This document shows, piece by piece, positions 1 through 64,000 of a stretch of 64,000 nt of DNA. Both the position numbers and the translations under genes were made by a program. The stretch covers positions 930,001-994,000 of the forward strand of contig NZ_CP046315.1 in assembly GCF_009730335.1 (NCBI RefSeq). Direction: 5' to 3'. The notes beneath the pieces are model-generated. The model saw only the letters and a list, made by a program, of their open reading frames with translations. It was not told the origin of the DNA and made no database searches. Numbering within the stretch: position 1 is the stretch's first letter; every line of letters begins with the position of its first letter. This stretch comes from Schaalia odontolytica. GTDB lineage: Bacteria; Actinomycetota; Actinomycetes; Actinomycetales; Actinomycetaceae.

Positions 1-518
1 TGGTGTCCGGTGTGCGTGCGGGCACGGCGCTGCCCCAGGTGCTTTGCGACCTGGCCGACGAGGGGCCCGTCCCCGTGCGCTTCGCCTTCGAAGCATTCTC
101 GAGGGATTACAGCGCTAATGGCCGTTTCGAGCTCGCTCTGGACACGATGAAAGAGACGGTCGCCGATCCCGTTGCCGACCGCATCGTCGAGGCGCTGCGC
201 ATCGCTCGATCTGTCGGCGGGGCGGACCTGACGCGCCTGCTTCAAGACCTTGCCTCGCTCCTGCGTGAGGATGCGCGCGTGCGCGGAGAACTCGAGGCGC
301 GTCAATCCTGGACCGTGGGCGCCGCTCGCCTCGGCCTCGCGGCCCCATGGGTCGTCCTTCTCCTCCTGTCGGGAGGCGGGGCCAGCGCACATGTGTGGAA
401 CTCGCCGGGCGGTGTCGCCGTCCTGTGCTCGGGGGCTGGCATCTGCGTCATCGCCTACCTGATCATGAAGGCCATGGGCCGCCTGAGCACCGACCCGAGG
501 AACCTTGGGGGCGCTTGA
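1..518 (+). CDS. tadB: Tad pilus inner-membrane platform protein TadB (5' end outside window)
   Basis: C-terminal part of a type II secretion F-domain protein. TadB and TadC form the inner-membrane platform that couples the TadA ATPase to Flp pilus assembly. The visible part has the cytoplasmic helical F domain (pattern around VADRIVEALRIARSVGG, then LARLL-like helices and LEARQSW) followed by two hydrophobic stretches near the C-terminus (about residues 110-122 and 136-154 of the visible part), as expected for this family. The frame is open to the window edge, so the true start lies upstream. It overlaps tadC by one base (TGATG), which implies translational coupling. The family call is firm; the B rather than C assignment follows from gene order. 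Confidence 0.85.
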   Translation, partial: VSGVRAGTALPQVLCDLADEGPVPVRFAFEAFSRDYSANGRFELALDTMKETVADPVADRIVEALRIARSVGGADLTRLLQDLASLLREDARVRGELEARQSWTVGAARLGLAAPWVVLLLLSGGGASAHVWNSPGGVAVLCSGAGICVIAYLIMKAMGRLSTDPRNLGGA

Positions 519-1414
519 TGAATCCGTGGATTATGCGTGCCCTCGACCTGGCCGTCGCCCTCGTCGCCGGCGCGGGCCTCGTCCTCATCCTGGCCGCCGC
601 CCTCGCACGCCGTCCCTCCTTCGTTGACCGCGTCGCGCAGGGGCGCGTGCAGGAGCGCCCGCCCTCCGCGCTCGTCGCGTGGGCGCGCCGAATGAGCGCC
701 TCAGCCCTCGATTCTCTCGGGTCCACGAGCGAATCCGTGGCCCGCAGGCTCTCCCTGGCCGGTATGAACCCGGACGTGTCCGTCTTCCGGCTGCGCCAGG
801 CAGTCGCAGGGGTGGCAGGCCTCGTCGCCGCATGCGCCCTCGTCGCCGCGCGCCACGCTTCCTCCCTGCGGGCCTCTTTCATTCCCCTGTGCGCCTGCGC
901 GCTCGTCGGCACCCTCCTTGGGGTCGCCGGCATGGACCGCTTCCTCACCATGCGCGCGAATGCCCGCCAGCGCGCGATTGACGCCTCTGTGCCCGACTGC
1001 TCGGAACTCCTCGCGCTCGCGGTGGCCGCCGGCGAGTCGATCCCGGCCGCTATCGAGCGCGTCGCCGGCTGCGCGGGAGGTCCCCTCGGGGCAGAGCTGT
1101 CGCTGACAGCCGGGCACATCCGCAACGGCACGCCCTCCGTGCGCGCACTCGCCGACCTCGTCGAGCGCACCGAATCCCCAGCCCTCACGCGCCTGAGTCG
1201 CACCCTCACCACGGCGATCGAGCGCGGCTCGCCCCTGGCCTCGGTCCTGCACGATCAGGCGCGGGACCAGCGCGAACGCTCTCTCGCCGCCCTCATGGAA
1301 GAGGGTGGGCGCCGCGAGATCGCGATGCTCCTGCCCGTCGTCTTCCTCATCCTGCCCGTCACCGTCATGTTCGCCCTCTACCCGGGGCTCATCGCCCTGG
1401 ATTTCACCCCGTGA
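518..1414 (+). CDS. tadC: Tad pilus inner-membrane platform protein TadC
   Basis: A 298-residue type II secretion F-domain protein, partner of TadB. The ATG at 518 overlaps the tadB stop and begins MNPWIMRALDL, leading straight into the first membrane helix. Further hydrophobic segments lie in the middle (two helices, about residues 90-140) and at the C-terminus (MLLPVVFLILPVTVMFALYP). The conserved F-domain helices fall between, including DCSELLALAVAAGESIPAAIERV. The open frame extends upstream of 518, but that extension runs antiparallel to the tadB reading and is rejected. Fifteen bases separate it from the next small gene, consistent with one operon. Confidence 0.85.
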   Translation: MNPWIMRALDLAVALVAGAGLVLILAAALARRPSFVDRVAQGRVQERPPSALVAWARRMSASALDSLGSTSESVARRLSLAGMNPDVSVFRLRQAVAGVAGLVAACALVAARHASSLRASFIPLCACALVGTLLGVAGMDRFLTMRANARQRAIDASVPDCSELLALAVAAGESIPAAIERVAGCAGGPLGAELSLTAGHIRNGTPSVRALADLVERTESPALTRLSRTLTTAIERGSPLASVLHDQARDQRERSLAALMEEGGRREIAMLLPVVFLILPVTVMFALYPGLIALDFTP

Positions 1415-1429
1415 AGGAAGGAAACAGTC

Positions 1430-1600
1430 ATGAAGAAACTCTTTCTCAGGAAGGCTCCCCTCGGGGAGCGCGGCGACGTGCCCGGGTGGGTCCTCATCAC
1501 CCTCATGACGGCCGCGCTCGTCGTCCTCATCTGGGGTGTTGCCTCAGAGCGGCTCGTGGAGATCTTTAATCGTGCGATGGACTCGATTGCGGGCATCTGA
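1430..1600 (+). CDS. Small single-pass membrane protein of the Tad locus (possible Flp-type pilin subunit)
   Basis: A 56-residue gene starting MKKLFLRKAP after an AAGGAAGG ribosome-binding site. It has a positively charged N-terminus, the segment GDVPGWVLITLMTAAL, one strong membrane helix and a short amphipathic tail ending SIAGI. Position between tadC and the TadE-like genes and the size match the Flp pilin/small membrane protein found in actinobacterial tad clusters. It lacks an obvious Glu at +5 after a Gly, the usual prepilin-peptidase signature, so whether it is processed pilin or an accessory membrane protein cannot be settled. Its 3' end overlaps the next gene by 29 bases. Confidence 0.6.
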   Translation: MKKLFLRKAPLGERGDVPGWVLITLMTAALVVLIWGVASERLVEIFNRAMDSIAGI

Positions 1601-1961
1601 GGAGGGATCCGAGGTCGTCTCGACGGTCCTTGTTCAGGGCCTCGTCGTCCTCGTCATCCTCCTGCTCCTTCAGCTGGCCTTCGCCTCGCACGTGCGCACG
1701 ATGAGCGTGAGTGCTGCGTCCGAGGGCGCGCGCCGAGGCGGCCTCCTCGGAGGGGATGAGGACGAGGCCCGGGCGCGCACGAGCGAACTCCTCGACTCGC
1801 TCGTGGGGGCCGCGAAGGATCGCGAGATCGCCGTGGACCGTGAGAGCGATGCGGGCGTCGACGTCCTCACCGTCACCGTGCGCACGCGCCTGCCGCTCGT
1901 CGGAGGACTCGGTCCGAGGTGGCTGACCGTGCGCGGGCGTGCCCTGGTGGAGGGGCCGTGA
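1572..1961 (+). CDS. TadE-like pseudopilin
   Basis: About 129 residues. The GTG at 1572 is chosen because it places a short charged leader (VRWTRLRASEEGSE) before the hydrophobic helix VVSTVLVQGLVVLVILLLLQ, the TadE arrangement in which Glu sits near the start of the helix. After the helix come a small-residue region (SAASEGARRGGLLGG) typical of TadE and a beta-rich domain ending in a short conserved strand. TadE-like minor pseudopilins are membrane-anchored and needed for Flp pilus assembly. The start lies inside the preceding gene and the end overlaps the next start (GTGA), so translation is probably coupled. Confidence 0.7.
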   Translation: MRWTRLRASEEGSEVVSTVLVQGLVVLVILLLLQLAFASHVRTMSVSAASEGARRGGLLGGDEDEARARTSELLDSLVGAAKDREIAVDRESDAGVDVLTVTVRTRLPLVGGLGPRWLTVRGRALVEGP

Positions 1962-2356
1962 GCGAGCGGGGCGACGCCAGCGTCGAATTCCTGGGGATCC
2001 TGGTCGTCGTCGTGATCCCGGTGCTCTACATCGTGCTCGCGATCGGCCAGGTGAGCGCGGGAGCGATGGCGGTAGACGCGGGGGCACGCGAGGCCGCACG
2101 TATCCTCGCCGAGGACCCGGATCGAACGGCCGACGCGAACCACGCCGTCACCCTCATCGTCGAGGATTTCGGCGTGAATGCGACCCCTGAGGTGGCCTCG
2201 ACGTGCGAGAACTGCCAGGACGGAGAAGGGGCTGTTGACGTGCGCGTGTCCGTGCAGGTCCCGCTGCCCTTCATGCCCGCCTGGCTCGGCGGCCTCGGCG
2301 TGGGTGTCTCCTCGAGCGCCCGCGCGCCCGTGCGGGAGGTGGTCGCCCGTGAGTGA
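1958..2356 (+). CDS. TadE-like pseudopilin (second copy)
   Basis: 132 residues from the GTG at 1958, which overlaps the previous stop. It begins VSERGDASVEFLGILVVVVIPVLY. The RGDASVEF motif directly before a long hydrophobic helix is the classic actinobacterial TadE N-terminus, followed by VDAGAREAARILAEDPD, the small-residue helix common to the family. Two Cys residues (STCENCQD, around residue 81) could form a disulfide outside the membrane. The 3' end overlaps the next gene by 8 bases. Role inferred: minor pilin or assembly factor of the Flp pilus. Confidence 0.75.
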   Translation: MSERGDASVEFLGILVVVVIPVLYIVLAIGQVSAGAMAVDAGAREAARILAEDPDRTADANHAVTLIVEDFGVNATPEVASTCENCQDGEGAVDVRVSVQVPLPFMPAWLGGLGVGVSSSARAPVREVVARE

Positions 2357-2792
2357 AGGGGAGGAGGGGCGCGTCGGGATCCTCATGTGCGCGGGCTGCG
2401 CCTTCGTGTGCCTACTGCTCGTCGTGTCGATCGCGCTCACCGAGGTCGCGATGCAGGACCGCCGCCTCGTGTCCTGCGCCGACGCCTTGGCCAGCGCCGG
2501 GGTGTCGGGAGCCTCCGCGTCCACGGTCTTCGCGGGAGGAAACCTCGGGGTTGACGAGGAGACGGCGAGCTCTCGCGTCGACCGTGCGCTCGCGGGTCTG
2601 TCGGACTCGACGTGCCGGGTCGGGGACGGGGTGAGCGTCTCCTGGGTCAGCGTGAGCAGCGGAGAGGTGGAGGTCGGCGTGAGGGCGCACCCCAGGGTCT
2701 CCCTCCTGCCTCCGGTGCTGCGCAGCGCGGTGGTTCCCGAGCTGGTGAGGACCTCGAGTGCGCGCCTGCGCGGGGTGCAGGGGCCACCCTAA
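2349..2792 (+). CDS. TadG-like pilus-assembly membrane protein
   Basis: 147 residues from the GTG at 2349. A charged leader (SEGEEGRVG) is followed by the hydrophobic helix ILMCAGCAFVCLLLVVSIAL and an Ala/Ser-rich segment (CADALASAGVSGASAS), the architecture of the Rv3660c-region TadE/G-like proteins that end actinobacterial Flp loci. The mature part is extracytoplasmic. It carries several Cys (CAGCAFVC, VSCADAL, DSTCRV), more than usual for the family. This is the last gene of the pilus operon; a 70-base gap with a fresh promoter-like region precedes gdhA. Confidence 0.65.
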   Translation: MSEGEEGRVGILMCAGCAFVCLLLVVSIALTEVAMQDRRLVSCADALASAGVSGASASTVFAGGNLGVDEETASSRVDRALAGLSDSTCRVGDGVSVSWVSVSSGEVEVGVRAHPRVSLLPPVLRSAVVPELVRTSSARLRGVQGPP

Positions 2793-2851
2793 AGTGGCGT
2801 CCGCGACGGTCACATCGTGGGACGGCGAGGGAAGGTTGAGTAAACGAAACG

Positions 2852-2857
2852 TAAACT
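2852..2857 (+). promoter_or_regulatory. Candidate -10 element of gdhA (leaderless start)
   Basis: TAAACT ends eight bases before the gdhA ATG and there is no Shine-Dalgarno sequence in front of the start. This spacing places transcription initiation at or next to the ATG, as in leaderless actinobacterial mRNAs. No clear -35 was found. Confidence 0.4.
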
Positions 2858-2861
2858 TTAG

Positions 2862-4226
<1,365 letters not shown>

Positions 4227-4238
4227 TCCTCTCTCTTT

Positions 4239-4274
4239 CGGTGCCCCGGCGTCCTGTGTGGCGTCGGGGCACCG
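4239..4274 (+). terminator. Terminator of gdhA
   Basis: Inverted repeat CGGTGCCCCG / CGGGGCACCG with a short loop, 12 bases after the gdhA stop. A T-tract is poor, as often in GC-rich actinobacteria. Confidence 0.7.
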
Positions 4275-4362
4275 TCGTATCTGCGGCAGGTAGGGGAGTA
4301 AGCCCCGCCACCGTCGCCCCTTAGCGTTCCTCGTTGGGCTTCCGATCCGCTACCCTGGGTGC

Positions 4363-5484
4363 GTGGCCATTGAATTTTCTGAAGAGATCCCGTCCCTGCG
4401 CACCACGATGGAGAACATCATCGCGGTCGTGCAGCCGGACAAGCTGCGCGAGCAGATCGCCGAGCTGAATGAGAAGGCGGCAGCGCCCGACCTGTGGGAC
4501 GACCCGAGCGCCGCCCAGGCCGTCACGAGCGCTCTCAGCCACCGTCAGAGCGAGCTGGACCGCATCACGCAGATGAGCGAGCGCATCGACGACCTGGAGG
4601 CCATGGTGGACATGGCCGCTGAGGACCCGGATGAGGGCGCTGACATCCTCGCCGAGGCCGAGGCCGACCTGGAGAAGCTGCGCAAGGACCTGGGCGACCT
4701 GGAGATCCGTACGCTGCTGGACGGCGAGTACGACGAGCGTAACGCCGTCATCACGATCCGAAGCGGCGCGGGCGGCGTGGACGCCGCCGACTTCGCCGAG
4801 ATCCTCCTGCGCATGTATCTGCGTTGGGCGGAGCGTCACGGCTACCCGACGAAGGTTATGGACACCTCCTACGCGGAAGAGGCCGGCCTGAAGTCGGCGA
4901 CCTTCGAGGTTCAGGCGCCCTACGCCTACGGCACGCTGAGCGTCGAGGCTGGCACCCACCGCCTCGTGCGTATCAGCCCCTTCGACAATCAGGGCCGCCG
5001 CCAGACGTCGTTCGCGGCTGTCGAGGTCATCCCCCTCATCGAGACAACTGACCACATCGAGATCCCCGAGTCCGAGCTGAAGGTGGACGTCTTCCGCTCC
5101 TCGGGCCCAGGCGGCCAGTCCGTGAACACGACCGACTCGGCCGTGCGCATGACGCACATCCCCACGGGCATCGTCGTGTCCATGCAGGATGAGAAGTCCC
5201 AGATCCAGAACCGTGCGGCCGCTCTGCGAGTCCTGCAGTCCCGCCTCCTCGTGTTGCGTCACGAGGAAGAGCAGGCGAAGAAGAAGGAACTCGCCGGCGA
5301 CGTCAAGGCGTCGTGGGGCGATCAGATGCGCTCCTACGTGCTCCAGCCGTATCAGATGGTCAAGGACCTGCGCACCGAGTACGAGTCCGGCAATCCCCAG
5401 TCTGTCTTCGATGGCGACATCGACGGCTTCATCAACGCTGGAATCCGCTGGCGCAAGAACGAGCAGAAGGCAGCTCAGGACTGA
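4363..5484 (+). CDS. prfB: Peptide chain release factor 2
   Basis: 373 residues from the GTG at 4363, beginning [21 protein letters not shown]2 terminates translation at UGA and UAA. The stop-codon-recognising tripeptide SPF is present ([12 protein letters not shown]) and the catalytic GGQ loop is in [17 protein letters not shown]. The reading frame is uninterrupted: the autoregulatory CUUUGAC frameshift found near codon 25 in many bacteria is absent. A TACCCT hexamer lies six bases before the GTG and no ribosome-binding site is visible, so the mRNA may be leaderless. It begins the conserved actinobacterial run prfB-ftsE-ftsX-smpB-ssrA. Confidence 0.96.
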
Positions 5485-5500
5485 GCGACGCCCATACGCA

Positions 5501-5550
5501 CTACCCGGCCCCGGGCTCGTCGATTCATGAACGAGGCCGGGGCCGGGTAG
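5501..5550 (+). terminator. Terminator of prfB
   Basis: Long GC-rich inverted repeat: CTACCCGGCCCCGG plus GCTCG pair with CGAG plus GCCGGGGCCGGGTAG around a 12-base loop, just after the prfB stop. Confidence 0.7.
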
Positions 5551-5676
5551 CGTGTCCAAGTGTCCCCAGGTGGAGGGCTGAGCGCCACACCGCCTGTTTT
5601 CCGCGTGTCGTAGCCGGGCCGTGACACGATCGTTACCTAATCTGACAGGGACTATTGACCCCGATCGGACGGTCCC

Positions 5677-6366
5677 ATGATTCGTTTTGAAGATGTCACC
5701 ATGGTGTACACGCCAGGTGCCCAGCCCGCGCTGGACCACGTCTCGCTGGAGGTGGAACGCGAAGAATTCGTGTTCCTCGTCGGCAAGTCAGGTTCCGGTA
5801 AATCCACGTTCTTGCAGCTCGTCATGCGCGAAATAAAGGCGACCAGCGGGAAGGTGTGGGTGCTCGGCAAGGACGTGTCCAAGCTGTCCACGTGGGCGGT
5901 TCCAAAGCTGCGCCGTCAGATCGGCACGGTCTTCCAGGACTTCCGACTGCTGCCCTCCAAGACCGTGTACGAGAACGTCGCTCTGGCCATGCAGGTCATC
6001 GGCAAGCCTCGCCACGCGATCGAGACGGCCGTCCCGGACGCCCTCGAGCTGGTGGGCCTGTCCGGCAAGGAATCGCGCCTGCCGCACGAGCTGTCCGGCG
6101 GTGAGGAACAGCGTGTCGCGATCGCGCGCGCCATGGTGAACCGTCCCGAGCTGCTGCTCGCGGACGAGCCCACCGGCAATCTTGACCCGGAGACGTCGCT
6201 AGGCATCATGCGTCTCCTCGACCGAATCAATCGCACGGGCACGACCGTCGTCATGGCTACCCACGACGCGGACATCGTGAACCAGATGCGTAAGCGCGTC
6301 ATCGAGCTCGCCAGCGGCGACGTCGTGCGCGACCAGAACCGCGGCGTCTACGGGGCCGGGAGGTAA
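5677..6366 (+). CDS. ftsE: Cell-division ABC transporter ATPase FtsE
   Basis: 229 residues. FtsE is the cytosolic ATPase that drives FtsX to activate septal peptidoglycan hydrolases. Walker A is GKSGSGKST (residues about 33-41), the signature is [14 protein letters not shown], and Walker B is [12 protein letters not shown] followed by the H-loop ATHDADI. The family Q-loop [17 protein letters not shown] is clear and typical of FtsE. Five bases separate it from ftsX, so the two form an operon that continues into the M23 hydrolase gene. Confidence 0.96.
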
Positions 6367-6371
6367 GACTA

Positions 6372-7286
6372 GTGAAGCTTCGTTTTATTCTGTCCGAGGT
6401 CGGCAAGGGCCTGTCGCGTAACCGCGCGATGAGCGTCGCCGTCATCCTCGTGACCTTCGTGTCCCTCCTTTTCGTGGGCATCGCGGGCCTGACCCAGATG
6501 CAGGTGTCCAAGATGAAGTCGGAGTGGTACGACAAGATCGAGGTCACGATCTACATGTGCGCCATCAACGACGCGGCCGCGAACTGTAACGCAACCGAGG
6601 CGACCGACGCGCAGATCGACGCGGTGCGCCAGAAGCTGGCGTCCGCCGAGATGACCCCCTACGTGGCCAACGTGTACGAGGAGACGAAGGAAGAGGCATA
6701 CGAGAACTTCCAGCGTCTCAACGGCAACAACGCCCTGACCCAGTGGACCACTCCGGAGATGCTCCAGTTCGCGTTCCGCATCAAGCTGGTCAATCCCGAG
6801 CAGTACTCGGTGGTCAAGGAGGAGTTCTCCGGGACCGCGGGCGTGTCCGAGGTGCGCGACCAGCGTGAGGTCGTCGAGCCGCTGTTCCGCGTGCTGGGCG
6901 CCGCCCGTACGGCTGCGCTGGGCCTCGGTGCGATCATGGTCGTCGCCGCGATCCTGCTGATCTCGACGACGATCCGCCTGAGCGCCATGAGCCGTGAGCA
7001 GGAAACCCAGATCATGCGTTACGTGGGTGCCTCGAACCTGTTCATTCAGGCCCCCTTCATGATCGAGGGCGCGCTCGCCGCGCTGGTGGGCGCCGCCTTC
7101 GCGATCGGTACCCTGTTCGCGGGCGTGCACTTCATCGTCCAGGGGTGGATGGCCCCGTCGTTCCGCTGGACGAACTTTATCGGCATGGGCGAGGTCGCGA
7201 TCATGACGCCGATCCTCGTCCTGGCGGCGGTAGCGCTGGCGGTTATTGCCTCGGCGTTCTCGCTCGCGAAGTACACGAAGGCGTGA
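6372..7286 (+). CDS. ftsX: Cell-division membrane protein FtsX
   Basis: 304 residues from the GTG at 6372. Topology fits FtsX: one N-terminal membrane helix (MSVAVILVTFVSLLFVGIAG), an extracytoplasmic loop of about 140 residues, then three C-terminal helices separated by the coupling segment SAMSREQETQIMRYVGASN, which contacts FtsE. The external loop has two Cys (MCAINDAAANC) that may form a disulfide. The loop presumably binds the hydrolase encoded directly downstream. Start chosen because it gives the conserved MKLRFILSEVGKGLSRN beginning. Confidence 0.95.
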   Translation: MKLRFILSEVGKGLSRNRAMSVAVILVTFVSLLFVGIAGLTQMQVSKMKSEWYDKIEVTIYMCAINDAAANCNATEATDAQIDAVRQKLASAEMTPYVANVYEETKEEAYENFQRLNGNNALTQWTTPEMLQFAFRIKLVNPEQYSVVKEEFSGTAGVSEVRDQREVVEPLFRVLGAARTAALGLGAIMVVAAILLISTTIRLSAMSREQETQIMRYVGASNLFIQAPFMIEGALAALVGAAFAIGTLFAGVHFIVQGWMAPSFRWTNFIGMGEVAIMTPILVLAAVALAVIASAFSLAKYTKA

Positions 7287-7291
7287 TTCTC

Positions 7292-8566
7292 ATGTCCCTC
7301 TCCTCGCATCGTCCTGGTCGTCGCGCGCTGCGCGCCGGCGCGCTGGCCCTCGCGGTCGCCTCGTTTGCGGCGATGAGCCAGGCCCTGCCCGCGCGTGCGG
7401 ACGATGAGCGCGACGCCGCCGCGAACGCGGCCGCCGAGGCCGAGGCGACGGTCAACGCCCTGCAGTCGCAGCTGGAGGGCATCGACGCGTCGCTCGCCCA
7501 GGTGTTCATCGACCTGCAGGCGCTCAACGGGCAGATCCCGGTGGCTCAGGCCGCCTACGAGAGCGCGACCGCGACGTATGACCAAAAGACCCGTGAACAT
7601 GCGACGATCATGGGTGAGCTGAGCGCCGCTCAGGGCGAGCAGAGCCGCATCGGTCAGTCGCTGAACCAGGCGACCACGCAGGCCGGCGACGCGCAGCGCG
7701 CGATTGCTGACCTCGTGCGTCGCAAGTACCGCGAGGGCAACGTCGACCCGGTCGCGGTGGCCCTGACTGCGGGCGGTACGGAGTCGATCACAGACCGTGC
7801 GGCGGCGGCCGATATGGCGCTGCGCACGGAGAGCCAGACGATGACGGCCGCGCTGGACGTGTCCTCGTCCCAGCGCACCCAGGCCACGCGCCAGGACGCC
7901 ATCACGGAGCGTATTACCGACCTTGAGGTCAAGGCCGCGCAGGCTGAGGAGGAGGCCAAGCAAGCCAAGAACGAGGCCGACGCCAAGCTCACCGAGCTCA
8001 ACAGCCTCAAGGAGCAGGCTCAGGCCAAGCAGGCCGAGTGGGACGCCCAGAAGGGCCAAGTCGAGGCCTCCCTCAGCCAGGCGGAAGCCGACTACCAGGC
8101 GCGCAGCGCCGAGCTGGCGGCCATTGACGCGGCAAACCGTGCGTCGGGCGCCTCCTACGTGTCGGCCTCGGGCTTCCGTAACCCCCTCGACATTCCGATC
8201 GTCGTGACCTCCCCGTTCGGTATGCGCTACCACCCCGTGCTGGGCGTCATGAAGGGCCACTCGGGCACCGACATGGCCGCGGACTGCGGCACGGTCATCC
8301 GCGCCGTGGCCTCGGGCTACGTGAACGCCGTGTCCTCCGACGTGTCGGCAGGCAACTACGTGGATATCAACCACGGCCTCGTCGGCGGCAACTCCGTCAT
8401 CACCGAATACCTGCACATGCAGGCCCAGTACGTGTCCCCGGGCCAGTACGTGAACGCGGGCGACGCGCTGGGCGAGGTCGGCTCGACCGGCTACGCGACG
8501 GGCTGCCACCTGCATTTTGGTGTTCTTCAGAACGGAAGTTATGTTGAACCGATGGATTATTTGTAA
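7292..8566 (+). CDS. Secreted coiled-coil M23 (LytM) peptidoglycan hydrolase linked to FtsEX
   Basis: 424 residues from the ATG at 7292, five bases after the ftsX stop. A signal peptide ends near ALPARA-DD (about residue 33). Residues about 34-285 are Ala/Gln/Glu-rich heptads forming a long coiled coil, and the C-terminal LytM domain carries the zinc ligands in GHSGTDMA and CHLHFG. This is the EnvC/PcsB-like plan (coiled coil for FtsX binding plus a hydrolase or regulatory domain). Because the HxxxD and HxH motifs are both intact, a catalytically active endopeptidase is likely. Co-location with ftsEX suggests FtsEX activates it during division. Confidence 0.88.
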   Translation: MSLSSHRPGRRALRAGALALAVASFAAMSQALPARADDERDAAANAAAEAEATVNALQSQLEGIDASLAQVFIDLQALNGQIPVAQAAYESATATYDQKTREHATIMGELSAAQGEQSRIGQSLNQATTQAGDAQRAIADLVRRKYREGNVDPVAVALTAGGTESITDRAAAADMALRTESQTMTAALDVSSSQRTQATRQDAITERITDLEVKAAQAEEEAKQAKNEADAKLTELNSLKEQAQAKQAEWDAQKGQVEASLSQAEADYQARSAELAAIDAANRASGASYVSASGFRNPLDIPIVVTSPFGMRYHPVLGVMKGHSGTDMAADCGTVIRAVASGYVNAVSSDVSAGNYVDINHGLVGGNSVITEYLHMQAQYVSPGQYVNAGDALGEVGSTGYATGCHLHFGVLQNGSYVEPMDYL

Positions 8567-8580
8567 TCCGCGTTAGGATG

Positions 8581-8613
8581 GACCCTCGTAGCGATTTCGC
8601 TGCGGGGGTCTTT
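8581..8613 (+). terminator. Terminator between the M23 gene and smpB
   Basis: GACCCTCGTAGCG / CGCTGCGGGGGTC hairpin with an ATTT loop followed by TTT, in the gap before smpB. Confidence 0.6.
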
Positions 8614-8652
8614 CCGCAGGGTGTGCGGAAAACGAGTCTGAAAGGAGGTAGC

Positions 8653-9180
8653 ATGCCCAAGGAATGGAAGAAGCCCAAGCCCACGGAGGGGCAGCGCGCC
8701 AAGGCTGCCTCCGACGCGAAGAAGACGATCGCCCGTAACAAGAAGGCGCGCCACGACTACACGATCGAAGACACGTGGGAGGCCGGCCTGGCCCTCATGG
8801 GCACCGAGGTGAAGGCGCTGCGCATGGGCCGCGCGTCCCTCGTCGATGCCTGGGTCGAGATCAACGGGGGAGAGGCCTGGCTCTACGGCGCCAACATTCC
8901 GCTGTACTCGCAGGGCTCGTGGACGAACCACGCGCCCACGCGCAAGCGCAAGCTGCTGCTGCACCGCGCGGAGATCGACCGCATGCAGGACCGCGTGGCC
9001 GCGAAGGGCTACACGATCGTGCCCCTGGAGCTGTACTTCATCGGTGGCCGCGTCAAGGTCGAAATCGCCCTGGCCAAGGGCAAGCAGGAATGGGATAAGC
9101 GTCAGGCCCTGCGTGAGAAGCAGGATCAGCGCGAGGCCGAGCGAGCGATGCGCCGCTACGTGAAGCAGGCCCGCAGGTAA
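8653..9180 (+). CDS. smpB: SsrA-binding protein SmpB
   Basis: 175 residues. SmpB binds tmRNA and delivers it to stalled ribosomes. The ATG at 8653 follows a perfect AAAGGAGGT ribosome-binding site at 8641-8649; a longer open frame upstream lacks one. Recognisable SmpB segments: ARNKKARHDYTIEDTWEAG, GTEVKALRMGRASL, RKRKLLLHRAEI, and the basic C-terminal tail EAERAMRRYVKQARR that enters the ribosomal mRNA channel. The N-terminus has an extra lysine-rich extension. The tmRNA gene itself is 5 kb downstream. Confidence 0.96.
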   Translation: MPKEWKKPKPTEGQRAKAASDAKKTIARNKKARHDYTIEDTWEAGLALMGTEVKALRMGRASLVDAWVEINGGEAWLYGANIPLYSQGSWTNHAPTRKRKLLLHRAEIDRMQDRVAAKGYTIVPLELYFIGGRVKVEIALAKGKQEWDKRQALREKQDQREAERAMRRYVKQARR

Positions 9181-9198
9181 GGGAAAGAAGGCGATTGC

Positions 9199-11889
9199 GT
9201 GCGAGGTTCTGTCAGGATTTTTCGTCGTGATCTTCTGAGACTGGTGCGTGTGCTGGCCGCGTGGATTGTCATCATTGGTATGGCGTTCGTGCCCGCGCTC
9301 TACGCGTGGTTCAACATCGTAGGATTCTGGGATCCGTACTCGCAGACCTCCCACATTCGCGTCGCCGTCGCGAACGAGGACGAGGGCGCGACCAAGGACC
9401 AGATCGGCACCGTGAACGTCGGTGCGATGCTCGAGACTCAGCTGAAGCAGAACGATCAGCTGGGCTGGTACTTCGTGAGCGCCGACGAGGCGCGCGCCGA
9501 GGTGGAACGCGGGGACTCCTACGCGGCCTTCGTCATCCCGGCGTCTTTTTCGCGTGACCTGACGGGCATCGTTGACGGCACGTACGTCAAGCCGAATATC
9601 CAGTATTACGTCAACGAGAAGAACAACGCGGTGGCTCCCAAGATCACGGGGGCGGGTGCGACGGCTCTGGACCGCCAGATCAACTCCGCGTTCGTTTCGA
9701 CGGTGGCCAAGGTTCTGTCGGAGAAGGCGTCCGAGGCCGGGGTCAGTATCGCGAACGACGCTGACCAGAAGCGTTCGGAGGTTTCTACCTCGGTGTCCGA
9801 GGCCTCGGCCAAGCTCGGAAGCGCCTCGCAGACCCTGGACGGCATGGGGGAGAAGATCGACGCGGCGAAGGCCTCGGTGGCCTCGGCTCGCACGACCCTG
9901 AGCGATCTGGACGCGGCCGTCTCGGAGATGTCGACGTCCCTGGACCAGGCGGACCAGCTGGTGAGCGACTCGCGCACGTCGCTCGGATCCTTCTCGAGCC
10001 AGATGGGCGGGGCCCTCGACGGCCTGTCGTCGAACGCGGCGAGTGCCCTGGCGGGCGTGTCCGCGAATGCGGGAACCCTCGACGGCGCTGTGCAGGGCGC
10101 CTCCGGGCGCGTGGGCGGACTGCTCACCGAGGGAACGTCGATCAACGACTCGGTGGGCGACGTGCTGGCGGAGCTGAATGCCCTGGGGATCGGGAACCTG
10201 CCTGCTGCCGGCACGGCACTGACCGACCTGACGAACCAGAACACTGCACTGTCGACGGCCCTGGGCAGCCTGACGACCCTCAACTCCGACCTGTCGGCCA
10301 CGTCCACGTCGATTTCGAACGCGCTGACGTCAGCCTCCGACGCATCTGCGGCCGTGTCGGCCTCGGTCACAAACGCGCGCAGCGGAGTGTCCGCTCAGCT
10401 GCCCGCGATCTTCTCGGCGCTCGATGACTTCTCGAGCGCGTCCTCGTCGATGCGTGGCTCGCTGGACACGCTGCGCAGTCAGCGCGAGCAGGTGTCGGGC
10501 CTGCTCGACCAGCTCGATTCCCTCTTGGACGGGGCGAAGACGGCGACCCAGACCAGCTCGACGAATGTCGCCGCGATCAAGACCGACCTCGACTCGGTGG
10601 CGACGGACATTTCCTCCCTGTCCTCCTCGAACACGCTGCGTGACCTCGCGGATTCCCTCGGGGTCAACGCAGAATCGATCGCCTCCTTCATGGCCTCTCC
10701 GACGCAGATCGAGACGAAGGCCGTGTACCCCGTGGCCGCCTACGGTTCGGCGATGGCCCCGCTGTTCACGAACCTGGCTCTGTGGATCGGCGCGTTCTCG
10801 CTCGTCCTCCTCCTGAAGCTCGATGTGGATGAGGAGGGCATCGGCCCCACGTCCTCTGCCGCCAAGTACATGGGCCGGTGGATGCTTCTCGCCTTCTTCG
10901 GGGTCATTCAGGGGCTCGTTGTGTCGATCGGCGACCTGATTATCGGCGTGCAGACGGTGTCGCGTCCCGCGTTCGTGGGGATGGCGATGATCATCTCGCT
11001 GGTGTTTGTGTCGATCGTCTACATGCTCTCCACGTGCTTCCAGCACATCGGCAAGGGCCTGTGCGTCATCATCATGGTCATGCAGATTCCCGGGTCTGCC
11101 GGCCTGTATCCGATCGAGATGCTGCCGTCCTTCTTCCGCTTCCTGCACCCGCTGTTCCCCTTCACCTACGGCATTAACGCGCTGCGTGAGATCGTGGCCG
11201 GCTTCTATGGGCACACTTACCTGTCGTGCCTGGCGGTTCTCGGTGCCGAGGCGCTGGTTGCCTTCGCGATCGGCCTCGCGCTGCGTCCGTTCTTGGTGAA
11301 CTTGAACGCGATGATCACGCGCGACCTGGCGTCCTCCGGGCTCTTCCTGGCCGAGGCCACGCGCGTCCCCTCCAGCCGCTACCGGCTGAGCCAGATCGTG
11401 GCGGCCCTGGCCGATCACGACGGCTTCCAGCGCTCGGTGAGCGGCCGTGCCGCGCGTTTCGAGCGTCGTTACCCGACGATCCGCCGCGCCGCGATCATTC
11501 TCGGGGTTATCGTTCCGGTGACTCTGGCCGTCCTGTCGGTCGCGAACGTCGCGGAGGTGCCGATCATTCTGGGCGCCTGGATCGTCTGGGTCCTCCTCGT
11601 GATCACCTTCCTGATCGGCCTGGAGTACCTGCGCGAGGCCTTGGCGCGTCAGCAGCTCCTCGGCGCCATGGACGAGCAGGACGTGCGTTCCCTGCTCACC
11701 CGCCGCGTGCAGGGCGCGCGCTCGCGTATCGCGCTGGGTGCGGCCGCGGTGGGTGCGTCGATCTCGTCGGCGCTGGCGTCCTCCCTCGGTGAGCGCGGGG
11801 GAGAGGACACGGACGAGGCCGCCCCCGACCTCGTCGATGAGGACGGCGCGGGCGAAGCGTCGGAGGCGGCGAAGGGAAGCGAGCAATGA
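9199..11889 (+). CDS. YhgE/Pip-family membrane protein (first of a pair)
   Basis: 896 residues from the GTG at 9199. An N-terminal helix (LAAWIVIIGMAFVPALYAW) leads into the conserved WDPYSQTSHIRVAVANEDEG motif. A long extracytoplasmic region (about residues 150-490) is extremely rich in Ser/Ala/Asp heptads. Then come the ABC-2-type membrane helices of the family (VYPVAAYGSAMAPLFTNLALWIG onwards) and, unusually, two extra helices plus an acidic C-terminal tail of about 100 residues. Family members are putative export permeases (Pip, phage-infection protein); substrates are unknown. It overlaps the next paralogue by four bases, so the two may form a heteromeric complex. Confidence 0.85.
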   Translation: MRGSVRIFRRDLLRLVRVLAAWIVIIGMAFVPALYAWFNIVGFWDPYSQTSHIRVAVANEDEGATKDQIGTVNVGAMLETQLKQNDQLGWYFVSADEARAEVERGDSYAAFVIPASFSRDLTGIVDGTYVKPNIQYYVNEKNNAVAPKITGAGATALDRQINSAFVSTVAKVLSEKASEAGVSIANDADQKRSEVSTSVSEASAKLGSASQTLDGMGEKIDAAKASVASARTTLSDLDAAVSEMSTSLDQADQLVSDSRTSLGSFSSQMGGALDGLSSNAASALAGVSANAGTLDGAVQGASGRVGGLLTEGTSINDSVGDVLAELNALGIGNLPAAGTALTDLTNQNTALSTALGSLTTLNSDLSATSTSISNALTSASDASAAVSASVTNARSGVSAQLPAIFSALDDFSSASSSMRGSLDTLRSQREQVSGLLDQLDSLLDGAKTATQTSSTNVAAIKTDLDSVATDISSLSSSNTLRDLADSLGVNAESIASFMASPTQIETKAVYPVAAYGSAMAPLFTNLALWIGAFSLVLLLKLDVDEEGIGPTSSAAKYMGRWMLLAFFGVIQGLVVSIGDLIIGVQTVSRPAFVGMAMIISLVFVSIVYMLSTCFQHIGKGLCVIIMVMQIPGSAGLYPIEMLPSFFRFLHPLFPFTYGINALREIVAGFYGHTYLSCLAVLGAEALVAFAIGLALRPFLVNLNAMITRDLASSGLFLAEATRVPSSRYRLSQIVAALADHDGFQRSVSGRAARFERRYPTIRRAAIILGVIVPVTLAVLSVANVAEVPIILGAWIVWVLLVITFLIGLEYLREALARQQLLGAMDEQDVRSLLTRRVQGARSRIALGAAAVGASISSALASSLGERGGEDTDEAAPDLVDEDGAGEASEAAKGSEQ

Positions 11890-14090
11890 GGACCATCTGG
11901 GCTATCTACCGCGCCGATCTGCGCCGCGCGCATCGGTCCCTGATCGCCAGCGTCGTTGTCTTCGGACTGGTCGTCATTCCGTCGCTGTTCACGTGGTTCA
12001 ACGTGGCGGCGTCGTGGGACCCGTTCGGGAACACGAAGAGCCTGCGCATCGCGATCGCAAACACGGACGCGGGCTACAAGTCGGACCTTGTGCCGCTGCG
12101 CATCAACATCGGCGATTCTGTGGTGTCCGCACTGCGCAAGAACGACAACTTCGACTGGGTGATTGACTCCGAGGATGCGGCCATCGAGGGGACGCGCTCG
12201 GGCGAGTACTACGCGGCCATCGTCATCCCGTCGGACTTTTCGCGCGAGATGCTCACCTTCTTCGACGGGGGAGCGTCCTCCGCGCCGATGACGTACTACG
12301 TCAACGAGAAGAAGAACGGTATTTCGCCGAAGATCGCGGGCCAGGGTGCCGAGGCCGTGAGTGCTCAGGTGAATCAGATCTTCGTTCAGACCCTCTCCGA
12401 GGTCGCCCTCGATACGGCGACGTCGGTCGGGGGTGCGCTGTCGGCGCCGACGGCCGTCAACACGGTGACGGCGCTCGATAACCGAGTGCAGACCGTCGCT
12501 TCGCGCCTGCGCACGGCGGCGGACAGCGCGGACGCGTACGCGTCGCTCGTGGGTTCCTCGGTGACGCTCATCGACTCGACGGCCACGCTCGTGGACGGGC
12601 TGGGGAGCGCGAAGGGACCTGCGCAGTCCGCGGTCTCGAGTGCTCAGGCGGGGGCCAGCGGCCTCGGATCCGCTGCATCGGCTGCGGTCTCCTCGGTGTC
12701 CGACGCGATCTCCTCCTCCCAGTCCTCGCTGTCCTCCCTGTCGAGTGCCGTCGAGAGCGTGTACGCGAACGGCTCGACGAGCGCGTCGGATGCGGCCTCG
12801 ACGCTGCGCTCGCAGGCCTCCGTGCTGGACACGCAGGCCACCAGCTTCACGTCCATCAAGACGACGCTCGGGGCGCTGCCGGGCTCACCCGTCTCCCAGT
12901 CCTCGTTGGATCGGCTGCAGGGCGCCTCCGACCGGCTGACCGAGGTTGCGAACGGGCTGCGCGCCGCCGCCTCAGAGCTGGACTCCAAGGTCGCAAATGC
13001 CGAAGCTGGGCACGCAAGTGTGAACGGCCTGATCGCCCAGGCGCGCTCCGCGGTCGACGGCCTGTCCTCCGACTATGAGACCAACCTGCGGCCCCAGCTC
13101 GAATCGCTGGCGTCCACCCTGGCCTCGGCCCAGTCGTCCCTGAGCGCCGCGCGAACGTCCCTGGAGGGCGCGACGTCCACTGCCTCGAACGGCAGCGGGA
13201 GTGCGCGCGAGGGGCTGACCCAGCTGCGCGACAATCTGACGGGCGCGGCCACGAGCCTGCGCGAGGCGGCCGGTAAGCTCGACTCCCTGCACGCTTCGAT
13301 CAGTGAGGCGCTTGCCAGTGGCGACCTGACGACGCTCGGGACCATCATCGGGAATAATCCCGAGGCCCTGGCTGCAGCCATCGCGGCCCCCGTCGGCGTG
13401 GAGAAGACTCCCGTTTACCCGGTCGCGAACTTCGGCTCCCAGATGGCGCCCTTGTACACGATCCTGGCGCTGTGGGTGGGCTCCATCCTGATGGTCGTGT
13501 CGCTGCGCTCGGACGTCACGGACTCCAATGTTGCTGAAGGCCTGCCCGAGGGGCACCCGCTGCGCGCGACCCTCACCGCGAAGCCCGTCGGCCTGGCCGC
13601 CGGATACCTTGGGCGCTACCTGATCTTCGGGACGATCGCTCTCACGCAGGCGACCCTGGTGGGGCTGGGAGACCTGTACTTCCTGAAGGTGCAGCACGCT
13701 CACCCGCTGCAGTTCATGGGCACGCTGTGGCTGACGGCCGTCGTGTTCTCCTTCCTGCTGTACACGCTTATTGCGACGTTCGGGAACGCGGGTAAGGCCC
13801 TGGGCGTGCTGCTCCTGGTCCTGCAGATTTCGGGCGCCGGGGGAGCGTTCCCGCTGGCGATCCTGCCGTCCTTCTTCTCGTCGATTTCGCCGTTCCTGCC
13901 GGCCACGCACGCGATCACGGCCCTGCGAGCCTCGATCGCCGGGTACGCGGGGCATGAGTACGCGGACGCCATGTGGTTCTTGGCTTCCTTCATCCTGTTC
14001 GCCGCGTTCCTGGGGCTGGCGCTGCGCCCGCTGCTGGTGCGCAAGAACCGCCGCATGGTGGAAAAGCTGGAGTCCACGAAGCTGCTCTGA
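11886..14090 (+). CDS. YhgE/Pip-family membrane protein (second of a pair)
   Basis: 734 residues, starting at an ATGA overlap with its paralogue. Same plan: N-terminal helix (LIASVVVFGLVVIPSLFTW), motif WDPFGNTKSLRIAIANTDAG, Ser/Ala-rich coiled ectodomain (about residues 160-490), then VYPVANFGSQMAPLYTILALWVG and further ABC-2-type helices ending at RPLLVRKNRRMVEKLE. It lacks the extra helices and acidic tail of the first protein. Tandem YhgE/Pip pairs are common in Gram-positive genomes. Here the pair sits between smpB and ssrA. Confidence 0.85.
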   Translation: MRTIWAIYRADLRRAHRSLIASVVVFGLVVIPSLFTWFNVAASWDPFGNTKSLRIAIANTDAGYKSDLVPLRINIGDSVVSALRKNDNFDWVIDSEDAAIEGTRSGEYYAAIVIPSDFSREMLTFFDGGASSAPMTYYVNEKKNGISPKIAGQGAEAVSAQVNQIFVQTLSEVALDTATSVGGALSAPTAVNTVTALDNRVQTVASRLRTAADSADAYASLVGSSVTLIDSTATLVDGLGSAKGPAQSAVSSAQAGASGLGSAASAAVSSVSDAISSSQSSLSSLSSAVESVYANGSTSASDAASTLRSQASVLDTQATSFTSIKTTLGALPGSPVSQSSLDRLQGASDRLTEVANGLRAAASELDSKVANAEAGHASVNGLIAQARSAVDGLSSDYETNLRPQLESLASTLASAQSSLSAARTSLEGATSTASNGSGSAREGLTQLRDNLTGAATSLREAAGKLDSLHASISEALASGDLTTLGTIIGNNPEALAAAIAAPVGVEKTPVYPVANFGSQMAPLYTILALWVGSILMVVSLRSDVTDSNVAEGLPEGHPLRATLTAKPVGLAAGYLGRYLIFGTIALTQATLVGLGDLYFLKVQHAHPLQFMGTLWLTAVVFSFLLYTLIATFGNAGKALGVLLLVLQISGAGGAFPLAILPSFFSSISPFLPATHAITALRASIAGYAGHEYADAMWFLASFILFAAFLGLALRPLLVRKNRRMVEKLESTKLL

Positions 14091-14105
14091 TGCTTCGGTT
14101 TACCC

Positions 14106-14135
14106 TTGACGGGCCAGCGCGCGGCGGCGTAAACT
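14106..14135 (+). promoter_or_regulatory. Promoter of ssrA
   Basis: TTGACG at 14106-14111 and TAAACT at 14130-14135, separated by 18 bases, upstream of the tmRNA gene. The precursor would have roughly a 45-base 5' leader removed by RNase P. Confidence 0.65.
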
Positions 14136-14189
14136 GACGTGTCCGACGGTCTGCGGCAACGCGGGCGTCGGTGAGTTGAAAACTCAAGA

Positions 14190-14567
14190 GGGGATGATCG
14201 GTTTCGACAGTGGTCGTCGATCGAAGTGAAGCGAGCCGAGAATGTGCGCTCAACTCGTTAACGATGCGTGCAAACCAATAGGTGCCGAACAGAATCGCAC
14301 CGACTACGTTCTCGCTGCCTGATATCGCAGCCTGAACCTTTAGTCCGTCAGCCCGGGAGTTGCTTCCGGCCCGGTGTCTGGCGTCGTCTAGGGAGCCACT
14401 GGGAGTCGCCCATGTTGGTGGGGTGCCTCCGACACTTAATCAACTGAGCCTATCCAGCGGTGAGTCTACGCAATGCTGGGGGCCGAGAAATATAACCGTA
14501 GACTGCGCTCGGAGAAGAATTCGGGGCCGGCTATTGGACGGGGGTTCGATTCCCCCCATCTCCACCA
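14190..14567 (+). ncRNA. ssrA: Transfer-messenger RNA (tmRNA)
   Basis: The 5' acceptor strand GGGGATG (14190) pairs with CATCTCC before A-CCA at 14564-14567; the CCA is encoded. The T-arm GGGGGTTCGATTCCCCC is near the 3' end. The tag reading frame starts at GCC 14284 after the conserved AATAGGT context and encodes AEQNRTDYVLAA followed by TGA (14320-14322). The YVLAA ending differs slightly from the common YALAA degron, which should still direct proteolysis. It works with SmpB to rescue stalled ribosomes. The 378-base length is typical. Confidence 0.96.
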
Positions 14568-14572
14568 TCCCA

Positions 14573-14603
14573 CCCCGGGCTTCCGTTGGAAGCCCGGGGT
14601 TTT
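14573..14603 (+). terminator. Terminator of ssrA
   Basis: Perfect 12-bp stem CCCCGGGCTTCC / GGAAGCCCGGGG with a GTT loop followed by TTTT, five bases after the tmRNA CCA end. Confidence 0.9.
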
Positions 14604-14652
14604 CTGTTGCCTTGTCAGCGTTTTGCCCACGCTGAGGAAGTGCGGACTAGCG

Positions 14653-14757
14653 TTCTGGATAGGAAACGCTGTTCTGGATAGGAGAATCAGTTCTGGATAG
14701 CTTATTAACCTATCCAGAATGTCGTAAGCTATCCAGATTGTTGTTTCCTCCCCAGTT
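14653..14757 (+). repeat. Array of 11-bp motifs on a 19-bp pitch, inverted about an AT-rich centre (copy 1)
   Basis: Three direct copies of TTCTGGATAGS start at 14653, 14672 and 14691. Then, after the 7-base centre TTATTAA, three copies in the opposite orientation (CCTATCCAGAA type) start at 14709, 14728 and 14747; the last is degenerate (CCTCCCCAGTT). All steps are exactly 19 bases. A second array of the same build lies at 38045-38130. This looks like a protein-binding array or a small dispersed element; function unknown. Confidence 0.8.
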
Positions 14758-14825
14758 CCCGCAGGGGCGCTGGCTAGTTTCGATCGGTGTCCCGCTGTTC
14801 TCGCGCCATGCACCATGACATTTGA

Positions 14826-16230
14826 GTAGTGTCCCGCATAGTGGTGTAACCGTGTGGTGGTCGGCGCGTTGCTTGTTATGGGTGCGGTCACCGTGTGATC
14901 CTTCGAGAAAGCTCTCTACTTCTGACTCGAAACATTTTGGAGGCACGACGATGACCGCTCCTCGTATTATCGACCCTGCTGGCCTGCTTGGCGAGGCGTT
15001 GTCCCAGGCGTCCCCGGATTTGATGTGTTCCTTGCTCCAGCATGTCATTAACGCGTTGTTATCAGCGGATGCTGATGCGGTGTGTGGGGCCAGTGGGGTC
15101 AACAAGATCCGCAACGCCAGGCCCAGCGCAATGGGTATCGCTACCGGCCCCTTGGACACCAGGGTCGGCACCATTGACGTGGCAATCCCCAAGCTGCGCT
15201 CAGGCACCTACTGTCCAGAGTGGTTGTTGCAGCGCCGCACACGCTCCGAAAGCGCTGTGATCACAGTGGTCGCTGACTGCTACCTAGCAGGAGTGTCCAC
15301 GCGCCGCATGGACAAGCTCGTCAAAACCCTGGGGATCACAGGACTGTCCAAGTCCCAGGTCTCACGCATGGCAGCCGACCTGGACGAGCACGTGGACCAG
15401 TTCCGCAACCGGCCCCTCCACGATGCCGGGCCGTTCACGTTCGTCGCCGCTGACGCACTGACCATGAAAGTACGCAAAGGCGGACGCGTCCTCTCGTGCG
15501 CGGTCCTGGTTGCCACCGGAGTCAACAATGACGGACACCGCGAAGTACTGGGGGTGCGCGTGTCCACCAGTGAAACCGCTGCGGCGTGGAAGGAGTTCTT
15601 CGCTGACCTGGTCGCCCGAGGCCTGACCGGCGTGCGCCTGGTCACCAGTGACGCCCATCTGGGCCTAGTTGAGGCCATCGCCGCCAACCTGCCCGGAGCC
15701 ACCTGGCAACGATGCCGCACCCACTACGCCGCTCATCTCATGCCATCACCCCCAAAGCGCTATGGCCCGCCCTCACAGCGATGCTGCACTCGGTGCAGCC
15801 AGCCCGACGCCGCCTCGGTCAACGCTCAATACGACCGGCTCTTGAACTACGTGCACGACAAGCTCCCCGCCGTGTGTGACCACCTCGATCACGCCAGGGC
15901 AGACATCCTCGCGTTCGCGTCCTTCCCCACCGGGGTATGGACCCAGATCTGGTCCAACAACCCCAATGAACGCCTCAACCGCGAAATCCGCCGACGCACC
16001 GACACCGTAGGAATCTTCCCCAACCGCCAGGCCATCATCCGCCTGGTCGGAGCCGTCCTCGCCGAACAAAACGACGAATGGGCCAAAGACCGACGCTACC
16101 TCAGCCTCGATGTCCTCACCAAATCACGACTCACACCACAACCCACCCAACAGGAGGACACCCCACTCCACCTCAGCGCATAACCCACCCCGAAGGACAC
16201 AAAACGATTACACCACTCCACAGGACTCGA
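14826..16230 (+). mobile_element. IS256-type insertion sequence (approximate ends)
   Basis: The transposase gene is bracketed by related inverted ends: GTGGTGTAA at 14841-14849 and TTACACCAC at 16208-16216, embedded in longer imperfect similarity. Outer boundaries are estimates and no target duplication was identified. It is inserted downstream of ssrA, next to the 19-bp-pitch array. Base composition is slightly lower in GC than the neighbours. Confidence 0.65.
14951..16183 (+). CDS. IS256-family (mutator-type) transposase, probably damaged
   Basis: 410 residues from ATG 14951 (MTAPRIIDPAGLLGEAL). The catalytic triad is Asp168 (FVAADALTMKVR), Asp234 (LVTSDAHLG) and Glu340 (NPNERLNREIRRRT); the C-terminal GIFPNRQAIIRLVGAVLAEQ is typical. 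Two stretches do not fit the family: residues 48-66 (15092-15150) and 265-283 (15743-15799). Read in an alternative frame, they give family-like sequence (QWGQQDPQRQAQRNGYRYRP and AITPKALWPALTAMLHSV). Each stretch is therefore bounded by two compensating small indels. The frame stays open but the protein is likely impaired. Confidence 0.85.
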   Translation: MTAPRIIDPAGLLGEALSQASPDLMCSLLQHVINALLSADADAVCGASGVNKIRNARPSAMGIATGPLDTRVGTIDVAIPKLRSGTYCPEWLLQRRTRSESAVITVVADCYLAGVSTRRMDKLVKTLGITGLSKSQVSRMAADLDEHVDQFRNRPLHDAGPFTFVAADALTMKVRKGGRVLSCAVLVATGVNNDGHREVLGVRVSTSETAAAWKEFFADLVARGLTGVRLVTSDAHLGLVEAIAANLPGATWQRCRTHYAAHLMPSPPKRYGPPSQRCCTRCSQPDAASVNAQYDRLLNYVHDKLPAVCDHLDHARADILAFASFPTGVWTQIWSNNPNERLNREIRRRTDTVGIFPNRQAIIRLVGAVLAEQNDEWAKDRRYLSLDVLTKSRLTPQPTQQEDTPLHLSA

Positions 16231-16353
16231 CCGTTTTTGGTCGCAACGTGTGCCCGGTTGTCACTGTGGACTATGACTGCTTGGTCGCCACCCTGCCCTG
16301 TTTGTGTGTTGTTGCTCTGTGCGTGCCAGATTTGTGCTGCATGTACCGAAGCC

Positions 16354-16382
16354 TTGTATTCTAATACCCCTGGGGGTATAAT
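16354..16382 (+). promoter_or_regulatory. Promoter of the sulfide-response operon
   Basis: TTGTAT (16354-16359) and a perfect TATAAT (16377-16382) separated by exactly 17 bases, about 48 bases before the reductase start. The spacer holds the repressor palindrome described next. Confidence 0.75.
16364..16379. promoter_or_regulatory. CsoR/CstR-type operator
   Basis: Perfect inverted repeat ATACCCC-TG-GGGGTAT. The G/C-tract palindrome flanked by AT is the recognised operator form of the CsoR/RcnR/CstR family. It overlaps the -10 and the spacer of the operon promoter, so repressor binding would block RNA polymerase. The repressor gene is in the same operon, implying autoregulation. Confidence 0.8.
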
Positions 16383-16429
16383 CAATGCGGTTGAAAGAGC
16401 AGTCCGTTGAGACAGAAAGTGAGCGGAAC

Positions 16430-18100
16430 ATGCGAGTAGTGGTCGTCGGAGGAGTCGCGGGCGGCATGAGTGCGGCGGCGCGCCTGCGCAGGCGCGACGA
16501 GGGCGCCGAGATCATCGTCCTGGAGCGGGGGAGCTACGTGTCCTTCGCGAACTGCGGTCTCCCGTACTACGTCGGCGGCGAGATCGAAGACTCCGCCAAG
16601 CTCCTCCTGCACACTCCGCAATCCCTCAAGGCAGCTCTCAACCTGGACGTGCGCATCAACTCCGAGGTGACCGCGATCGACCTCGACGCCCACTCCGTCA
16701 CGGTCGCCAACTCGGATACCGGCGAGGCCTACACGCTGTCCTACGACTACCTGATCCTCTCACCCGGCGCTCTCGCCGCCCGTCCGCCGATCGACGGCCT
16801 CGACTCCCCGCGCGTGCACACCCTGCGCACGGTTGACGATGCCCTCGCCCTGCGCGAAGCCTCGGGCACCCGCGCCATCGTGCTCGGTGCCGGCTTCATC
16901 GGCATCGAGGCCGCCGAGGCCCTCGCCGCTCGCGGTTTCGAAACCCACCTCGTCGAGCTCGCCGAGCACGTCCTGCCGCCGCTCGAGGTCGAGATGGCAA
17001 CGCTGGTTACCCAAGAGCTGCGCGGCCTCGGCGTGCACGTTCACGCGGGCGTCGCCGCCCAGACCATCGCCCACGCTGACAACAACGATGTCGTCACCCT
17101 CTCCGACGGCACCGTTCTGCACGCCGACGTCATCGTCCTGTCCGCCGGCGTCCGCCCCGACACGGCGGTCGTCGAGGCAGCTGGCATCCAGACCCGCCGG
17201 GGCTACGTCGTCATCGACGATCACGGACGCACCAGCGCCGACGACATCTACGCGATCGGCGACGGCACGATCGGCCGCGACCACGACCGCCCCGTCGCCC
17301 TGGCCGGTCCCGCGAACCGCGGCGGACGCCTCATCGCCGACGCGATCACCGACGCCGAACGTGGCGAGGCCACCGCCCGACCTATCCCGAGCCCCCAGGG
17401 AACGGCCATCGTCCGGATCGGGAGTCTCACCGCCGCCATGACCGGCGCAAACCGCCAGGCGCTCGATGCCTCGGGCACTGAGTACTTCACGGTGCACACA
17501 CACGCCAACCAGCACGCGGGCTATTTCCCCGGTGCCCAGCCCGTGCACATCCTCATGCACGTGGGCGCAGGTGGCGAGATCCTCGGCGCGCAGGCCGTGG
17601 GCACCGACGGCGTGGATCGCCGCATCGACGTCATCGCAACCGCGATGCGTGCGGGACTGAAGGCAGCCGACCTGATCGACCTGGACCTGGCCTACGCGCC
17701 GCCCTACGGCCAGGCCAAAGACCCCGTCAACCAGACCGGCATGGTCGCCCACAACGTGGCGACCGGCGAGCTCATCCTCACCGGCCCGGACACCCTCACC
17801 GAGGACATGCCAGTCCTCGATGTGCGTACGCCGGGCGAGTACGCTGCCGGGCACATGCCCAACTCCCTGAACATTCCCCACACACAGCTGCGCGACCGCC
17901 TGGACGAGGTGCGTGCCTGGGTCGATGAGAACGCACACGAGCAACCCTTCGTCGTCATGTGCGCAGCCGGCGTGCGCTCCTGGATCGGCTACCGCATCGT
18001 GCGCGCGGCAGGCTTTGATGTGACCATGCTGTCGGGCGGTATTCAAACGTTGCGCGCGTGGCTCGGCGACCGCGCCGCCACGGTGCTCGTTAAAGAATAG
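16430..18100 (+). CDS. CoA-disulfide reductase fused to a rhodanese domain
   Basis: 556 residues from ATG 16430 (MRVVVVGGVAGGMSAAARLRR); the start at 16385 is too close to the -10. The N-terminal FAD/NAD(P)H disulfide oxidoreductase has the dinucleotide motif GGVAGG, the single redox Cys42 in SFANCGLPYYVGG and a second nucleotide motif VLGAGFIGIEAAE. The C-terminal rhodanese domain (from about residue 460) has active-site Cys511 in MCAAGVRS. Such fusions reduce CoA persulfide/polysulfide and handle sulfane sulfur. The CstR-like gene follows by nine bases, supporting a role in hydrogen sulfide/persulfide detoxification. Confidence 0.9.
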   Translation: MRVVVVGGVAGGMSAAARLRRRDEGAEIIVLERGSYVSFANCGLPYYVGGEIEDSAKLLLHTPQSLKAALNLDVRINSEVTAIDLDAHSVTVANSDTGEAYTLSYDYLILSPGALAARPPIDGLDSPRVHTLRTVDDALALREASGTRAIVLGAGFIGIEAAEALAARGFETHLVELAEHVLPPLEVEMATLVTQELRGLGVHVHAGVAAQTIAHADNNDVVTLSDGTVLHADVIVLSAGVRPDTAVVEAAGIQTRRGYVVIDDHGRTSADDIYAIGDGTIGRDHDRPVALAGPANRGGRLIADAITDAERGEATARPIPSPQGTAIVRIGSLTAAMTGANRQALDASGTEYFTVHTHANQHAGYFPGAQPVHILMHVGAGGEILGAQAVGTDGVDRRIDVIATAMRAGLKAADLIDLDLAYAPPYGQAKDPVNQTGMVAHNVATGELILTGPDTLTEDMPVLDVRTPGEYAAGHMPNSLNIPHTQLRDRLDEVRAWVDENAHEQPFVVMCAAGVRSWIGYRIVRAAGFDVTMLSGGIQTLRAWLGDRAATVLVKE

Positions 18101-18109
18101 GGGAGAGGC

Positions 18110-18415
18110 ATGGCGACGCAGACGCAGATTGTGAACCGACTCAAGCGTGCTCGTGGGCAGCTTGACGCCCTCATCGAGCAGCTGGAAAGCGGGGACGGAA
18201 ACTGCCGGGAGGTCTTGACTCAGTTCGCGGCCGTCAACTCCGCGATGAAACGAGCCAGCTACCTCGCGGTTGCGACGATCATGTCGCAGTGTGCGCAGGA
18301 GGTTGTCGGCTCGCGGGACGAGGCCGACCCTGAGTCGGCGCGAACGGAATCGTTCGTGGCTGCGGACAGGGTGACGATGGATGAGCTTGAGCAGCTTTTC
18401 CTCCGCCTGACCTAA
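18110..18415 (+). CDS. cstR: CstR-like persulfide-sensing repressor (CsoR/RcnR family)
   Basis: 101 residues, all-helical DUF156 family. It has two Cys (Cys32 in GNCREVLTQ and Cys61 in MSQCAQEV), matching the spacing of the persulfide sensor CstR of Staphylococcus (Cys31/Cys60). The His that copper-sensing CsoR uses, four residues before the second Cys, is replaced by a non-ligand residue. This plus the reductase-rhodanese partner argues for persulfide rather than copper sensing. A GGGGAGAGG ribosome-binding site precedes the ATG. The C-terminal extension (DEADPESARTESFV) is longer than in CstR. Confidence 0.8.
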   Translation: MATQTQIVNRLKRARGQLDALIEQLESGDGNCREVLTQFAAVNSAMKRASYLAVATIMSQCAQEVVGSRDEADPESARTESFVAADRVTMDELEQLFLRLT

Positions 18416-18507
18416 AGCGTCGATAGATCCACTATCGCGAATAGAACAACCACCAATGCGCAACGACTCCCCAGAGGATCCAAGGCGCGAGTTTCAAGGA
18501 GATAATC

Positions 18508-18687
18508 ATGTGTCGACCCACCACCTGCGAAGTATGCGGAAAGACCACCTGGAAGGGCTGCGGCAAGCACATCGACTCGGTGAAGGAGAAGGTTCCCGTA
18601 GATCAGTGGTGCGATAAGGACCATTCCGACGAGGAGTACGCCGCCGTCGAGAAGAAGCGCGGTTTCTTCGGCAGCTTCTGCAAGTAG
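18508..18687 (+). CDS. Small Cys-rich putative zinc-binding protein
   Basis: 59 residues, MCRPTTCEVCGKTTWKGCGKH onward, ending GFFGSFCK. The ATG follows an AAGGAGAT ribosome-binding site (18496-18503), so this short gene is well supported. Cys2, Cys7, Cys10 and Cys18 with the nearby His21 form a compact zinc-ribbon-like knuckle; a second C...H group (WCDKDH) and a terminal Cys follow. Short proteins beginning MCxPxxCxxCGKxxWxGCGxH are widespread in actinobacteria with no known function. Placement 92 bases after cstR makes a link with thiol/sulfide metabolism possible but unproven. Confidence 0.8.
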   Translation: MCRPTTCEVCGKTTWKGCGKHIDSVKEKVPVDQWCDKDHSDEEYAAVEKKRGFFGSFCK

Positions 18688-18810
18688 GCGTCACCCCTCT
18701 GGTAGCGTCGCGCGCGCCGCGACGCTCGTTGAATGACGCCCATTTCGAGGCTTGCACAGTGGACGTGTCAAAGAGCTTTTTTCTTCATGCGACGCGGCTA
18801 TCATTGAGTC

Positions 18811-19176
18811 ATGAGGTGGGCGACAAAATCAACGTGGTTTCGTATCGCCGTGCTGTTCGGCATCTACCTGCTGGTGCCGGCGGCGTGGTTTAGTCTCTCG
18901 CGCGTCTCGGACTCGATGGAGATCGTGAAGAGCCTCGTGTTCCTGATCCTGCTCGCGATCCTACCGATCCTCGCGATGGGCTTCGGTGCTTGGGACGGCG
19001 TAAAGGAGGGCTTTAGCCTCCTGTGGCTGCTCGCGCCCTTCGTGTGTTTCCTGGCACCGATGTACCTGTTCCTCAATGACAGTGCACTCATCTACGGGGT
19101 GGGTTACAGCCTGCTCGGCTTCGGGGCCCATTGTGTCGGTGCCTTCATCCACGCGCGTTCCTCGCGGCGGATGTAG
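18811..19176 (+). CDS. Small polytopic membrane protein of unknown function
   Basis: 121 residues with four predicted membrane helices: IAVLFGIYLLVPAAWFSL, SLVFLILLAILPILAMGFG, LLWLLAPFVCFLAPMYLFL and IYGVGYSLLGFGAHCVGAF. No family motif was recognised. TATCAT ends six bases before the ATG and there is no ribosome-binding site, so the transcript may be leaderless. It stands alone between the sulfide operon and a methyltransferase gene. Confidence 0.65.
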   Translation: MRWATKSTWFRIAVLFGIYLLVPAAWFSLSRVSDSMEIVKSLVFLILLAILPILAMGFGAWDGVKEGFSLLWLLAPFVCFLAPMYLFLNDSALIYGVGYSLLGFGAHCVGAFIHARSSRRM

Positions 19177-19334
19177 GTGTGCAACGGGCCGATTCGCGCG
19201 CTGAAGGCGACTACGCGGATATGTCCCCGTGCGCAGACCCCGTTTCACCCCGGTGTCGCTTTCTCGGGCGTAGCATTTCCTGTATTGCGACGGCTCAAGG
19301 CCCGCGCAACGCACAAGCACACGGAGGAGCTGGC

Positions 19335-19937
19335 ATGATTTGGGATCGAGTTGCCCCGCTCTACGACCTCGCGGTCAACGCGCTCAACAGGAGGGTGTAC
19401 GACGGGACGGGCGATGCCGTTGCCAGGTTGATTCGCCCCGGTGACACCGTGCTCGAATGTGCGTGCGGAACGGGCGCGATTAGCGCTGCCATCGCCCCCG
19501 CATGCGCGCGTGTGGTTGCGACCGACTATTCCGAGGGGATGCTCAAGCAGGCACGCAAGAAGCTCGCGAAACACTCGAACGTCACCGTCGAGCAGGCGGA
19601 TATCACCGACTTGCGCTACGCGAACGACTCGTTCGACGCCGTCGTGGCGGGCAACGTCATCCACTTGCTGCCTGAACCGGGCGACGCGCTCAAGGAACTC
19701 AAGCGGGTCGTGCGCCCGGGTGGCACGATCATCGTGCCCACCTACGTGATTCCCAAGAAGCGGGCGTACACCATGTTCCTGAGTGTGATCTCCCGATTCG
19801 GCGTGCACTTCCAGGAGCACTTCGACCCGGTGTCGTACCGGGCGTTCTTTGAGCGTATGGGCTGCATGGGCGTCACCTACCGCGTCGTGCGAGGTCGAAT
19901 TCCCTGCGTGATCGCCTCCTTCACGAACGATCAGTAG
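19335..19937 (+). CDS. SAM-dependent class I methyltransferase
   Basis: 200 residues from ATG 19335, preceded by GGAGGAGC; the frame is open further upstream but only this start has a ribosome-binding site and gives the family start MIWDRVAPLYDLAVNALNRRVYDG. The Methyltransf_11 fold is clear: motif I VLECACGTGAISAAIA, acidic loop VVATDYSEGML, motif II DITDLRYANDSFDAVVAGNVIHLLPEP, then the post-motif LKRVVRPGGTIIVPTY. The first Gly of motif I is replaced by Ala-Cys. Substrate unknown; it resembles UbiE-like small-molecule methyltransferases. The 3' end overlaps the convergent hydrolase gene by 17 bases. Confidence 0.8.
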   Translation: MIWDRVAPLYDLAVNALNRRVYDGTGDAVARLIRPGDTVLECACGTGAISAAIAPACARVVATDYSEGMLKQARKKLAKHSNVTVEQADITDLRYANDSFDAVVAGNVIHLLPEPGDALKELKRVVRPGGTIIVPTYVIPKKRAYTMFLSVISRFGVHFQEHFDPVSYRAFFERMGCMGVTYRVVRGRIPCVIASFTNDQ

Positions 19938-20706
19938 ATGCCGAGCCCAGGGCGACGTTCCGCAGCATCGCCCCGTAGGTGACCGAGTCGCGGCTCATGC
20001 GCTCGCAGTGCCCCCAGCCGGGCCAGACGCGCAGTTCGGCCTCCGGATAGAGGCGAGGGATCATGCGGCGCGCGAGCCGCAGGTCCGAGTCTTTCTCCCC
20101 GTACGTGAAGGTGCAGCGCCGCTGAATGGCGGGGGAGAGGGGCGGCAGGCTGACATGCGAGCAGTCGCGCACGATCGCGCGGATGCTGTCCTCGCTCATC
20201 GCGGCAAAACTGGCAACCATCGAGCGCGCAGCCTCCTCGCCGTAGAGGCGCTGGAGCTTGCGTGCCCCAGCCTCGGGATCGCGCACGGCCTTCCGGTGTT
20301 TCGCGACCATCACCCGGCTGAGAACGGCCCCGCCGACTCGGGCCACGGGGCCGCCCGAGTAGAAGCTCACTCCCTCGATGAACAGTCGATCGAACGAGAG
20401 GTCCGGGAAACGCAGCAGCTCGAACAGGATCACCCCGCCGAGCGACGCCGCGAACCCCAGCGACAGGCGACTCATCCCGTTAGAGACCAGCCACTGGTGG
20501 ATTGCTGCCGCTTCCGCTGCCGCCGATACGTAGGGGGCCGAGGCCTCGTCCCCGTGGGCCGACAGGTCCGGTACGAGGAAGCGCAGTCCGGAGCCCATGT
20601 GGTCGCAGAGCGAGGCCTTCATGCTCGAGGCCGAGGATAGCATCGGGTGAATGATAAGGACGGCGGGGCAGTCCTGCCCGCAAGGCCCGTAGACGTGCAT
20701 TCGCAT
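19921..20706 (-). CDS. Alpha/beta hydrolase
   Basis: 261 residues. The beta-strand VLIIHP with the oxyanion region, the nucleophile elbow GFAASLGG (Ser88) and the C-terminal GWGHCE (His233) support an alpha/beta hydrolase of the small lipase/esterase-like class; the acidic residue is probably in the GEKDSD segment near residue 205. No signal peptide, so cytosolic. Its first 80 bases are repeated in the same orientation at 22436-22515, beyond the AT-rich gene at 20955. Substrate unknown. Confidence 0.75.
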   Translation of the reverse strand: MRMHVYGPCGQDCPAVLIIHPMLSSASSMKASLCDHMGSGLRFLVPDLSAHGDEASAPYVSAAAEAAAIHQWLVSNGMSRLSLGFAASLGGVILFELLRFPDLSFDRLFIEGVSFYSGGPVARVGGAVLSRVMVAKHRKAVRDPEAGARKLQRLYGEEAARSMVASFAAMSEDSIRAIVRDCSHVSLPPLSPAIQRRCTFTYGEKDSDLRLARRMIPRLYPEAELRVWPGWGHCERMSRDSVTYGAMLRNVALGSASTDRS

Positions 20707-20954
20707 AGTTGTAGATTCGATGTGAATAAGGGTGAATTACTGGAATAACTCAAGTTTAACAAGATGTGAACGTGCAAATACCTGTATTTCTGAGTAATTC
20801 TAGGTGAAACGAGTCGAAACGTTACGATATGTTGCGGTAGGTTTGACTTGGTGTGGAAGAATTCTGAAGATGCCCCTGGTGTAATCAGATTGTGTCTGAA
20901 ATAAATGTGCTTGTTTTCTGATGGAAAAGTAACTGATCTGTGTAGAATTTTCGT
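20707..20954. other. AT-rich intergenic region, left edge of the island
   Basis: About 250 bases of much lower GC than the surroundings, between the divergent hydrolase and ApeA-like genes. It presumably holds the promoter for the latter; no convincing -35/-10 pair or ribosome-binding site was picked out. Confidence 0.5.
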
Positions 20955-22370
20955 ATGAGCGATTTTCAGTTAGAAATAGGTGACAGTATTAGTGGTCTAC
21001 TTACCGATGGTGTAGAAGGTGCTCCATGGGTTGGAGCGACGCTAAAGGTGGACCGTCGCAGAGGTCTACTGGTCGAGGTGCCGTATCTGCAGGGCGCGGA
21101 TGATGGGCAGTTTGAACATGTTCGACACTGGTTTGAATCGCGGAAAGCTCCGACGATTATGGAGCTACTTACCCCAAAAGGTGCTGTCGGCTTATTTGGT
21201 ATCGTATGGGTGGGCTATCGTGCGCCATTTGGGGGCTGGAAGGCTTCGGTTGGTAAGCTTCAGCCCTCAGTTGCAGTACTTGAATCGCGTAATGGGCGAT
21301 TTGAAGACCCTCTTGTTATAGATGAAGTATATAGCTGGATTGATGGTCTGCATGGCTGGTCGGGCTTGAGTGCTGTGAGTATTGAACCTTCAGTAGATGA
21401 GAGGAATATTGCCAATGAGCTTACGCTGACGGTGAAGTCGGAACTGGTGCTTGAGTGGGTGCAAGGCAACGCGAATATGCGGATTCAATCAATTTGGTCT
21501 GAGGTGTCTGAGTCAGATGGATATCAGCGAAAAGTCTTGATTGCTGATGATGTGTCACTGATTAGCTCTTTTCCTTCAGGTCCGAGGGGTTTTGAAGATC
21601 ATTATCGTGAACAACAGAAGGTTCGTCACTTCATGACGTTCATGTATGGGCAACAATTGTTCTTTCGGCGCCATGCTCTCCGTGATGAACGGTATTCTTT
21701 TATGCTTGATGGTCGAGAAGACTTGATCAAGCCGCGCATCCAGCTTATTAGTTGTAGGACGTTTGCTGACTCCGTTCGTGACGTGCCCTCTCGTGATAAG
21801 TTGAACGATCTGCTTGCTAACTTCCATGCGGTCGGTGCGGATGGTATGGAAGCGTGGTGTGTTGAGTATGAGAAGTGGGAACGTTTTATTCTCCCGAGTG
21901 TGAATGTTCTTGGTCGTGATGGTGTGTTTGCTGAAGATGTCATCCTCTCAACGTCGATGAGCATGGAAGCGGCCGGTGAGCTGATTGGTGAGTGTGATGG
22001 TGAGGAATGTTTGAAAGGTAGGGGCAGAAATCTGCCAGTCGCATTGTGTATTTACCGGTGTTTGCATGTTCTTGAGTTGGAGCTGCCAGGTGAATTCAGT
22101 GGCATGGTTGCTTTGTCTAGGGCCATTGCAAATACGTATAACGCTATTAAGCATTCAAGCCGTGGTAGTTTTCCTGATGGTCGCGAAGTCAGGATAGTAT
22201 GTGACCTTAATAAGCTGATTGTTAGACTTCTCGCATTGCATGTTGCGAAAGTTGATTTAAATGCTGTTATTCGGAGTTATGTTTCGCTAGCTTTAGATAA
22301 CATTGTTGCCAAGATGTCGTGGTGGTCTATGAGTGTTGATGAGGATGGTAAGTGGCGTTATGAAGTGTGA
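20955..22370 (+). CDS. ApeA-like HEPN-domain protein, candidate antiphage gene
   Basis: 471 residues. The N-terminal half is beta-rich (DSISGLLTDGVEGAPWVGATLKVDRR...) and resembles ApeA N-terminal domains as remembered. The C-terminal third is helical and has NTYNAIKH (residues 393-400), a HEPN-like N-x3-H motif in the place of the catalytic RN-x3-H, with Tyr where Arg is expected. ApeA proteins are single-gene abortive-infection systems with HEPN ribonuclease activity. GC content is far below that of all neighbours and the gene lies between two 80-bp direct repeats, both signs of acquisition. The family assignment is by pattern recognition and needs a profile search. Confidence 0.55.
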   Translation: MSDFQLEIGDSISGLLTDGVEGAPWVGATLKVDRRRGLLVEVPYLQGADDGQFEHVRHWFESRKAPTIMELLTPKGAVGLFGIVWVGYRAPFGGWKASVGKLQPSVAVLESRNGRFEDPLVIDEVYSWIDGLHGWSGLSAVSIEPSVDERNIANELTLTVKSELVLEWVQGNANMRIQSIWSEVSESDGYQRKVLIADDVSLISSFPSGPRGFEDHYREQQKVRHFMTFMYGQQLFFRRHALRDERYSFMLDGREDLIKPRIQLISCRTFADSVRDVPSRDKLNDLLANFHAVGADGMEAWCVEYEKWERFILPSVNVLGRDGVFAEDVILSTSMSMEAAGELIGECDGEECLKGRGRNLPVALCIYRCLHVLELELPGEFSGMVALSRAIANTYNAIKHSSRGSFPDGREVRIVCDLNKLIVRLLALHVAKVDLNAVIRSYVSLALDNIVAKMSWWSMSVDEDGKWRYEV

Positions 22371-22435
22371 GTAGTGTGTTTAGATGTATTGAATTGTGGT
22401 GTTTCTTGATTTGTTGCGGGGCTATCGGTGGTGAT

Positions 22436-22515
22436 GAGGCCGAGGACAGCATCGGGTGAATGATGAGGGCAGCGGAGCATTCCTGCCCGAAAGGCCCGTA
22501 GACGTGCATCTTCAT
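22436..22515 (-). pseudogene. Remnant of the hydrolase 5' end (direct repeat of 20627-20706)
   Basis: Eighty bases match the first 80 bases of the hydrolase gene at about 70 positions, in the same orientation. The remnant still encodes MKMHVYGPFGQECSAALII and HPMLSSAS before the match stops. The two copies flank the AT-rich ApeA-like gene. No downstream part of the hydrolase is found with this copy. Confidence 0.8.
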
Positions 22516-22728
22516 GGCATCGCCCCACAGAAGTTGCCGGGCGAGCCGCTGCGCCCGGATGGGAATGATGAATGGAATGGTAGCGCCGTGTCGGCTCGAA
22601 GGGGCTCGCTTCAACGCAGCAAACGGGCGAGGGGACCAACTGAGTCAATAAGCTGTTGAGCGCCTACTGGCCTCCGCGCGAGAAGACGGGTAGTGTTGCC
22701 ACGTTAGCCCCCTATGAAGGAGTGAATG

Positions 22729-23046
22729 ATGCTCGTTGTGACGACCCCGACCGTTGAGGGTGCGCCCGTCAAGCAGTACATCGGCATGGTCTCCGGTGAG
22801 GCGATCTCCGGCGTCAACATGTTCAAGGACTTCGGTGCGAACCTGTCCAACATGTTCGGTGGCCGCGCCTCCCAGTACGAGGAAGAGATCGGCGGCGCCT
22901 CCGCGACCGCCGTCAACGAAATGTGCGCCCGCGCCCAGGCCATGGGTGCCAACGCGGTCGTCGGCGTGAAGGTCGACTACTTCACCGCCGGCACCAACAA
23001 CGGCATGCTCGCCGCCATCGCGACGGGCACCGCGGTCATTCTCTGA
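22729..23046 (+). CDS. YbjQ/UPF0145 family protein
   Basis: 105 residues from ATG 22729, six bases after GAAGGAG (a second ATG at 22726 is too close to it). The fold is the small heavy-metal-binding-domain-like YbjQ family: TTPTVEG, IGMVSGEAISGVNMFKDFGAN, ARAQAMGANAVVGVKVDYF. Members form pentamers; the physiological role is unknown. No metal-binding Cys/His cluster is visible. It has its own terminator-like repeat downstream. Confidence 0.85.
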   Translation: MLVVTTPTVEGAPVKQYIGMVSGEAISGVNMFKDFGANLSNMFGGRASQYEEEIGGASATAVNEMCARAQAMGANAVVGVKVDYFTAGTNNGMLAAIATGTAVIL

Positions 23047-23080
23047 CCCATATCCGCGTGCCACTGAGCACGCGACTCAT

Positions 23081-23134
23081 AACCCGCCAGGATATGGTTC
23101 GGACCCAGTGTCCGCGCTCTCCTCGGCGGGTTTG
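23081..23134 (+). terminator. Possible terminator after the YbjQ gene
   Basis: AACCCGCC (23081-23088) pairs with GGCGGGTTT (23125-23133), separated by a 36-base loop. Weak because of the loop size. Confidence 0.35.
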
Positions 23135-23352
23135 TCGTTGGTAGCCACCGCCGCAGAAATTAAGGTCAACTATTGTTACTAAGGCCTCGCTAAGAAGAGC
23201 TAGTCTACGGCGAAAAGATGGGCGCGTAAAGCCCTCGACGGATGGTGAGAAGAAAACTTTTCAGTAAGGGTAGGTAACCCTATCCTAGACGCTGGGTTAT
23301 GCCGTATCCACGGCCATGTCCCTGACCCAGTTGTCAACCAAGTGAGCCATAG
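23135..23352. other. Upstream region of the first subtilase gene
   Basis: A noncoding AT-richer stretch. It contains TAGGTAACCCTATCCTA at 23271-23287, which matches 12 of 16 positions of the DtxR/IdeR iron-box consensus and also contains the AACCCTA word seen upstream of the leucine-rich repeat gene. Regulation by an iron repressor is possible but weakly supported. Confidence 0.35.
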
Positions 23353-26300
23353 ATGTCCCAACGCACAACCTCGGCATTGGTGCTGCTAACCGCGGGCACC
23401 CTTGCCATGACCGCCGTGACCACCCCGGCGGCTTTCGCGGCCAACAGCCGCGAGGAAAGCCAGTCGGGTGTCCCCGCCCCCGCCTCGTCCGTCGACGCCC
23501 AGTCCGGCGCCCCGCAGTCGGGAGCCGCCGACGAGGCCGGGGCCGAGAACCCGACCACCACCCCCGAGACCGTCCCCACCGACGACACCCCGACGACGAT
23601 CATCGTCCAGCTCGAAGACGGCTCGGTCGGAATCCCGTGGTACCAGCGGGTCTTCGGCCTGTCGTCCTCAACCAAGCACGAGACGGTCAAGGAACGCATC
23701 GAAACCTCGGTCGAGGCAGTGGTCCCCGGTGCGGACATCACCGACGTGCGCGACTACACGCACGCGTTGGACGGTTTCGCGATCCAGGCCCCGGCCTCGT
23801 CCCTGGGTGCCATCAAGGCGACCGAGGGCGTCAAGGCTGCGTTCATCGAGCGCCACCACAAGCCGATGGTCGTCGAGGGGGACGCGGGCGCGCTGGGCGC
23901 CGAGGCCGTGGACCCGGCCCTGCAAAACGCCTCCTCCCTGGAGATGACGCGCGCGAACCAGACCACCCAGAAGGGGGATCGTCAGGTCGTCGAGGTTATC
24001 GACACGGGCATCGAGGCCACCCACCAGGCCTTCTCTGGCTCCATGGATGGCGTTGACGTGCGCCTGAGCCAGGGTGACGTCGAGGCCCTCGTCGGCAAGC
24101 TGCCGCACGGCAAGACCGGCGCCTACCTCAACAACAAGATCCCCTTCGTCTTCGACTACGCGGACAACGACGCGGACGTGCTGCCCAAGTCCAGCAAGGA
24201 CCTGTCGCACGGCACCCACGTCGCCGCGATCGCCGCCGCCAACGCGGCTGACCTGCAGGGCACCGCGCCCCACGCGCAGATCATCGTCGCGAAGGTCGCC
24301 TCCGACAAGGACGGATCGATCCCCGACAGCACGGTCCTGGCGGCCCTCGACGACGCGGTCGTCATCAAGCCCGACTCGATCAACCTCTCCCTCGGCGAGG
24401 ATGCGGGCATGGGCACCGAGGCCGGAACCATGTACGCGGAGGTCTACAAGAACCTCGCCAACGCGGGAGTGACCGTCAACGCCGCTGCGGGTAACTCCTA
24501 CTCCAGCGCCTACTCCAACTACAGCGGCAAGAACAAGCCGTTCGCGACCGACCCCGACGCCGGCACGGTCTCCGAGCCCGCGTCCTACAGCTCGACCCTG
24601 GCCGTCGCCTCGGTCAACAACCAGGACGCACTGCCCTACCTGACGGTGGGGGAGCGCCAGGTCGTCTACCGCAAGTCGCGCGGCCTCAAGGACGCCGTCG
24701 TACCGAGCCTCCTCGACATCCCCGAGGCCACCTACACCCTCGTCTACGCGGGCATCGGTGACGCGGCGGCCCTCAGCAAGCTCATCGCCGAGCACCCCGG
24801 AGACCTCTCCCAGGTCATCGTCCTCGAAGACCGCGGCGGCTCCGACAGTGCGACGGGCGCGGACATGACCCACGAGGCCAAGGTCAAGGGACTCACCCAG
24901 CTGACCTCCAAGCCCGCCGCCCTCATCATCGGCGACTCCGAGACGGTCGAAAACCCGTACGTGGCGACGATCGAGGCCACCCACACGATGCCGACCGTGA
25001 CCATCACGAAGAAGGAGAAGGACGCGCTTATCGAGGCCATCAAGGCCAGCGAGTCCGGCTCCATCAACATCTCCAATCCGCACGCGGGCCTCAAGCTCGC
25101 CTCGACCAACCCGTCGATCTCCGACTTCACCTCGTGGGGTGTCACGCCCGATCTCAAGCTCAAGCCTGAGATCGCTGCCCCCGGCGGCAACATCGTCGCG
25201 GCTGTCCTGGGCAACACGTACCGATCCATGTCGGGAACATCCATGGCGACCCCGCAGGTCGCGGGCATTGCGACGCTCGTGCGCCAGCGCGTGAACAACG
25301 ACCCGGCATTCGCTGGCCTGTCGGAGGTGGACAAGGCCGCGATTGTCACCACCCTCATGATGGGCACCGCCCACCCGCTGCTCGACATTGACCAGAACGA
25401 CGGCACCTACTACTCGCCGCGCCGCGTGGGCGCCGGCCAGGTGGACGCCCTCGCAGCCACGACCACGACCGTCTACCCGCGCGTCGTGGGAGCCGAGAAT
25501 CCGTGGCGTCCCAAGGCTGACCTCGGAGAGGGGACGACCGGCTGGACCTTCCAGGTCACGCTGACGAACGTCTCCGACACCGCCCACACCTACACGCTGG
25601 GCGGCCAGGCGCTCTCCGAGATCGTCGAGGGGGGCCTCTTCACTGAGCACTCCAAGAACTGGGCGGGGCAGGGCATCGACCTGACCTACTCCGCTGACTC
25701 GGTGACCGTGCCCGCCAAGGGCACCGCGACCGTGACCGTCACCGTGACCCCGCAGGGCGCCTTCGCCTCGTACGCGAACGCGAAAGCGCCGAAGGGCACG
25801 TTCATCGACGGCGCCGTGACCTTCACGAGCGCCGACGGTCAGCCCGACCTGACCGTCCCCTACATGGGCTTCTACGGCTCCTGGGGCGCGCCCGCCGTCT
25901 TCGATGGCAAGTGGTACGACGGTACGACGAGCACCGCGCACGCCTGCTCATCGACCCTCATCAACCCCGCGACCGAGGTTCCCCTGGGCGCCCTGAACCC
26001 GCTCGCCGGACAGGAAATTGACGATGTGCGCGCGGTCGACCCCGCGTACTTCATCATGTCGCGCTCTGCGCTGCCCGAGGCTCCCTCGCGCATCCTGCCG
26101 CGCACCTGCCTGTTGCGTAACTCCCCGAAGGTGACCTACACCTACACGAACGAGGCCGGCGAGGTCGTGCGTGAGTACACCTTCGAGCGCGCCCGCAAGT
26201 CCCTGTTCAACTACCACGCCAGCAAGGTCGAGCCCATCGAAAGCCAGGAAGGCAACAACCCCGTCTTCGATGGCTTCGACAAGGATGGCAAGGAGCTGCC

Positions 26301-29300
26301 CGCGGGCCGCTACAAGCTGACGATCGATGCGGCCTCGGTCGCGCCTTCGAGCGTGGCCTCGCAGCTGACCTGGGATTTCACCCTGGACACCGAGGCTCCC
26401 CTCATCTCCAACCTGACGGTGACCGGCGAGGGCGACGAGCGCGTCGTGTCCTTCGACGTCACCGACAACTCTCCGCTAGCTGGCATCGCTTTCTCCGAGT
26501 CCCCGACCTCGCGTCGCTACTACGACGAGAAGGAGGCCGTGGGCGCGAACCGTCAGGCCGACGGCACTTACGCCAAGCACTACGAGATCAAGTGGGCCGA
26601 CCTCATCGACCGCGCGGACTCCTCGGATCCGGCGACCGCCTACCTGTTCGCGTGGGACTGGGGTAAGAACCAGGCCCGTCAGGTGATCCGCTTTAGCACG
26701 ATCCCGATGACCTCCCTGTCGCTCACTCCGCAGGACTCCGAGGTTGTTGCGGGCGAGACAGTCGCGCTGAGTCCATCTTACGAGCCGGCGAACGCGAATG
26801 TCACCGACCTCGTATGGACGTCCTCGAACGAGGCCGTCGCCACCGTGAACGACAACGGCGAGGTCCGCACCCTGGCCGCCGGCGAGGCGACGATCACCGC
26901 GACCGACGCGTCCCAGCCGACCCTGTCGGCCAGCGCTCGGATCCGCGTGCGCACGATCTCTGAGGACGCGGGCATCGAGCTCGCGGACACCCAGGTGACG
27001 CTCAAGGTGGGCGAGATCGCCCCCGTGAAGGCCTACCTGGCGCCCTCGCTGAAGGACCGCGCGGTGACATGGAGCGTGGAGCCGGCCGACCTGGCCACGG
27101 TCGCCGCCGACACTGACACGCGCAAGGCGACCCTGACCGCCGGCGATCACGCTGGTTCGGGCACGCTGACCGCCACCGTCACCACCGAGGCCGGCGCTAC
27201 TAAGACCGCGTCCATCGCAGTCACGGTGCGCGCCGCCGACGCCGACGACTTCGAGATCAACGAGGCCGGCGTCCTCGTCAAGTACAAGGGTTCGGCCACC
27301 GAGGTCACCCTGCCTGACACCGTGACCTCCATCGGCGAGCGCGCCTTCGCGAGCACCACCGTGGAACACGTGACGGTCCCCGCCTCGGTGCGTTCCATCG
27401 GCCTGGAGGCCTTCATCTACAGCTCGCTGAAGAAGATCACCTTCGTCGACGATGAGACCCACCCCGCCCAGCTGACCATGATCGCCGACCGCGCGTTCGC
27501 CAACACGAGCCTCGAGGCCATCGAGCTGCCGCATTCCGTGGTGACGATGGGCGCGGAGGTCTTCGACTACAACTCGGCGCTCACCACGATCAAGCTGGGC
27601 CCCAACGTCGCCGCCGACTCGGTGACCTCGGGCTACGCCGAGACCGCCGCGCTGACCAGCGTCGAGGTCGATCCCGCGAACCCGAACTACGAGAGCGTGG
27701 ACGGAGTCCTCTACTCCAAGGACCACTCGCGCCTGATCCTGTACCCGGCCGCCAAGAATCCTGGCGGCGCGTACACGGTCCTGGATGGTGTCGCGACGAT
27801 CGCGCCTAAGGCATTCCAGAAGGCTGGCATCACCTCCGTGACACTGCCCGACAGCCTACGCACGATTAAGGACGAGGCCTTCCGCCTCTCTGCGCTCACC
27901 GAGGTCACCCTGCCCGAGAAGTTCGAGACGGTCGGCACCTGTGCCTTCTGCTCCGCCGACAAGCTCGCGACCATCGACCTGGGCGGCACGATCTCCCTGG
28001 GCGGCAGCGCCTTCGAATCCACGAGTGCGAAGAACGGGGTCAATTACCGGCCCGAACTCGGACGCCTGACCACGATCGGCGACTTCGCGTTTAGCCGCAC
28101 GGCGCAGTCCTCCGTGACCCTTCCTGACTCGGTGACCGCGGTCGGCGAGCAGGCGTTCTCGGAGAGCACGGCCCTGACCTCGTTCCACATCGGAGCGGGT
28201 GTCACGTCCTTCGCTGAGACCGCCCTGTACAACGACCGCAAGATCGCGACGCTGACCGTTTCCGCCGACAACCCGGTGTACTCGGCCGAGCACAACGTCC
28301 TGTACCGCAAGACGGGCGATGGCCTGCACCTGATGCTGTCTCCGGCCGCCAACACTCTCACCGACTACACGGTGCGCGCGGGCACGGTCGAGATCGGCGC
28401 GACGGCATTCGCCAACAACAAGACGCTCACCCGTGTCGTCCTGCCCGACGGCCTCAAGGTCATCGGCGACGACGCCTTCGCGGGCACAACTGCCCTGACC
28501 GAGCTGGTCATCCCCGAGTCGGTCGAGCGCTCGAGCGGCGTCACCGGAAACTCCCTGGAGCTCGTCGAGTACGGCTCCAAGGTGACCTCGATCCGCATGG
28601 AAGGTAGCTGGGTTCCCATGCCTCGTCGCATCGTCGTGCGCGGCGGTGTGGACGGCTCCTTCGTGTACGACGGTCGCCCGACGAACGGACGCCGCCAGAG
28701 CGCCTACTTCGGCGAGGGCATGACCCGCGTGTCCTTCGGCGTGGACGTCCCGCGCGTCCTCGTCCTCCCCTCGACGCTCACCCGACTCGACCTTGAGCCG
28801 GAGTTGAGCGACGAGAAGAAGGACGACACCCACGTGTACGTCGCCGCGGCCGAAGGTTCGCAGGCGTGGAACGTCGCCAAGGACGCCCTCGAGGCGGCCG
28901 GCATCGACCCCTCGCACCTGCACACCTACACGGGTGCGTCGATGACCCTGGCGGGTACAAACATCGCCGAGGCCGGGGGAAGTTACACGTACACGGGTGA
29001 GATCGGTGCGTCGGTCGACGTGACGGCTGAGGTTGCCGGTGGCATCGCCGGCACGCAGCAGGTGCGCGCCGTGCAGATCGGAGCGGATGGTACCGAGACG
29101 CTCGTGCGCGACTGGACGACGGTGACGGACAGCGGGGATCGAGCTGCGGCCTCCTCCGTGACCTTCCCGTGGACCCCGTCCGCCGCGGACGTGAGCCTGC
29201 GTGTGCAGGTGCGCGACGCCTCGTACCTGACGAGCACCCTCATGATCAAGCTGCCGGGTACCCCGGACCCGACACCGGCGCCTGAGCCGACGCCTGCACC

Positions 29301-30021
29301 TGAGCCGACGCCTGCTCCGTCTCCGGACCCGACGCCCGCTCCGTCTCCGGACCCGACGCCCGCTCCCGAGCCGACTCCGGCTCCTGCCCCGCAGGACGGC
29401 CAGTGGGTGAGCGACTCTGTCGGCTGGTGGTACCGCTATGCGGATGGCACCTATCCGGCTGGCCGGACGGTGCAGATCGGTAACTCGATCTACCGCTTCG
29501 GTGCGGATGGCTACATGCGTACTGGCTGGGCGAGTGAGGATGGCGCGTGGTACTTCCACAATCCGTCTGGTGCTCAGGCGAGTGGCTGGGTGAAGGATGG
29601 CTCTTCCTGGTACTACCTGAACCCGACGTCCGGACAGATGGTGACGGGATGGATCCTCGATGGGCTGACCTGGTACTACCTGACACCCGGCAGTGGCGCG
29701 ATGGCGACCGGTTGGGTCAAGGATGGGTCCTCTTGGTACTACATGGCCCCCAGCGGCGCGCTGACCACCGGCTGGCTGCGCCAGGGCTCCTCCTGGTACT
29801 ACCTGAGCACCGACTCCGGTGCGATGGTCACCGGCTGGCTGCAACGGGGGTCCTCCTGGTACTACCTGCACCCCGCGGGTGGCGCCATGGCCACCGGCTG
29901 GCTGCAGCTGGACGGAGCTTGGTACTACTTCGACCCGAGCAGCGGAGTGATGGCCACCGGCTCCCAGCGGATCGGCTGGCGTTCCTATCGCTTTGCTGAC
30001 TCAGGACAGCTGATGAACTGA
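23353..30021 (+). CDS. Giant secreted subtilase with C5a-peptidase-like domains, Ig-like domains, leucine-rich repeats and surface-binding repeats
   Basis: 2222 residues. Signal peptide to about residue 30 (TPAAFA-AN); inhibitor-I9-like prodomain with TIIVQLEDG; S8 catalytic domain with Asp217 (EVIDTGIEA), His286 (LSHGTHVA), Asn381 and Ser630 (SGTSMATP), split by a PA-like insert around residues 435-540. Fn3_5-like domains (FYGSWGAPAVFDG) follow as in C5a peptidase/lactocepin, then two Big_2-type domains (from about 1119), BspA-like LRR_5 repeats (about 1297-1830), a Pro-Thr-Glu linker (about 1972-2014) and choline-binding-type repeats (GWVKDGSSWYYL pattern) to the end. No LPxTG motif: retention would be through the C-terminal repeats. 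Likely a host-protein-cleaving surface protease. Confidence 0.92.
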   Translation: MSQRTTSALVLLTAGTLAMTAVTTPAAFAANSREESQSGVPAPASSVDAQSGAPQSGAADEAGAENPTTTPETVPTDDTPTTIIVQLEDGSVGIPWYQRVFGLSSSTKHETVKERIETSVEAVVPGADITDVRDYTHALDGFAIQAPASSLGAIKATEGVKAAFIERHHKPMVVEGDAGALGAEAVDPALQNASSLEMTRANQTTQKGDRQVVEVIDTGIEATHQAFSGSMDGVDVRLSQGDVEALVGKLPHGKTGAYLNNKIPFVFDYADNDADVLPKSSKDLSHGTHVAAIAAANAADLQGTAPHAQIIVAKVASDKDGSIPDSTVLAALDDAVVIKPDSINLSLGEDAGMGTEAGTMYAEVYKNLANAGVTVNAAAGNSYSSAYSNYSGKNKPFATDPDAGTVSEPASYSSTLAVASVNNQDALPYLTVGERQVVYRKSRGLKDAVVPSLLDIPEATYTLVYAGIGDAAALSKLIAEHPGDLSQVIVLEDRGGSDSATGADMTHEAKVKGLTQLTSKPAALIIGDSETVENPYVATIEATHTMPTVTITKKEKDALIEAIKASESGSINISNPHAGLKLASTNPSISDFTSWGVTPDLKLKPEIAAPGGNIVAAVLGNTYRSMSGTSMATPQVAGIATLVRQRVNNDPAFAGLSEVDKAAIVTTLMMGTAHPLLDIDQNDGTYYSPRRVGAGQVDALAATTTTVYPRVVGAENPWRPKADLGEGTTGWTFQVTLTNVSDTAHTYTLGGQALSEIVEGGLFTEHSKNWAGQGIDLTYSADSVTVPAKGTATVTVTVTPQGAFASYANAKAPKGTFIDGAVTFTSADGQPDLTVPYMGFYGSWGAPAVFDGKWYDGTTSTAHACSSTLINPATEVPLGALNPLAGQEIDDVRAVDPAYFIMSRSALPEAPSRILPRTCLLRNSPKVTYTYTNEAGEVVREYTFERARKSLFNYHASKVEPIESQEGNNPVFDGFDKDGKELPAGRYKLTIDAASVAPSSVASQLTWDFTLDTEAPLISNLTVTGEGDERVVSFDVTDNSPLAGIAFSESPTSRRYYDEKEAVGANRQADGTYAKHYEIKWADLIDRADSSDPATAYLFAWDWGKNQARQVIRFSTIPMTSLSLTPQDSEVVAGETVALSPSYEPANANVTDLVWTSSNEAVATVNDNGEVRTLAAGEATITATDASQPTLSASARIRVRTISEDAGIELADTQVTLKVGEIAPVKAYLAPSLKDRAVTWSVEPADLATVAADTDTRKATLTAGDHAGSGTLTATVTTEAGATKTASIAVTVRAADADDFEINEAGVLVKYKGSATEVTLPDTVTSIGERAFASTTVEHVTVPASVRSIGLEAFIYSSLKKITFVDDETHPAQLTMIADRAFANTSLEAIELPHSVVTMGAEVFDYNSALTTIKLGPNVAADSVTSGYAETAALTSVEVDPANPNYESVDGVLYSKDHSRLILYPAAKNPGGAYTVLDGVATIAPKAFQKAGITSVTLPDSLRTIKDEAFRLSALTEVTLPEKFETVGTCAFCSADKLATIDLGGTISLGGSAFESTSAKNGVNYRPELGRLTTIGDFAFSRTAQSSVTLPDSVTAVGEQAFSESTALTSFHIGAGVTSFAETALYNDRKIATLTVSADNPVYSAEHNVLYRKTGDGLHLMLSPAANTLTDYTVRAGTVEIGATAFANNKTLTRVVLPDGLKVIGDDAFAGTTALTELVIPESVERSSGVTGNSLELVEYGSKVTSIRMEGSWVPMPRRIVVRGGVDGSFVYDGRPTNGRRQSAYFGEGMTRVSFGVDVPRVLVLPSTLTRLDLEPELSDEKKDDTHVYVAAAEGSQAWNVAKDALEAAGIDPSHLHTYTGASMTLAGTNIAEAGGSYTYTGEIGASVDVTAEVAGGIAGTQQVRAVQIGADGTETLVRDWTTVTDSGDRAAASSVTFPWTPSAADVSLRVQVRDASYLTSTLMIKLPGTPDPTPAPEPTPAPEPTPAPSPDPTPAPSPDPTPAPEPTPAPAPQDGQWVSDSVGWWYRYADGTYPAGRTVQIGNSIYRFGADGYMRTGWASEDGAWYFHNPSGAQASGWVKDGSSWYYLNPTSGQMVTGWILDGLTWYYLTPGSGAMATGWVKDGSSWYYMAPSGALTTGWLRQGSSWYYLSTDSGAMVTGWLQRGSSWYYLHPAGGAMATGWLQLDGAWYYFDPSSGVMATGSQRIGWRSYRFADSGQLMN

Positions 30022-30038
30022 CCTGTTACCAGGCTTCC

Positions 30039-30071
30039 CACACGCCCCCGGAGATCATCCGGGGGCGTGTG
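30039..30071 (+). terminator. Terminator of the first subtilase gene
   Basis: Perfect 14-bp stem CACACGCCCCCGGA / TCCGGGGGCGTGTG around GATCA, 17 bases after the stop codon. Confidence 0.85.
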
Positions 30072-30494
30072 CTTGTCTCACCACCCATTCGTCATTTGTC
30101 GCCATGGCGGGTCAACCCAGGGTGCGACGTGCGCATCTTGTTCGACCATTCGGTCGATCATGAAGTAAATCGCCTGAGTAACGGGCGGTTAGGGTCGTTG
30201 TCAGAAGCGATCAATATAGATTGTTGGTGTTCTTGACAGATTGAGTGGAAAGATGCAACAAAACCCTAGAAAAACTCGATGAGAAGGAGGTGAATCAGCT
30301 AGGTGATGCCAAGCTTTCGTGAAAGGGCTAAGTATGCTACTACTTGCGCAGATACGGGTGAATCGGCCGACATATGTTGAGAAAATGGGTCGTAGGGGTA
30401 TCCGAAAACCCTAAAAAGCGATATGTTTGACATGAATGGCTGCGATCGCAACGCGAGGCCTTCTCCTACCGAATGCTAATTTAGGGGTTCACAG
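30072..30494. other. Long upstream region of the LRR surface-protein gene
   Basis: A 423-base gap. It contains a TCGACC-ATTC-GGTCGA palindrome at 30142-30157 (TetR-like in form), a TTGACA hexamer at 30234-30239 without a convincing -10, a short open frame with a strong ribosome-binding site (described separately), and three AACCCTA/TAGGGTT-type words. This suggests a regulated leader. Confidence 0.4.
30306..30380 (+). CDS. Possible 24-residue leader peptide or small protein
   Basis: AAGGAGGT at 30284-30291 is the strongest ribosome-binding site in this gap and precedes GTG/ATG codons at 30303/30306. The frame encodes MPSFRERAKYATTCADTGE and ends SADIC before TGA. No homologue is recognised. 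The following LRR gene begins 115 bases later. It could be a regulatory leader peptide or chance. Confidence 0.35.
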   Translation: MPSFRERAKYATTCADTGESADIC

Positions 30495-33176
30495 ATGTCC
30501 CATTCAAAGTTTGCGGTGCTGGCGTTTGCGCTTGCTGGCACCCTGTCGCTGACTTTGCTTGGCGTGCCTGCTGCCCATGCGGTCAGTGCTGATGCCGCCG
30601 GGCAGGCTAACGCTGCCGCCTCGCTGAACGCAGATGCCGACGGCTTCATCATCAACGCCGACGGCGTGCTCGTGGGCTACACCGGTGGTGCCAGCAAGGT
30701 GCGTATCCCCGAGGGCGTCGCCGAGATCAGCGCAAATGCCTTTAATGGCACGAGCCTGACGAGCGTGTGGATCCCCGCGAGCGTGCGCGCAATCGACGAC
30801 TATGTCTTTTCAGGCCAGCCGCTCACCGAGGTTACCTTCCAGGATGACGACGCCCACCCCTCGCAGCTGGAGACGATCGGGGATCGCGCCTTCGCAAACA
30901 CGGCGCTCGAACACATCACCCTGCCCCGTTCTCTCACGATGGCGGGCCTGGAGACTTTCAGTGACATGGCAAAGCTGCGCTCCGTCCACGTCGGTCCGAA
31001 GGTGTCGGCCCAGGGCCTGTTCGCGGCATTTGCGCGCACCCCGCTCTTGGAGAGCATCGACGTCGACGATGCCAACCAGAACTACCAGAGCCTCGACGGC
31101 GTCCTGTACACGAAGGGCCTGACGCACCTGGCGACCTACCCGGAGGCGAAGAACGCCGGTGGTAGCTACGCGATTGCCGAGGGGACCTCGACGATCGACG
31201 AGGGAGCCTTCACATCTGCGCAGATCACCTCCGTGACTCTGCCCTCGACCCTGCGTCGTGTGGAAAAGGCGGCGTTCGCGAGCTCGCAGGTCACCTCCCT
31301 GACCCTGCCCGACGGCTTTGAATCTATGGACGACATGGCGTTCTGGTACATGCCCAAGCTGGAGCGCGTCGACCTGGGAGGCACGACGGCCGTGTCGGAC
31401 AGCGCCTTCCGCTACGATAAGACGCTCGCCGAGGTGAACTTCCGTTCCGACCTGGGGCGCCTCACCAGTGTGGAGGACTACGCGTTCGAAGCCGCGACGA
31501 TCACCTCGGTCACGGTGCCCGAATCGGTGACGAGCATCGGGAAGTTCGCCTTTTCCGACAACAGCTACCTGACCCGCGTTCACCTGGGCTCGGGCCTGAC
31601 CTCCATCGGGGAAGGCGCGTTCGTCGGGGCGACGTCCCTGGCCTCGCTGAGCGTCGCACCCGCCAATCCCGTCTACTCGGTGGACAGCGGCGTCCTGTAC
31701 CAGAAGTCCATCGGGGGCAGAATCCTCGTCCTGTCTCTGCCCACGAACGGGGCCACCGAATTCACGGTTCCTGGCGGCACGGTCGCGATCGCTGACTACG
31801 CCTTCTCGAAGAACATGTCCCTGCGCCGCGCCGTCCTGCCCGAGGGCCTGACCACGATCGGATTTGGCGCCTTCGACGGCTGCGATAACCTGACAGACAT
31901 CGTCATTCCCGACTCGGTGACCGTGGCCCGAGGCCTCGTCAACAACGGCCTGGACACCGTCGAGCTGGGTTCGCAGGTCACGGAACTGTGGATGACTCCG
32001 CGCGATACCACCACCCCGCGCCACATCATCGTGCGCGGCGGCAATGATGGCGAGTTCTACTACGAGGGCAAGGCCACCAACGGACGTCCCGACAGCGCGT
32101 ACTTCGGCGAGGGGATGACCAGCTTCACCTTCTGGTTCGACACGCCCCGCGTCCTGGTCCTGCCTTCGACCGTGAAGGAGCTCAAACTCGCCGAGGATAT
32201 GGCGGCCGACCTCAAGGCCGACACCGCCGTTTACGTCGCGGCTCCCAGGGGCTCGAAGGCGTGGACGCTCACCGAGGCGGCCATGAAGGAAGCCGGGTAC
32301 AACACGGCGGCCCTCTTCGAGTACACCAGCCCGCAGGTCGCGGTGTCGGGGGATGGAATCAACGAGGCTGGCTCCGGGTACACGCTCACGACCTCCGTGA
32401 GCACGCCGACGACCGTGAAGGTCTCCGCTCAGGCCGGTGTCCTGGGCACGCGCCAGATGCGTGTCGTCCAGATCGAGCCCGACGGGCGTGAAACCGTCCT
32501 GCAGGACTGGGCCGCGATGTCAGATAGCTCGGACACCGCCACCTCGACGGGCTCCTTCTCTTGGACTCCGGCCAGCGACGGCATCGTCGCGCGTATCGAC
32601 GTGCGTGACGAATCGAAACTCGTGAGCTCGACGACCGTGACCTTCAAGGCCTCCTCGGCCTCGGCACCCGCCCAGGGACATTGGGTGCGCAGCGGTCGTA
32701 GCTGGCAGTACCACTACGCGGATGGTACGCGCGCCACGAGCACCTCGCTCGTGGTCGACGGACATACCTACCGCTTTACTGCCAAGGGAAACATGCGCAC
32801 CGGCTGGTTCTTCGAGGGGGGCGTATGGTACTACCACGGCCCCTCGGGCGAGCAGGCCTCCGGTTGGGTTCTTGATGGCTCCTCCTGGTACTACCTGAAC
32901 CCGGCCACCGGGACGATGCAAACCGGATGGCTTAAGGATGGTTCGTCCTGGTACTACCTGAGTCCGGCCACCGGAATGATGCAGACCGGATGGGTCAAGG
33001 ATGGTTCGTCCTGGTACTACCTCAATCCCACCACCGGCAAGATGATGACGGGGTGGCTCAAGGAAGGCGGTGCCTGGTACTACCTGAAGACCGGAAGCGG
33101 CGCGATGGCCACGGGCCGACTGCGCATCTTCTGGACGTGGTACACCTTCTCTGAGACGGGGCAGCTGATCAGCTAG
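30495..33176 (+). CDS. Secreted BspA-like leucine-rich repeat protein with surface-binding repeats
   Basis: 893 residues. Signal peptide with cleavage near PAAHA-VS (residue about 29). Residues about 45-560 are LRR_5 (BspA/TpLRR-type) repeats with the pattern ITSVTLPSTLRRVEKAAF. A beta-rich domain around 570-715 (VVQIEPDGRETVLQDW) follows. From about 725 the C-terminus is six to eight choline-binding-type repeats (GWLKDGSSWYYLSPATG). The whole protein parallels the C-terminal half of the upstream subtilase, without the protease. BspA-like proteins bind fibronectin or fibrinogen and mediate coaggregation. Expected to be surface-attached through the repeats. Confidence 0.9.
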   Translation: MSHSKFAVLAFALAGTLSLTLLGVPAAHAVSADAAGQANAAASLNADADGFIINADGVLVGYTGGASKVRIPEGVAEISANAFNGTSLTSVWIPASVRAIDDYVFSGQPLTEVTFQDDDAHPSQLETIGDRAFANTALEHITLPRSLTMAGLETFSDMAKLRSVHVGPKVSAQGLFAAFARTPLLESIDVDDANQNYQSLDGVLYTKGLTHLATYPEAKNAGGSYAIAEGTSTIDEGAFTSAQITSVTLPSTLRRVEKAAFASSQVTSLTLPDGFESMDDMAFWYMPKLERVDLGGTTAVSDSAFRYDKTLAEVNFRSDLGRLTSVEDYAFEAATITSVTVPESVTSIGKFAFSDNSYLTRVHLGSGLTSIGEGAFVGATSLASLSVAPANPVYSVDSGVLYQKSIGGRILVLSLPTNGATEFTVPGGTVAIADYAFSKNMSLRRAVLPEGLTTIGFGAFDGCDNLTDIVIPDSVTVARGLVNNGLDTVELGSQVTELWMTPRDTTTPRHIIVRGGNDGEFYYEGKATNGRPDSAYFGEGMTSFTFWFDTPRVLVLPSTVKELKLAEDMAADLKADTAVYVAAPRGSKAWTLTEAAMKEAGYNTAALFEYTSPQVAVSGDGINEAGSGYTLTTSVSTPTTVKVSAQAGVLGTRQMRVVQIEPDGRETVLQDWAAMSDSSDTATSTGSFSWTPASDGIVARIDVRDESKLVSSTTVTFKASSASAPAQGHWVRSGRSWQYHYADGTRATSTSLVVDGHTYRFTAKGNMRTGWFFEGGVWYYHGPSGEQASGWVLDGSSWYYLNPATGTMQTGWLKDGSSWYYLSPATGMMQTGWVKDGSSWYYLNPTTGKMMTGWLKEGGAWYYLKTGSGAMATGRLRIFWTWYTFSETGQLIS

Positions 33177-33198
33177 GTTGCCGCTGAGACTGACCGTC

Positions 33199-33237
33199 CA
33201 GGCCCGCACCCCGATTCGCGTTGGGTGTGCGGGCCTG
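33199..33237 (+). terminator. Terminator of the LRR gene
   Basis: CAGGCCCGCACCC pairs with GGGTGTGCGGGCCTG around a 10-base loop, shortly after the stop codon. Confidence 0.75.
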
Positions 33238-33264
33238 GTGTCTGTCAAAGCGGTTAAGCGCCAA

Positions 33265-33467
33265 AATTCCCAGGGTTTTTTCAGGTTGTCTTGCTGTTGT
33301 CGCAAGGTTCGATCCTTACACTGAATGTCATCGCAAGGGAATACGGCACGGACCATGAGGGTCCGGGACATGCCGACGAGATTTTTCGAGGAGCTTTCTG
33401 GGAAAACTTGCACTGTGTTGATGGGATAAGCCGAGGGGCCGACCGTAAGGTCGGCCCCTCGGCTTAC
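33265..33467 (+). ncRNA. Candidate structured RNA, copy 1 (upstream of the second subtilase gene)
   Basis: Noncoding block closely repeated at 37697-37901. Conserved parts in order: CTTGC-N7-GCAAG (33290-33306), a TACACT -10-like hexamer (33317-33322), the word CAAGGGAATACGGCACGG, a two-part hairpin (CGGCA 33344-33348 with TGCCG 33371-33375 enclosing CGGACC 33349-33354 with GGTCCG 33360-33365), GAGGAGC, AACTTGCACTGTGTTGATGG, and a perfect 18-bp terminal hairpin (33427-33444 with 33449-33466, loop GTAA). Stem positions differ between the copies in compensatory pairs, evidence for RNA structure. It may be a small RNA or a 5' leader/attenuator of the protease gene at 33620. Ends are approximate. 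Confidence 0.6.
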
Positions 33468-33619
33468 ATTCGGGCCTGCACAAAATGTCAGTGTGTGGAC
33501 ACTGGGCCATCTATCGGACATGCATACTGCACAACTGGAAGAACTTTCGCATAATGGGACGGCGCGTCACCCGGACGCGCACCAGATCGTCATCTCGTCG
33601 ATACGTAAGTGAGCCATTG

Positions 33620-36600
33620 ATGACCCATCACTCCACCCCGGCACTCGCGCTCGCCGCAGCCCTCGCCCTGACCGGCGTGAGCGTCCCGGCACTCGCAGCG
33701 AGCCCGCAGCCGGGCGGTGTCCTCCCCGCCAACCCCACCCACGCCTCGTCGAAGGACACGCAGTCGGGTACACGAGTCGAGGACGCGCTGCTGTCCATCC
33801 GCCAGGCCGAGGCCGGGGGAGCGACCCTGCCCGACGCCTCGTCCGCGCAGGAGGCGGCCGACGACACCCCGACGACAATCATCGTCCAGCTGGAGGATGG
33901 AACAGCCGGTAGCTCCACGCAGGCCATGCGCGACGACGTGAAGGCCCGCATCGCCTCCGCTGTCGCGGGAATCGTCCCCGGTGCGCAGGTCACAACCGTG
34001 CGCGAGTACACCAATGCGTTCGTCGGCTTCGCCATCGAGGCGCCCGGCTCCGCTCTCTCCGCGATCCAGAAGGTCGAGGGCGTCAAGACCGCCTTCAACG
34101 AGGGCGTCCACAAGCCGATGGACACCGGTGCCGAGGGAAGCGGTGCGCCCGTCCTCAAGAACGCCTCGTCCCTGGCGATGACGCGCGCGAACGAGGTCGT
34201 CCTCAAGGGCGATCGTCAGGTCATCGAAGTCATCGACTCTGGCCTGCAGACCGACCACGACGCCTTCGCCGGCTCGATGGACGGCGTGGATGTGCGCATG
34301 AGCCAGGCCGACGTGCAGGCCTTCGCGGGCAAGCTCCCGCACGGCGGAGCGGGCACGTACGTCAACAGCAAGATCCCCTTCGCCTACGACTACGCGGACA
34401 ACGACGCCGACGTCGTGCCCCATTCCGAGAAGGACCTGTCCCACGGTACGCACGTCACCGCGATCGCGGCCGCCAATGCGGACGTCCTGCAGGGCACCGC
34501 GCCCCACGCGCAGATCGTCGTCGCCAAGGTCGCCTCGGACGAGGACGGCTCGATGCTCGACAGCGCCCTGCTGGCGGCCCTCGATGACGCGCTCGTCATC
34601 AAGCCCGACGTCATCAACCTGTCCCTGGGCGACGACTCCGGCATGAGCAGCGACGCGGGCAGTGTCTTCGCCGGCGTGTACGAGAAGCTCGCCGCCGCTG
34701 GCATCACCGTCAACGCGGCGGGCGGTAACGCCTTCTCCAACGCCTATGGCAACAACTCCGGCCAGAACAAGCCGTTCGCGACCGACCCCGACACGGGCAC
34801 GCTCGGCGAACCCGCCTCCTACAAGTCCACCCTGGCCGTCGCCTCCGTTGATAACCAGGAGGCCCTGTCCTACGTGAGCCTGGGCGATCGCACAATCGCC
34901 TACCGCACCGCCCTCAACGGTCAGGGCGAGGCCGTGCGCGGCCTGCGCGACGTCCCCGAGAAGACCTACCGCATCGTCGACGCCGGCGCTGGCGGCACCG
35001 ACCGGCTCGAGCAGTACGCGGGCACCGACCTCTCCGGCGTGATCGTCCTCGAGGATAGGGGCGGTACGGACTCCCGCGACGGCTCGGCGATGACCGAGGA
35101 GCTCAAGGCGCGCAACCTGACGGCCCTCTCACCGGCACCCGCGGCCCTCATGGTCGCCGATACGGATGAGGCATACACGCCCTACCAGGCGATCCTCGGC
35201 TCGACCACGTCGATGCCGACGGTGACCATCACCAAGCGTGACGGGGAGGCGATCCGCGAGGCCTTGGCCGCCGCCAACGGAGCCGACGTCACCGTGACCG
35301 TCACGCACTCCGGCATCGTGCTGGCCTCGAACAACCCGACGGCCTCGGAGTTCTCGGCGTGGGGTGTGGCCCCCGACCTGACCCTCAAGCCTGAGATCGC
35401 TGCCCCCGGCGGCGACATCATGTCGGCCTACCTCGGCAACGAGTACCAGCGCCTGTCGGGCACCTCGATGGCATCCCCGCAGGTCGCGGGAATCAGCGCC
35501 CTCGTGCGCGAGCGCCTCGCGGGCGATCCTGCCTTTTCTGGAATGAGCGCCGAGCAGAAGAACGCAGTCGTCACCAACCTCCTCATGGGCACCGCCCACC
35601 CGCTCATCGACGTCGAGCTGAGCGACGGCACCTACTACTCGCCGCGCAGGGTCGGCGCGGGCGCCGTCGACGCGCTCGCAGCGACCACCGCAACCGTCTA
35701 CCCGACCGTCGTCGGCGCCGCCGATCCCTCCCGGCCCAAGGCCGACCTCGGCGACGGGACGAAGGGCTGGACCTTCCAGGTGCAGCTGACCAACCTCTCC
35801 GACGCTGCCTACACCTACACTCTCGGCGGCCAGGCGCTCTCCGAGATGGTCGAGGGGGGCCTCTTCCTCGAGCACTCGCAGAACTGGGTGGGCGCAGGAA
35901 TCTCGCTGACCTTCTCCGGTGACGGCGTCGCCGAGGCCGGGGACGCCCAGCAGATCACGGTCCCCGCGATGTCGAACGCCACCGTGACCGTCACCGTGAC
36001 CCCCGAGTCCGAGTTCGCGGCCTTTGCCTCGGAGAACACCCCGAAGGGCACCTTCATCGACGGCGCCGTGACCTTCACGAGCGAGGACGGGACCCCGAGC
36101 CTGACCGTGCCCTACCTGGGCTTCTACGGCTCGTGGGGAGCCCCGGACGTCTTCGACGGCAAGTGGTCGGACGACGAGACGACACCCGTGCACGTCTTCC
36201 GTTCTGCGCTGGTCAACGCGCACTCGTCCATCCCGCTGGGAGCGCTGAACCCGCTGTCGGACAAGCAGGACTCGAACCTGGTCACCACGATCAACACGCA
36301 GCGCCTCATCACCTCGCGTGCCAAATGGGCGGGCGCCCCCGACAGGATCGCGCCGATGACCGGCATGCTGCGCTCGGTCCCGTCTATGTCTGTCACCTAC
36401 CGCAACTCCGCGGGCGAGTTAGTGCGCTCCTACACGATCAACCGCGTGCGCAAGTCCCTCTACGACCTCGAGACCGGCTGGACGAAGCCGGGTGAGTTCG
36501 CCGGTGAGGAACCCTTCTTCGATGGCTACGACCAGTCCGGCAACGAGCTGCCCGACGGCGCCTACACGGTGACGATCGAGGCTGCGACGGATGGTCCGTC

Positions 36601-37597
36601 CTCGCACACGCACCAGATGAGCTACGAGTTCACGCTGGACACGCAAGCACCCGTCATCTCCAACCTGACGGTGAGCGGCGAGGGCGATGCCCGTACGGTG
36701 TCCTTCGACGTCACCGACGCCTCGCCCGTGGCCGGCATCGACTTCCACGAGGATGCCGACGGCACCTGGTACTACCGCAAGCTCGTCGAGGATGACGGCG
36801 AGATCCTGGCCGACGGCACGCATCGCTACCACTTCGCCGTGCCCGTCTCGGAGCTGAAGGCCGCCTGGGCGCAGCAGGGACGCACGGACGAGGCCCCGGT
36901 GACCCCGTACCTCTTCGCCTGGGACTGGGGCGTCAACCCCGCCAAGCAGGAGGTGCGCCTCCAGGGCGATCCGACTCCTGCTCCGACCCCGGCACCTGAG
37001 CCGACGGTGGATCCGACGCCCGCTCCCGAGCCGACGCCCGCTCCCGAGCCGACTCCGGCTCCGAGCGTGGATCCGTCCCCGGTGCCCGCGCCCCAGGGTG
37101 GGGCGTGGATCAGTGATTCGGTCGGCTGGTGGTACCGCTACGCAGACGGTTCGTACCCCAGGAACGGTGCTGCCCTCATCGACGGAGCCACCTATCGTTT
37201 CGATGCCAGCGGATACATGCGCACCGGCTGGGTGAGCGAGGCTGGTTCGTGGTTCTACCACGACGCTTCGGGTGCTCAGGCGAGTGGCTGGGTGAAGGAT
37301 GGTGCGTCCTGGTACTACCTGGATCCGGCGACGGGTCGCATGGTCACCGGTTGGCTGCTTGATGGGCTGACCTGGTACTACCTGACACCCGGCAGTGGCG
37401 CGATGGCGACCGGTTGGGTCAAGGACGGCTCATCCTGGTACTTCATGCACTCCAGCGGCGCGTTGACGACCGGGTGGCTGCGCCAGGGCTCCTTCTGGTA
37501 CTACCTGAGCACCGACTCGGGTGCCATGTACACGGGCGGGCACTGGATCGGCTGGAAGTGGCACTACTTCGCCGAGAACGGCGAATGGAACGGCTGA
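33620..37597 (+). CDS. Secreted subtilase with C5a-peptidase-like domains and surface-binding repeats
   Basis: 1325 residues from ATG 33620, which gives a normal signal peptide (MTHHSTPALALAAALAL...ALAAS); an open frame begins at 33485 but without signal features. Prodomain with TIIVQLEDG; S8 catalytic residues Asp206 (EVIDSGLQT), His275 (LSHGTHVT) and Ser616 (SGTSMASP), with a PA-like insert; Fn3-like domains (FYGSWGAPDVFDG); a Pro-rich linker around 1118-1158; choline-binding-type repeats to the end. It closely parallels residues 1-1110 of the 2222-residue subtilase but lacks the Ig-like and LRR parts. The flanking RNA-like element copies suggest shared control. Confidence 0.92.
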   Translation: MTHHSTPALALAAALALTGVSVPALAASPQPGGVLPANPTHASSKDTQSGTRVEDALLSIRQAEAGGATLPDASSAQEAADDTPTTIIVQLEDGTAGSSTQAMRDDVKARIASAVAGIVPGAQVTTVREYTNAFVGFAIEAPGSALSAIQKVEGVKTAFNEGVHKPMDTGAEGSGAPVLKNASSLAMTRANEVVLKGDRQVIEVIDSGLQTDHDAFAGSMDGVDVRMSQADVQAFAGKLPHGGAGTYVNSKIPFAYDYADNDADVVPHSEKDLSHGTHVTAIAAANADVLQGTAPHAQIVVAKVASDEDGSMLDSALLAALDDALVIKPDVINLSLGDDSGMSSDAGSVFAGVYEKLAAAGITVNAAGGNAFSNAYGNNSGQNKPFATDPDTGTLGEPASYKSTLAVASVDNQEALSYVSLGDRTIAYRTALNGQGEAVRGLRDVPEKTYRIVDAGAGGTDRLEQYAGTDLSGVIVLEDRGGTDSRDGSAMTEELKARNLTALSPAPAALMVADTDEAYTPYQAILGSTTSMPTVTITKRDGEAIREALAAANGADVTVTVTHSGIVLASNNPTASEFSAWGVAPDLTLKPEIAAPGGDIMSAYLGNEYQRLSGTSMASPQVAGISALVRERLAGDPAFSGMSAEQKNAVVTNLLMGTAHPLIDVELSDGTYYSPRRVGAGAVDALAATTATVYPTVVGAADPSRPKADLGDGTKGWTFQVQLTNLSDAAYTYTLGGQALSEMVEGGLFLEHSQNWVGAGISLTFSGDGVAEAGDAQQITVPAMSNATVTVTVTPESEFAAFASENTPKGTFIDGAVTFTSEDGTPSLTVPYLGFYGSWGAPDVFDGKWSDDETTPVHVFRSALVNAHSSIPLGALNPLSDKQDSNLVTTINTQRLITSRAKWAGAPDRIAPMTGMLRSVPSMSVTYRNSAGELVRSYTINRVRKSLYDLETGWTKPGEFAGEEPFFDGYDQSGNELPDGAYTVTIEAATDGPSSHTHQMSYEFTLDTQAPVISNLTVSGEGDARTVSFDVTDASPVAGIDFHEDADGTWYYRKLVEDDGEILADGTHRYHFAVPVSELKAAWAQQGRTDEAPVTPYLFAWDWGVNPAKQEVRLQGDPTPAPTPAPEPTVDPTPAPEPTPAPEPTPAPSVDPSPVPAPQGGAWISDSVGWWYRYADGSYPRNGAALIDGATYRFDASGYMRTGWVSEAGSWFYHDASGAQASGWVKDGASWYYLDPATGRMVTGWLLDGLTWYYLTPGSGAMATGWVKDGSSWYFMHSSGALTTGWLRQGSFWYYLSTDSGAMYTGGHWIGWKWHYFAENGEWNG

Positions 37598-37631
37598 GGC
37601 CTAACGCGCAGCACTGACAGCGCGTAACGCA

Positions 37632-37663
37632 GTGTGCGCCCCCGGGAAACCGGGGGCGCACAC
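37632..37663 (+). terminator. Terminator of the second subtilase gene
   Basis: Perfect 14-bp stem GTGTGCGCCCCCGG / CCGGGGGCGCACAC closed by a GAAA tetraloop. Confidence 0.85.
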
Positions 37664-37696
37664 TCGTATTGGGATCACTCAGTTATCTGCGGGGTT

Positions 37697-37901
37697 AATT
37701 TCCCAGGATATTCTCAGCTCACCTTGCCATTGCCGCAAGGTTGGGTCCCTACAGTAGGTGTCATCACAAGGGAATACGGCACGGGCCACACGGGCCCGAG
37801 CAATGCCGACGAGACATCATTGAGGAGCCTTCTGGGACAACTTGCACTGTGTTGATGGGATACGCCGAGGGGCCGACCACGAGGTCGGCCCCTCGGCGTA
37901 T
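37697..37901 (+). ncRNA. Candidate structured RNA, copy 2 (downstream of the second subtilase gene)
   Basis: Homologue of 33265-33467, at the same distance from the preceding terminator but with no plus-strand gene after it, which favours an independent small RNA. Equivalent elements: CTTGC/GCAAG (37723-37739), TACAGT (37750-37755), outer stem CGGCA 37777-37781 with TGCCG 37804-37808, inner stem CGGGCC 37782-37787 with GGCCCG 37793-37798, and an 18-bp terminal hairpin 37861-37878 with 37883-37900 (loop ACGA). Relative to copy 1, the inner stem changes A-U to G-C and the terminal stem changes A-U to C-G with both partners altered. Confidence 0.6.
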
Positions 37902-38044
37902 CTGCACCTGGAGCGACTCGGGGGAACTGTGGGTGAAAAGTGCTATGCGTTGGTGTGGTGGCGCCGTGGTCTATGCTGCGAAGTCTGTGCGGTGGGGTTT
38001 TGTGGTGGGGCCTGTGGTGCGTATTTCCTACGGCGGAAGTTGTC

Positions 38045-38130
38045 TTCTGGATAGGAACGGCTCTTCTGGATAGGTTATTTTCCTATCCAGAAGCCGATGA
38101 CCTATCCAGATCGTCGTTTCCTATCCAGTT
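38045..38130 (+). repeat. Array of 11-bp motifs on a 19-bp pitch, inverted about an AT-rich centre (copy 2)
   Basis: Two direct copies of TTCTGGATAGG (38045, 38064), a 7-base centre TTATTTT, then three inverted copies CCTATCCAGA(A) (38082, 38101, 38120), all at 19-base steps. The build, the centre length and parts of the spacers (TCGTCGTTT here, TTGTTGTTT at 14738-14746) match copy 1, so the two are diverged copies of one element. Confidence 0.8.
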
Positions 38131-38390
38131 CGTTGGTGCTTGCCACCTTCGGTGGCTTCTGAAGTGGTAGTGCTGAGGGGGTATTACGCGAAACCCTCTC
38201 AACGCGTGTTGCCGGCGTGTCGGACCCTTGTGTCGTGCAATTCCGTCGTTGATTGAGGTAATCCGTCACGTGACTTCCCTCGGACCCTCATGCGGCGCCC
38301 CCGCTGAGCGGTGTCACCGCCAGCTGATTGGGGAGTTGTGGTGTCCACAACGCACATCACCAGGGTAAAATCGCCCACAATAGGCCGCGC
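38131..38390. other. Noncoding stretch between the motif array and the permease terminator
   Basis: About 260 bases with no credible gene on either strand, promoter or repeat that could be supported. Confidence 0.5.
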
Positions 38391-38433
38391 AAAAGCCGGG
38401 GCGCGTCAGGCATATTTCCCAACGCACCCCGGC
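38391..38433 (-). terminator. Terminator of the purine permease gene
   Basis: On the minus strand, a GCCGGGGTGCGT / ACGCGCCCCGGC hairpin with one mismatch is followed by TTTT, 29 bases beyond the permease stop. Confidence 0.8.
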
Positions 38434-38461
38434 CTCGTCTTTTGGAGACTCTGAGTGCTAC

Positions 38462-40402
38462 TCAGAGGCGCTCAAAGCCAGCGTCCCACGCGGCGCGCAT
38501 GGGGTTCGCGTCTGCGACCAGCTGATCGAAGCGCAGGTCGGCGATGTCGATGACCTCGCCGAGTGCGAAGCGAGCCTCGCGGGCGGGGGAGTGCTCGACG
38601 CGACGCCAGCCCGAGGACAGCAGATGCTTGCGGTCCACCACGTTGTCCACGCAGATGACCAGCGGGCGGCCAAACTTCTCGCGGTAGGCGGCAGCCAGGG
38701 CGCGCAGCTCCTCGGCTTCTTCGGAGGACACCTCGCCCACGGACAGGGATGAGGTATCCGAGCTGGCCTGCTCGTCGCCCGCACCATCGAGGACCAGGGA
38801 GACGACGTCCGTGTAGGACGCGATGAGCTCCTCGGCCTCCTCGGGGCTGGCCGCCAGGACCGCGTCCTCGAAGGAGGATCGCAGCTCAGACACGGAGGCG
38901 AAGGGACGAGATTCCCAGGCGCGCTCGACCGGCCACGTGTGCGACGAGAACATCGAGGCGAAGGTCGCGACGAACTGGTCGCGATCCATTGCGTTGACGT
39001 CGTCCAGGTTGATCTTCTTGCCGTCCACCACGGCCACGTCCGGCGAGGCCTGGCGTCCGATGTGGAAGAACAGGATGTTGAGGATGATGGCCGTCAGCGA
39101 GCCGATGGTCACGCCGGAGCCGAAGATGATCTGCAGCCAGGAGGGCATGACCGAGACGATGCCGGGCTTGAGAGTCACGAGGAGGGCTAGGCCGATCGAC
39201 GTGGAGACGATGACGGCGTTGCGGTTGTCGCGCAGGTCAACCTTCGCCAGGGTCTGGATGCCGACGACGGCGACGTTGGCGAACATCGCCAGCGAGGCGC
39301 CGCCGATGACAGGGGAGGGGATGGCGGCGACGATGGCCGCGGCCTTCGGCAACAGGCCCAGGATGATCATGAAGACGCCCGCGGCGGTGACGACCCAGCG
39401 GGACTTCACGCGGGTTAGGCGCACGAGGCCGACGTTCTGCGCGAAGCAGGTGTAGGGGAAGGAGTTGAGGACGCCGCCCAGCAGCGTGGATAGGCCGTCG
39501 GCGCGCAGGGCGTTAGCGATGTCGCGCGGGGCGATGCGCTTGCCCACGACCTCGCCGGTGGCGAAGACGTCGCCCGTGGTCTCCACGGCGGTCACAGCCA
39601 TGACGATGATCATGGCGAGGAGCGCGGTGGCGGAGAACTTCGGGATGCCGAAGTAGAAGGGCGTGGTGATGCCCAACCAGCTGGCTTCTCCCACGCCCGA
39701 GAAATCGGTCTTGCCCATCACGAATGCAACGCCCGTCATGATAACGAGGGCGAGAAGGACGGATAGGGTCCCGATGAAGCCCTTAAAGAGGCGCTGGATG
39801 ATGACGATGATCGCGATCGTTCCAAAAGCGAAGCCGAGTGCCTCGAATGTTGCGGTTGCCTTCGCTGCATCACCGGTGGCCTGATCTGCCCAGGCGACGA
39901 TGTCTCCGGCGGAGACAGACAGGAGCGTCGTGCCCATGACGGTCAGGAGCGTACCCGTGACGATCGGCGGGAAGAATCGCAGGAGCTTGGCGAAGAAGGG
40001 CGCCACCAGGAAGACGATGAGGCCGACGGCGATGATGGAGCCGTACATGGTGGCCAGGCCGGTCGTCGGGTCGGCGCCGGGCGGCGTGGCCGCTGCTCCG
40101 ATTGCGATGAGGGGGGAGACGGCGGTGAAGGTGACGCCCTGGATGAGGGGGAGCTTCACGCCAATGAAGCGGCCGATGCCGGCCGACTGGATGATGGTGG
40201 CGATGCCACAGGTAAGCAGGTCTGCGTTAATGAGGTGGACCAGCGTATGGTTGTCGAGCCCGAGGCCGGAAGCAATGACGAGCGGGACGACCACGGCGCC
40301 CGCGTAGAACGCGAGGACGTGCTGAATGCCCAGAATGGTGAGTTTCCCAAAGGGAGGGACTTGATTGACGGGGTGGGGAGCGGACGAGGGGCTTGATGCC
40401 AT
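38462..40402 (-). CDS. NCS2-family purine/uric acid permease fused to a degenerate OHCU-decarboxylase-like domain
   Basis: 646 residues from the ATG at 40402 (MASSPSSAPHPVNQ). Residues about 15-455 are an NCS2 xanthine/uracil transporter: QHVLAFYAGAVVVPLVIASG, INADLLTCGIATIIQ, the substrate segment VETTGDVFATGEVVGK and SFPYTCFAQNVGLV. Residues about 472-646 match the OHCU decarboxylase (UraD) fold: MDRDQFVATFASMFSSHTWPVERAW and AYREKFGRPLVICVDN. The HPDLA motif with the catalytic His is replaced by SYTDVV, and the S-x-x-EQ motif is not evident, so decarboxylase activity is doubtful. The domain may instead regulate uptake. An N-terminal extension into the region of lacI is rejected. Confidence 0.82.
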   Translation of the reverse strand: MASSPSSAPHPVNQVPPFGKLTILGIQHVLAFYAGAVVVPLVIASGLGLDNHTLVHLINADLLTCGIATIIQSAGIGRFIGVKLPLIQGVTFTAVSPLIAIGAAATPPGADPTTGLATMYGSIIAVGLIVFLVAPFFAKLLRFFPPIVTGTLLTVMGTTLLSVSAGDIVAWADQATGDAAKATATFEALGFAFGTIAIIVIIQRLFKGFIGTLSVLLALVIMTGVAFVMGKTDFSGVGEASWLGITTPFYFGIPKFSATALLAMIIVMAVTAVETTGDVFATGEVVGKRIAPRDIANALRADGLSTLLGGVLNSFPYTCFAQNVGLVRLTRVKSRWVVTAAGVFMIILGLLPKAAAIVAAIPSPVIGGASLAMFANVAVVGIQTLAKVDLRDNRNAVIVSTSIGLALLVTLKPGIVSVMPSWLQIIFGSGVTIGSLTAIILNILFFHIGRQASPDVAVVDGKKINLDDVNAMDRDQFVATFASMFSSHTWPVERAWESRPFASVSELRSSFEDAVLAASPEEAEELIASYTDVVSLVLDGAGDEQASSDTSSLSVGEVSSEEAEELRALAAAYREKFGRPLVICVDNVVDRKHLLSSGWRRVEHSPAREARFALGEVIDIADLRFDQLVADANPMRAAWDAGFERL

Positions 40403-40567
40403 CTGTGTCTCCTGGACCTTTATCCAAGTGTTGAAGGGACCCCTCCATTCTCTGCGATCGGGATAAGTGTTGTATGAGTTATTTAGAAAGTGTGGCGAGT
40501 GATATGTTCCGGGTGCTTTTCGTTTACGATGTGAACAAAGCTGGACGTATGCGGGAGGGAGGTCGGT

Positions 40568-41581
40568 ATGTCGCGCAATGGTCGTCCTCCGTCGATGGCG
40601 GACGTGGCGGAGATGGTCGGTGTCTCGCATCAGACGGTGTCTCGCGTTGTGAACGGCAAGGGGCGCGTATCGCCTCGGACACGTGAGCGCGTGCAGGCCG
40701 CGATTGAACAGCTGGGATACCGCCCGAACTCGGTTGCCCGCGCCCTGGTGACCGCCCGCTCGGGCATTATCGGCGTCGTGACCACAACCTCGGCCCACTT
40801 CGGTCCCTCCTCGATGCTGGTGGCCCTGGAGGTCGCCGCCCGCGAGGCCGGGCTTTTCACGTCGGTTGTGGCCCTCGATCGTTTCGGTCCCGACGACGTG
40901 GCCAGTGCCTTCGACCACTTCTCCTCCCTGGCGGCCGAGGCGATCGTGGTCATCGCGCCGGTGGATTCTCTTGCCGAGACCGTGGCATCGCAGGGCGCGT
41001 CTGTGCCGGTTGTTGCGGTCTCCGGCGGGCGCACGTTCGGTCGCGGGGTGTCGGTCGTTCACGCGGACCAGCGCGGAGGTGCGCGCGCGCTCGCGGAGCA
41101 CCTGATGACGCTCGGTCATCGCGATATCGCCTGCGTGGCGGGTCCTCAGGAGTGGTTCGAGGCGCGTGAACGCGTGGCCGGGTGGCGCGAGGCGATGGTC
41201 CAGGCGGGTCTGCCGATGCGCGAGCCGCTCGTCGGCTCGTGGGAGGCGCGCTGGGGGTACGTTGCAGGACAGAACATCGTCGAGGATGACCTGCCTGATG
41301 CCGTCATGTGCGCGAACGATGAGGTCGCGGTCGGCCTCCTCCGAGCCTTCGCCGAGGCCGGGGTGAGTGTTCCGGGTGACGTGTCGGTCGCGGGTTTCGA
41401 CGACGTGCCGATGGCCGCCTACGCGGGGCCGGGGCTGACGACAGTGCGTCAGGATTTCGCGGACCTTGGGCGCTGCGCGCTTGAGGCGGTCAGCTATGCG
41501 CTCGACGGTGAATCGGTGGACACGTACGTGCGTCCAACGCGCCTCGTTGTGCGCGGTTCGACGGGAGTTTGCCCTCGTTAG
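40568..41581 (+). CDS. LacI-family transcriptional regulator of the arabinose cluster
   Basis: 337 residues, preceded by GGGAGGGAGG. The helix-turn-helix is MADVAEMVGVSHQTVSRVVNGKGRVSPRTRERV; the hinge helix (GYRPNSVARAL) follows and then the periplasmic-binding-protein-like ligand domain, with the conserved ANDEVAVGLLRAFAEAG and SVAGFDDVPMAAY segments. Adjacent araD, araA and a sugar ABC transporter suggest L-arabinose or a related sugar as inducer. Centrally symmetric AACGTT-core sites in front of araD and of the transporter gene are its probable operators. Confidence 0.85.
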   Translation: MSRNGRPPSMADVAEMVGVSHQTVSRVVNGKGRVSPRTRERVQAAIEQLGYRPNSVARALVTARSGIIGVVTTTSAHFGPSSMLVALEVAAREAGLFTSVVALDRFGPDDVASAFDHFSSLAAEAIVVIAPVDSLAETVASQGASVPVVAVSGGRTFGRGVSVVHADQRGGARALAEHLMTLGHRDIACVAGPQEWFEARERVAGWREAMVQAGLPMREPLVGSWEARWGYVAGQNIVEDDLPDAVMCANDEVAVGLLRAFAEAGVSVPGDVSVAGFDDVPMAAYAGPGLTTVRQDFADLGRCALEAVSYALDGESVDTYVRPTRLVVRGSTGVCPR

Positions 41582-41624
41582 AGGCTCTTTTTTGTATTCT
41601 TGCTTGCCTTATGCGCGGGTGAGT

Positions 41625-41636
41625 GTTAACGTTAAC
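41625..41636. promoter_or_regulatory. LacI-type operator before araD
   Basis: Perfect 12-bp palindrome GTTAACGTTAAC with the central CpG typical of LacI/GalR operators, 37 bases before the araD start. Confidence 0.75.
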
Positions 41637-41673
41637 CCATCCGATGGTTATCGGCGCTCAGTGAGGAGTACGA

Positions 41674-42387
41674 ATGGATCGCCGCAACCCCGACACATGG
41701 ACCCCCGAATTCGCGCGCGAGATCGAGCGCGTTCGTGAATACGTCGCCACCCTGCATGCCGAGCTGCCCCGCTGGGGCCTCGTTGTCTGGACGGCAGGAA
41801 ACGTCTCCCAGCGAGTGCGCGGCGAGGCCGAGGACGGCAGCCAGGACCTCCTCGTCATTAAACCCTCGGGTGTGTCCTACGACGACCTGAACTCCGAGGC
41901 GATGGTCGTGTGCGACCTCGACGGCAACCTCGTACTGGGGGAGGGTGCGCCCTCCTCGGACACTGCCGCGCACGCCTACGTCTATCGCCACATGAGTGAC
42001 GTGGGCGGCGTCGTGCACACGCACTCCACCTACGCCACCGCATGGGCTGCGCGCGGAGAGGAGATTCCCTGCGTCCTGACCATGATGGGTGACGAGTTCG
42101 GCGGTCCCGTCCCTGTCGGCCCCTTCGCTCTCATTGGCGACGACTCGATCGGGCGCGGCATTGTTGACACCCTGCGCGAATCGCGCTCGCCGGCGGTCCT
42201 TATGCGCAACCACGGCCCCTTCACGATTGGGCGCGACGCGCGTGCAGCCGTCAAGGCCGCCGTCATGGTCGAGGAGGTCGCCAAGACCGTGCACGTCGCC
42301 CGGGTGGGCGGGCCTCTCGTTCCCATCGAGCAGCAGCACATTGATTCCCTCTACGACCGCTACCAAAACGTCTACGGACAGCACTGA
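41674..42387 (+). CDS. araD: L-ribulose-5-phosphate 4-epimerase (AraD family)
   Basis: 237 residues, class II aldolase/adducin fold. It converts L-ribulose 5-phosphate to D-xylulose 5-phosphate. Phosphate-binding [10 protein letters not shown] and [10 protein letters not shown], the zinc ligands in [12 protein letters not shown] and the third His in [10 protein letters not shown] are all present. The C-terminal [11 protein letters not shown] is characteristic of AraD rather than fuculose aldolase. A GTGAGGAG ribosome-binding site precedes the ATG. The araA start follows after 19 bases. Confidence 0.93.
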
Positions 42388-42406
42388 CATCAAAGGAGAT
42401 TTCACC

Positions 42407-43915
42407 GTGACCAGTTTCTACGAGGATCGCGAGGTCTGGTTCGTCACCGGCAGCCAGGACCTGTACGGCGAGGAAACCCTGGCGCAGGTTGCGCAGCAGT
42501 CCCAAGAGGTCGTTCGCCTGCTCAACGAATCCGACCTGCTTCCCGCGCCGATCGTGTGGAAGCCCGTCCTGAAGGACTCCGACGCCATCAAGCGTGCGAT
42601 GCTCAAGGCCAGCGCGGACGACCGTGTCCTCGGCGTCATCTCCTGGATGCACACCTTCAGCCCCGCAAAGATGTGGATCCGCGGCCTCGAGGTCCTGCGC
42701 AAGCCCCTGCTGCACCTGGCGACCCAGGCTAATGTCGAGATCCCCTGGGGCAGCATCGACATGGACTTCATGAACCTGAACCAGGCAGCGCACGGTGACC
42801 GCGAATACGCCTACATCCTGACGCGCCTGGGCCTGGCTCGCGCCACGGTCGTCGGTCATGCCTCGCAGGACAGCACGCGTCGCCGCGTCGCCAACTGGGT
42901 GCGCTCGGCCGGCGGTTTCGCGGCGACCAACGAGCTGCGCGTCGTGCGCTTCGGCGACAACATGCGCAACGTGGCCGTCACAGAGGGTGATAAGACCGAG
43001 GCTGAGCGCCGCCTCGGCGTCTCGGTCAACACGTGGTCGGTCAACGACCTCGTGGCCGTCGTTGACGCCGTGGACGAGGGAGCCATCGACGCCCTCGTGG
43101 CCGAATACTGCGAGGGTTACGACGTGGCCCCCGAGCTGGCCCCGGGTGGTGATCGCGCGGAATCCCTGCGCTACGCCGCCCGCGAGGAGATCGCGCTGCG
43201 CACCTTCCTCGAGGAGCGCGGGGCGATGGCCTTCACGACTAACTTTGAGGATCTTGGCGGGCTTCGTCAGCTCCCCGGCCTGGCCGTGCAGCGCCTGACC
43301 GAGGCCGGCTACGGTTTCAGCGCCGAGGGGGACTGGAAGACTGCGGTCCTCGTGCGCGCCGCGAAGGTGATGGGGGAGGGGCTGCCTGGTGGCGCCTCGC
43401 TCATGGAGGACTACACCTACAACCTCGTTGAGGGCCAGGAGATGATCTTGGGCGCCCACATGCTTGAGGTGTGCCCCTCGCTGACGAATGCCCGTCCGCG
43501 CATCGAGATTCACCCCCTGGGTATCGGGGATCGCGAGGATCCCGTCCGCATGGTCTTCGATGCGGCCCCGGGACGCGGCGTCGTTGTCGCCATGTCCGAC
43601 ATGCGCGACCGCTTCCGCCTCACCGCGAACATTGTCAATGTCATCGAGCCTCCCCAGCCGATGCCCAAGCTCCCTGTCGCTCGCGCGATGTGGATCCCCG
43701 AACCTGACTTCTACACCTCCGTCGAGGCGTGGCTGACAGCGGGCGGAGCGCACCACACGTGCATGTCGACGCAGATTGAGCCTGAGGTGTGGGAGAACTT
43801 TGCGGCGCTGGCGCACATGGAGCTTGTGGTTATCGACGAGTTGACGACGCGACGCGACTTCGCCTCCGGCGTGCGCTGGAACCAGGCGTACCACCGCCTC
43901 GCTGAAGGGCTGTAA
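42407..43915 (+). CDS. araA: L-arabinose isomerase
   Basis: 502 residues from the GTG at 42407, seven bases after AAAGGAGAT; in-frame sequence upstream belongs to the araD region. It converts L-arabinose to L-ribulose. Typical segments: [17 protein letters not shown] at the start, [82 protein letters not shown] and [14 protein letters not shown] near the C-terminus, holding the metal-site Glu and His residues. The terminator after it separates it from the transporter unit. A ribulokinase gene is not nearby. Confidence 0.96.
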
Positions 43916-43927
43916 AAAACTCCAACC

Positions 43928-43964
43928 TCGGGAGTATGCCGTGTTTTCTACGGTGCACTCCCGA
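43928..43964 (+). terminator. Terminator of araDA
   Basis: TCGGGAGT (43928-43935) pairs with ACTCCCGA (43957-43964), with an inner GCCGT/ACGG stem around a TTTTCT-type loop. Confidence 0.75.
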
Positions 43965-43997
43965 TACTATCCTTCGTGTGTATGTCCGTTCTTAAAA

Positions 43998-44037
43998 TTG
44001 TGAACGTTAACAATTGTTATTGGAACGTTATCAATTG
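43998..44037. promoter_or_regulatory. Tandem LacI-type operators before the sugar transporter
   Basis: TTGTGAACGTTAACAATTG (43998-44016) and TTGGAACGTTATCAATTG (44020-44037) share the AACGTT core with the araD operator. The GAACGTTA cores start 21 bases apart, two helical turns, so two dimers could bind the same DNA face. Confidence 0.75.
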
Positions 44038-44154
44038 GGCGATGCGAGGGTGACCCCTCTCTCATATGGTAAAAGTTGTCAGACCACACGATGGACGTGT
44101 GGAGACGTGACACCCGTCGACAGTGATGTCGAGGAAATAAACAGGAGATATTCC

Positions 44155-45339
44155 ATGAAGACACGTGGTTTCTTTGGCAAGTTCGCAACGGTTGCGGCCA
44201 CCTTCGCGGCCGGCGCCCTTGCACTGAGCGGATGTGCGGGCGGCGGTGCCGGTGGCGCCTCCAGCTCCGATAGCGGCGCTGCGGCCTCGAACGGCGGCAA
44301 GGTTAAGGTTGGCGTCGCGATGCCGACCCAGACCTCGGAGCGCTGGATCGCCGACGGCAACGCGGTGAAGGAGGGCCTGGAGGCGGCCGGATACGAGGTT
44401 GACCTCCAGTTCGCGAACGACGACATCCCCACCCAGACCCAGCAGATCGACCAGATGATCACCAACGGTGCCACCATCCTGGTCATCGCCTCCATCGACG
44501 GCACGGCCCTCTCGAGCCAGCTCGACACCGCGGGTTCGAAGAACATCCCGGTTATCGCCTACGACCGCCTCATCCGCGACAACGAGAACGTTGACTTCTA
44601 CGTCTCCTTCGACAACTTCAAGGTCGGCGTCGCACAGGGCAACGCCCTGCTGTACGGCCTGGGCCTGACCGATAAGGACGGCAAGAAGCTCGATAATGCA
44701 CCCAAGGGCCCGCTCAACATCGAGCTCTTTGCTGGTTCGCCCGACGACAACAACGCCAAGTTCTTCTTCGACGGCGCCATGAGCGTCCTCAAGCCCTACC
44801 TCGACGACGGCACCCTCGTCGTGAAGTCCGGCCAGACCAGCTTTGACCAGGTTGCCATCCTGCGCTGGCAGCAGGAAGTCGCCCAGAAGCGCATGGAGGA
44901 CCTGCTGACCTCGACCTACGGCGGCGGCTCTGAGCCCCTCGCCGGCGTGCTCTCGCCCTTCGACGGCATCTCCCGCGGCATCATCACCGCTCTCCAGGGC
45001 GCAGGCTACGGCCCCGCCATCAAGGACGGCCTGCCCATCGTGACCGGCCAGGACGCCGAGATTGCCTCCACCAAGATGATCAACGACGGCATTCAGCAGT
45101 CGACGATCTTCAAGGACACCCGTACCCTGGCTGCCCAGGCCGTGACTGTCATCAAGGCGATGGCTGAAGGCAAGGAGCCCGAGGCCAACGACACCACCAC
45201 CTACAACAACGGTGTGAAGGTTGTGCCCTCCTACCTGCTTGAGGTCGAGACCATCTACGCCGACAACCTCAAGGAAAAGCTCATCGACTCCGGTTACTTC
45301 ACCCAGGCCGACGTCGATGCGGGCGTCGTGAAGAAGTAA
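44155..45339 (+). CDS. Sugar-binding lipoprotein of a ChvE-type multiple-monosaccharide ABC transporter
   Basis: 394 residues from ATG 44155 after ACAGGAGAT. Signal peptide with lipobox LSGCAG (Cys about residue 25), then a Ser/Gly-rich linker and a periplasmic-binding type 1 fold: KVGVAMPTQTSERWIADGNA, QIDQMITNGATILVIASIDG, PVIAYDRLIRDNENVDFYVSFDN and PIVTGQDAE. This is the ChvE/XylF-type sequence and pairs with the GguA/GguB-like genes that follow. In the ara context, arabinose, xylose or galactose are candidate ligands. Confidence 0.92.
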   Translation: MKTRGFFGKFATVAATFAAGALALSGCAGGGAGGASSSDSGAAASNGGKVKVGVAMPTQTSERWIADGNAVKEGLEAAGYEVDLQFANDDIPTQTQQIDQMITNGATILVIASIDGTALSSQLDTAGSKNIPVIAYDRLIRDNENVDFYVSFDNFKVGVAQGNALLYGLGLTDKDGKKLDNAPKGPLNIELFAGSPDDNNAKFFFDGAMSVLKPYLDDGTLVVKSGQTSFDQVAILRWQQEVAQKRMEDLLTSTYGGGSEPLAGVLSPFDGISRGIITALQGAGYGPAIKDGLPIVTGQDAEIASTKMINDGIQQSTIFKDTRTLAAQAVTVIKAMAEGKEPEANDTTTYNNGVKVVPSYLLEVETIYADNLKEKLIDSGYFTQADVDAGVVKK

Positions 45340-45347
45340 GCGACGAC

Positions 45348-45375
45348 GGGGTGCGGGGCACTCGCCCCGCACCCC
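45348..45375 (+). terminator. Intercistronic hairpin between binding protein and ATPase genes
   Basis: Perfect 11-bp stem GGGGTGCGGGG / CCCCGCACCCC with a CACTCG loop. Placed right after the binding-protein gene inside the operon, it likely acts as a partial terminator or 3'-end stabiliser that raises binding protein over transporter. Confidence 0.7.
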
Positions 45376-45402
45376 ACCCCATCCGATTCGAGGAATGTAA
45401 AC

Positions 45403-46950
45403 ATGACGCAGAACATTTTGGAAATGCGTGACATCGACAAGGGTTTCAATGGCGTGCCCGTCCTCAAGCACGTCAACCTGGATGTCCGCCCCGGCGAAGT
45501 TCACGCCCTGTGCGGCGAAAACGGCGCCGGCAAGTCCACCCTGATGAAGGTTCTCTCCGGCGTCTACCCCCACGGGCAGTACGACGGAACCATCATCTTC
45601 GATGGCAAGGAAGTCCAATTCCGCTCCATCAAGGACTCTGAGGCGCTCGGCATTGGGATCATCCACCAGGAGCTGGCCCTCGTTCCCTATCTGTCGATCG
45701 CGGAAAACATCTTCCTGGGCGCTGAGAAGCCCCGTAAGCTCGGCCTCATCGACTGGCACGAGGTCAACCACCGCGCCGAAAAGGTCCTGGAAAAGGTTGG
45801 CCTGAACGAAAACGTGACGACCCAGGTCGGCACCCTCGGCGTGGGCAAGCAGCAGCTCATCGAGATCGGCAAGGCCCTGTCCAAGGACGTGCGCCTGCTC
45901 ATTCTGGACGAGCCTACCGCCGCTCTCAACGACAACGACTCGGCCCAGCTCCTCGACCTCGTGCGCAGCCTGCGCGACCAGGGCGTTGCTATCGTTATCA
46001 TCTCCCACAAGCTCGGCGAGATTGCTGAAATCGCTGACCGCACAACGATCCTGCGCGACGGCCAGACCATCGATACAATCGATATGAAAGATCCGGCCTC
46101 CACGCAGGGCAAGATCATCTCGCTCATGGTCGGCCGCGACCTCACTCAGCGCTACCCTGAGCGCAACGTGGAGATCGGCGAGGAGGTCTTCCGCGTGGAA
46201 GACTGGACCGTCTATCACCCGACCCAGGCTGGGCGCGTCGTGATCTCCGGGGCTTCCTTCAATGTGCGTCATGGCGAGGTTGTTGGCATTGCCGGCCTCA
46301 TGGGTGCCGGACGTACTGAGCTTGCGATGAGTATTTTTGGTCGCTCCTTCGGGACGCGTATCTCGGGCAAGCTCTTCAAGGACGGCAAAGAGATTACGAT
46401 CAAGTCCGTCTCGGATGCCATCAAGCACGGCATCGCCTACGCGACCGAGGACCGCAAGCAGTATGGCCTGAACCTTATCGACGACATTCGGCACAACGTG
46501 GCCACCGCAGGCCTGTTCAAGCTCTCGCGCCGAGGCCTCGTCGACGGTCACAAGGAACTCGCGGTCGCCGCCGACTACAAGGAACGGATGAACATCCGCT
46601 CCAACTCGGTCCTCCAAAAGACCGGCTCCCTGTCGGGCGGCAACCAGCAGAAGGTCGTTCTGTCCAAGTGGCTCTACACGGACGCAGACGTCCTCATCCT
46701 TGACGAACCCACGCGCGGCATCGACGTCGGCGCGAAGTTCGAGATCTACACGCTCATCAACAAGATGGTCGAAGAAGGCAAGGCCGTCATCGTCATCTCC
46801 TCCGAACTCGAGGAAATCCTCGGCGTCTCGGACCGCATCTACACCCTGGCGTACGGCCGCATCACCGGCGAGGTCAAGGCCGAAGACGCCACCCAGGAAA
46901 ACCTCATGGAACTCATGACTATCGAACCCGCAAGGGAGGAGCAGAAATGA
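45403..46950 (+). CDS. gguA: Multiple-monosaccharide ABC transporter ATPase (GguA-like)
   Basis: 515 residues with two fused ATPase domains. N-terminal domain: Walker [10 protein letters not shown], signature-like [15 protein letters not shown] and Walker [13 protein letters not shown]-terminal domain: degenerate Walker [10 protein letters not shown], signature [15 protein letters not shown] and Walker [17 protein letters not shown]. This asymmetry is standard for the sugar CUT2 class. It overlaps the permease gene by four bases. Confidence 0.94.
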
Positions 46951-48122
46951 CCGCCGAAATCAGCCTGGTTGACATGATGAAGGCCAACCTGCGTCAGGGC
47001 GGCATCTTCATCGCGTTCATCGCCATCGTCGTCCTCTTCTGGGCGTTCAACCCCGACACCTTCCTCTCGTCGGGCAACCTGACGAACATCGTTCTGCAGT
47101 ACTCCTACATCCTGATCCTCGCGATCGGCATGCTCTTCGTCATCGTCCTGGCCCAGATCGACCTCTCCGTCGGCTCGGTCGTGGCCGTGACCGGCGCCCT
47201 CAGTGGCGTCCTCGTCATCAAGCAAGGATACCCCTGGTGGGTCGGCGTCGTTGCCGCCCTCGTCATGGGTATCCTGATCGGTGCGTTCCAGGGATTCTGG
47301 GTCGCCTACGTGGGCATCCCGGGCTTCATCGTCACGCTGGCCGGTATGCTCCTTTTCCGCGGCCTGACCTACCAGGTTCTCGACAATGTCTCGCTATCGC
47401 CCTTCCCCAAGGGCTACTACAACATTGCCAACGGCTTCCTGAACGGCCTCCTGGGCGGCAACGGCTTTGACGTATTCACCCTGGTGATCTTTGGCGTCGG
47501 CGTGGCGGGATTCGCCTACCAGCAGGTGCGCACCCGCCGTGCGCGCATCTCCTACAACCAGGCGGTTGAGGCGATGTGGCTGTTCATCACGAAGATCGTG
47601 CTCACTGCCGTCGTCGTCATGTGGTTCGCCTACAAGCTCTCCACCGAGCGCGGCCTACCCATCGTGCTGATCCTCCTGGCGATCCTCGTTCTCGTCTTCG
47701 GAACCCTCGCCTCCTCGACGATGTTTGGCCGCGATGTGTACGCGATTGGTGGCAACAAGTCCGCCGCCGCCCTGTCCGGCATCGACGTCAAGAAGGTCAC
47801 CTTCTGGTGCTACGTAAACATGGGCTTCCTCGCGGGTGTTGCGGGCGTCGTCTACTCGGCTCGTATGAACGGCGCGCAGCCTTCTGCCGGCAACATGTTC
47901 GAGCTTGATGCAATCGCCGCCTGCTTCATCGGTGGCGCGTCGACGACCGGCGGTATCGGACGTCTGTCCGGCGCGCTCATCGGTGGCCTAATCATGGCCG
48001 TTATGTCCAACGGCATGCAGCTTATGGGTGCCTCCACCTCCACCCAGCAGATCGTCAAGGGAGCCGTCCTGCTCCTGGCTGTCGCCTTCGACGTCTGGAA
48101 CAAGCAGCGCACCTCGGCCTGA
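46947..48122 (+). CDS. gguB: Multiple-monosaccharide ABC transporter permease (GguB-like)
   Basis: 391 residues, CUT2-type permease with about ten membrane helices. [44 protein letters not shown] and the [19 protein letters not shown] coupling segment are family hallmarks, followed by [24 protein letters not shown]. It forms the translocation pore with GguA. An ATGA overlap couples it to gguA. A strong terminator closes the operon. Confidence 0.94.
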
Positions 48123-48144
48123 GGCATCGCGAAGCTTCTCATCG

Positions 48145-48178
48145 GGGCGGGGAGTGGCCATGAGGTTGCTCCCCGCCC
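48145..48178 (+). terminator. Terminator of the sugar transporter operon
   Basis: Perfect 10-bp stem GGGCGGGGAG / CTCCCCGCCC around a 14-base loop, followed by TT. Confidence 0.75.
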
Positions 48179-48182
48179 TTGT

Positions 48183-48218
48183 GTATGCCCGCGGGGTGTC
48201 GTATGCCCGTGGGGTGAC
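48183..48218 (+). repeat. Short tandem repeat, two 18-bp units
   Basis: GTATGCCCGCGGGGTGTC is followed directly by GTATGCCCGTGGGGTGAC; only two positions differ. No function evident. Confidence 0.7.
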
Positions 48219-48610
48219 GTGTGTGTCCCGGTTTCTTTCCGTCTCGTGAGCAACCGCGAGGATGGGCGACACGTGCTTCTGAACCAGAATGTGTGGGTGG
48301 GGTCTGTGTGCGTCGCCGTCTATGTTTGTCCGTTTCAATGAGAGGGGTGTGTCCTCGGTGTGCGTGAAAGTTCCTGTTATCGAAAAACGTGCCGGTGGCG
48401 ACGCATTTGAGTTCCGCAGAATTGCAACCACTCGGCAAGTTTGAGTGACCTGTCGCACAGAATTGACGGTTTTTGAGCAAAAAAACGAGATATTTTCGTG
48501 AAATCCGCGAAATCTGGCCCTAAAGTCGGCAAAATTGCCAAAGATTTCGTAGTGTGTCATTCGTGGCCACGACAGTGGTAACCAAGAACGAACAGGAATG
48601 AGGTTTCTCA
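48219..48610. other. Upstream region of the HU gene
   Basis: A 392-base noncoding stretch that becomes AT-rich towards the gene. TTGACG at 48463-48468 could be a -35 with an A-tract and a GATATTTT region following; the spacing is not ideal, so the promoter is tentative. The leader to the gene would be about 110 bases. Confidence 0.4.
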
Positions 48611-48892
48611 ATGTCCGTGAACCGTACCGAGCTTGTCGCTCAGATTGCCGAACGCGCCGACCTGACCAAGGCGAAGGCCGACGAGGCCCTGGCTGCCTTC
48701 CAGGCCGTCCTCGTTGAGTCCCTGGCTAAGGGCGAGGCCGTCAAGGTGACCGGTCTGCTCTCCGTCGAGCGTGTTGAGCGCGCCGCCCGCACCGGCCGTA
48801 ACCCCCGCACCGGCGAAGAGATCAAGATCCCCGCTGGCTACGGTGTGAAGCTCTCCGCTGGCTCCACGCTGAAGAAGGCCGTCTCCAAGTGA
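48611..48892 (+). CDS. hup: HU family DNA-binding protein
   Basis: 93 residues, the short HU form without the lysine-rich tail of mycobacteria and streptomycetes. It starts MSVNRTELVAQIAERADLTKAKADEALAAFQ; the DNA-clamping beta-arm is RAARTGRNPRTGEEIKIPAGYG with the conserved Pro, followed by SAGSTLKKAV. HU dimers bend and compact DNA. AATGAGGTTTCTCA precedes the start, so the ribosome-binding site is modest. A strong terminator follows. Confidence 0.95.
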   Translation: MSVNRTELVAQIAERADLTKAKADEALAAFQAVLVESLAKGEAVKVTGLLSVERVERAARTGRNPRTGEEIKIPAGYGVKLSAGSTLKKAVSK

Positions 48893-48915
48893 CGCGCTGA
48901 CACTAGCGAATAGCC

Positions 48916-48947
48916 TGTGGGGCACGACCGAGTGGTCGTGCCCCACA
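48916..48947 (+). terminator. Terminator of hup
   Basis: Perfect 14-bp stem TGTGGGGCACGACC / GGTCGTGCCCCACA with a GAGT loop. Confidence 0.85.
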
Positions 48948-49626
48948 CGCGTCTCTACCGTCGGATGGCGCCAATGGTGTGCAGAGACCTCGTACACGCG
49001 GTTTACAGGAAAAACGTGTTGGTTGTGTGGTGACTTGTCGGCTTGCTGGTGGTCGACAATGAACATTGACGGTGGTTGTTTCATTGTGGGAGCGTGGCTG
49101 AACGTCTGGCCTGGTATGGGTACTCAGGTTCAGGGCCGCAGTACGCCGAGGCGTGCGAGCTACATGCCAGGCCGGGCACCGTTGTGCCCAACACGCACAC
49201 CGCCTCAGCCGCAGACCCCCATTATCATTGTTTTTCACCGAGGTGGTCAGCGATGTGGGTGCCGCACCGCCCCGAACCGCGACCTCACCGCCACCCAACG
49301 GGGGCATTTGCACCATGAGGGGCGCGACACGCCGGCGACACGCCAAAGGGAGGCTCCTCATGCTGCAAAACCCCCACCATTACCCCTGGTGTCAGGCTCC
49401 CTCACTGGTGCAGTGCCGCTCGGTGGGGTGCCGATAAACGCCGGTAGGGCATCACTGACGGGAACGGGGTAGGGGCACGGTCGGCCAGATCCGCGAGCAC
49501 ACCAGCCCAACGGCAGCGCCCTCGACGATGCCTGGGAGCGAGCCGCGACGGGCACTAGGAGGGCGAAGCAGCCCTGCGCCCTTCAGATGCGCATAACGGC
49601 CCGACGGTGTGGCTGTCGCACATAAC
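48948..49626. other. Long gap without a convincing gene
   Basis: About 680 bases between the hup and opp terminators. Several short open frames exist, but their composition is that of random GC-rich sequence and none has a good ribosome-binding site or a recognisable motif. It may hold decayed sequence. Confidence 0.5.
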
Positions 49627-49662
49627 GTTGCCCCCGGCTCGCGTCAGCGGGCCGGGGGCAAC
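49627..49662 (-). terminator. Terminator of the oligopeptide transporter operon
   Basis: GTTGCCCCCGGCTCGC (49627-49642) pairs with GCGGGCCGGGGGCAAC (49647-49662) with one G-T pair, just past the last stop codon of the minus-strand operon. Confidence 0.75.
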
Positions 49663-49688
49663 GCATGGAGTTCGCATGAACGTGTGTG

Positions 49689-51740
<2,052 letters not shown>

Positions 51741-51750
51741 AGTTCAGTAC

Positions 51751-52650
51751 TCACCTCTTGCGCAGTCGAACTTCGAAGGCGTCACGCAGGCCGTCGCCGA
51801 TGAAGTTGAACGACAGGACCAGGAGGATGATGAGGACGCCCGGCGGGTAGAGCAGCCACCAGTTGCCCGAGTAGACGTGCGACTGGCTGTTGGAGAGCAT
51901 GGCTCCCCAGTCGGTGGCGGGAGGCTGCGCGCCCAGGCCGAGGAACGACAGGTAGGCGACGTAGAGGACGGCGTCTGCGACCTGGAAGGTCGCGTTGACG
52001 ATGACGGTGCCGATCGTATTTCGGACGATGTGTGTCCGGATTGCTCGAGGCATCGAGCCGCCCATGCCGCGCATCGCGACGACGTACTCGCGCGTGCGCA
52101 GGGACAGGGCCTCGCCTCGAATCAATCGGGACGTTCCCAGCCAGGACAGGGCCGACATGATGATGATGAGGACCGGGACGGTCGGCGGGATCATCGTGGC
52201 GATCAGCATGAAGAGGAACAGGACGGGCACGGACATGAGCGCGTCAACGATACGCATCATGATCGCGTCGACCCAGCCTCCCACGAAGCCGGCGATCGCG
52301 CCGTACAGCGTGCCGATCGTAGTGGCGAAGATGCCGGCGAACAGGCCGACGATGATCGAGGTCTGGCCGCCCTTCATGAGGCGTCCGAGCTGGTCGTAAC
52401 CGACCATGTCGGTGCCGAGCGGGTGCTCGGCGGAGGGCGGTAGGGCCGAGTTCGACAGGTCCGTGTGGATCTGGTCGGTCACGTAGAACATCGGGCCGAT
52501 GAACGAGAAGGCCATCAGGATGAGGATCAGGCACACGCCGAAGACGGCGAGCTTGTTCTCCATGAAGACCTGCAGGCCCTGCAGCTTCGTTGACTTGCGG
52601 GCAGTGCGCGCCTTGGCCGGCGCTGCGATAGGTGCGGTTGCAGTGGTCAT
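51751..52650 (-). CDS. Oligopeptide-type ABC transporter permease (OppC/DppC)
   Basis: 299 residues. The N-terminal OppC_N segment (LQGLQVFMENKLAVFGVCLILILMAF) and the LGTDMVGYDQLGRLMKGGQTSIIVG motif are diagnostic, followed by binding-protein-dependent transport helices and the EAA-like coupling region (EYVVAMRGMGGSMPRAIRTHIVRN). The ATG at 52650 overlaps the oppB stop by four bases. It pairs with OppB to form the pore. Confidence 0.94.
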   Translation of the reverse strand: MTTATAPIAAPAKARTARKSTKLQGLQVFMENKLAVFGVCLILILMAFSFIGPMFYVTDQIHTDLSNSALPPSAEHPLGTDMVGYDQLGRLMKGGQTSIIVGLFAGIFATTIGTLYGAIAGFVGGWVDAIMMRIVDALMSVPVLFLFMLIATMIPPTVPVLIIIMSALSWLGTSRLIRGEALSLRTREYVVAMRGMGGSMPRAIRTHIVRNTIGTVIVNATFQVADAVLYVAYLSFLGLGAQPPATDWGAMLSNSQSHVYSGNWWLLYPPGVLIILLVLSFNFIGDGLRDAFEVRLRKR

Positions 52651-53606
52651 TTGGCACGTCCTGCCAGTCGGATACGGGGATCAGCAAGGGCGTAGAGGAA
52701 GTCTGCCAGGAGCGCGCCGATGACGGTCGCGAAGGAGACGATCAGGGCGACGCCGAGGAGAATCGGGTAGTCGCGCCTGCCGGTCGCCTGGTAGTACATG
52801 TAGCCCATGCCGTTGAAGTTGAAGAGCGTCTCGATGACGAGGGCGCCACAGAACATCGCGGGGATGTACAGACCGATCATCGTGATGACGGGGAACATGG
52901 CGTTGCGCAGCGTGTGAACGAAGACGACGCGGAACTCTGACAGGCCCTTCGCGCGAGCGGTACGCACGTACTGCTCGTTGAGGTTATCCACCATCGAGGA
53001 GCGCACGTAGCGTGCGTAGGCGGCGATCGTGCCAATCGACAGCGCGCACACGGGCAGGACCAAGTGATCCCACTGTTCCCACATGACCGACAGGGCCTCG
53101 CCCTGCGGTGCGTCGTTGGGCAGGATCGGCCACACCTGCGAGAAGAGGACGATGAGGAGCAGGCCCGCGAAGAAGATCGGCGTCGAGTAAGCCAACAGAC
53201 ACGCAATCGTCACGATGTAATCGGGGGCTTTATTTCTCTTGACGGCCTGCCACACGCCCAGGGGGATCGCGACGATGAGAGCCAGGATGGTGGACAGGAG
53301 AGACAGGAAGATGGTGCGCGGCAGGCGGGCAGCCAGCAGGTCGTTGACGGACTGGTTGTGCTGGTAGGAGTAGCCGAAGTCGCCGTGTGCAATTTTGTTC
53401 AGGTAGTTGACGTACTGCTCGGGGATGGGCCGGTCGTATCCGTTTTCGTGGTCGAAGGCCGCGAGCTGTTCTTGGGTCGCATCCTTACCGAGTGCTGCTC
53501 GGGCTGCACCGCCCGGCTGAGATTGGAGGAGGATGAAGGTGATGATGGTGACCAGGAAGACAACGATGACTGCCTGGCCGAGGCGTTTGAGGATGAATTG
53601 GATCAT
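52647..53606 (-). CDS. Oligopeptide-type ABC transporter permease (OppB/DppB)
   Basis: 319 residues from the ATG at 53606, six bases after GGAG on the minus strand; a GTG at 53618 would add four residues but places the ribosome-binding site inside the gene. MIQFILKRLGQAVIVVFLVTIITF is the typical OppB start, and EQYVNYLNKIAHGDFGYSY the conserved periplasmic loop. The coupling helix region is YVRTARAKGLSEFRVVFVHTLRNAM. Downstream genes overlap or follow closely. Confidence 0.93.
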   Translation of the reverse strand: MIQFILKRLGQAVIVVFLVTIITFILLQSQPGGAARAALGKDATQEQLAAFDHENGYDRPIPEQYVNYLNKIAHGDFGYSYQHNQSVNDLLAARLPRTIFLSLLSTILALIVAIPLGVWQAVKRNKAPDYIVTIACLLAYSTPIFFAGLLLIVLFSQVWPILPNDAPQGEALSVMWEQWDHLVLPVCALSIGTIAAYARYVRSSMVDNLNEQYVRTARAKGLSEFRVVFVHTLRNAMFPVITMIGLYIPAMFCGALVIETLFNFNGMGYMYYQATGRRDYPILLGVALIVSFATVIGALLADFLYALADPRIRLAGRAK

Positions 53607-53624
53607 TGCGAACTCCACAGTAAG

Positions 53625-53664
53625 GGGGCAGGCGCCCGCATGTGCGGGTGCGGGCGCCTGCCCC
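53625..53664 (-). terminator. Intercistronic hairpin between the binding-protein gene and oppB
   Basis: Perfect 16-bp stem GGGGCAGGCGCCCGCA / TGCGGGCGCCTGCCCC with an 8-base loop, inside the operon and directly after the binding-protein gene, as in the sugar transporter operon. Confidence 0.75.
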
Positions 53665-53685
53665 GTGAGGCGTCAAGGCGAAGGT

Positions 53686-55497
53686 TTACTTACCTTCGGT
53701 CGACCACGACCAATCCTCGGGCCAGGTGTCGCCGGTGGCGTCGAGTTCGCCCAGGTCGAGCGTCTTCTTCACCGCGGTGATCTGGTAGTACGGGTTGGGC
53801 ATCCACAGAACGGGGAGGTCCTCCGCGAGGTAGTCGTTGTATGCCTGGAGAGCGTTGGGCTCGGAGGAGCGGGTCGACTCTTCGATGAGCTTGTCAGCCT
53901 CGGGGTTCTTGTACTGGCCGAGGTTGACGGGAGCGTCAGAGGCGAAGAGGCGCTCGCCGGACGCGTAGATCGGGAAGCCCCACGAGGTCTGGGATCCGAA
54001 GAAGGACATGTCCCAGGTGCAGGGGGTCTCGTCGTCACATGCCTGCGAGGCGCCGACCGAGTCGGGGACCTCGTTCATGTCGATCTTGATGCCGAGCTTG
54101 CCGAACTGGGAGATGATCTCCTCGAACATCTGGTGCGTGGAGACGAAGCCCGACTGGGAGACGAGCTTGAAGTTCAGCTTGTCGCCGGCGTTGATACCCT
54201 CGCCACACTGGTTGGCGCCGGTGCCGGGGTTCTCGCAGGTGGTTTCACCATCGGGCACGACCTTCCAGCCGTGGTCCTCGAGGAGCTTCTTGGCGGCATC
54301 CGGATCGAACTTGTAGACGCAGCCCTCGGTGGTGCCGGTCTTCTCAGCGGGCATCGGGACGGGGCCACAGGTCGGGGAGGCGGTGCCGGACCAGATCTTC
54401 TCAGACAGGGTCGGCTGGTCGATCAGCTGCTGCATCGCCTGGCGGATGTACTTCTGGTTGATGAACTTCGAGCCGGGGGCCTTCTCGTGGAAGTTCAGGG
54501 CCAGGTAGGTGATGGAGTTGCCGGGCCACAGGAAGACGTTGTAGCCCTTGTCCTCGACGGCCTTGCGCTGGTTGTACTGCGCGGCCGGAATGTAGCCGAA
54601 GTCGATGGCGCCCGAACGCACGGAGTTGAACTCAGCGTCGTCACCCGTGAACGCCTTGTAAATCAGCGCGTCGATCTTGGGCTTGTCCTCGCCCCAGTAG
54701 TTCTCGTTGGGGACGAGCTTGAGGCCCTGGTCGGGGGTGAACTCCGCGAGCTTCCAGGGGCCGTTCACCGTCTGCCACAGCGGGTTGGTGGCGTAGGAGG
54801 ACAGGTTCTTGGCCTCGCCCTGCAGGTAGGCGAAGACCTTCTGGGCGCCCTCGGGGGTGCGGTCGAGGTCGGAGACGGCCTCGTCGGCGCTGGTCTTGTC
54901 CCAGGCGTGCTGGGGGAGTAGAGCGACCTTGTTGATCTGGTTGTCAATGAACCAGGCGGGGGCGAACATGGTCTCGGTGGTGATCGAGAACGTGTGCTCG
55001 TCGATGATCTTCAGATCGGCACCGTCGGGGAAGAAGCCCTTCTTGTACGAGGCCCATTCGTCCTTGTTGTTGGTGACGAGGTTCCACCAGAACTCGATGT
55101 CGCGGGTGGTGACGGGCGTGCCGTCGGACCACTTGGCGTCGTCGCGCAGCTTGATGGTGTAGGTCAGGCCGTCCTCAGAGACCTCGGGAACGGTGCCCAG
55201 GGACTTGGGGAGGTTGATCTTGTAGGGGGTTTCAGAGGTGGACTTGTAGGCGAAGAGCGGGCGGTACATCGCCTGGATGAACTGGCCGTTTTCGCCCTGC
55301 GTGTAGCCCTTTGCGGAGATCGGGAAGATCCAGTTGGGGGTACGCGAGGCCATCGTGACCTCGTTCTTTCCGGTTTCCGAGTTGGCTGCCTGGCCGCCGC
55401 CGCTACTGCTGCTGCCACCACAGGCGGACAGGCCCAGGGAGGCGACCATTGCGAGGGCCGCGCCGGTGACCATCCACCGCTTCTTTCTAAGGTTCAT
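53686..55497 (-). CDS. Oligopeptide-type solute-binding lipoprotein (SBP family 5)
   Basis: 603 residues. Signal peptide MNLRKKRWMVTGAALAMVASL with lipobox LSACGG (Cys about residue 26), then the SBP_bac_5 fold: MYRPLFAYKST, LTYTIKLRDDAKWSDGTPVTTRDIEFWW, ALNFHEKAPGSKFINQKYIRQAMQQLID. First gene of the minus-strand operon and divergent from the ROK regulator. Ligand by context: a peptide or peptide-linked amino sugar. TTGGAGCAG precedes the start. Confidence 0.94.
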   Translation of the reverse strand: MNLRKKRWMVTGAALAMVASLGLSACGGSSSSGGGQAANSETGKNEVTMASRTPNWIFPISAKGYTQGENGQFIQAMYRPLFAYKSTSETPYKINLPKSLGTVPEVSEDGLTYTIKLRDDAKWSDGTPVTTRDIEFWWNLVTNNKDEWASYKKGFFPDGADLKIIDEHTFSITTETMFAPAWFIDNQINKVALLPQHAWDKTSADEAVSDLDRTPEGAQKVFAYLQGEAKNLSSYATNPLWQTVNGPWKLAEFTPDQGLKLVPNENYWGEDKPKIDALIYKAFTGDDAEFNSVRSGAIDFGYIPAAQYNQRKAVEDKGYNVFLWPGNSITYLALNFHEKAPGSKFINQKYIRQAMQQLIDQPTLSEKIWSGTASPTCGPVPMPAEKTGTTEGCVYKFDPDAAKKLLEDHGWKVVPDGETTCENPGTGANQCGEGINAGDKLNFKLVSQSGFVSTHQMFEEIISQFGKLGIKIDMNEVPDSVGASQACDDETPCTWDMSFFGSQTSWGFPIYASGERLFASDAPVNLGQYKNPEADKLIEESTRSSEPNALQAYNDYLAEDLPVLWMPNPYYQITAVKKTLDLGELDATGDTWPEDWSWSTEGK

Positions 55498-55508
55498 GAC
55501 TGCTCCAA

Positions 55509-55520
55509 ATCAACGTTGAT
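55509..55520. promoter_or_regulatory. Palindrome in the leader of the binding-protein gene
   Basis: Perfect 12-bp palindrome ATCAACGTTGAT with an AACGTT centre, directly upstream of the ribosome-binding site. It resembles LacI-type sites more than ROK sites. The wider gap (55521-55580) also holds several TGACA/TGTCA words. Confidence 0.4.
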
Positions 55521-55746
55521 CGGGGACACTGACGGATGACAATCCTGTCAGATGACGTTCATCATATGACAGTTTGTCGGCGAATGTTGCCACTTTGGGC
55601 AAAATGTGGAATGTTACGAAAAAATAACAAGATATTTCGACGAAAGAAGTGTAAGACTTTCTTCGGTGGGGCATAATGAATCATGTTCTCAACGATGAGC
55701 GCAGTGTAACGTTGTCGTTACTGCATGCGTACTTAGAGGAGGTGTC

Positions 55747-56895
55747 ATGGCCACGCACGATGTCGACGAGACCATCCTTACGCTGATTGGGTCCGGTCAA
55801 GCGGACACCAGGCCCGCGATTGTCAAGCAAACGGGCCTCGCACCATCAACGGTGTCGGCCGCTGTGTCTCGCCTCGTCGAAGCCGGGGTCATCGCGGAAG
55901 CGGAGCACTCTGTTTCCACGGGTGGGCGGCGCGCACGCCGCCTCGTCACCTCCGACGGCGCCGGAGCACTCGCCCTCGTCGAGCTGGGAGCCCACCACGG
56001 CCTCATTGCCCTGACGGACCCCACCCGCGGAGTCGGGCAGGCATTGAGCCTCCTTATCGACATTGCGGAAGGGCCCCAGGCGGTGCTCGACGCTGTCATG
56101 GACGAGGTGTCCCGCCAGGAAGAAGCTGCCGGCGTGCGGGTCGGTGGCATTGCCCTGGCGGTCCCTGGTCCCGTGGACGCGGAGCGCTCTCGCGTGATCC
56201 GCCCCGCCCGTATGCCCGGGTGGGACGGCATCAATGTCGCCGAGGCCGTCACCGAGCAGTGCGGCCTGCCCGCCCTCATTGAGAACGACGCGCGCGCGGG
56301 AGCCATCGGCGAATCCGTCTACCGCCGTCGACTTCAGGGCGTGACCCCCATCGACACGCTTATCTACGTCAAGGCTGGCTCCGCCATCGGCGGCGCCTAC
56401 CTCGTCGATGGCGTGCCGCAGGTGGGGCAGGGCGGACTGGCCGGGGATATCTCGCACATCCCCGTCGAGGCCGCCGCGGGCCGCCCCTGCAAGTGCGGCA
56501 ACGTCGGATGCCTCGAAACGATCGCGTCCGCCGACTCGATCCGAGCAGACCTGGCCGCAGCAGGCCTCGTCTATGAGAACAACGCACAGCTTCTGGCCGC
56601 AGCACGCGACGGTATCCCCGAAGTTGCGACGGCCATCCGCCAGGCGGGCACCCTCCTGGGCCACTGCGTCGCCCACCTCGTGTCCTTCCTGGCACCCCAG
56701 GGAGTCATCGTCGGTGGAGCACTCTCCGCCGTCGACGCCTTCACCGCCGGAGTGCGCGCCGCACTCCACCAATCCTGCCTCCCCTCGATCATGGAACACC
56801 TCGTGATCGAATCGTCTCGATCAGGGCGCGAAGCGGCGCTCTGGGGGCTCTCGACACTTACCCCCTCGAAGATCTCAAAGGAGAATCGCTCATGA
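55747..56895 (+). CDS. ROK-family transcriptional repressor
   Basis: 382 residues, preceded by AGAGGAGG. An N-terminal winged helix (residues about 5-65: TRPAIVKQTGLAPSTVSAAVSRLVEAGVI) is joined to a ROK domain lacking kinase-like glucose phosphorylation features but retaining the zinc motif KCGNVGCLE. NagC/Mlc-type proteins of this class sense amino sugars or their phosphates. Divergent from the peptide importer and four bases overlapping the M81 gene, so it probably controls both units and itself. Confidence 0.88.
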   Translation: MATHDVDETILTLIGSGQADTRPAIVKQTGLAPSTVSAAVSRLVEAGVIAEAEHSVSTGGRRARRLVTSDGAGALALVELGAHHGLIALTDPTRGVGQALSLLIDIAEGPQAVLDAVMDEVSRQEEAAGVRVGGIALAVPGPVDAERSRVIRPARMPGWDGINVAEAVTEQCGLPALIENDARAGAIGESVYRRRLQGVTPIDTLIYVKAGSAIGGAYLVDGVPQVGQGGLAGDISHIPVEAAAGRPCKCGNVGCLETIASADSIRADLAAAGLVYENNAQLLAAARDGIPEVATAIRQAGTLLGHCVAHLVSFLAPQGVIVGGALSAVDAFTAGVRAALHQSCLPSIMEHLVIESSRSGREAALWGLSTLTPSKISKENRS

Positions 56896-58349
56896 CCAAG
56901 CCCCGCATCGCGGTTGCCGGCATCCACATCGAATCCTCGACGTTCACCCCCTACATCTCGACCGCCGACGACTTCATCGTCACCCGCGGCGAGGAACTGA
57001 TGGACCGCTTCTACTGGCGCGACGAGGACTGGGCCACCCAGATCGAGTGGATCCCCGTCCTGCACTCGCGCGCCCTGCCCGGCGGTGTCGTCGAGCGTGG
57101 CGCCTACGACGCCTGGAAGGCTGAGATCCTTGAGGGCCTCGCGGCCGCCGGCCCCCTCGACGGCCTCTTCTTCGACATCCACGGCGCCATGAGTGTCCAG
57201 GGCATGGACGACGCCGAGGGCGACCTCATCAACGCCATCCGCGGCGTCATCGGCCCCGATCCCATGGTCAGCGCCTCGATGGACCTGCACGGAAACGTCT
57301 CCCAGGACCTCTTCGACGGCTGCGACATCCTCACCTGCTACCGCCTCGCACCCCATGAGGACGCTCTCGAGTCGCGCCGTCGCGCCGCATACAACCTGGG
57401 CATGCGCCTCCTCAACGGCCAGCCGAAGCCCGTCAAGGCCCTCGTCCACGTCCCCGTCCTGCTCCCGGGCGAGAAGACCTCGACCCGCATCGAACCCGCC
57501 AAGTCCCTCTACAAGATGATCGACCCCATCGAAGCGATGGACGGCATCCTGGACGCCGCGATCTGGATCGGCTTCGCGTGGGCTGACCAGCCGCGCTGCA
57601 AGGGCGCTGTCGTCGTCACGGGTGACGACGCGGAGCTCGTCAAGGAACAGGCCGAGCGCATCGGCCAGTACTTCTGGGACGTGCACGACCGCTTCGAGTT
57701 TGTGGCCCCCGTTGCTTCCATGGAAGAGTGCCTGGCAGCCGCCGAGGAGGGCCCCAAGCCCTTCTTCATCTCGGACTCCGGCGACAACCCGGGTGCCGGC
57801 GGCGCCGACGACGTGACGGTCGCGCTCGCGGCCCTGCTCGCGTGGAAGCCCGTCCAGGAGGCGACGCTCGACGTCATCTACGCCTCGATCATCGATCCTG
57901 CCGCGGCCGCCGTTGCGTGGGAGGCTGGTGTCGGCGCCGAGGTCGACCTCGAGGTCGGTGGACACATTGACACCCGCGAGCCTGGCCCGCTGAACGTCCA
58001 CGCCACGGTCGAGGCCCTCGCCGACGACCCGATGGGTGGCCACACCGCGCTGCTGCGCACGGGCGGCCTGCGCTTCATCATTACGACGAACCGCAATCAG
58101 TACACGATGTACAGCCAGTTCGAGCTGCTTGGCGTGGATATCACCACCGCCGACGTCGTTGTCGTCAAGATCGGTTACCTGGAGCCCGACCTGTACGAGA
58201 CCCAGAAGGGCTGGCTCATGGCGCTGACCCCCGGTGGCGTTGATCAGGACCTCATCCGCCTCGGTCACCACAAGATTGAGCGCCCGATGTTCCCCTTTGA
58301 TCCGGATATGGCAGATCCCGATCTGAATGCTCAGGTCGTCGTACCATGA
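56892..58349 (+). CDS. M81-family metallopeptidase (MlrC-like)
   Basis: 485 residues, ATGA overlap with the regulator; AAAGGAGA precedes it. It begins KPRIAVAGIHIESSTFTPY, the HxESxTFxP motif of MlrC; further on are GLFFDIHGAMSVQGMDDAEGDL, MDLHGNVS and ADQPRC, with His and Asp residues for a mononuclear zinc site, and ISDSGDNPGAGGADD of the C-terminal domain. MlrC was described for microcystin degradation, but most homologues sit beside peptide importers and probably process small unusual peptides or amides. The length is normal for the family. Confidence 0.88.
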   Translation: MTKPRIAVAGIHIESSTFTPYISTADDFIVTRGEELMDRFYWRDEDWATQIEWIPVLHSRALPGGVVERGAYDAWKAEILEGLAAAGPLDGLFFDIHGAMSVQGMDDAEGDLINAIRGVIGPDPMVSASMDLHGNVSQDLFDGCDILTCYRLAPHEDALESRRRAAYNLGMRLLNGQPKPVKALVHVPVLLPGEKTSTRIEPAKSLYKMIDPIEAMDGILDAAIWIGFAWADQPRCKGAVVVTGDDAELVKEQAERIGQYFWDVHDRFEFVAPVASMEECLAAAEEGPKPFFISDSGDNPGAGGADDVTVALAALLAWKPVQEATLDVIYASIIDPAAAAVAWEAGVGAEVDLEVGGHIDTREPGPLNVHATVEALADDPMGGHTALLRTGGLRFIITTNRNQYTMYSQFELLGVDITTADVVVVKIGYLEPDLYETQKGWLMALTPGGVDQDLIRLGHHKIERPMFPFDPDMADPDLNAQVVVP

Positions 58350-59278
58350 GCGCCGTCAAGGATTCCGCGGGCCCGGTATTTGCGGGCATCGACATCGGCG
58401 GCACATCCATCAAGTGGATGATCGTCGATGAGGCGGGCGCGATCCTCACTCAGGGAAACGAGCCGACGGACCGCGAGGCCGTGGCCGAGCAGGTGGGACG
58501 AATCGGCGCGCGACTCGCGAGCGACTATCCGGGACTGGTCGGTTTCGGCCTGATCTGCCCCGGCCTCGTCGATGAGGAGAGCGGGATCGTCGTGTATGCG
58601 GCGAACCTTGAGCTGCGCGGCGTCCAGCTGGCCCGCGCGGTCGAGGACGCCACGGGCGTACCTGCTGCACTCATGCACGACGGGCGCGCCGCCGGCCTGG
58701 CTGAGGGACTCCTCGGCGCGGGCCGAGGGGCTTCCTCCTTCCTCATGATGCCCATCGGTACCGGCATCTCTGTGGCCCTCATGCTCGGTGACAACCTGTG
58801 GAGTGGTGCGACGTTTAGCGCCGGTGAAGTCGGGCACGCGCCCGTTTTCCCCGGTGGTGAGTCCTGCCGTTGTGGGTCGCGTGGGTGCCTGGAGGTCTAC
58901 GCCTCGGCGAAGGGCATCGCCCGACGCTACGAGCAGGCGACCGGAGAGGACATCGGTGCGAAGGCCGTCGAGGCCGGCATCGGTACCGACCCGGTCGCGA
59001 CCGAGGTATGGGACACCGCGGTTCGTGCACTCGCGCTATCTCTCACCCACATGACGCTCACCGTCGACGTTGAGCGCATCATCATCGGCGGCGGCCTGTC
59101 GCACGCGGGCGAGAACCTGCTGGCGCCGCTGCGCGAGGAATTCGCTTCGATGCTGACATTCCGTGACGCTCCCGAGATCGTCCGCGCATCCCTCGGGGGT
59201 GCGGGTGGTCGCTGGGGCGCCGCGATCCTCGCTGCCCGCGTGGGCGGCTCGACGTGCTACGAGAGGTGGCAGCCGTGA
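58346..59278 (+). CDS. ROK-family sugar kinase
   Basis: 310 residues, overlapping the previous gene by four bases. Phosphate-1 motif GIDIGGTSIKWMIVDEAG is an intact ATP site, catalytic Asp in the PAALMHDGRAAG segment (usually NDVNAA/NDANAA, here MHDGRAAG), zinc motif EVGHAPVFPGGESCRCGSRGCLEVYAS. The substrate is unknown: glucose, N-acetylglucosamine, ManNAc or MurNAc-like sugars are all possible. The neighbours CutC and NagB favour an amino sugar. Confidence 0.88.
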   Translation: MSAVKDSAGPVFAGIDIGGTSIKWMIVDEAGAILTQGNEPTDREAVAEQVGRIGARLASDYPGLVGFGLICPGLVDEESGIVVYAANLELRGVQLARAVEDATGVPAALMHDGRAAGLAEGLLGAGRGASSFLMMPIGTGISVALMLGDNLWSGATFSAGEVGHAPVFPGGESCRCGSRGCLEVYASAKGIARRYEQATGEDIGAKAVEAGIGTDPVATEVWDTAVRALALSLTHMTLTVDVERIIIGGGLSHAGENLLAPLREEFASMLTFRDAPEIVRASLGGAGGRWGAAILAARVGGSTCYERWQP

Positions 59279-59955
59279 CGACTGTAGAGATTTGCGTGGA
59301 AGATGCCGTGGGCGTGCGCCGCGCGCGCGACGGGGGAGCGGATCGCATCGAGATCTGCACCGACCTATCGTGCGGCGGCCTGACCCCCGCATTCGACGAG
59401 GTGGCCGCCGCCCTTGAGGTGGCGCCCGCTGGTGGCGTTCAGGTGCTCGTGCGCCCGCGCCCCGGGGACTTCGTGCATACGCGCGAAGAGGTCGATCGCA
59501 TCGCCTCCGATATCGTGACCCTCTCGTCGATCGGTCGTGGATCGGACGTGCGCCTCGGCTTCGTCGTTGGCGTCATTACCCGCGACGGGCAGATCGACGT
59601 GAACGCGGCCGCGCGCCTGCGGGACACAGCCGAGGACGCGCCGCTGACCTTCCACCGTGGTTTCGACCAGGTTGCGGATCAGGATCGCGGTCTCGACGTT
59701 CTCATGGAACTCGGTTACGACCGTGTGCTGACGACGGGTGGAGATCCGGCCGTCGCGCAGCCGGACGCCCTCGCCCGTCTCGTCGAGCGCGGGGGAGACG
59801 ACATCATCATCCTGGTGTCGGGTGGCCTGCGCGCTCATAACGTCGCCGAGGTCGTGGCTGCCTCGGGAGCACGCGAGGTCCACATGCGCGCTCCCGGAAC
59901 CTCAGGAACCGATCAGGCGGAGGTCGAGCGAATCGTCGCTGCCCTGCACGGATAA
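59275..59955 (+). CDS. cutC: CutC-family TIM-barrel protein
   Basis: 226 residues from GTG 59275, overlapping the kinase stop. CutC family signatures: VEICVEDAVGVRRARDGGADRIEIC, the conserved LSCGGLTPAF, VLVRPRPGDFVHT, GFVVGVITRDGQID, TFHRGFDQVAD, VLTTGGDP and ILVSGGL. The name comes from copper tolerance, but the family is widely thought to have another catalytic role, and clusters such as this, with an amino-sugar kinase and NagB, fit that view. Length is typical. Confidence 0.9.
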   Translation: MTTVEICVEDAVGVRRARDGGADRIEICTDLSCGGLTPAFDEVAAALEVAPAGGVQVLVRPRPGDFVHTREEVDRIASDIVTLSSIGRGSDVRLGFVVGVITRDGQIDVNAAARLRDTAEDAPLTFHRGFDQVADQDRGLDVLMELGYDRVLTTGGDPAVAQPDALARLVERGGDDIIILVSGGLRAHNVAEVVAASGAREVHMRAPGTSGTDQAEVERIVAALHG

Positions 59956-59983
59956 CCCAGCTCACACGTTTCCAAAAAATCTT

Positions 59984-60008
59984 CGTCGATTCGTCTGATA
60001 AATCGACG
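59984..60008. promoter_or_regulatory. Inverted repeat before nagB
   Basis: CGTCGATT (59984-59991) and AATCGACG (60001-60008) form a perfect 8-bp inverted repeat, 9-base spacer, upstream of TAAGGT (60018-60023) and the nagB ATG. A related TTTCGACGAA word lies at 55636-55645 in front of the ROK regulator. It may be a binding site for that regulator. Confidence 0.4.
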
Positions 60009-60030
60009 TCAGCCGTGTAAGGTTAAACAC

Positions 60031-60804
60031 ATGAGAATTGGAATTTTCAACGACGAAGATCAGATCGCATCCCTCGCAGCGGACCGCATCCTCGAGGTGT
60101 ACCGCGCTAAGCCGAACTTCGTGCTCGGCCTGGCCACCGGCTCCTCGCCGCTCAAGCTCTACGCAGAGCTCGTGCGCCGCTACGAGGCCGGTCAGATCTC
60201 CTTTGCCCAGGTTCGTTCCTACAACCTCGACGAGTATGTGGGCCTGCCCCGCGACCACTACGAGGGCTACGCGAACTTCATCCACCGCAACCTCGTCGAC
60301 CTCGTCGACATGCCCGAGGGTGCGGCACACGGACCCGACGGCTGGTGCGATGACCTTGAGGCCGGCGCTGCCGCCTACGACGAGGCCATCAAGGCCGACG
60401 GCGGCATCGACATTCAGGTCCTCGGCATCGGCTCTGATGGCCACATCGGCTTCAATGAGCCCGGCGGCACCCTTGCGTCGCGCACCCACGTGGGCGTCCT
60501 GACCGAGCAGACCCGCCGCGACAACGCCCGCTTCTTCGATGGCGACATCGACCAGGTCCCCACGCACTGCGTGACTCAGGGCCTGGGCACGATCATGGAC
60601 TCGCGCGCCCACATCTTCATCGCCACGGGTGAAGGCAAGGCCGACGCGGTCAAGGCCATGATCGAGGGTGGCGTCACCCAGCGCTGGCCCGCGTCCATCC
60701 TCCAGCACCACCCCGACGTCACCGTGCTCCTCGACGAGGCCGCCGCCTCCAAGCTCGAGCTCGCAGACTTCTACAGGGAGGTCTGGGAGAAGGAACACCT
60801 GTGA
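60031..60804 (+). CDS. nagB: Glucosamine-6-phosphate deaminase
   Basis: 257 residues. Converts glucosamine 6-phosphate to fructose 6-phosphate and ammonia. Typical start MRIGIFNDEDQIASLAADRI, phosphate loop LGLATGSSPLKLY, catalytic base in SYNLDEYVGL, the GIGSDGHIGFNEPG signature with the His and Asp, and SRTHVGVLTEQTRRDNARFF. It has its own possible promoter and its mRNA may be leaderless: no ribosome-binding site is seen before ATG. It closes the catabolic cluster by feeding the product to glycolysis. Confidence 0.95.
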   Translation: MRIGIFNDEDQIASLAADRILEVYRAKPNFVLGLATGSSPLKLYAELVRRYEAGQISFAQVRSYNLDEYVGLPRDHYEGYANFIHRNLVDLVDMPEGAAHGPDGWCDDLEAGAAAYDEAIKADGGIDIQVLGIGSDGHIGFNEPGGTLASRTHVGVLTEQTRRDNARFFDGDIDQVPTHCVTQGLGTIMDSRAHIFIATGEGKADAVKAMIEGGVTQRWPASILQHHPDVTVLLDEAAASKLELADFYREVWEKEHL

Positions 60805-60826
60805 GATAGGTTCCCCACCCGACTTC

Positions 60827-60856
60827 GCCCCGGCCTCGTCAATGCGAGGCCGGGGC
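60827..60856 (+). terminator. Terminator of nagB
   Basis: Perfect 12-bp stem GCCCCGGCCTCG / CGAGGCCGGGGC with a 6-base loop, followed by CTTATT. Confidence 0.8.
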
Positions 60857-60925
60857 CTTATTGTGAGCGTCGCTTCTTCGCTCCCGGCGCACGCGTGCCA
60901 CCCGTTGGAAGCACACCTCGGCACG

Positions 60926-60931
60926 TACAAT
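60926..60931 (+). promoter_or_regulatory. -10 element of the DUF3039 gene
   Basis: TACAAT ends seven bases before the ATG at 60939, indicating a leaderless transcript. A TTGGAA hexamer at 60905 could serve as -35 (15-base spacing). Confidence 0.55.
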
Positions 60932-60938
60932 GGACCCC

Positions 60939-61271
60939 ATGCGTAATGCCCTCGACGAACCCACCGGTCCCTCCGCGCCCTCCGGTCCCTCCACCGCGTC
61001 CTCGACCGGCCTGCTGGAGCGTACCGAGACCCGCAAGGAGCGCACCGGCGGGGACGGCGACCGCTTCGCCCACTTCGTGCGCAAGGACAAGGCGAACTCG
61101 TCCATGGTGACGGGGCAGCCCGTCGTTGCCCTGTGCGGCAAGGTGTGGATTCCCACCCGCGACGCCTCGCAGTACCCGGTGTGCCCCACCTGCAAGGAGC
61201 TGCGTGACTCAATGGGAAAGAACGGGCGTAACTGGCCCTTCTCCGACGGCGGAAAGGGCTCCGACAAGTGA
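60939..61271 (+). CDS. DUF3039 family protein
   Basis: 110 residues if translation starts at ATG 60939, the start expected for a leaderless message from the TACAAT above; an ATG at 60930 overlaps that hexamer. The N-terminus is Pro/Ser-rich; the conserved part is DRFAHFVRKDKANSSMVTGQPVVALCGKVWIPTRDASQYPVCPTCKELRD. Two Cys (PVCPTC) and ALCGKVW look like a zinc ribbon. The family is restricted to actinobacteria and nearly always precedes the helicase gene with which it overlaps here (GTGA). Function unknown; it may act with the helicase. Confidence 0.85.
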   Translation: MRNALDEPTGPSAPSGPSTASSTGLLERTETRKERTGGDGDRFAHFVRKDKANSSMVTGQPVVALCGKVWIPTRDASQYPVCPTCKELRDSMGKNGRNWPFSDGGKGSDK

Positions 61272-63010
61272 GCGAGACGACCCGGCGCGCACCCGTTGGC
61301 AGGCTGCGCGCCTGGCAGGCTGCTGCCCTGGATCGCTACATGGCGACGTCCCCGCGTGACTTCCTGGCTGTCGCAACGCCGGGCGCAGGTAAGACGACAT
61401 TCGCCCTGACGCTTGCGACCGAGCTGATCGCCCGCGGCATCGTCGACAAGCTCACCGTCGTGTGCCCCACCGAGCACCTCAAGGGACAGTGGGCCTCGAG
61501 CGCCGCGCGCTTCGGCATCCACATCGACCCCGACTTTACGAACTCGCAGGGCGTGGCCGGCTCGCACTTCGATGGCGTGGCTGTCACCTACGCGCAGATT
61601 GGCTCCAACCCGGCCGTTCACGCGGCGCGCACCCGTGCCTACCGTACCCTCGTCATCCTCGACGAAATTCACCACGCCGGCGACTCCCTGTCGTGGGGCG
61701 ATGGCGTGCGCGAGGCCTTCACGGACGCGACGCGGCGCCTAGCACTGACGGGTACGCCCTTCCGCTCCGATACCTCTCCGATTCCCTTCGTCACCTACGA
61801 GGAGGACGAGGAGGGCATCCGACGCTCGCGCGCCGACTATACCTACGGCTACGGGGACGCCCTCAAGGATGGCGTCGTTCGTCCCGTCCTGTTCATGTCC
61901 TACTCGGGGCAGATGGCCTGGCGCACCAGCGCGGGCGACGAGGTGAGCGCCCGCCTGGGTGAGCCTCTCACCAAGGACATGATGAAGCAGGCCTGGCGCA
62001 CCGCGCTGGATCCCAAGGGCGAGTGGATTCCCGCCGTCCTGCGCGCCGCCGATATGCGCCTCGAAGAGGTGCGCCGCGCCGTGCCCGACGCGGGCGGCCT
62101 TGTCATCGCCTCCAACCAGGAGCACGCACGCGCCTACGCCCGCCACCTGCGCCTGATCACCGGCAAGGCCCCCACGGTCGTCCTGTCCGACGACGCGGAT
62201 GCCTCCGACCGCATCTCCGAGTTCGCCGACTCCACCGACAAGTGGATGGTCGCCGTGCGCATGGTGTCCGAGGGCGTCGACGTGCCCCGCCTCGCGGTCG
62301 GCGTCTACGCGACCAACGCCTCCACGCCGCTGTTCTTCGCTCAGGCCATCGGCCGCTACGTACGAGCCCGTCGTCGCGGCGAGACGGCCACCGTCTTCAT
62401 CCCTTCCGTTGTACCCCTGCTGACGCTCGCCGGCGGCATGGAGGTCGAGCGCGACCATGCGCTGGATCGCCCCAAGCGCGACGAGGCCAGCGAAGACGAC
62501 ATGTGGAATCCTGAGGATGCGCTTGTCGCGGCCGCGAACCGCGAGGAGAGAGCTTCCTCCGACCTGCTCTCCCAGTTCGAGGTCCTGGGCGCGGACGCCG
62601 AGTTCGACGGGGTCCTCTTCGACGGTGCCGCATGGGGCGCCGGCGCCGAAGTAGGCTCCGAGGAAGAGCAGGAATACCTGGGTATTCCGGGCCTGCTGGA
62701 CGCCGACCAGGTGACGACCCTGCTGCGCGCTCGCCAGGCCGACCAGGTTGCCGCGCAGAAGAAGACCCGCGCCGCGCAGAAGATGCGCGAAGAGAATGCC
62801 GGCATCCCCGCCCACAAGCTGCGTGCCGCCAAGCGCAAGGAGCTTCAGCACCTGGTCTCCACGTGGTCGCGCCGCTCCGGCGAGACCCACGCGACCATTC
62901 ACTCGCGCCTGCGTTCGCGCTGCGGCGGCCCCGAGGTTGCCCAGGCCACGACCGAGCAGATCGAGGCCCGCATCGCCCTGCTGCGCGAGTGGTTTGTCGG
63001 CCGCCACTGA
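61268..63010 (+). CDS. Superfamily 2 DEAD/DEAH-box helicase
   Basis: 580 residues from GTG 61268. Helicase motifs: Q-like LRAWQAAALDRYM, motif I VATPGAGKTTFAL, motif II VILDEIHHAGD, motif III ALTGTPFR, motif V-VI MVSEGVDVPRLAVGVYATNASTPLFFAQAIGRYVRARRRGE. The DEIH box places it with the XPB/RecG-like DExH group. The C-terminal about 170 residues are Glu/Ala-rich and without a clear domain, as in actinobacterial homologues. It follows the DUF3039 gene. Role in DNA repair or RNA metabolism is not established. Confidence 0.88.
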   Translation: MSETTRRAPVGRLRAWQAAALDRYMATSPRDFLAVATPGAGKTTFALTLATELIARGIVDKLTVVCPTEHLKGQWASSAARFGIHIDPDFTNSQGVAGSHFDGVAVTYAQIGSNPAVHAARTRAYRTLVILDEIHHAGDSLSWGDGVREAFTDATRRLALTGTPFRSDTSPIPFVTYEEDEEGIRRSRADYTYGYGDALKDGVVRPVLFMSYSGQMAWRTSAGDEVSARLGEPLTKDMMKQAWRTALDPKGEWIPAVLRAADMRLEEVRRAVPDAGGLVIASNQEHARAYARHLRLITGKAPTVVLSDDADASDRISEFADSTDKWMVAVRMVSEGVDVPRLAVGVYATNASTPLFFAQAIGRYVRARRRGETATVFIPSVVPLLTLAGGMEVERDHALDRPKRDEASEDDMWNPEDALVAAANREERASSDLLSQFEVLGADAEFDGVLFDGAAWGAGAEVGSEEEQEYLGIPGLLDADQVTTLLRARQADQVAAQKKTRAAQKMREENAGIPAHKLRAAKRKELQHLVSTWSRRSGETHATIHSRLRSRCGGPEVAQATTEQIEARIALLREWFVGRH

Positions 63011-63047
63011 CGCGCACTCCCGCAGCACTGTCCGCGCCCTGATGCAT

Positions 63048-63099
63048 AACGAGCCCCGTCCTCATCCCTCCGAGAGAAGGACGAGGCCGGGGCTTCGTT
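63048..63099. terminator. Bidirectional terminator between helicase and pncB
   Basis: AACGAGCCCCG pairs with CGGGGCTTCGTT, with an extra CCTC/GAGG inner stem, between two convergent genes. Confidence 0.75.
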
Positions 63100-63115
63100 C
63101 AGTGAGAGGTGGGGG

Positions 63116-64000
63116 TCAGTCGACCTGCTCGTAGCGCGTGGGGATTGCGACCTCGCCCTCGGACAGGCGCCACGCCTGGTAGGGCAGCTCGTTGCGGGCG
63201 CGCAGGTGGTGCTCCTGGGCGCGGGACAGTGCCTCGGGGCCCCAGGCTTCGGTGTCGATCTGACCGCCGCGGACCAGCTGGACCTGCAGCGGGCGGGCGC
63301 CCCGCTCGGCCAGTAGAGCCTGGCCCTCCTCGAAGGACATGCCAACGAGCAGGAGTTCCTCGGTTGCGTAGCCGTCCTCGCCCATGACGCGGCCGGCAAC
63401 CTTGCGTCCGCCGACCGTGGACTTCGACTCGGCCTTCTTGGCCACGGAAACGATCTGGCCGTTGCTATCCTCGCGCTGGACAACCTTGTAGACCAGGGCG
63501 GCCGTCGGGACGCCCGAGCCCGTCACGAGCTTGGTGCCCACGCCGTAGGAGTCCACGGGGGCCGCGCCCAGGGCGGCGATCGCGTACTCGTCCAGGTCGG
63601 AAGTCACCGTGATCTTCGTGGTGGTCGCGCCCATCGCGTCGAGCTGTCCGCGCACCTTGAACGCCTCAGCGACGAGGTCGCCGGAGTCCAGGCGCACCGC
63701 GCCCAGCTCGCCGCCGGCAGCACGCGCTGCCTCGACCGCGTTGATGACGCCCTGCCTGATGTCGTAGGTGTCCACGAGCAGGGTCGTGCCCGTGCCCAGC
63801 TTGGCGACCTGAGAGTCGAAGGCGTCGCGTTCGGTGTCATGCAGGAGCGTGAACGCGTGGGCGGCTGTGCCGATGCAACGGATGCCGTAGCGCTTGGCTG
63901 CCTCGAGGTCGGAGGTGCCCTGGAAGCCGCCGATGATGGCGGCGCGGGCGGCGGAGACCGCGGCGCGCTCGTGGGCACGGCGAGCACCCATGTCCATGCA
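63116..64000 (-). CDS. pncB: Nicotinate phosphoribosyltransferase (5' end outside window)
   Basis: C-terminal 294 residues or so of the enzyme that joins nicotinate and PRPP to nicotinate mononucleotide in the NAD salvage pathway. Recognisable: MGARRAHERAAVSAARAAIIGGFQGTSDLEAAKRYGI with GTAAHAF, LVDTYD, VRLDSGDLVAEAFKVRGQLD, ITVTSDLDEYAI and SYGVGTKLVTGSGVPTAALVYKVVQ, which contribute the PRPP and nicotinate sites. The frame is open to the window end, so the start lies on the minus strand beyond 64000. Confidence 0.95.
   Translation of the reverse strand, partial: CMDMGARRAHERAAVSAARAAIIGGFQGTSDLEAAKRYGIRCIGTAAHAFTLLHDTERDAFDSQVAKLGTGTTLLVDTYDIRQGVINAVEAARAAGGELGAVRLDSGDLVAEAFKVRGQLDAMGATTTKITVTSDLDEYAIAALGAAPVDSYGVGTKLVTGSGVPTAALVYKVVQREDSNGQIVSVAKKAESKSTVGGRKVAGRVMGEDGYATEELLLVGMSFEEGQALLAERGARPLQVQLVRGGQIDTEAWGPEALSRAQEHHLRARNELPYQAWRLSEGEVAIPTRYEQVD

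Follow-up and report, generated by a model that had tools for sequence, protein, structure and literature searches.

Within the window (the whole 64,000-nt stretch of DNA that was analysed), two intergenic blocks, 33264-33466 and 37697-37902, lie on either side of a subtilase gene and align end to end with ~81% identity over 203 nt (taken piecewise, 77% over 118 nt and 91% over 79 nt). This alignment over the entire length bears out the original prediction of a true repeat. Both compensatory substitutions that it had named are present, one in the inner stem (A33352-T33362 versus G37785-C37795) and one in the terminal stem (A33429-T33464 versus C37863-G37898). The terminal stem, given as 18 bp, has that length in copy 1 but measures 20 bp in copy 2. 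The RNA element of ~203 bp has to be shortened: the RNA corresponds to ~33327-33466 and 37760-37903, and the first ~62 bp of each block are promoter. Each block is, as predicted from these features, a promoter of about 60 bp followed by a putative ~140-nt RNA ending in a terminator-like hairpin. Absent from the original account were the promoter box, a conserved core and a third copy, located outside the window at C1:421080-421145 by a search of the own genome. The features of the locus are the following.

33268..33322, + strand: promoter of copy 1; four half-sites (TTCCCAG, TTTCAG, a degenerate third and CAAGG) at 11-bp spacing; pattern match with 1 mismatch, PWM score 64.1
33317-33322, + strand: -10 of copy 1, TACACT
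33327..33466, + strand: small RNA copy 1, ~140 nt; 5′ end placed from the -10, 3′ end from the hairpin
33344..33375, + strand: central hairpin P2 of copy 1; covarying pairs, helices 2 and 3
33409..33427, + strand: core TGCACTGTGTTGATGGGAT of copy 1; from the genus core search and the member alignment
33427..33466, + strand: terminator-like hairpin of copy 1; 18 bp, perfect, GTAA loop; helix 4
33620..37597, + strand: subtilase with choline-binding repeats (Pfam); between the copies, a neighbour outside the RNA; start codon chosen by us, the longest open frame would start at 33485
37701..37755, + strand: promoter of copy 2; pattern match with 2 mismatches, PWM score 58.5
37750-37755, + strand: -10 of copy 2, TACAGT
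37760..37903, + strand: small RNA copy 2, ~144 nt
37777..37808, + strand: central hairpin P2 of copy 2; covariation
37843..37861, + strand: core of copy 2; core search
37859..37902, + strand: terminator-like hairpin of copy 2; 20 bp, perfect, ACGA loop

The end of the copy 1 hairpin and the chosen subtilase start are 153 nt apart. In the 3′ module, model R1, whose seed includes both sequences, scores copy 1 at 92.5 bits and copy 2 at 90 bits.

The core, YGCACUGUGUUGAUGGGAU, precedes the terminator and is matched one to four times per genome in 34 of 34 same-genus genomes examined. When searched with up to two mismatches, YGCACTGTGTTGATGGGAT was found in all of these genomes, the own one with its three RNA copies included, and gave 0 control matches. 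Matches also occurred in 10 of 114 other genomes, several of which look like chance. The 69 fetched stretches, with some weak core places left unfetched, contained 78 core matches; dropping L071 and L133, which have two mismatches and no promoter, left 76, and dereplication reduced these to 62 nonredundant members. As the core was also the means of collecting members, part of its constancy follows from this selection. Largely the same places were recovered when the whole element or the promoter only was used for searching, and model R1 contributed a few further places of the genus in which the core has diverged more, e.g., G025:C8:170549. Across the 52 of 62 nonredundant members that make up alignment A4, the 14 nt TGTGTTGATGGGAT are invariant.

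The 62 nonredundant members share one order of elements, i.e., half-sites, -10, a CAUCA-like 5′ end, a variable central hairpin, a purine-rich stretch (GAGGAG or AAAGGGA), a (T)CGGGAAGACT-like stretch, the core and finally the terminator. The extracted RNAs are 89-164 nt long, with 51 of 62 falling between 115 and 145 nt; four short members (L093, L095, L131 and L132) are without much of the middle. L066, from genus g19, aligns at the core only and shows no box. A conserved reading frame was not seen in the 62 members.

Model R1 gave matches in 138 of 213 genomes across the family and in 234 of 396 across the order. Genuine members score ~37-93 bits and are found in genera g1, g23, g15 and, weakly, g19. 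Among the R1 matches listed, those outside these four genera reach at most 36 bits and are in many cases confined to the terminator (positions ~47-87), frequently with a match on either strand; they were not counted as members. Opposite-strand matches at the members' own terminators reach 42 bits, so that the R1 score alone is no proof of membership. An exact 22-nt core pattern was present in 46 stretches of genome_contigs, titled Schaalia, Actinomyces, Pauljensenia, Gleimia or Actinomycetaceae/Actinomycetales MAGs and in no case Mycobacterium; a few are titled Sanguibacter, Xylanimonas or Trueperella, and these titles are probably wrong. Viral contigs contained 0 exact core matches. Scans with Rfam at gathering and relaxed thresholds gave only noise below the gathering scores for the window elements and no match for the family's RNAs (window copies and relatives). 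No earlier description was found in the literature searched, a scope that leaves out most subscription journals. The elements are members of a multicopy structured sRNA family, absent from Rfam, of a known kind, the response-regulator-driven sRNAs.

The modelled structure consists of a 5′-end/core helix, a two-part central hairpin and the terminator. It was assessed in alignment A2, which comprises 19 of the 21 members assigned to type A, L112 and a near-duplicate having been excluded. In this set, 21 of 35 pairs are changed on both sides and 96.1% of cells pair. None of 500 shuffles matched the real alignment on any of five measures, and sliding the 3′ partners by 1-3 columns lowered pairing to 27-44% of cells; in both controls the structure is somewhat favoured by having been drawn from the tested, related sequences. 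Two-sided changes affect 7 of 11 pairs in the central hairpin, which covaries and is exchangeable between members, and 14 of 19 in the terminator hairpin. The 5′-end/core helix shows them in 0 of 5 pairs; three pairs have one-sided changes kept as G-U or U-G, and a few cells are unpaired in the 19 type-A members. In 42 of 62 members, the first 11 nt of the RNA can form a helix of 6 or more with the core, compared to ~16% for other 11-mers of the same RNAs, which lends this helix weak extra support. Selection on RNA structure, which had been proposed from the two copies, is thus supported by covariation in relatives. When stems were compared with unpaired positions, the stems were found to covary and the core, which is mostly unpaired, to be conserved too.

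Folding z-scores against shuffles were -4.75 for copy 1 and -6.08 for copy 2 with the terminator included; shorter pieces without it, which include some promoter, gave -0.76 and -3.34. Much of the folding stability in both copies is the terminator. For the 5′ module alone, the mean z over 62 members was about -1, with 26 of 62 below -1. This module is by itself not unusually stable. The case for structure rests on covariation and not on stability. A clear U run was not found after the terminator-like hairpins.

The promoter is rigid in its geometry. From the first half-site to the -10 it measures exactly 55 bp in 58 of the 62 nonredundant members and 56 bp in three (L066 is unaligned), and all 58 members with the 55-bp promoter have a TA...T -10. 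The CAG/AAG cores follow each other 11 bp apart at positions 5, 16, 27 (degenerate) and 38, the last half-site stands 13 nt before the -10, and the box reads TCNCAGG-N4-TNNCAGG. With up to three mismatches allowed, the three RNA copies are the sole matches of the pattern in the own genome, and the control gave 0. The 35 genus genomes yielded 67 matches in 31 genomes, compared to 7 for the control; by our count, 55 of these lie at the RNAs (28 genomes) and 12 elsewhere, and 7 of 35 genomes have no match within three mismatches at the RNA. A matrix built from 53 of the 62 members scored these 53 at 15.5-67.0 and the window copies at 64.1 and 58.5, the next site in the 64 kb scoring -7.3.

The own genome encodes six OmpR-type regulators. 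One of them, C1:625372-626091, carries an RNA-type box just upstream of its start and is followed by a frame that reads, on inspection, like a histidine kinase. The other five OmpR-type loci were also fetched and their best sites were not seen just upstream, the regulator start in L217 being unsettled. The box of the own regulator scores 6.4, which is weaker than most RNA boxes and is equalled by several sites in the 64 kb; for this box, conservation and not score is what counts. An ortholog with 84-100% identity is present in 34 of 35 genomes. The remaining genome, G033, has the RNA and a 3-mismatch box together with a 50% paralog only. Upstream regions were fetched for 30 of the 34 orthologs, all from related species and not independent of each other; relative to 166-nt pieces taken at random from the window, the best box was above the 95th percentile in all 30 and above the 99th in 26. 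In 29 of 30 regions, the second half-site is followed at a distance of exactly 13 nt by a hexamer NA...T; in the RNA promoters, the last half-site and the -10 are the same distance apart. For 20 of the 30 regions, the nearest ATG, GTG or TTG begins 6 nt past this hexamer, suggesting that the regulator gene is transcribed without a leader.

The best solved relatives of this regulator are chains named PhoP, with E values from 2.3e-85 to 2.4e-80, the next protein following at 8.5e-50. The closest is PhoP of M. tuberculosis (PDB 3r0j and 5ed4, the organism of which we take to be this species). NCBIfam at E ≤1e-60 returned PhoB and RpaB only, both below cut-offs. MprA was dropped as a candidate regulator once the closest solved relatives proved to be PhoP chains. 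Published PhoP sites are described, in the accessible part of PMC4832192, as TCACAGC repeats with a strict 4-bp spacer, tandem sites of three or four motifs binding better than two. The 11-bp period and the multiple half-sites of the box found here agree with this description, whereas the consensus differs (TCNCAGG/TTTCAGG instead of TCACAGC). A PhoP-type system apparently switches on the RNA, and the predicted assignment of this regulator to the sRNA family is well-supported by the promoter and ortholog comparisons.

Our best reading, to which we assign a probability of roughly 0.7, is a multicopy, PhoP-activated and trans-acting sRNA family and not a protease leader. The predicted PhoP-type regulator would bind the half-sites as a tandem array and, when bound, activate the RNA as well as its own gene. 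By analogy to PhoP-dependent Mcr7 or the CiaR-dependent csRNAs, the RNA would act in trans on mRNAs, most likely pairing via the core beside the terminator. Independent small RNAs had been the second option of the original prediction; they are supported by the genus-wide family, its anatomy and its covariation. Type-A members often adjoin relatives of LRR/subtilase surface proteins with choline-binding repeats and a permease (named by inspection). On inspection of the sequences, the third own copy follows tad/flp-like genes and a helicase-like family neighbours many type-B members, and other members stand elsewhere. This variety of neighbours favours action in trans.

A long complementary target beyond chance was not found in the own genome. 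The complement of the 19-mer core, with up to three mismatches, had three sites besides the copies, compared to ~1 expected by our estimate and 0 in the control; the ORFs around these sites were listed and settled no target. With a 15-mer and up to two mismatches, two sites were obtained besides the copies versus one control match. The better of the two was discarded: it lies inside a 476-aa ORF on the other strand, so the mRNA would carry the core and not its complement. On inspection, this ORF looks like a nitrate/nitrite transporter. As no long complementarity exceeds chance, pairing through a short seed or binding of a protein are possible modes of action.

Protein binding would be the function of a decoy, in which the core and GGA-rich stretches titrate an RNA-binding protein in a CsrB/RsmZ-like manner under a response regulator. 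The multiple copies, the regulator-type promoter, the conserved core within an exchangeable scaffold and the several GGA motifs per RNA (inspection) would all fit such a decoy, but a search for CsrA (PF02599) was negative in the own genome and positive in only 1 of 35 genomes. We consider the decoy rather unlikely, a variant with a protein partner other than CsrA being conceivable. Activation by another OmpR-type regulator, e.g., the 50%-identical PhoP paralog at C1:466269, appears improbable. G033, where the RNA occurs in the absence of a close PhoP ortholog, does contain such a paralog; in the own genome, however, the paralog locus has its best box-like site downstream of the gene and not at the promoter, and the PhoP-type gene has a box in 30 of 30 fetched loci.

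The protease 5′ leader that had been suggested for copy 1 did not hold up. Copy 1 and the subtilase gene downstream of it do share a strand, but each RNA is equipped with a promoter and a perfect terminator-like hairpin of its own, and in copy 1 this hairpin precedes the gene. The gene that follows copy 2 is convergent with it, copy 3 and many of the relatives lie beside different genes, and neither continuity with a regulated ORF nor the same downstream gene in relatives was found. A cis-acting leader of the downstream surface protease gene is therefore very unlikely. A duplicated terminator or another DNA-level repeat devoid of RNA function would be in line with the strongest hairpin being terminator-like and with such hairpins dominating the weak model matches, but is scarcely compatible with the fixed promoter geometry, the covarying central hairpin and the conserved core. 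Equally far-fetched is an encoded small peptide: a Shine-Dalgarno-like purine stretch does precede the core, but the spacing between the two varies among members in a way that breaks the frame and, on inspection, a conserved start codon was not seen.

The promoter pattern of the putatively PhoP-activated sRNA family extends beyond the genus. Among 213 family genomes, matches were found in 129 genomes from 20 of 36 genera. Some control matches occurred as well, so single promoter matches outside the genus are no proof. In genus g4, at least 37 pattern matches were counted by us among the matches listed, versus 7 control matches. The downstream regions of 50 loci outside the genus were examined, 30 returned loci, all from g4, and 20 chosen from six other genera; Rfam scans, run with thresholds that varied, covered all 50. 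In four of them (L305, L317, L327 and L333, all g4) the Actinomyces-1 RNA (RF02928) stands behind the pattern, matching with 85-106 bits (gathering 39.1) and starting 5 nt after the -10. All three loci chosen from g28 (L346, L347 and L352, from two genomes) carry a diverged relative of the RNA with CATC at the 5′ end and TTTGAGATGGGGAA in the core position; a full-length R1 match was obtained in L352 only, at 30 bits. Another six loci, from g17, g18 and g32, have the look of RNA genes and are candidates. At 34 of the other 37 loci an ORF of at least 100 aa starts within 120 nt; the same is true for 5 of the 13 RNA-type loci, which makes a downstream ORF weak evidence for mRNAs. Pfam searches with three downstream proteins identified a trypsin-like (HtrA-type) protease at L319 and no family for those at L330 and L332. 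That the pattern precedes such a protease in g4 parallels the CiaR system, as HtrA is reportedly CiaR-regulated.

The Actinomyces-1 RNA resembles the present family in being a structured small RNA from the same bacterial family that is found directly behind the same promoter pattern. It differs in its fold, and no common core was seen. The RF02928 model matched neither the window copies at E ≤10 nor the RNAs in 20 relative loci at E ≤1. The promoter architecture was found here and lies outside the Rfam definition of Actinomyces-1. The k-turn of this RNA is the subject of PMC8191799, as far as its accessible text goes, and a link to PhoP was not found in the literature searched. We tentatively propose, at somewhat less than even odds, that one rigid promoter geometry is retained by a PhoP-type regulator throughout this bacterial family and that the RNA downstream of it is replaced by others. 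Under the same tentative scheme, the Schaalia-like genus would use the RNA described here, g28 its diverged relative, g4 Actinomyces-1, and other genera perhaps further RNAs. If this is true, PhoP would have small RNAs as a conserved main output, and the orphan Actinomyces-1 RNA would stand in functionally for the family described here. The link was unexpected and provides a regulatory handle on this orphan RNA.

Taken together, the analysis specifies a likely regulator, a start, an end and a conserved core for an sRNA family absent from Rfam. The CiaR-dependent csRNAs of streptococci, as presented in the accessible part of PMC8186281, likewise comprise several similar sRNAs per genome behind OmpR-type direct repeats, and they act by short-seed pairing. 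Several similar copies and a direct-repeat box at a fixed distance from the -10 were found here too. The CiaR box TTTAAG-N5-TTTAAG was not, its place being taken by TCNCAGG-N4-TNNCAGG, and the csRNAs belong to another phylum and are a different RNA (PMC8186281). With Mcr7 of M. tuberculosis, the family shares a small RNA under a PhoP regulator of the same protein family; the two are likened by regulator and not by sequence. According to the accessible part of PMC4038636, Mcr7 measures ~350 nt by northern blot, compared to ~140 nt here, and acts on tatC through short-seed pairing. The present family suggests that PhoP control of small RNAs, for which Mcr7 of tuberculosis bacteria is a known example, is more widespread among actinobacteria.

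The promoter pattern of the small RNA (sRNA) copies, a 55-bp stretch of half-sites spaced by 11 bp and a -10 element with a putative PhoP box, was also seen before other genes and RNAs in relatives of the same bacterial family. In the genus g4, the pattern precedes frames of similar length (L319, L308, L321, L322, L326 and L331), with 477-485 aa up to the point where the locus sequence stops. At locus L319 (1501-3054), the sole one of the six tested, the frame encodes a trypsin-like, HtrA-type protease according to Pfam. Behind the promoter pattern of three further genera, g17, g18 and g32, apparent RNA genes were observed that differ from one another (L334-L336, L351, L348 and L349) and that contain hairpin loops such as GCGTGGA. 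An Rfam scan of these loci with E-values up to 0.5 gave no match. Moreover, a promoter match of good appearance is common to two genomes (G006:C1:141182-141236 and G022:C1:1879419-1879473) and has no match to the conserved sRNA core nearby; it is perhaps another PhoP target.

Among the 35 genomes of the same genus, CsrA is encoded in G033 only (L303, G033:C16:27549-27701), and this genome is also the only one in which a close PhoP ortholog (84-100% identity) is absent.

Tandem pairs of the sRNA were observed in some genomes, at a distance of ~320 or ~1090 nt (L127, L074 and L128). At L112 (G012:C47), an sRNA copy lies near the contig end and its terminator is without most of the second arm, which would reflect an assembly break or a rearrangement.

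Within ~80 bp directly 3' of copy 2 of the sRNA (window 38047-38128), the octamers CTATCCAG and CTGGATAG occur repeated and inverted. This array is possibly a binding-site cluster. Two further window genes were annotated by Pfam:

38462-41119, minus strand: xanthine/uracil permease and OHCU decarboxylase domain, fused in one ORF

20955-22370, plus strand: protein with an N-terminal ApeA domain (PF18862)

The ApeA-domain gene is, by its domain content, a candidate anti-phage defence gene.
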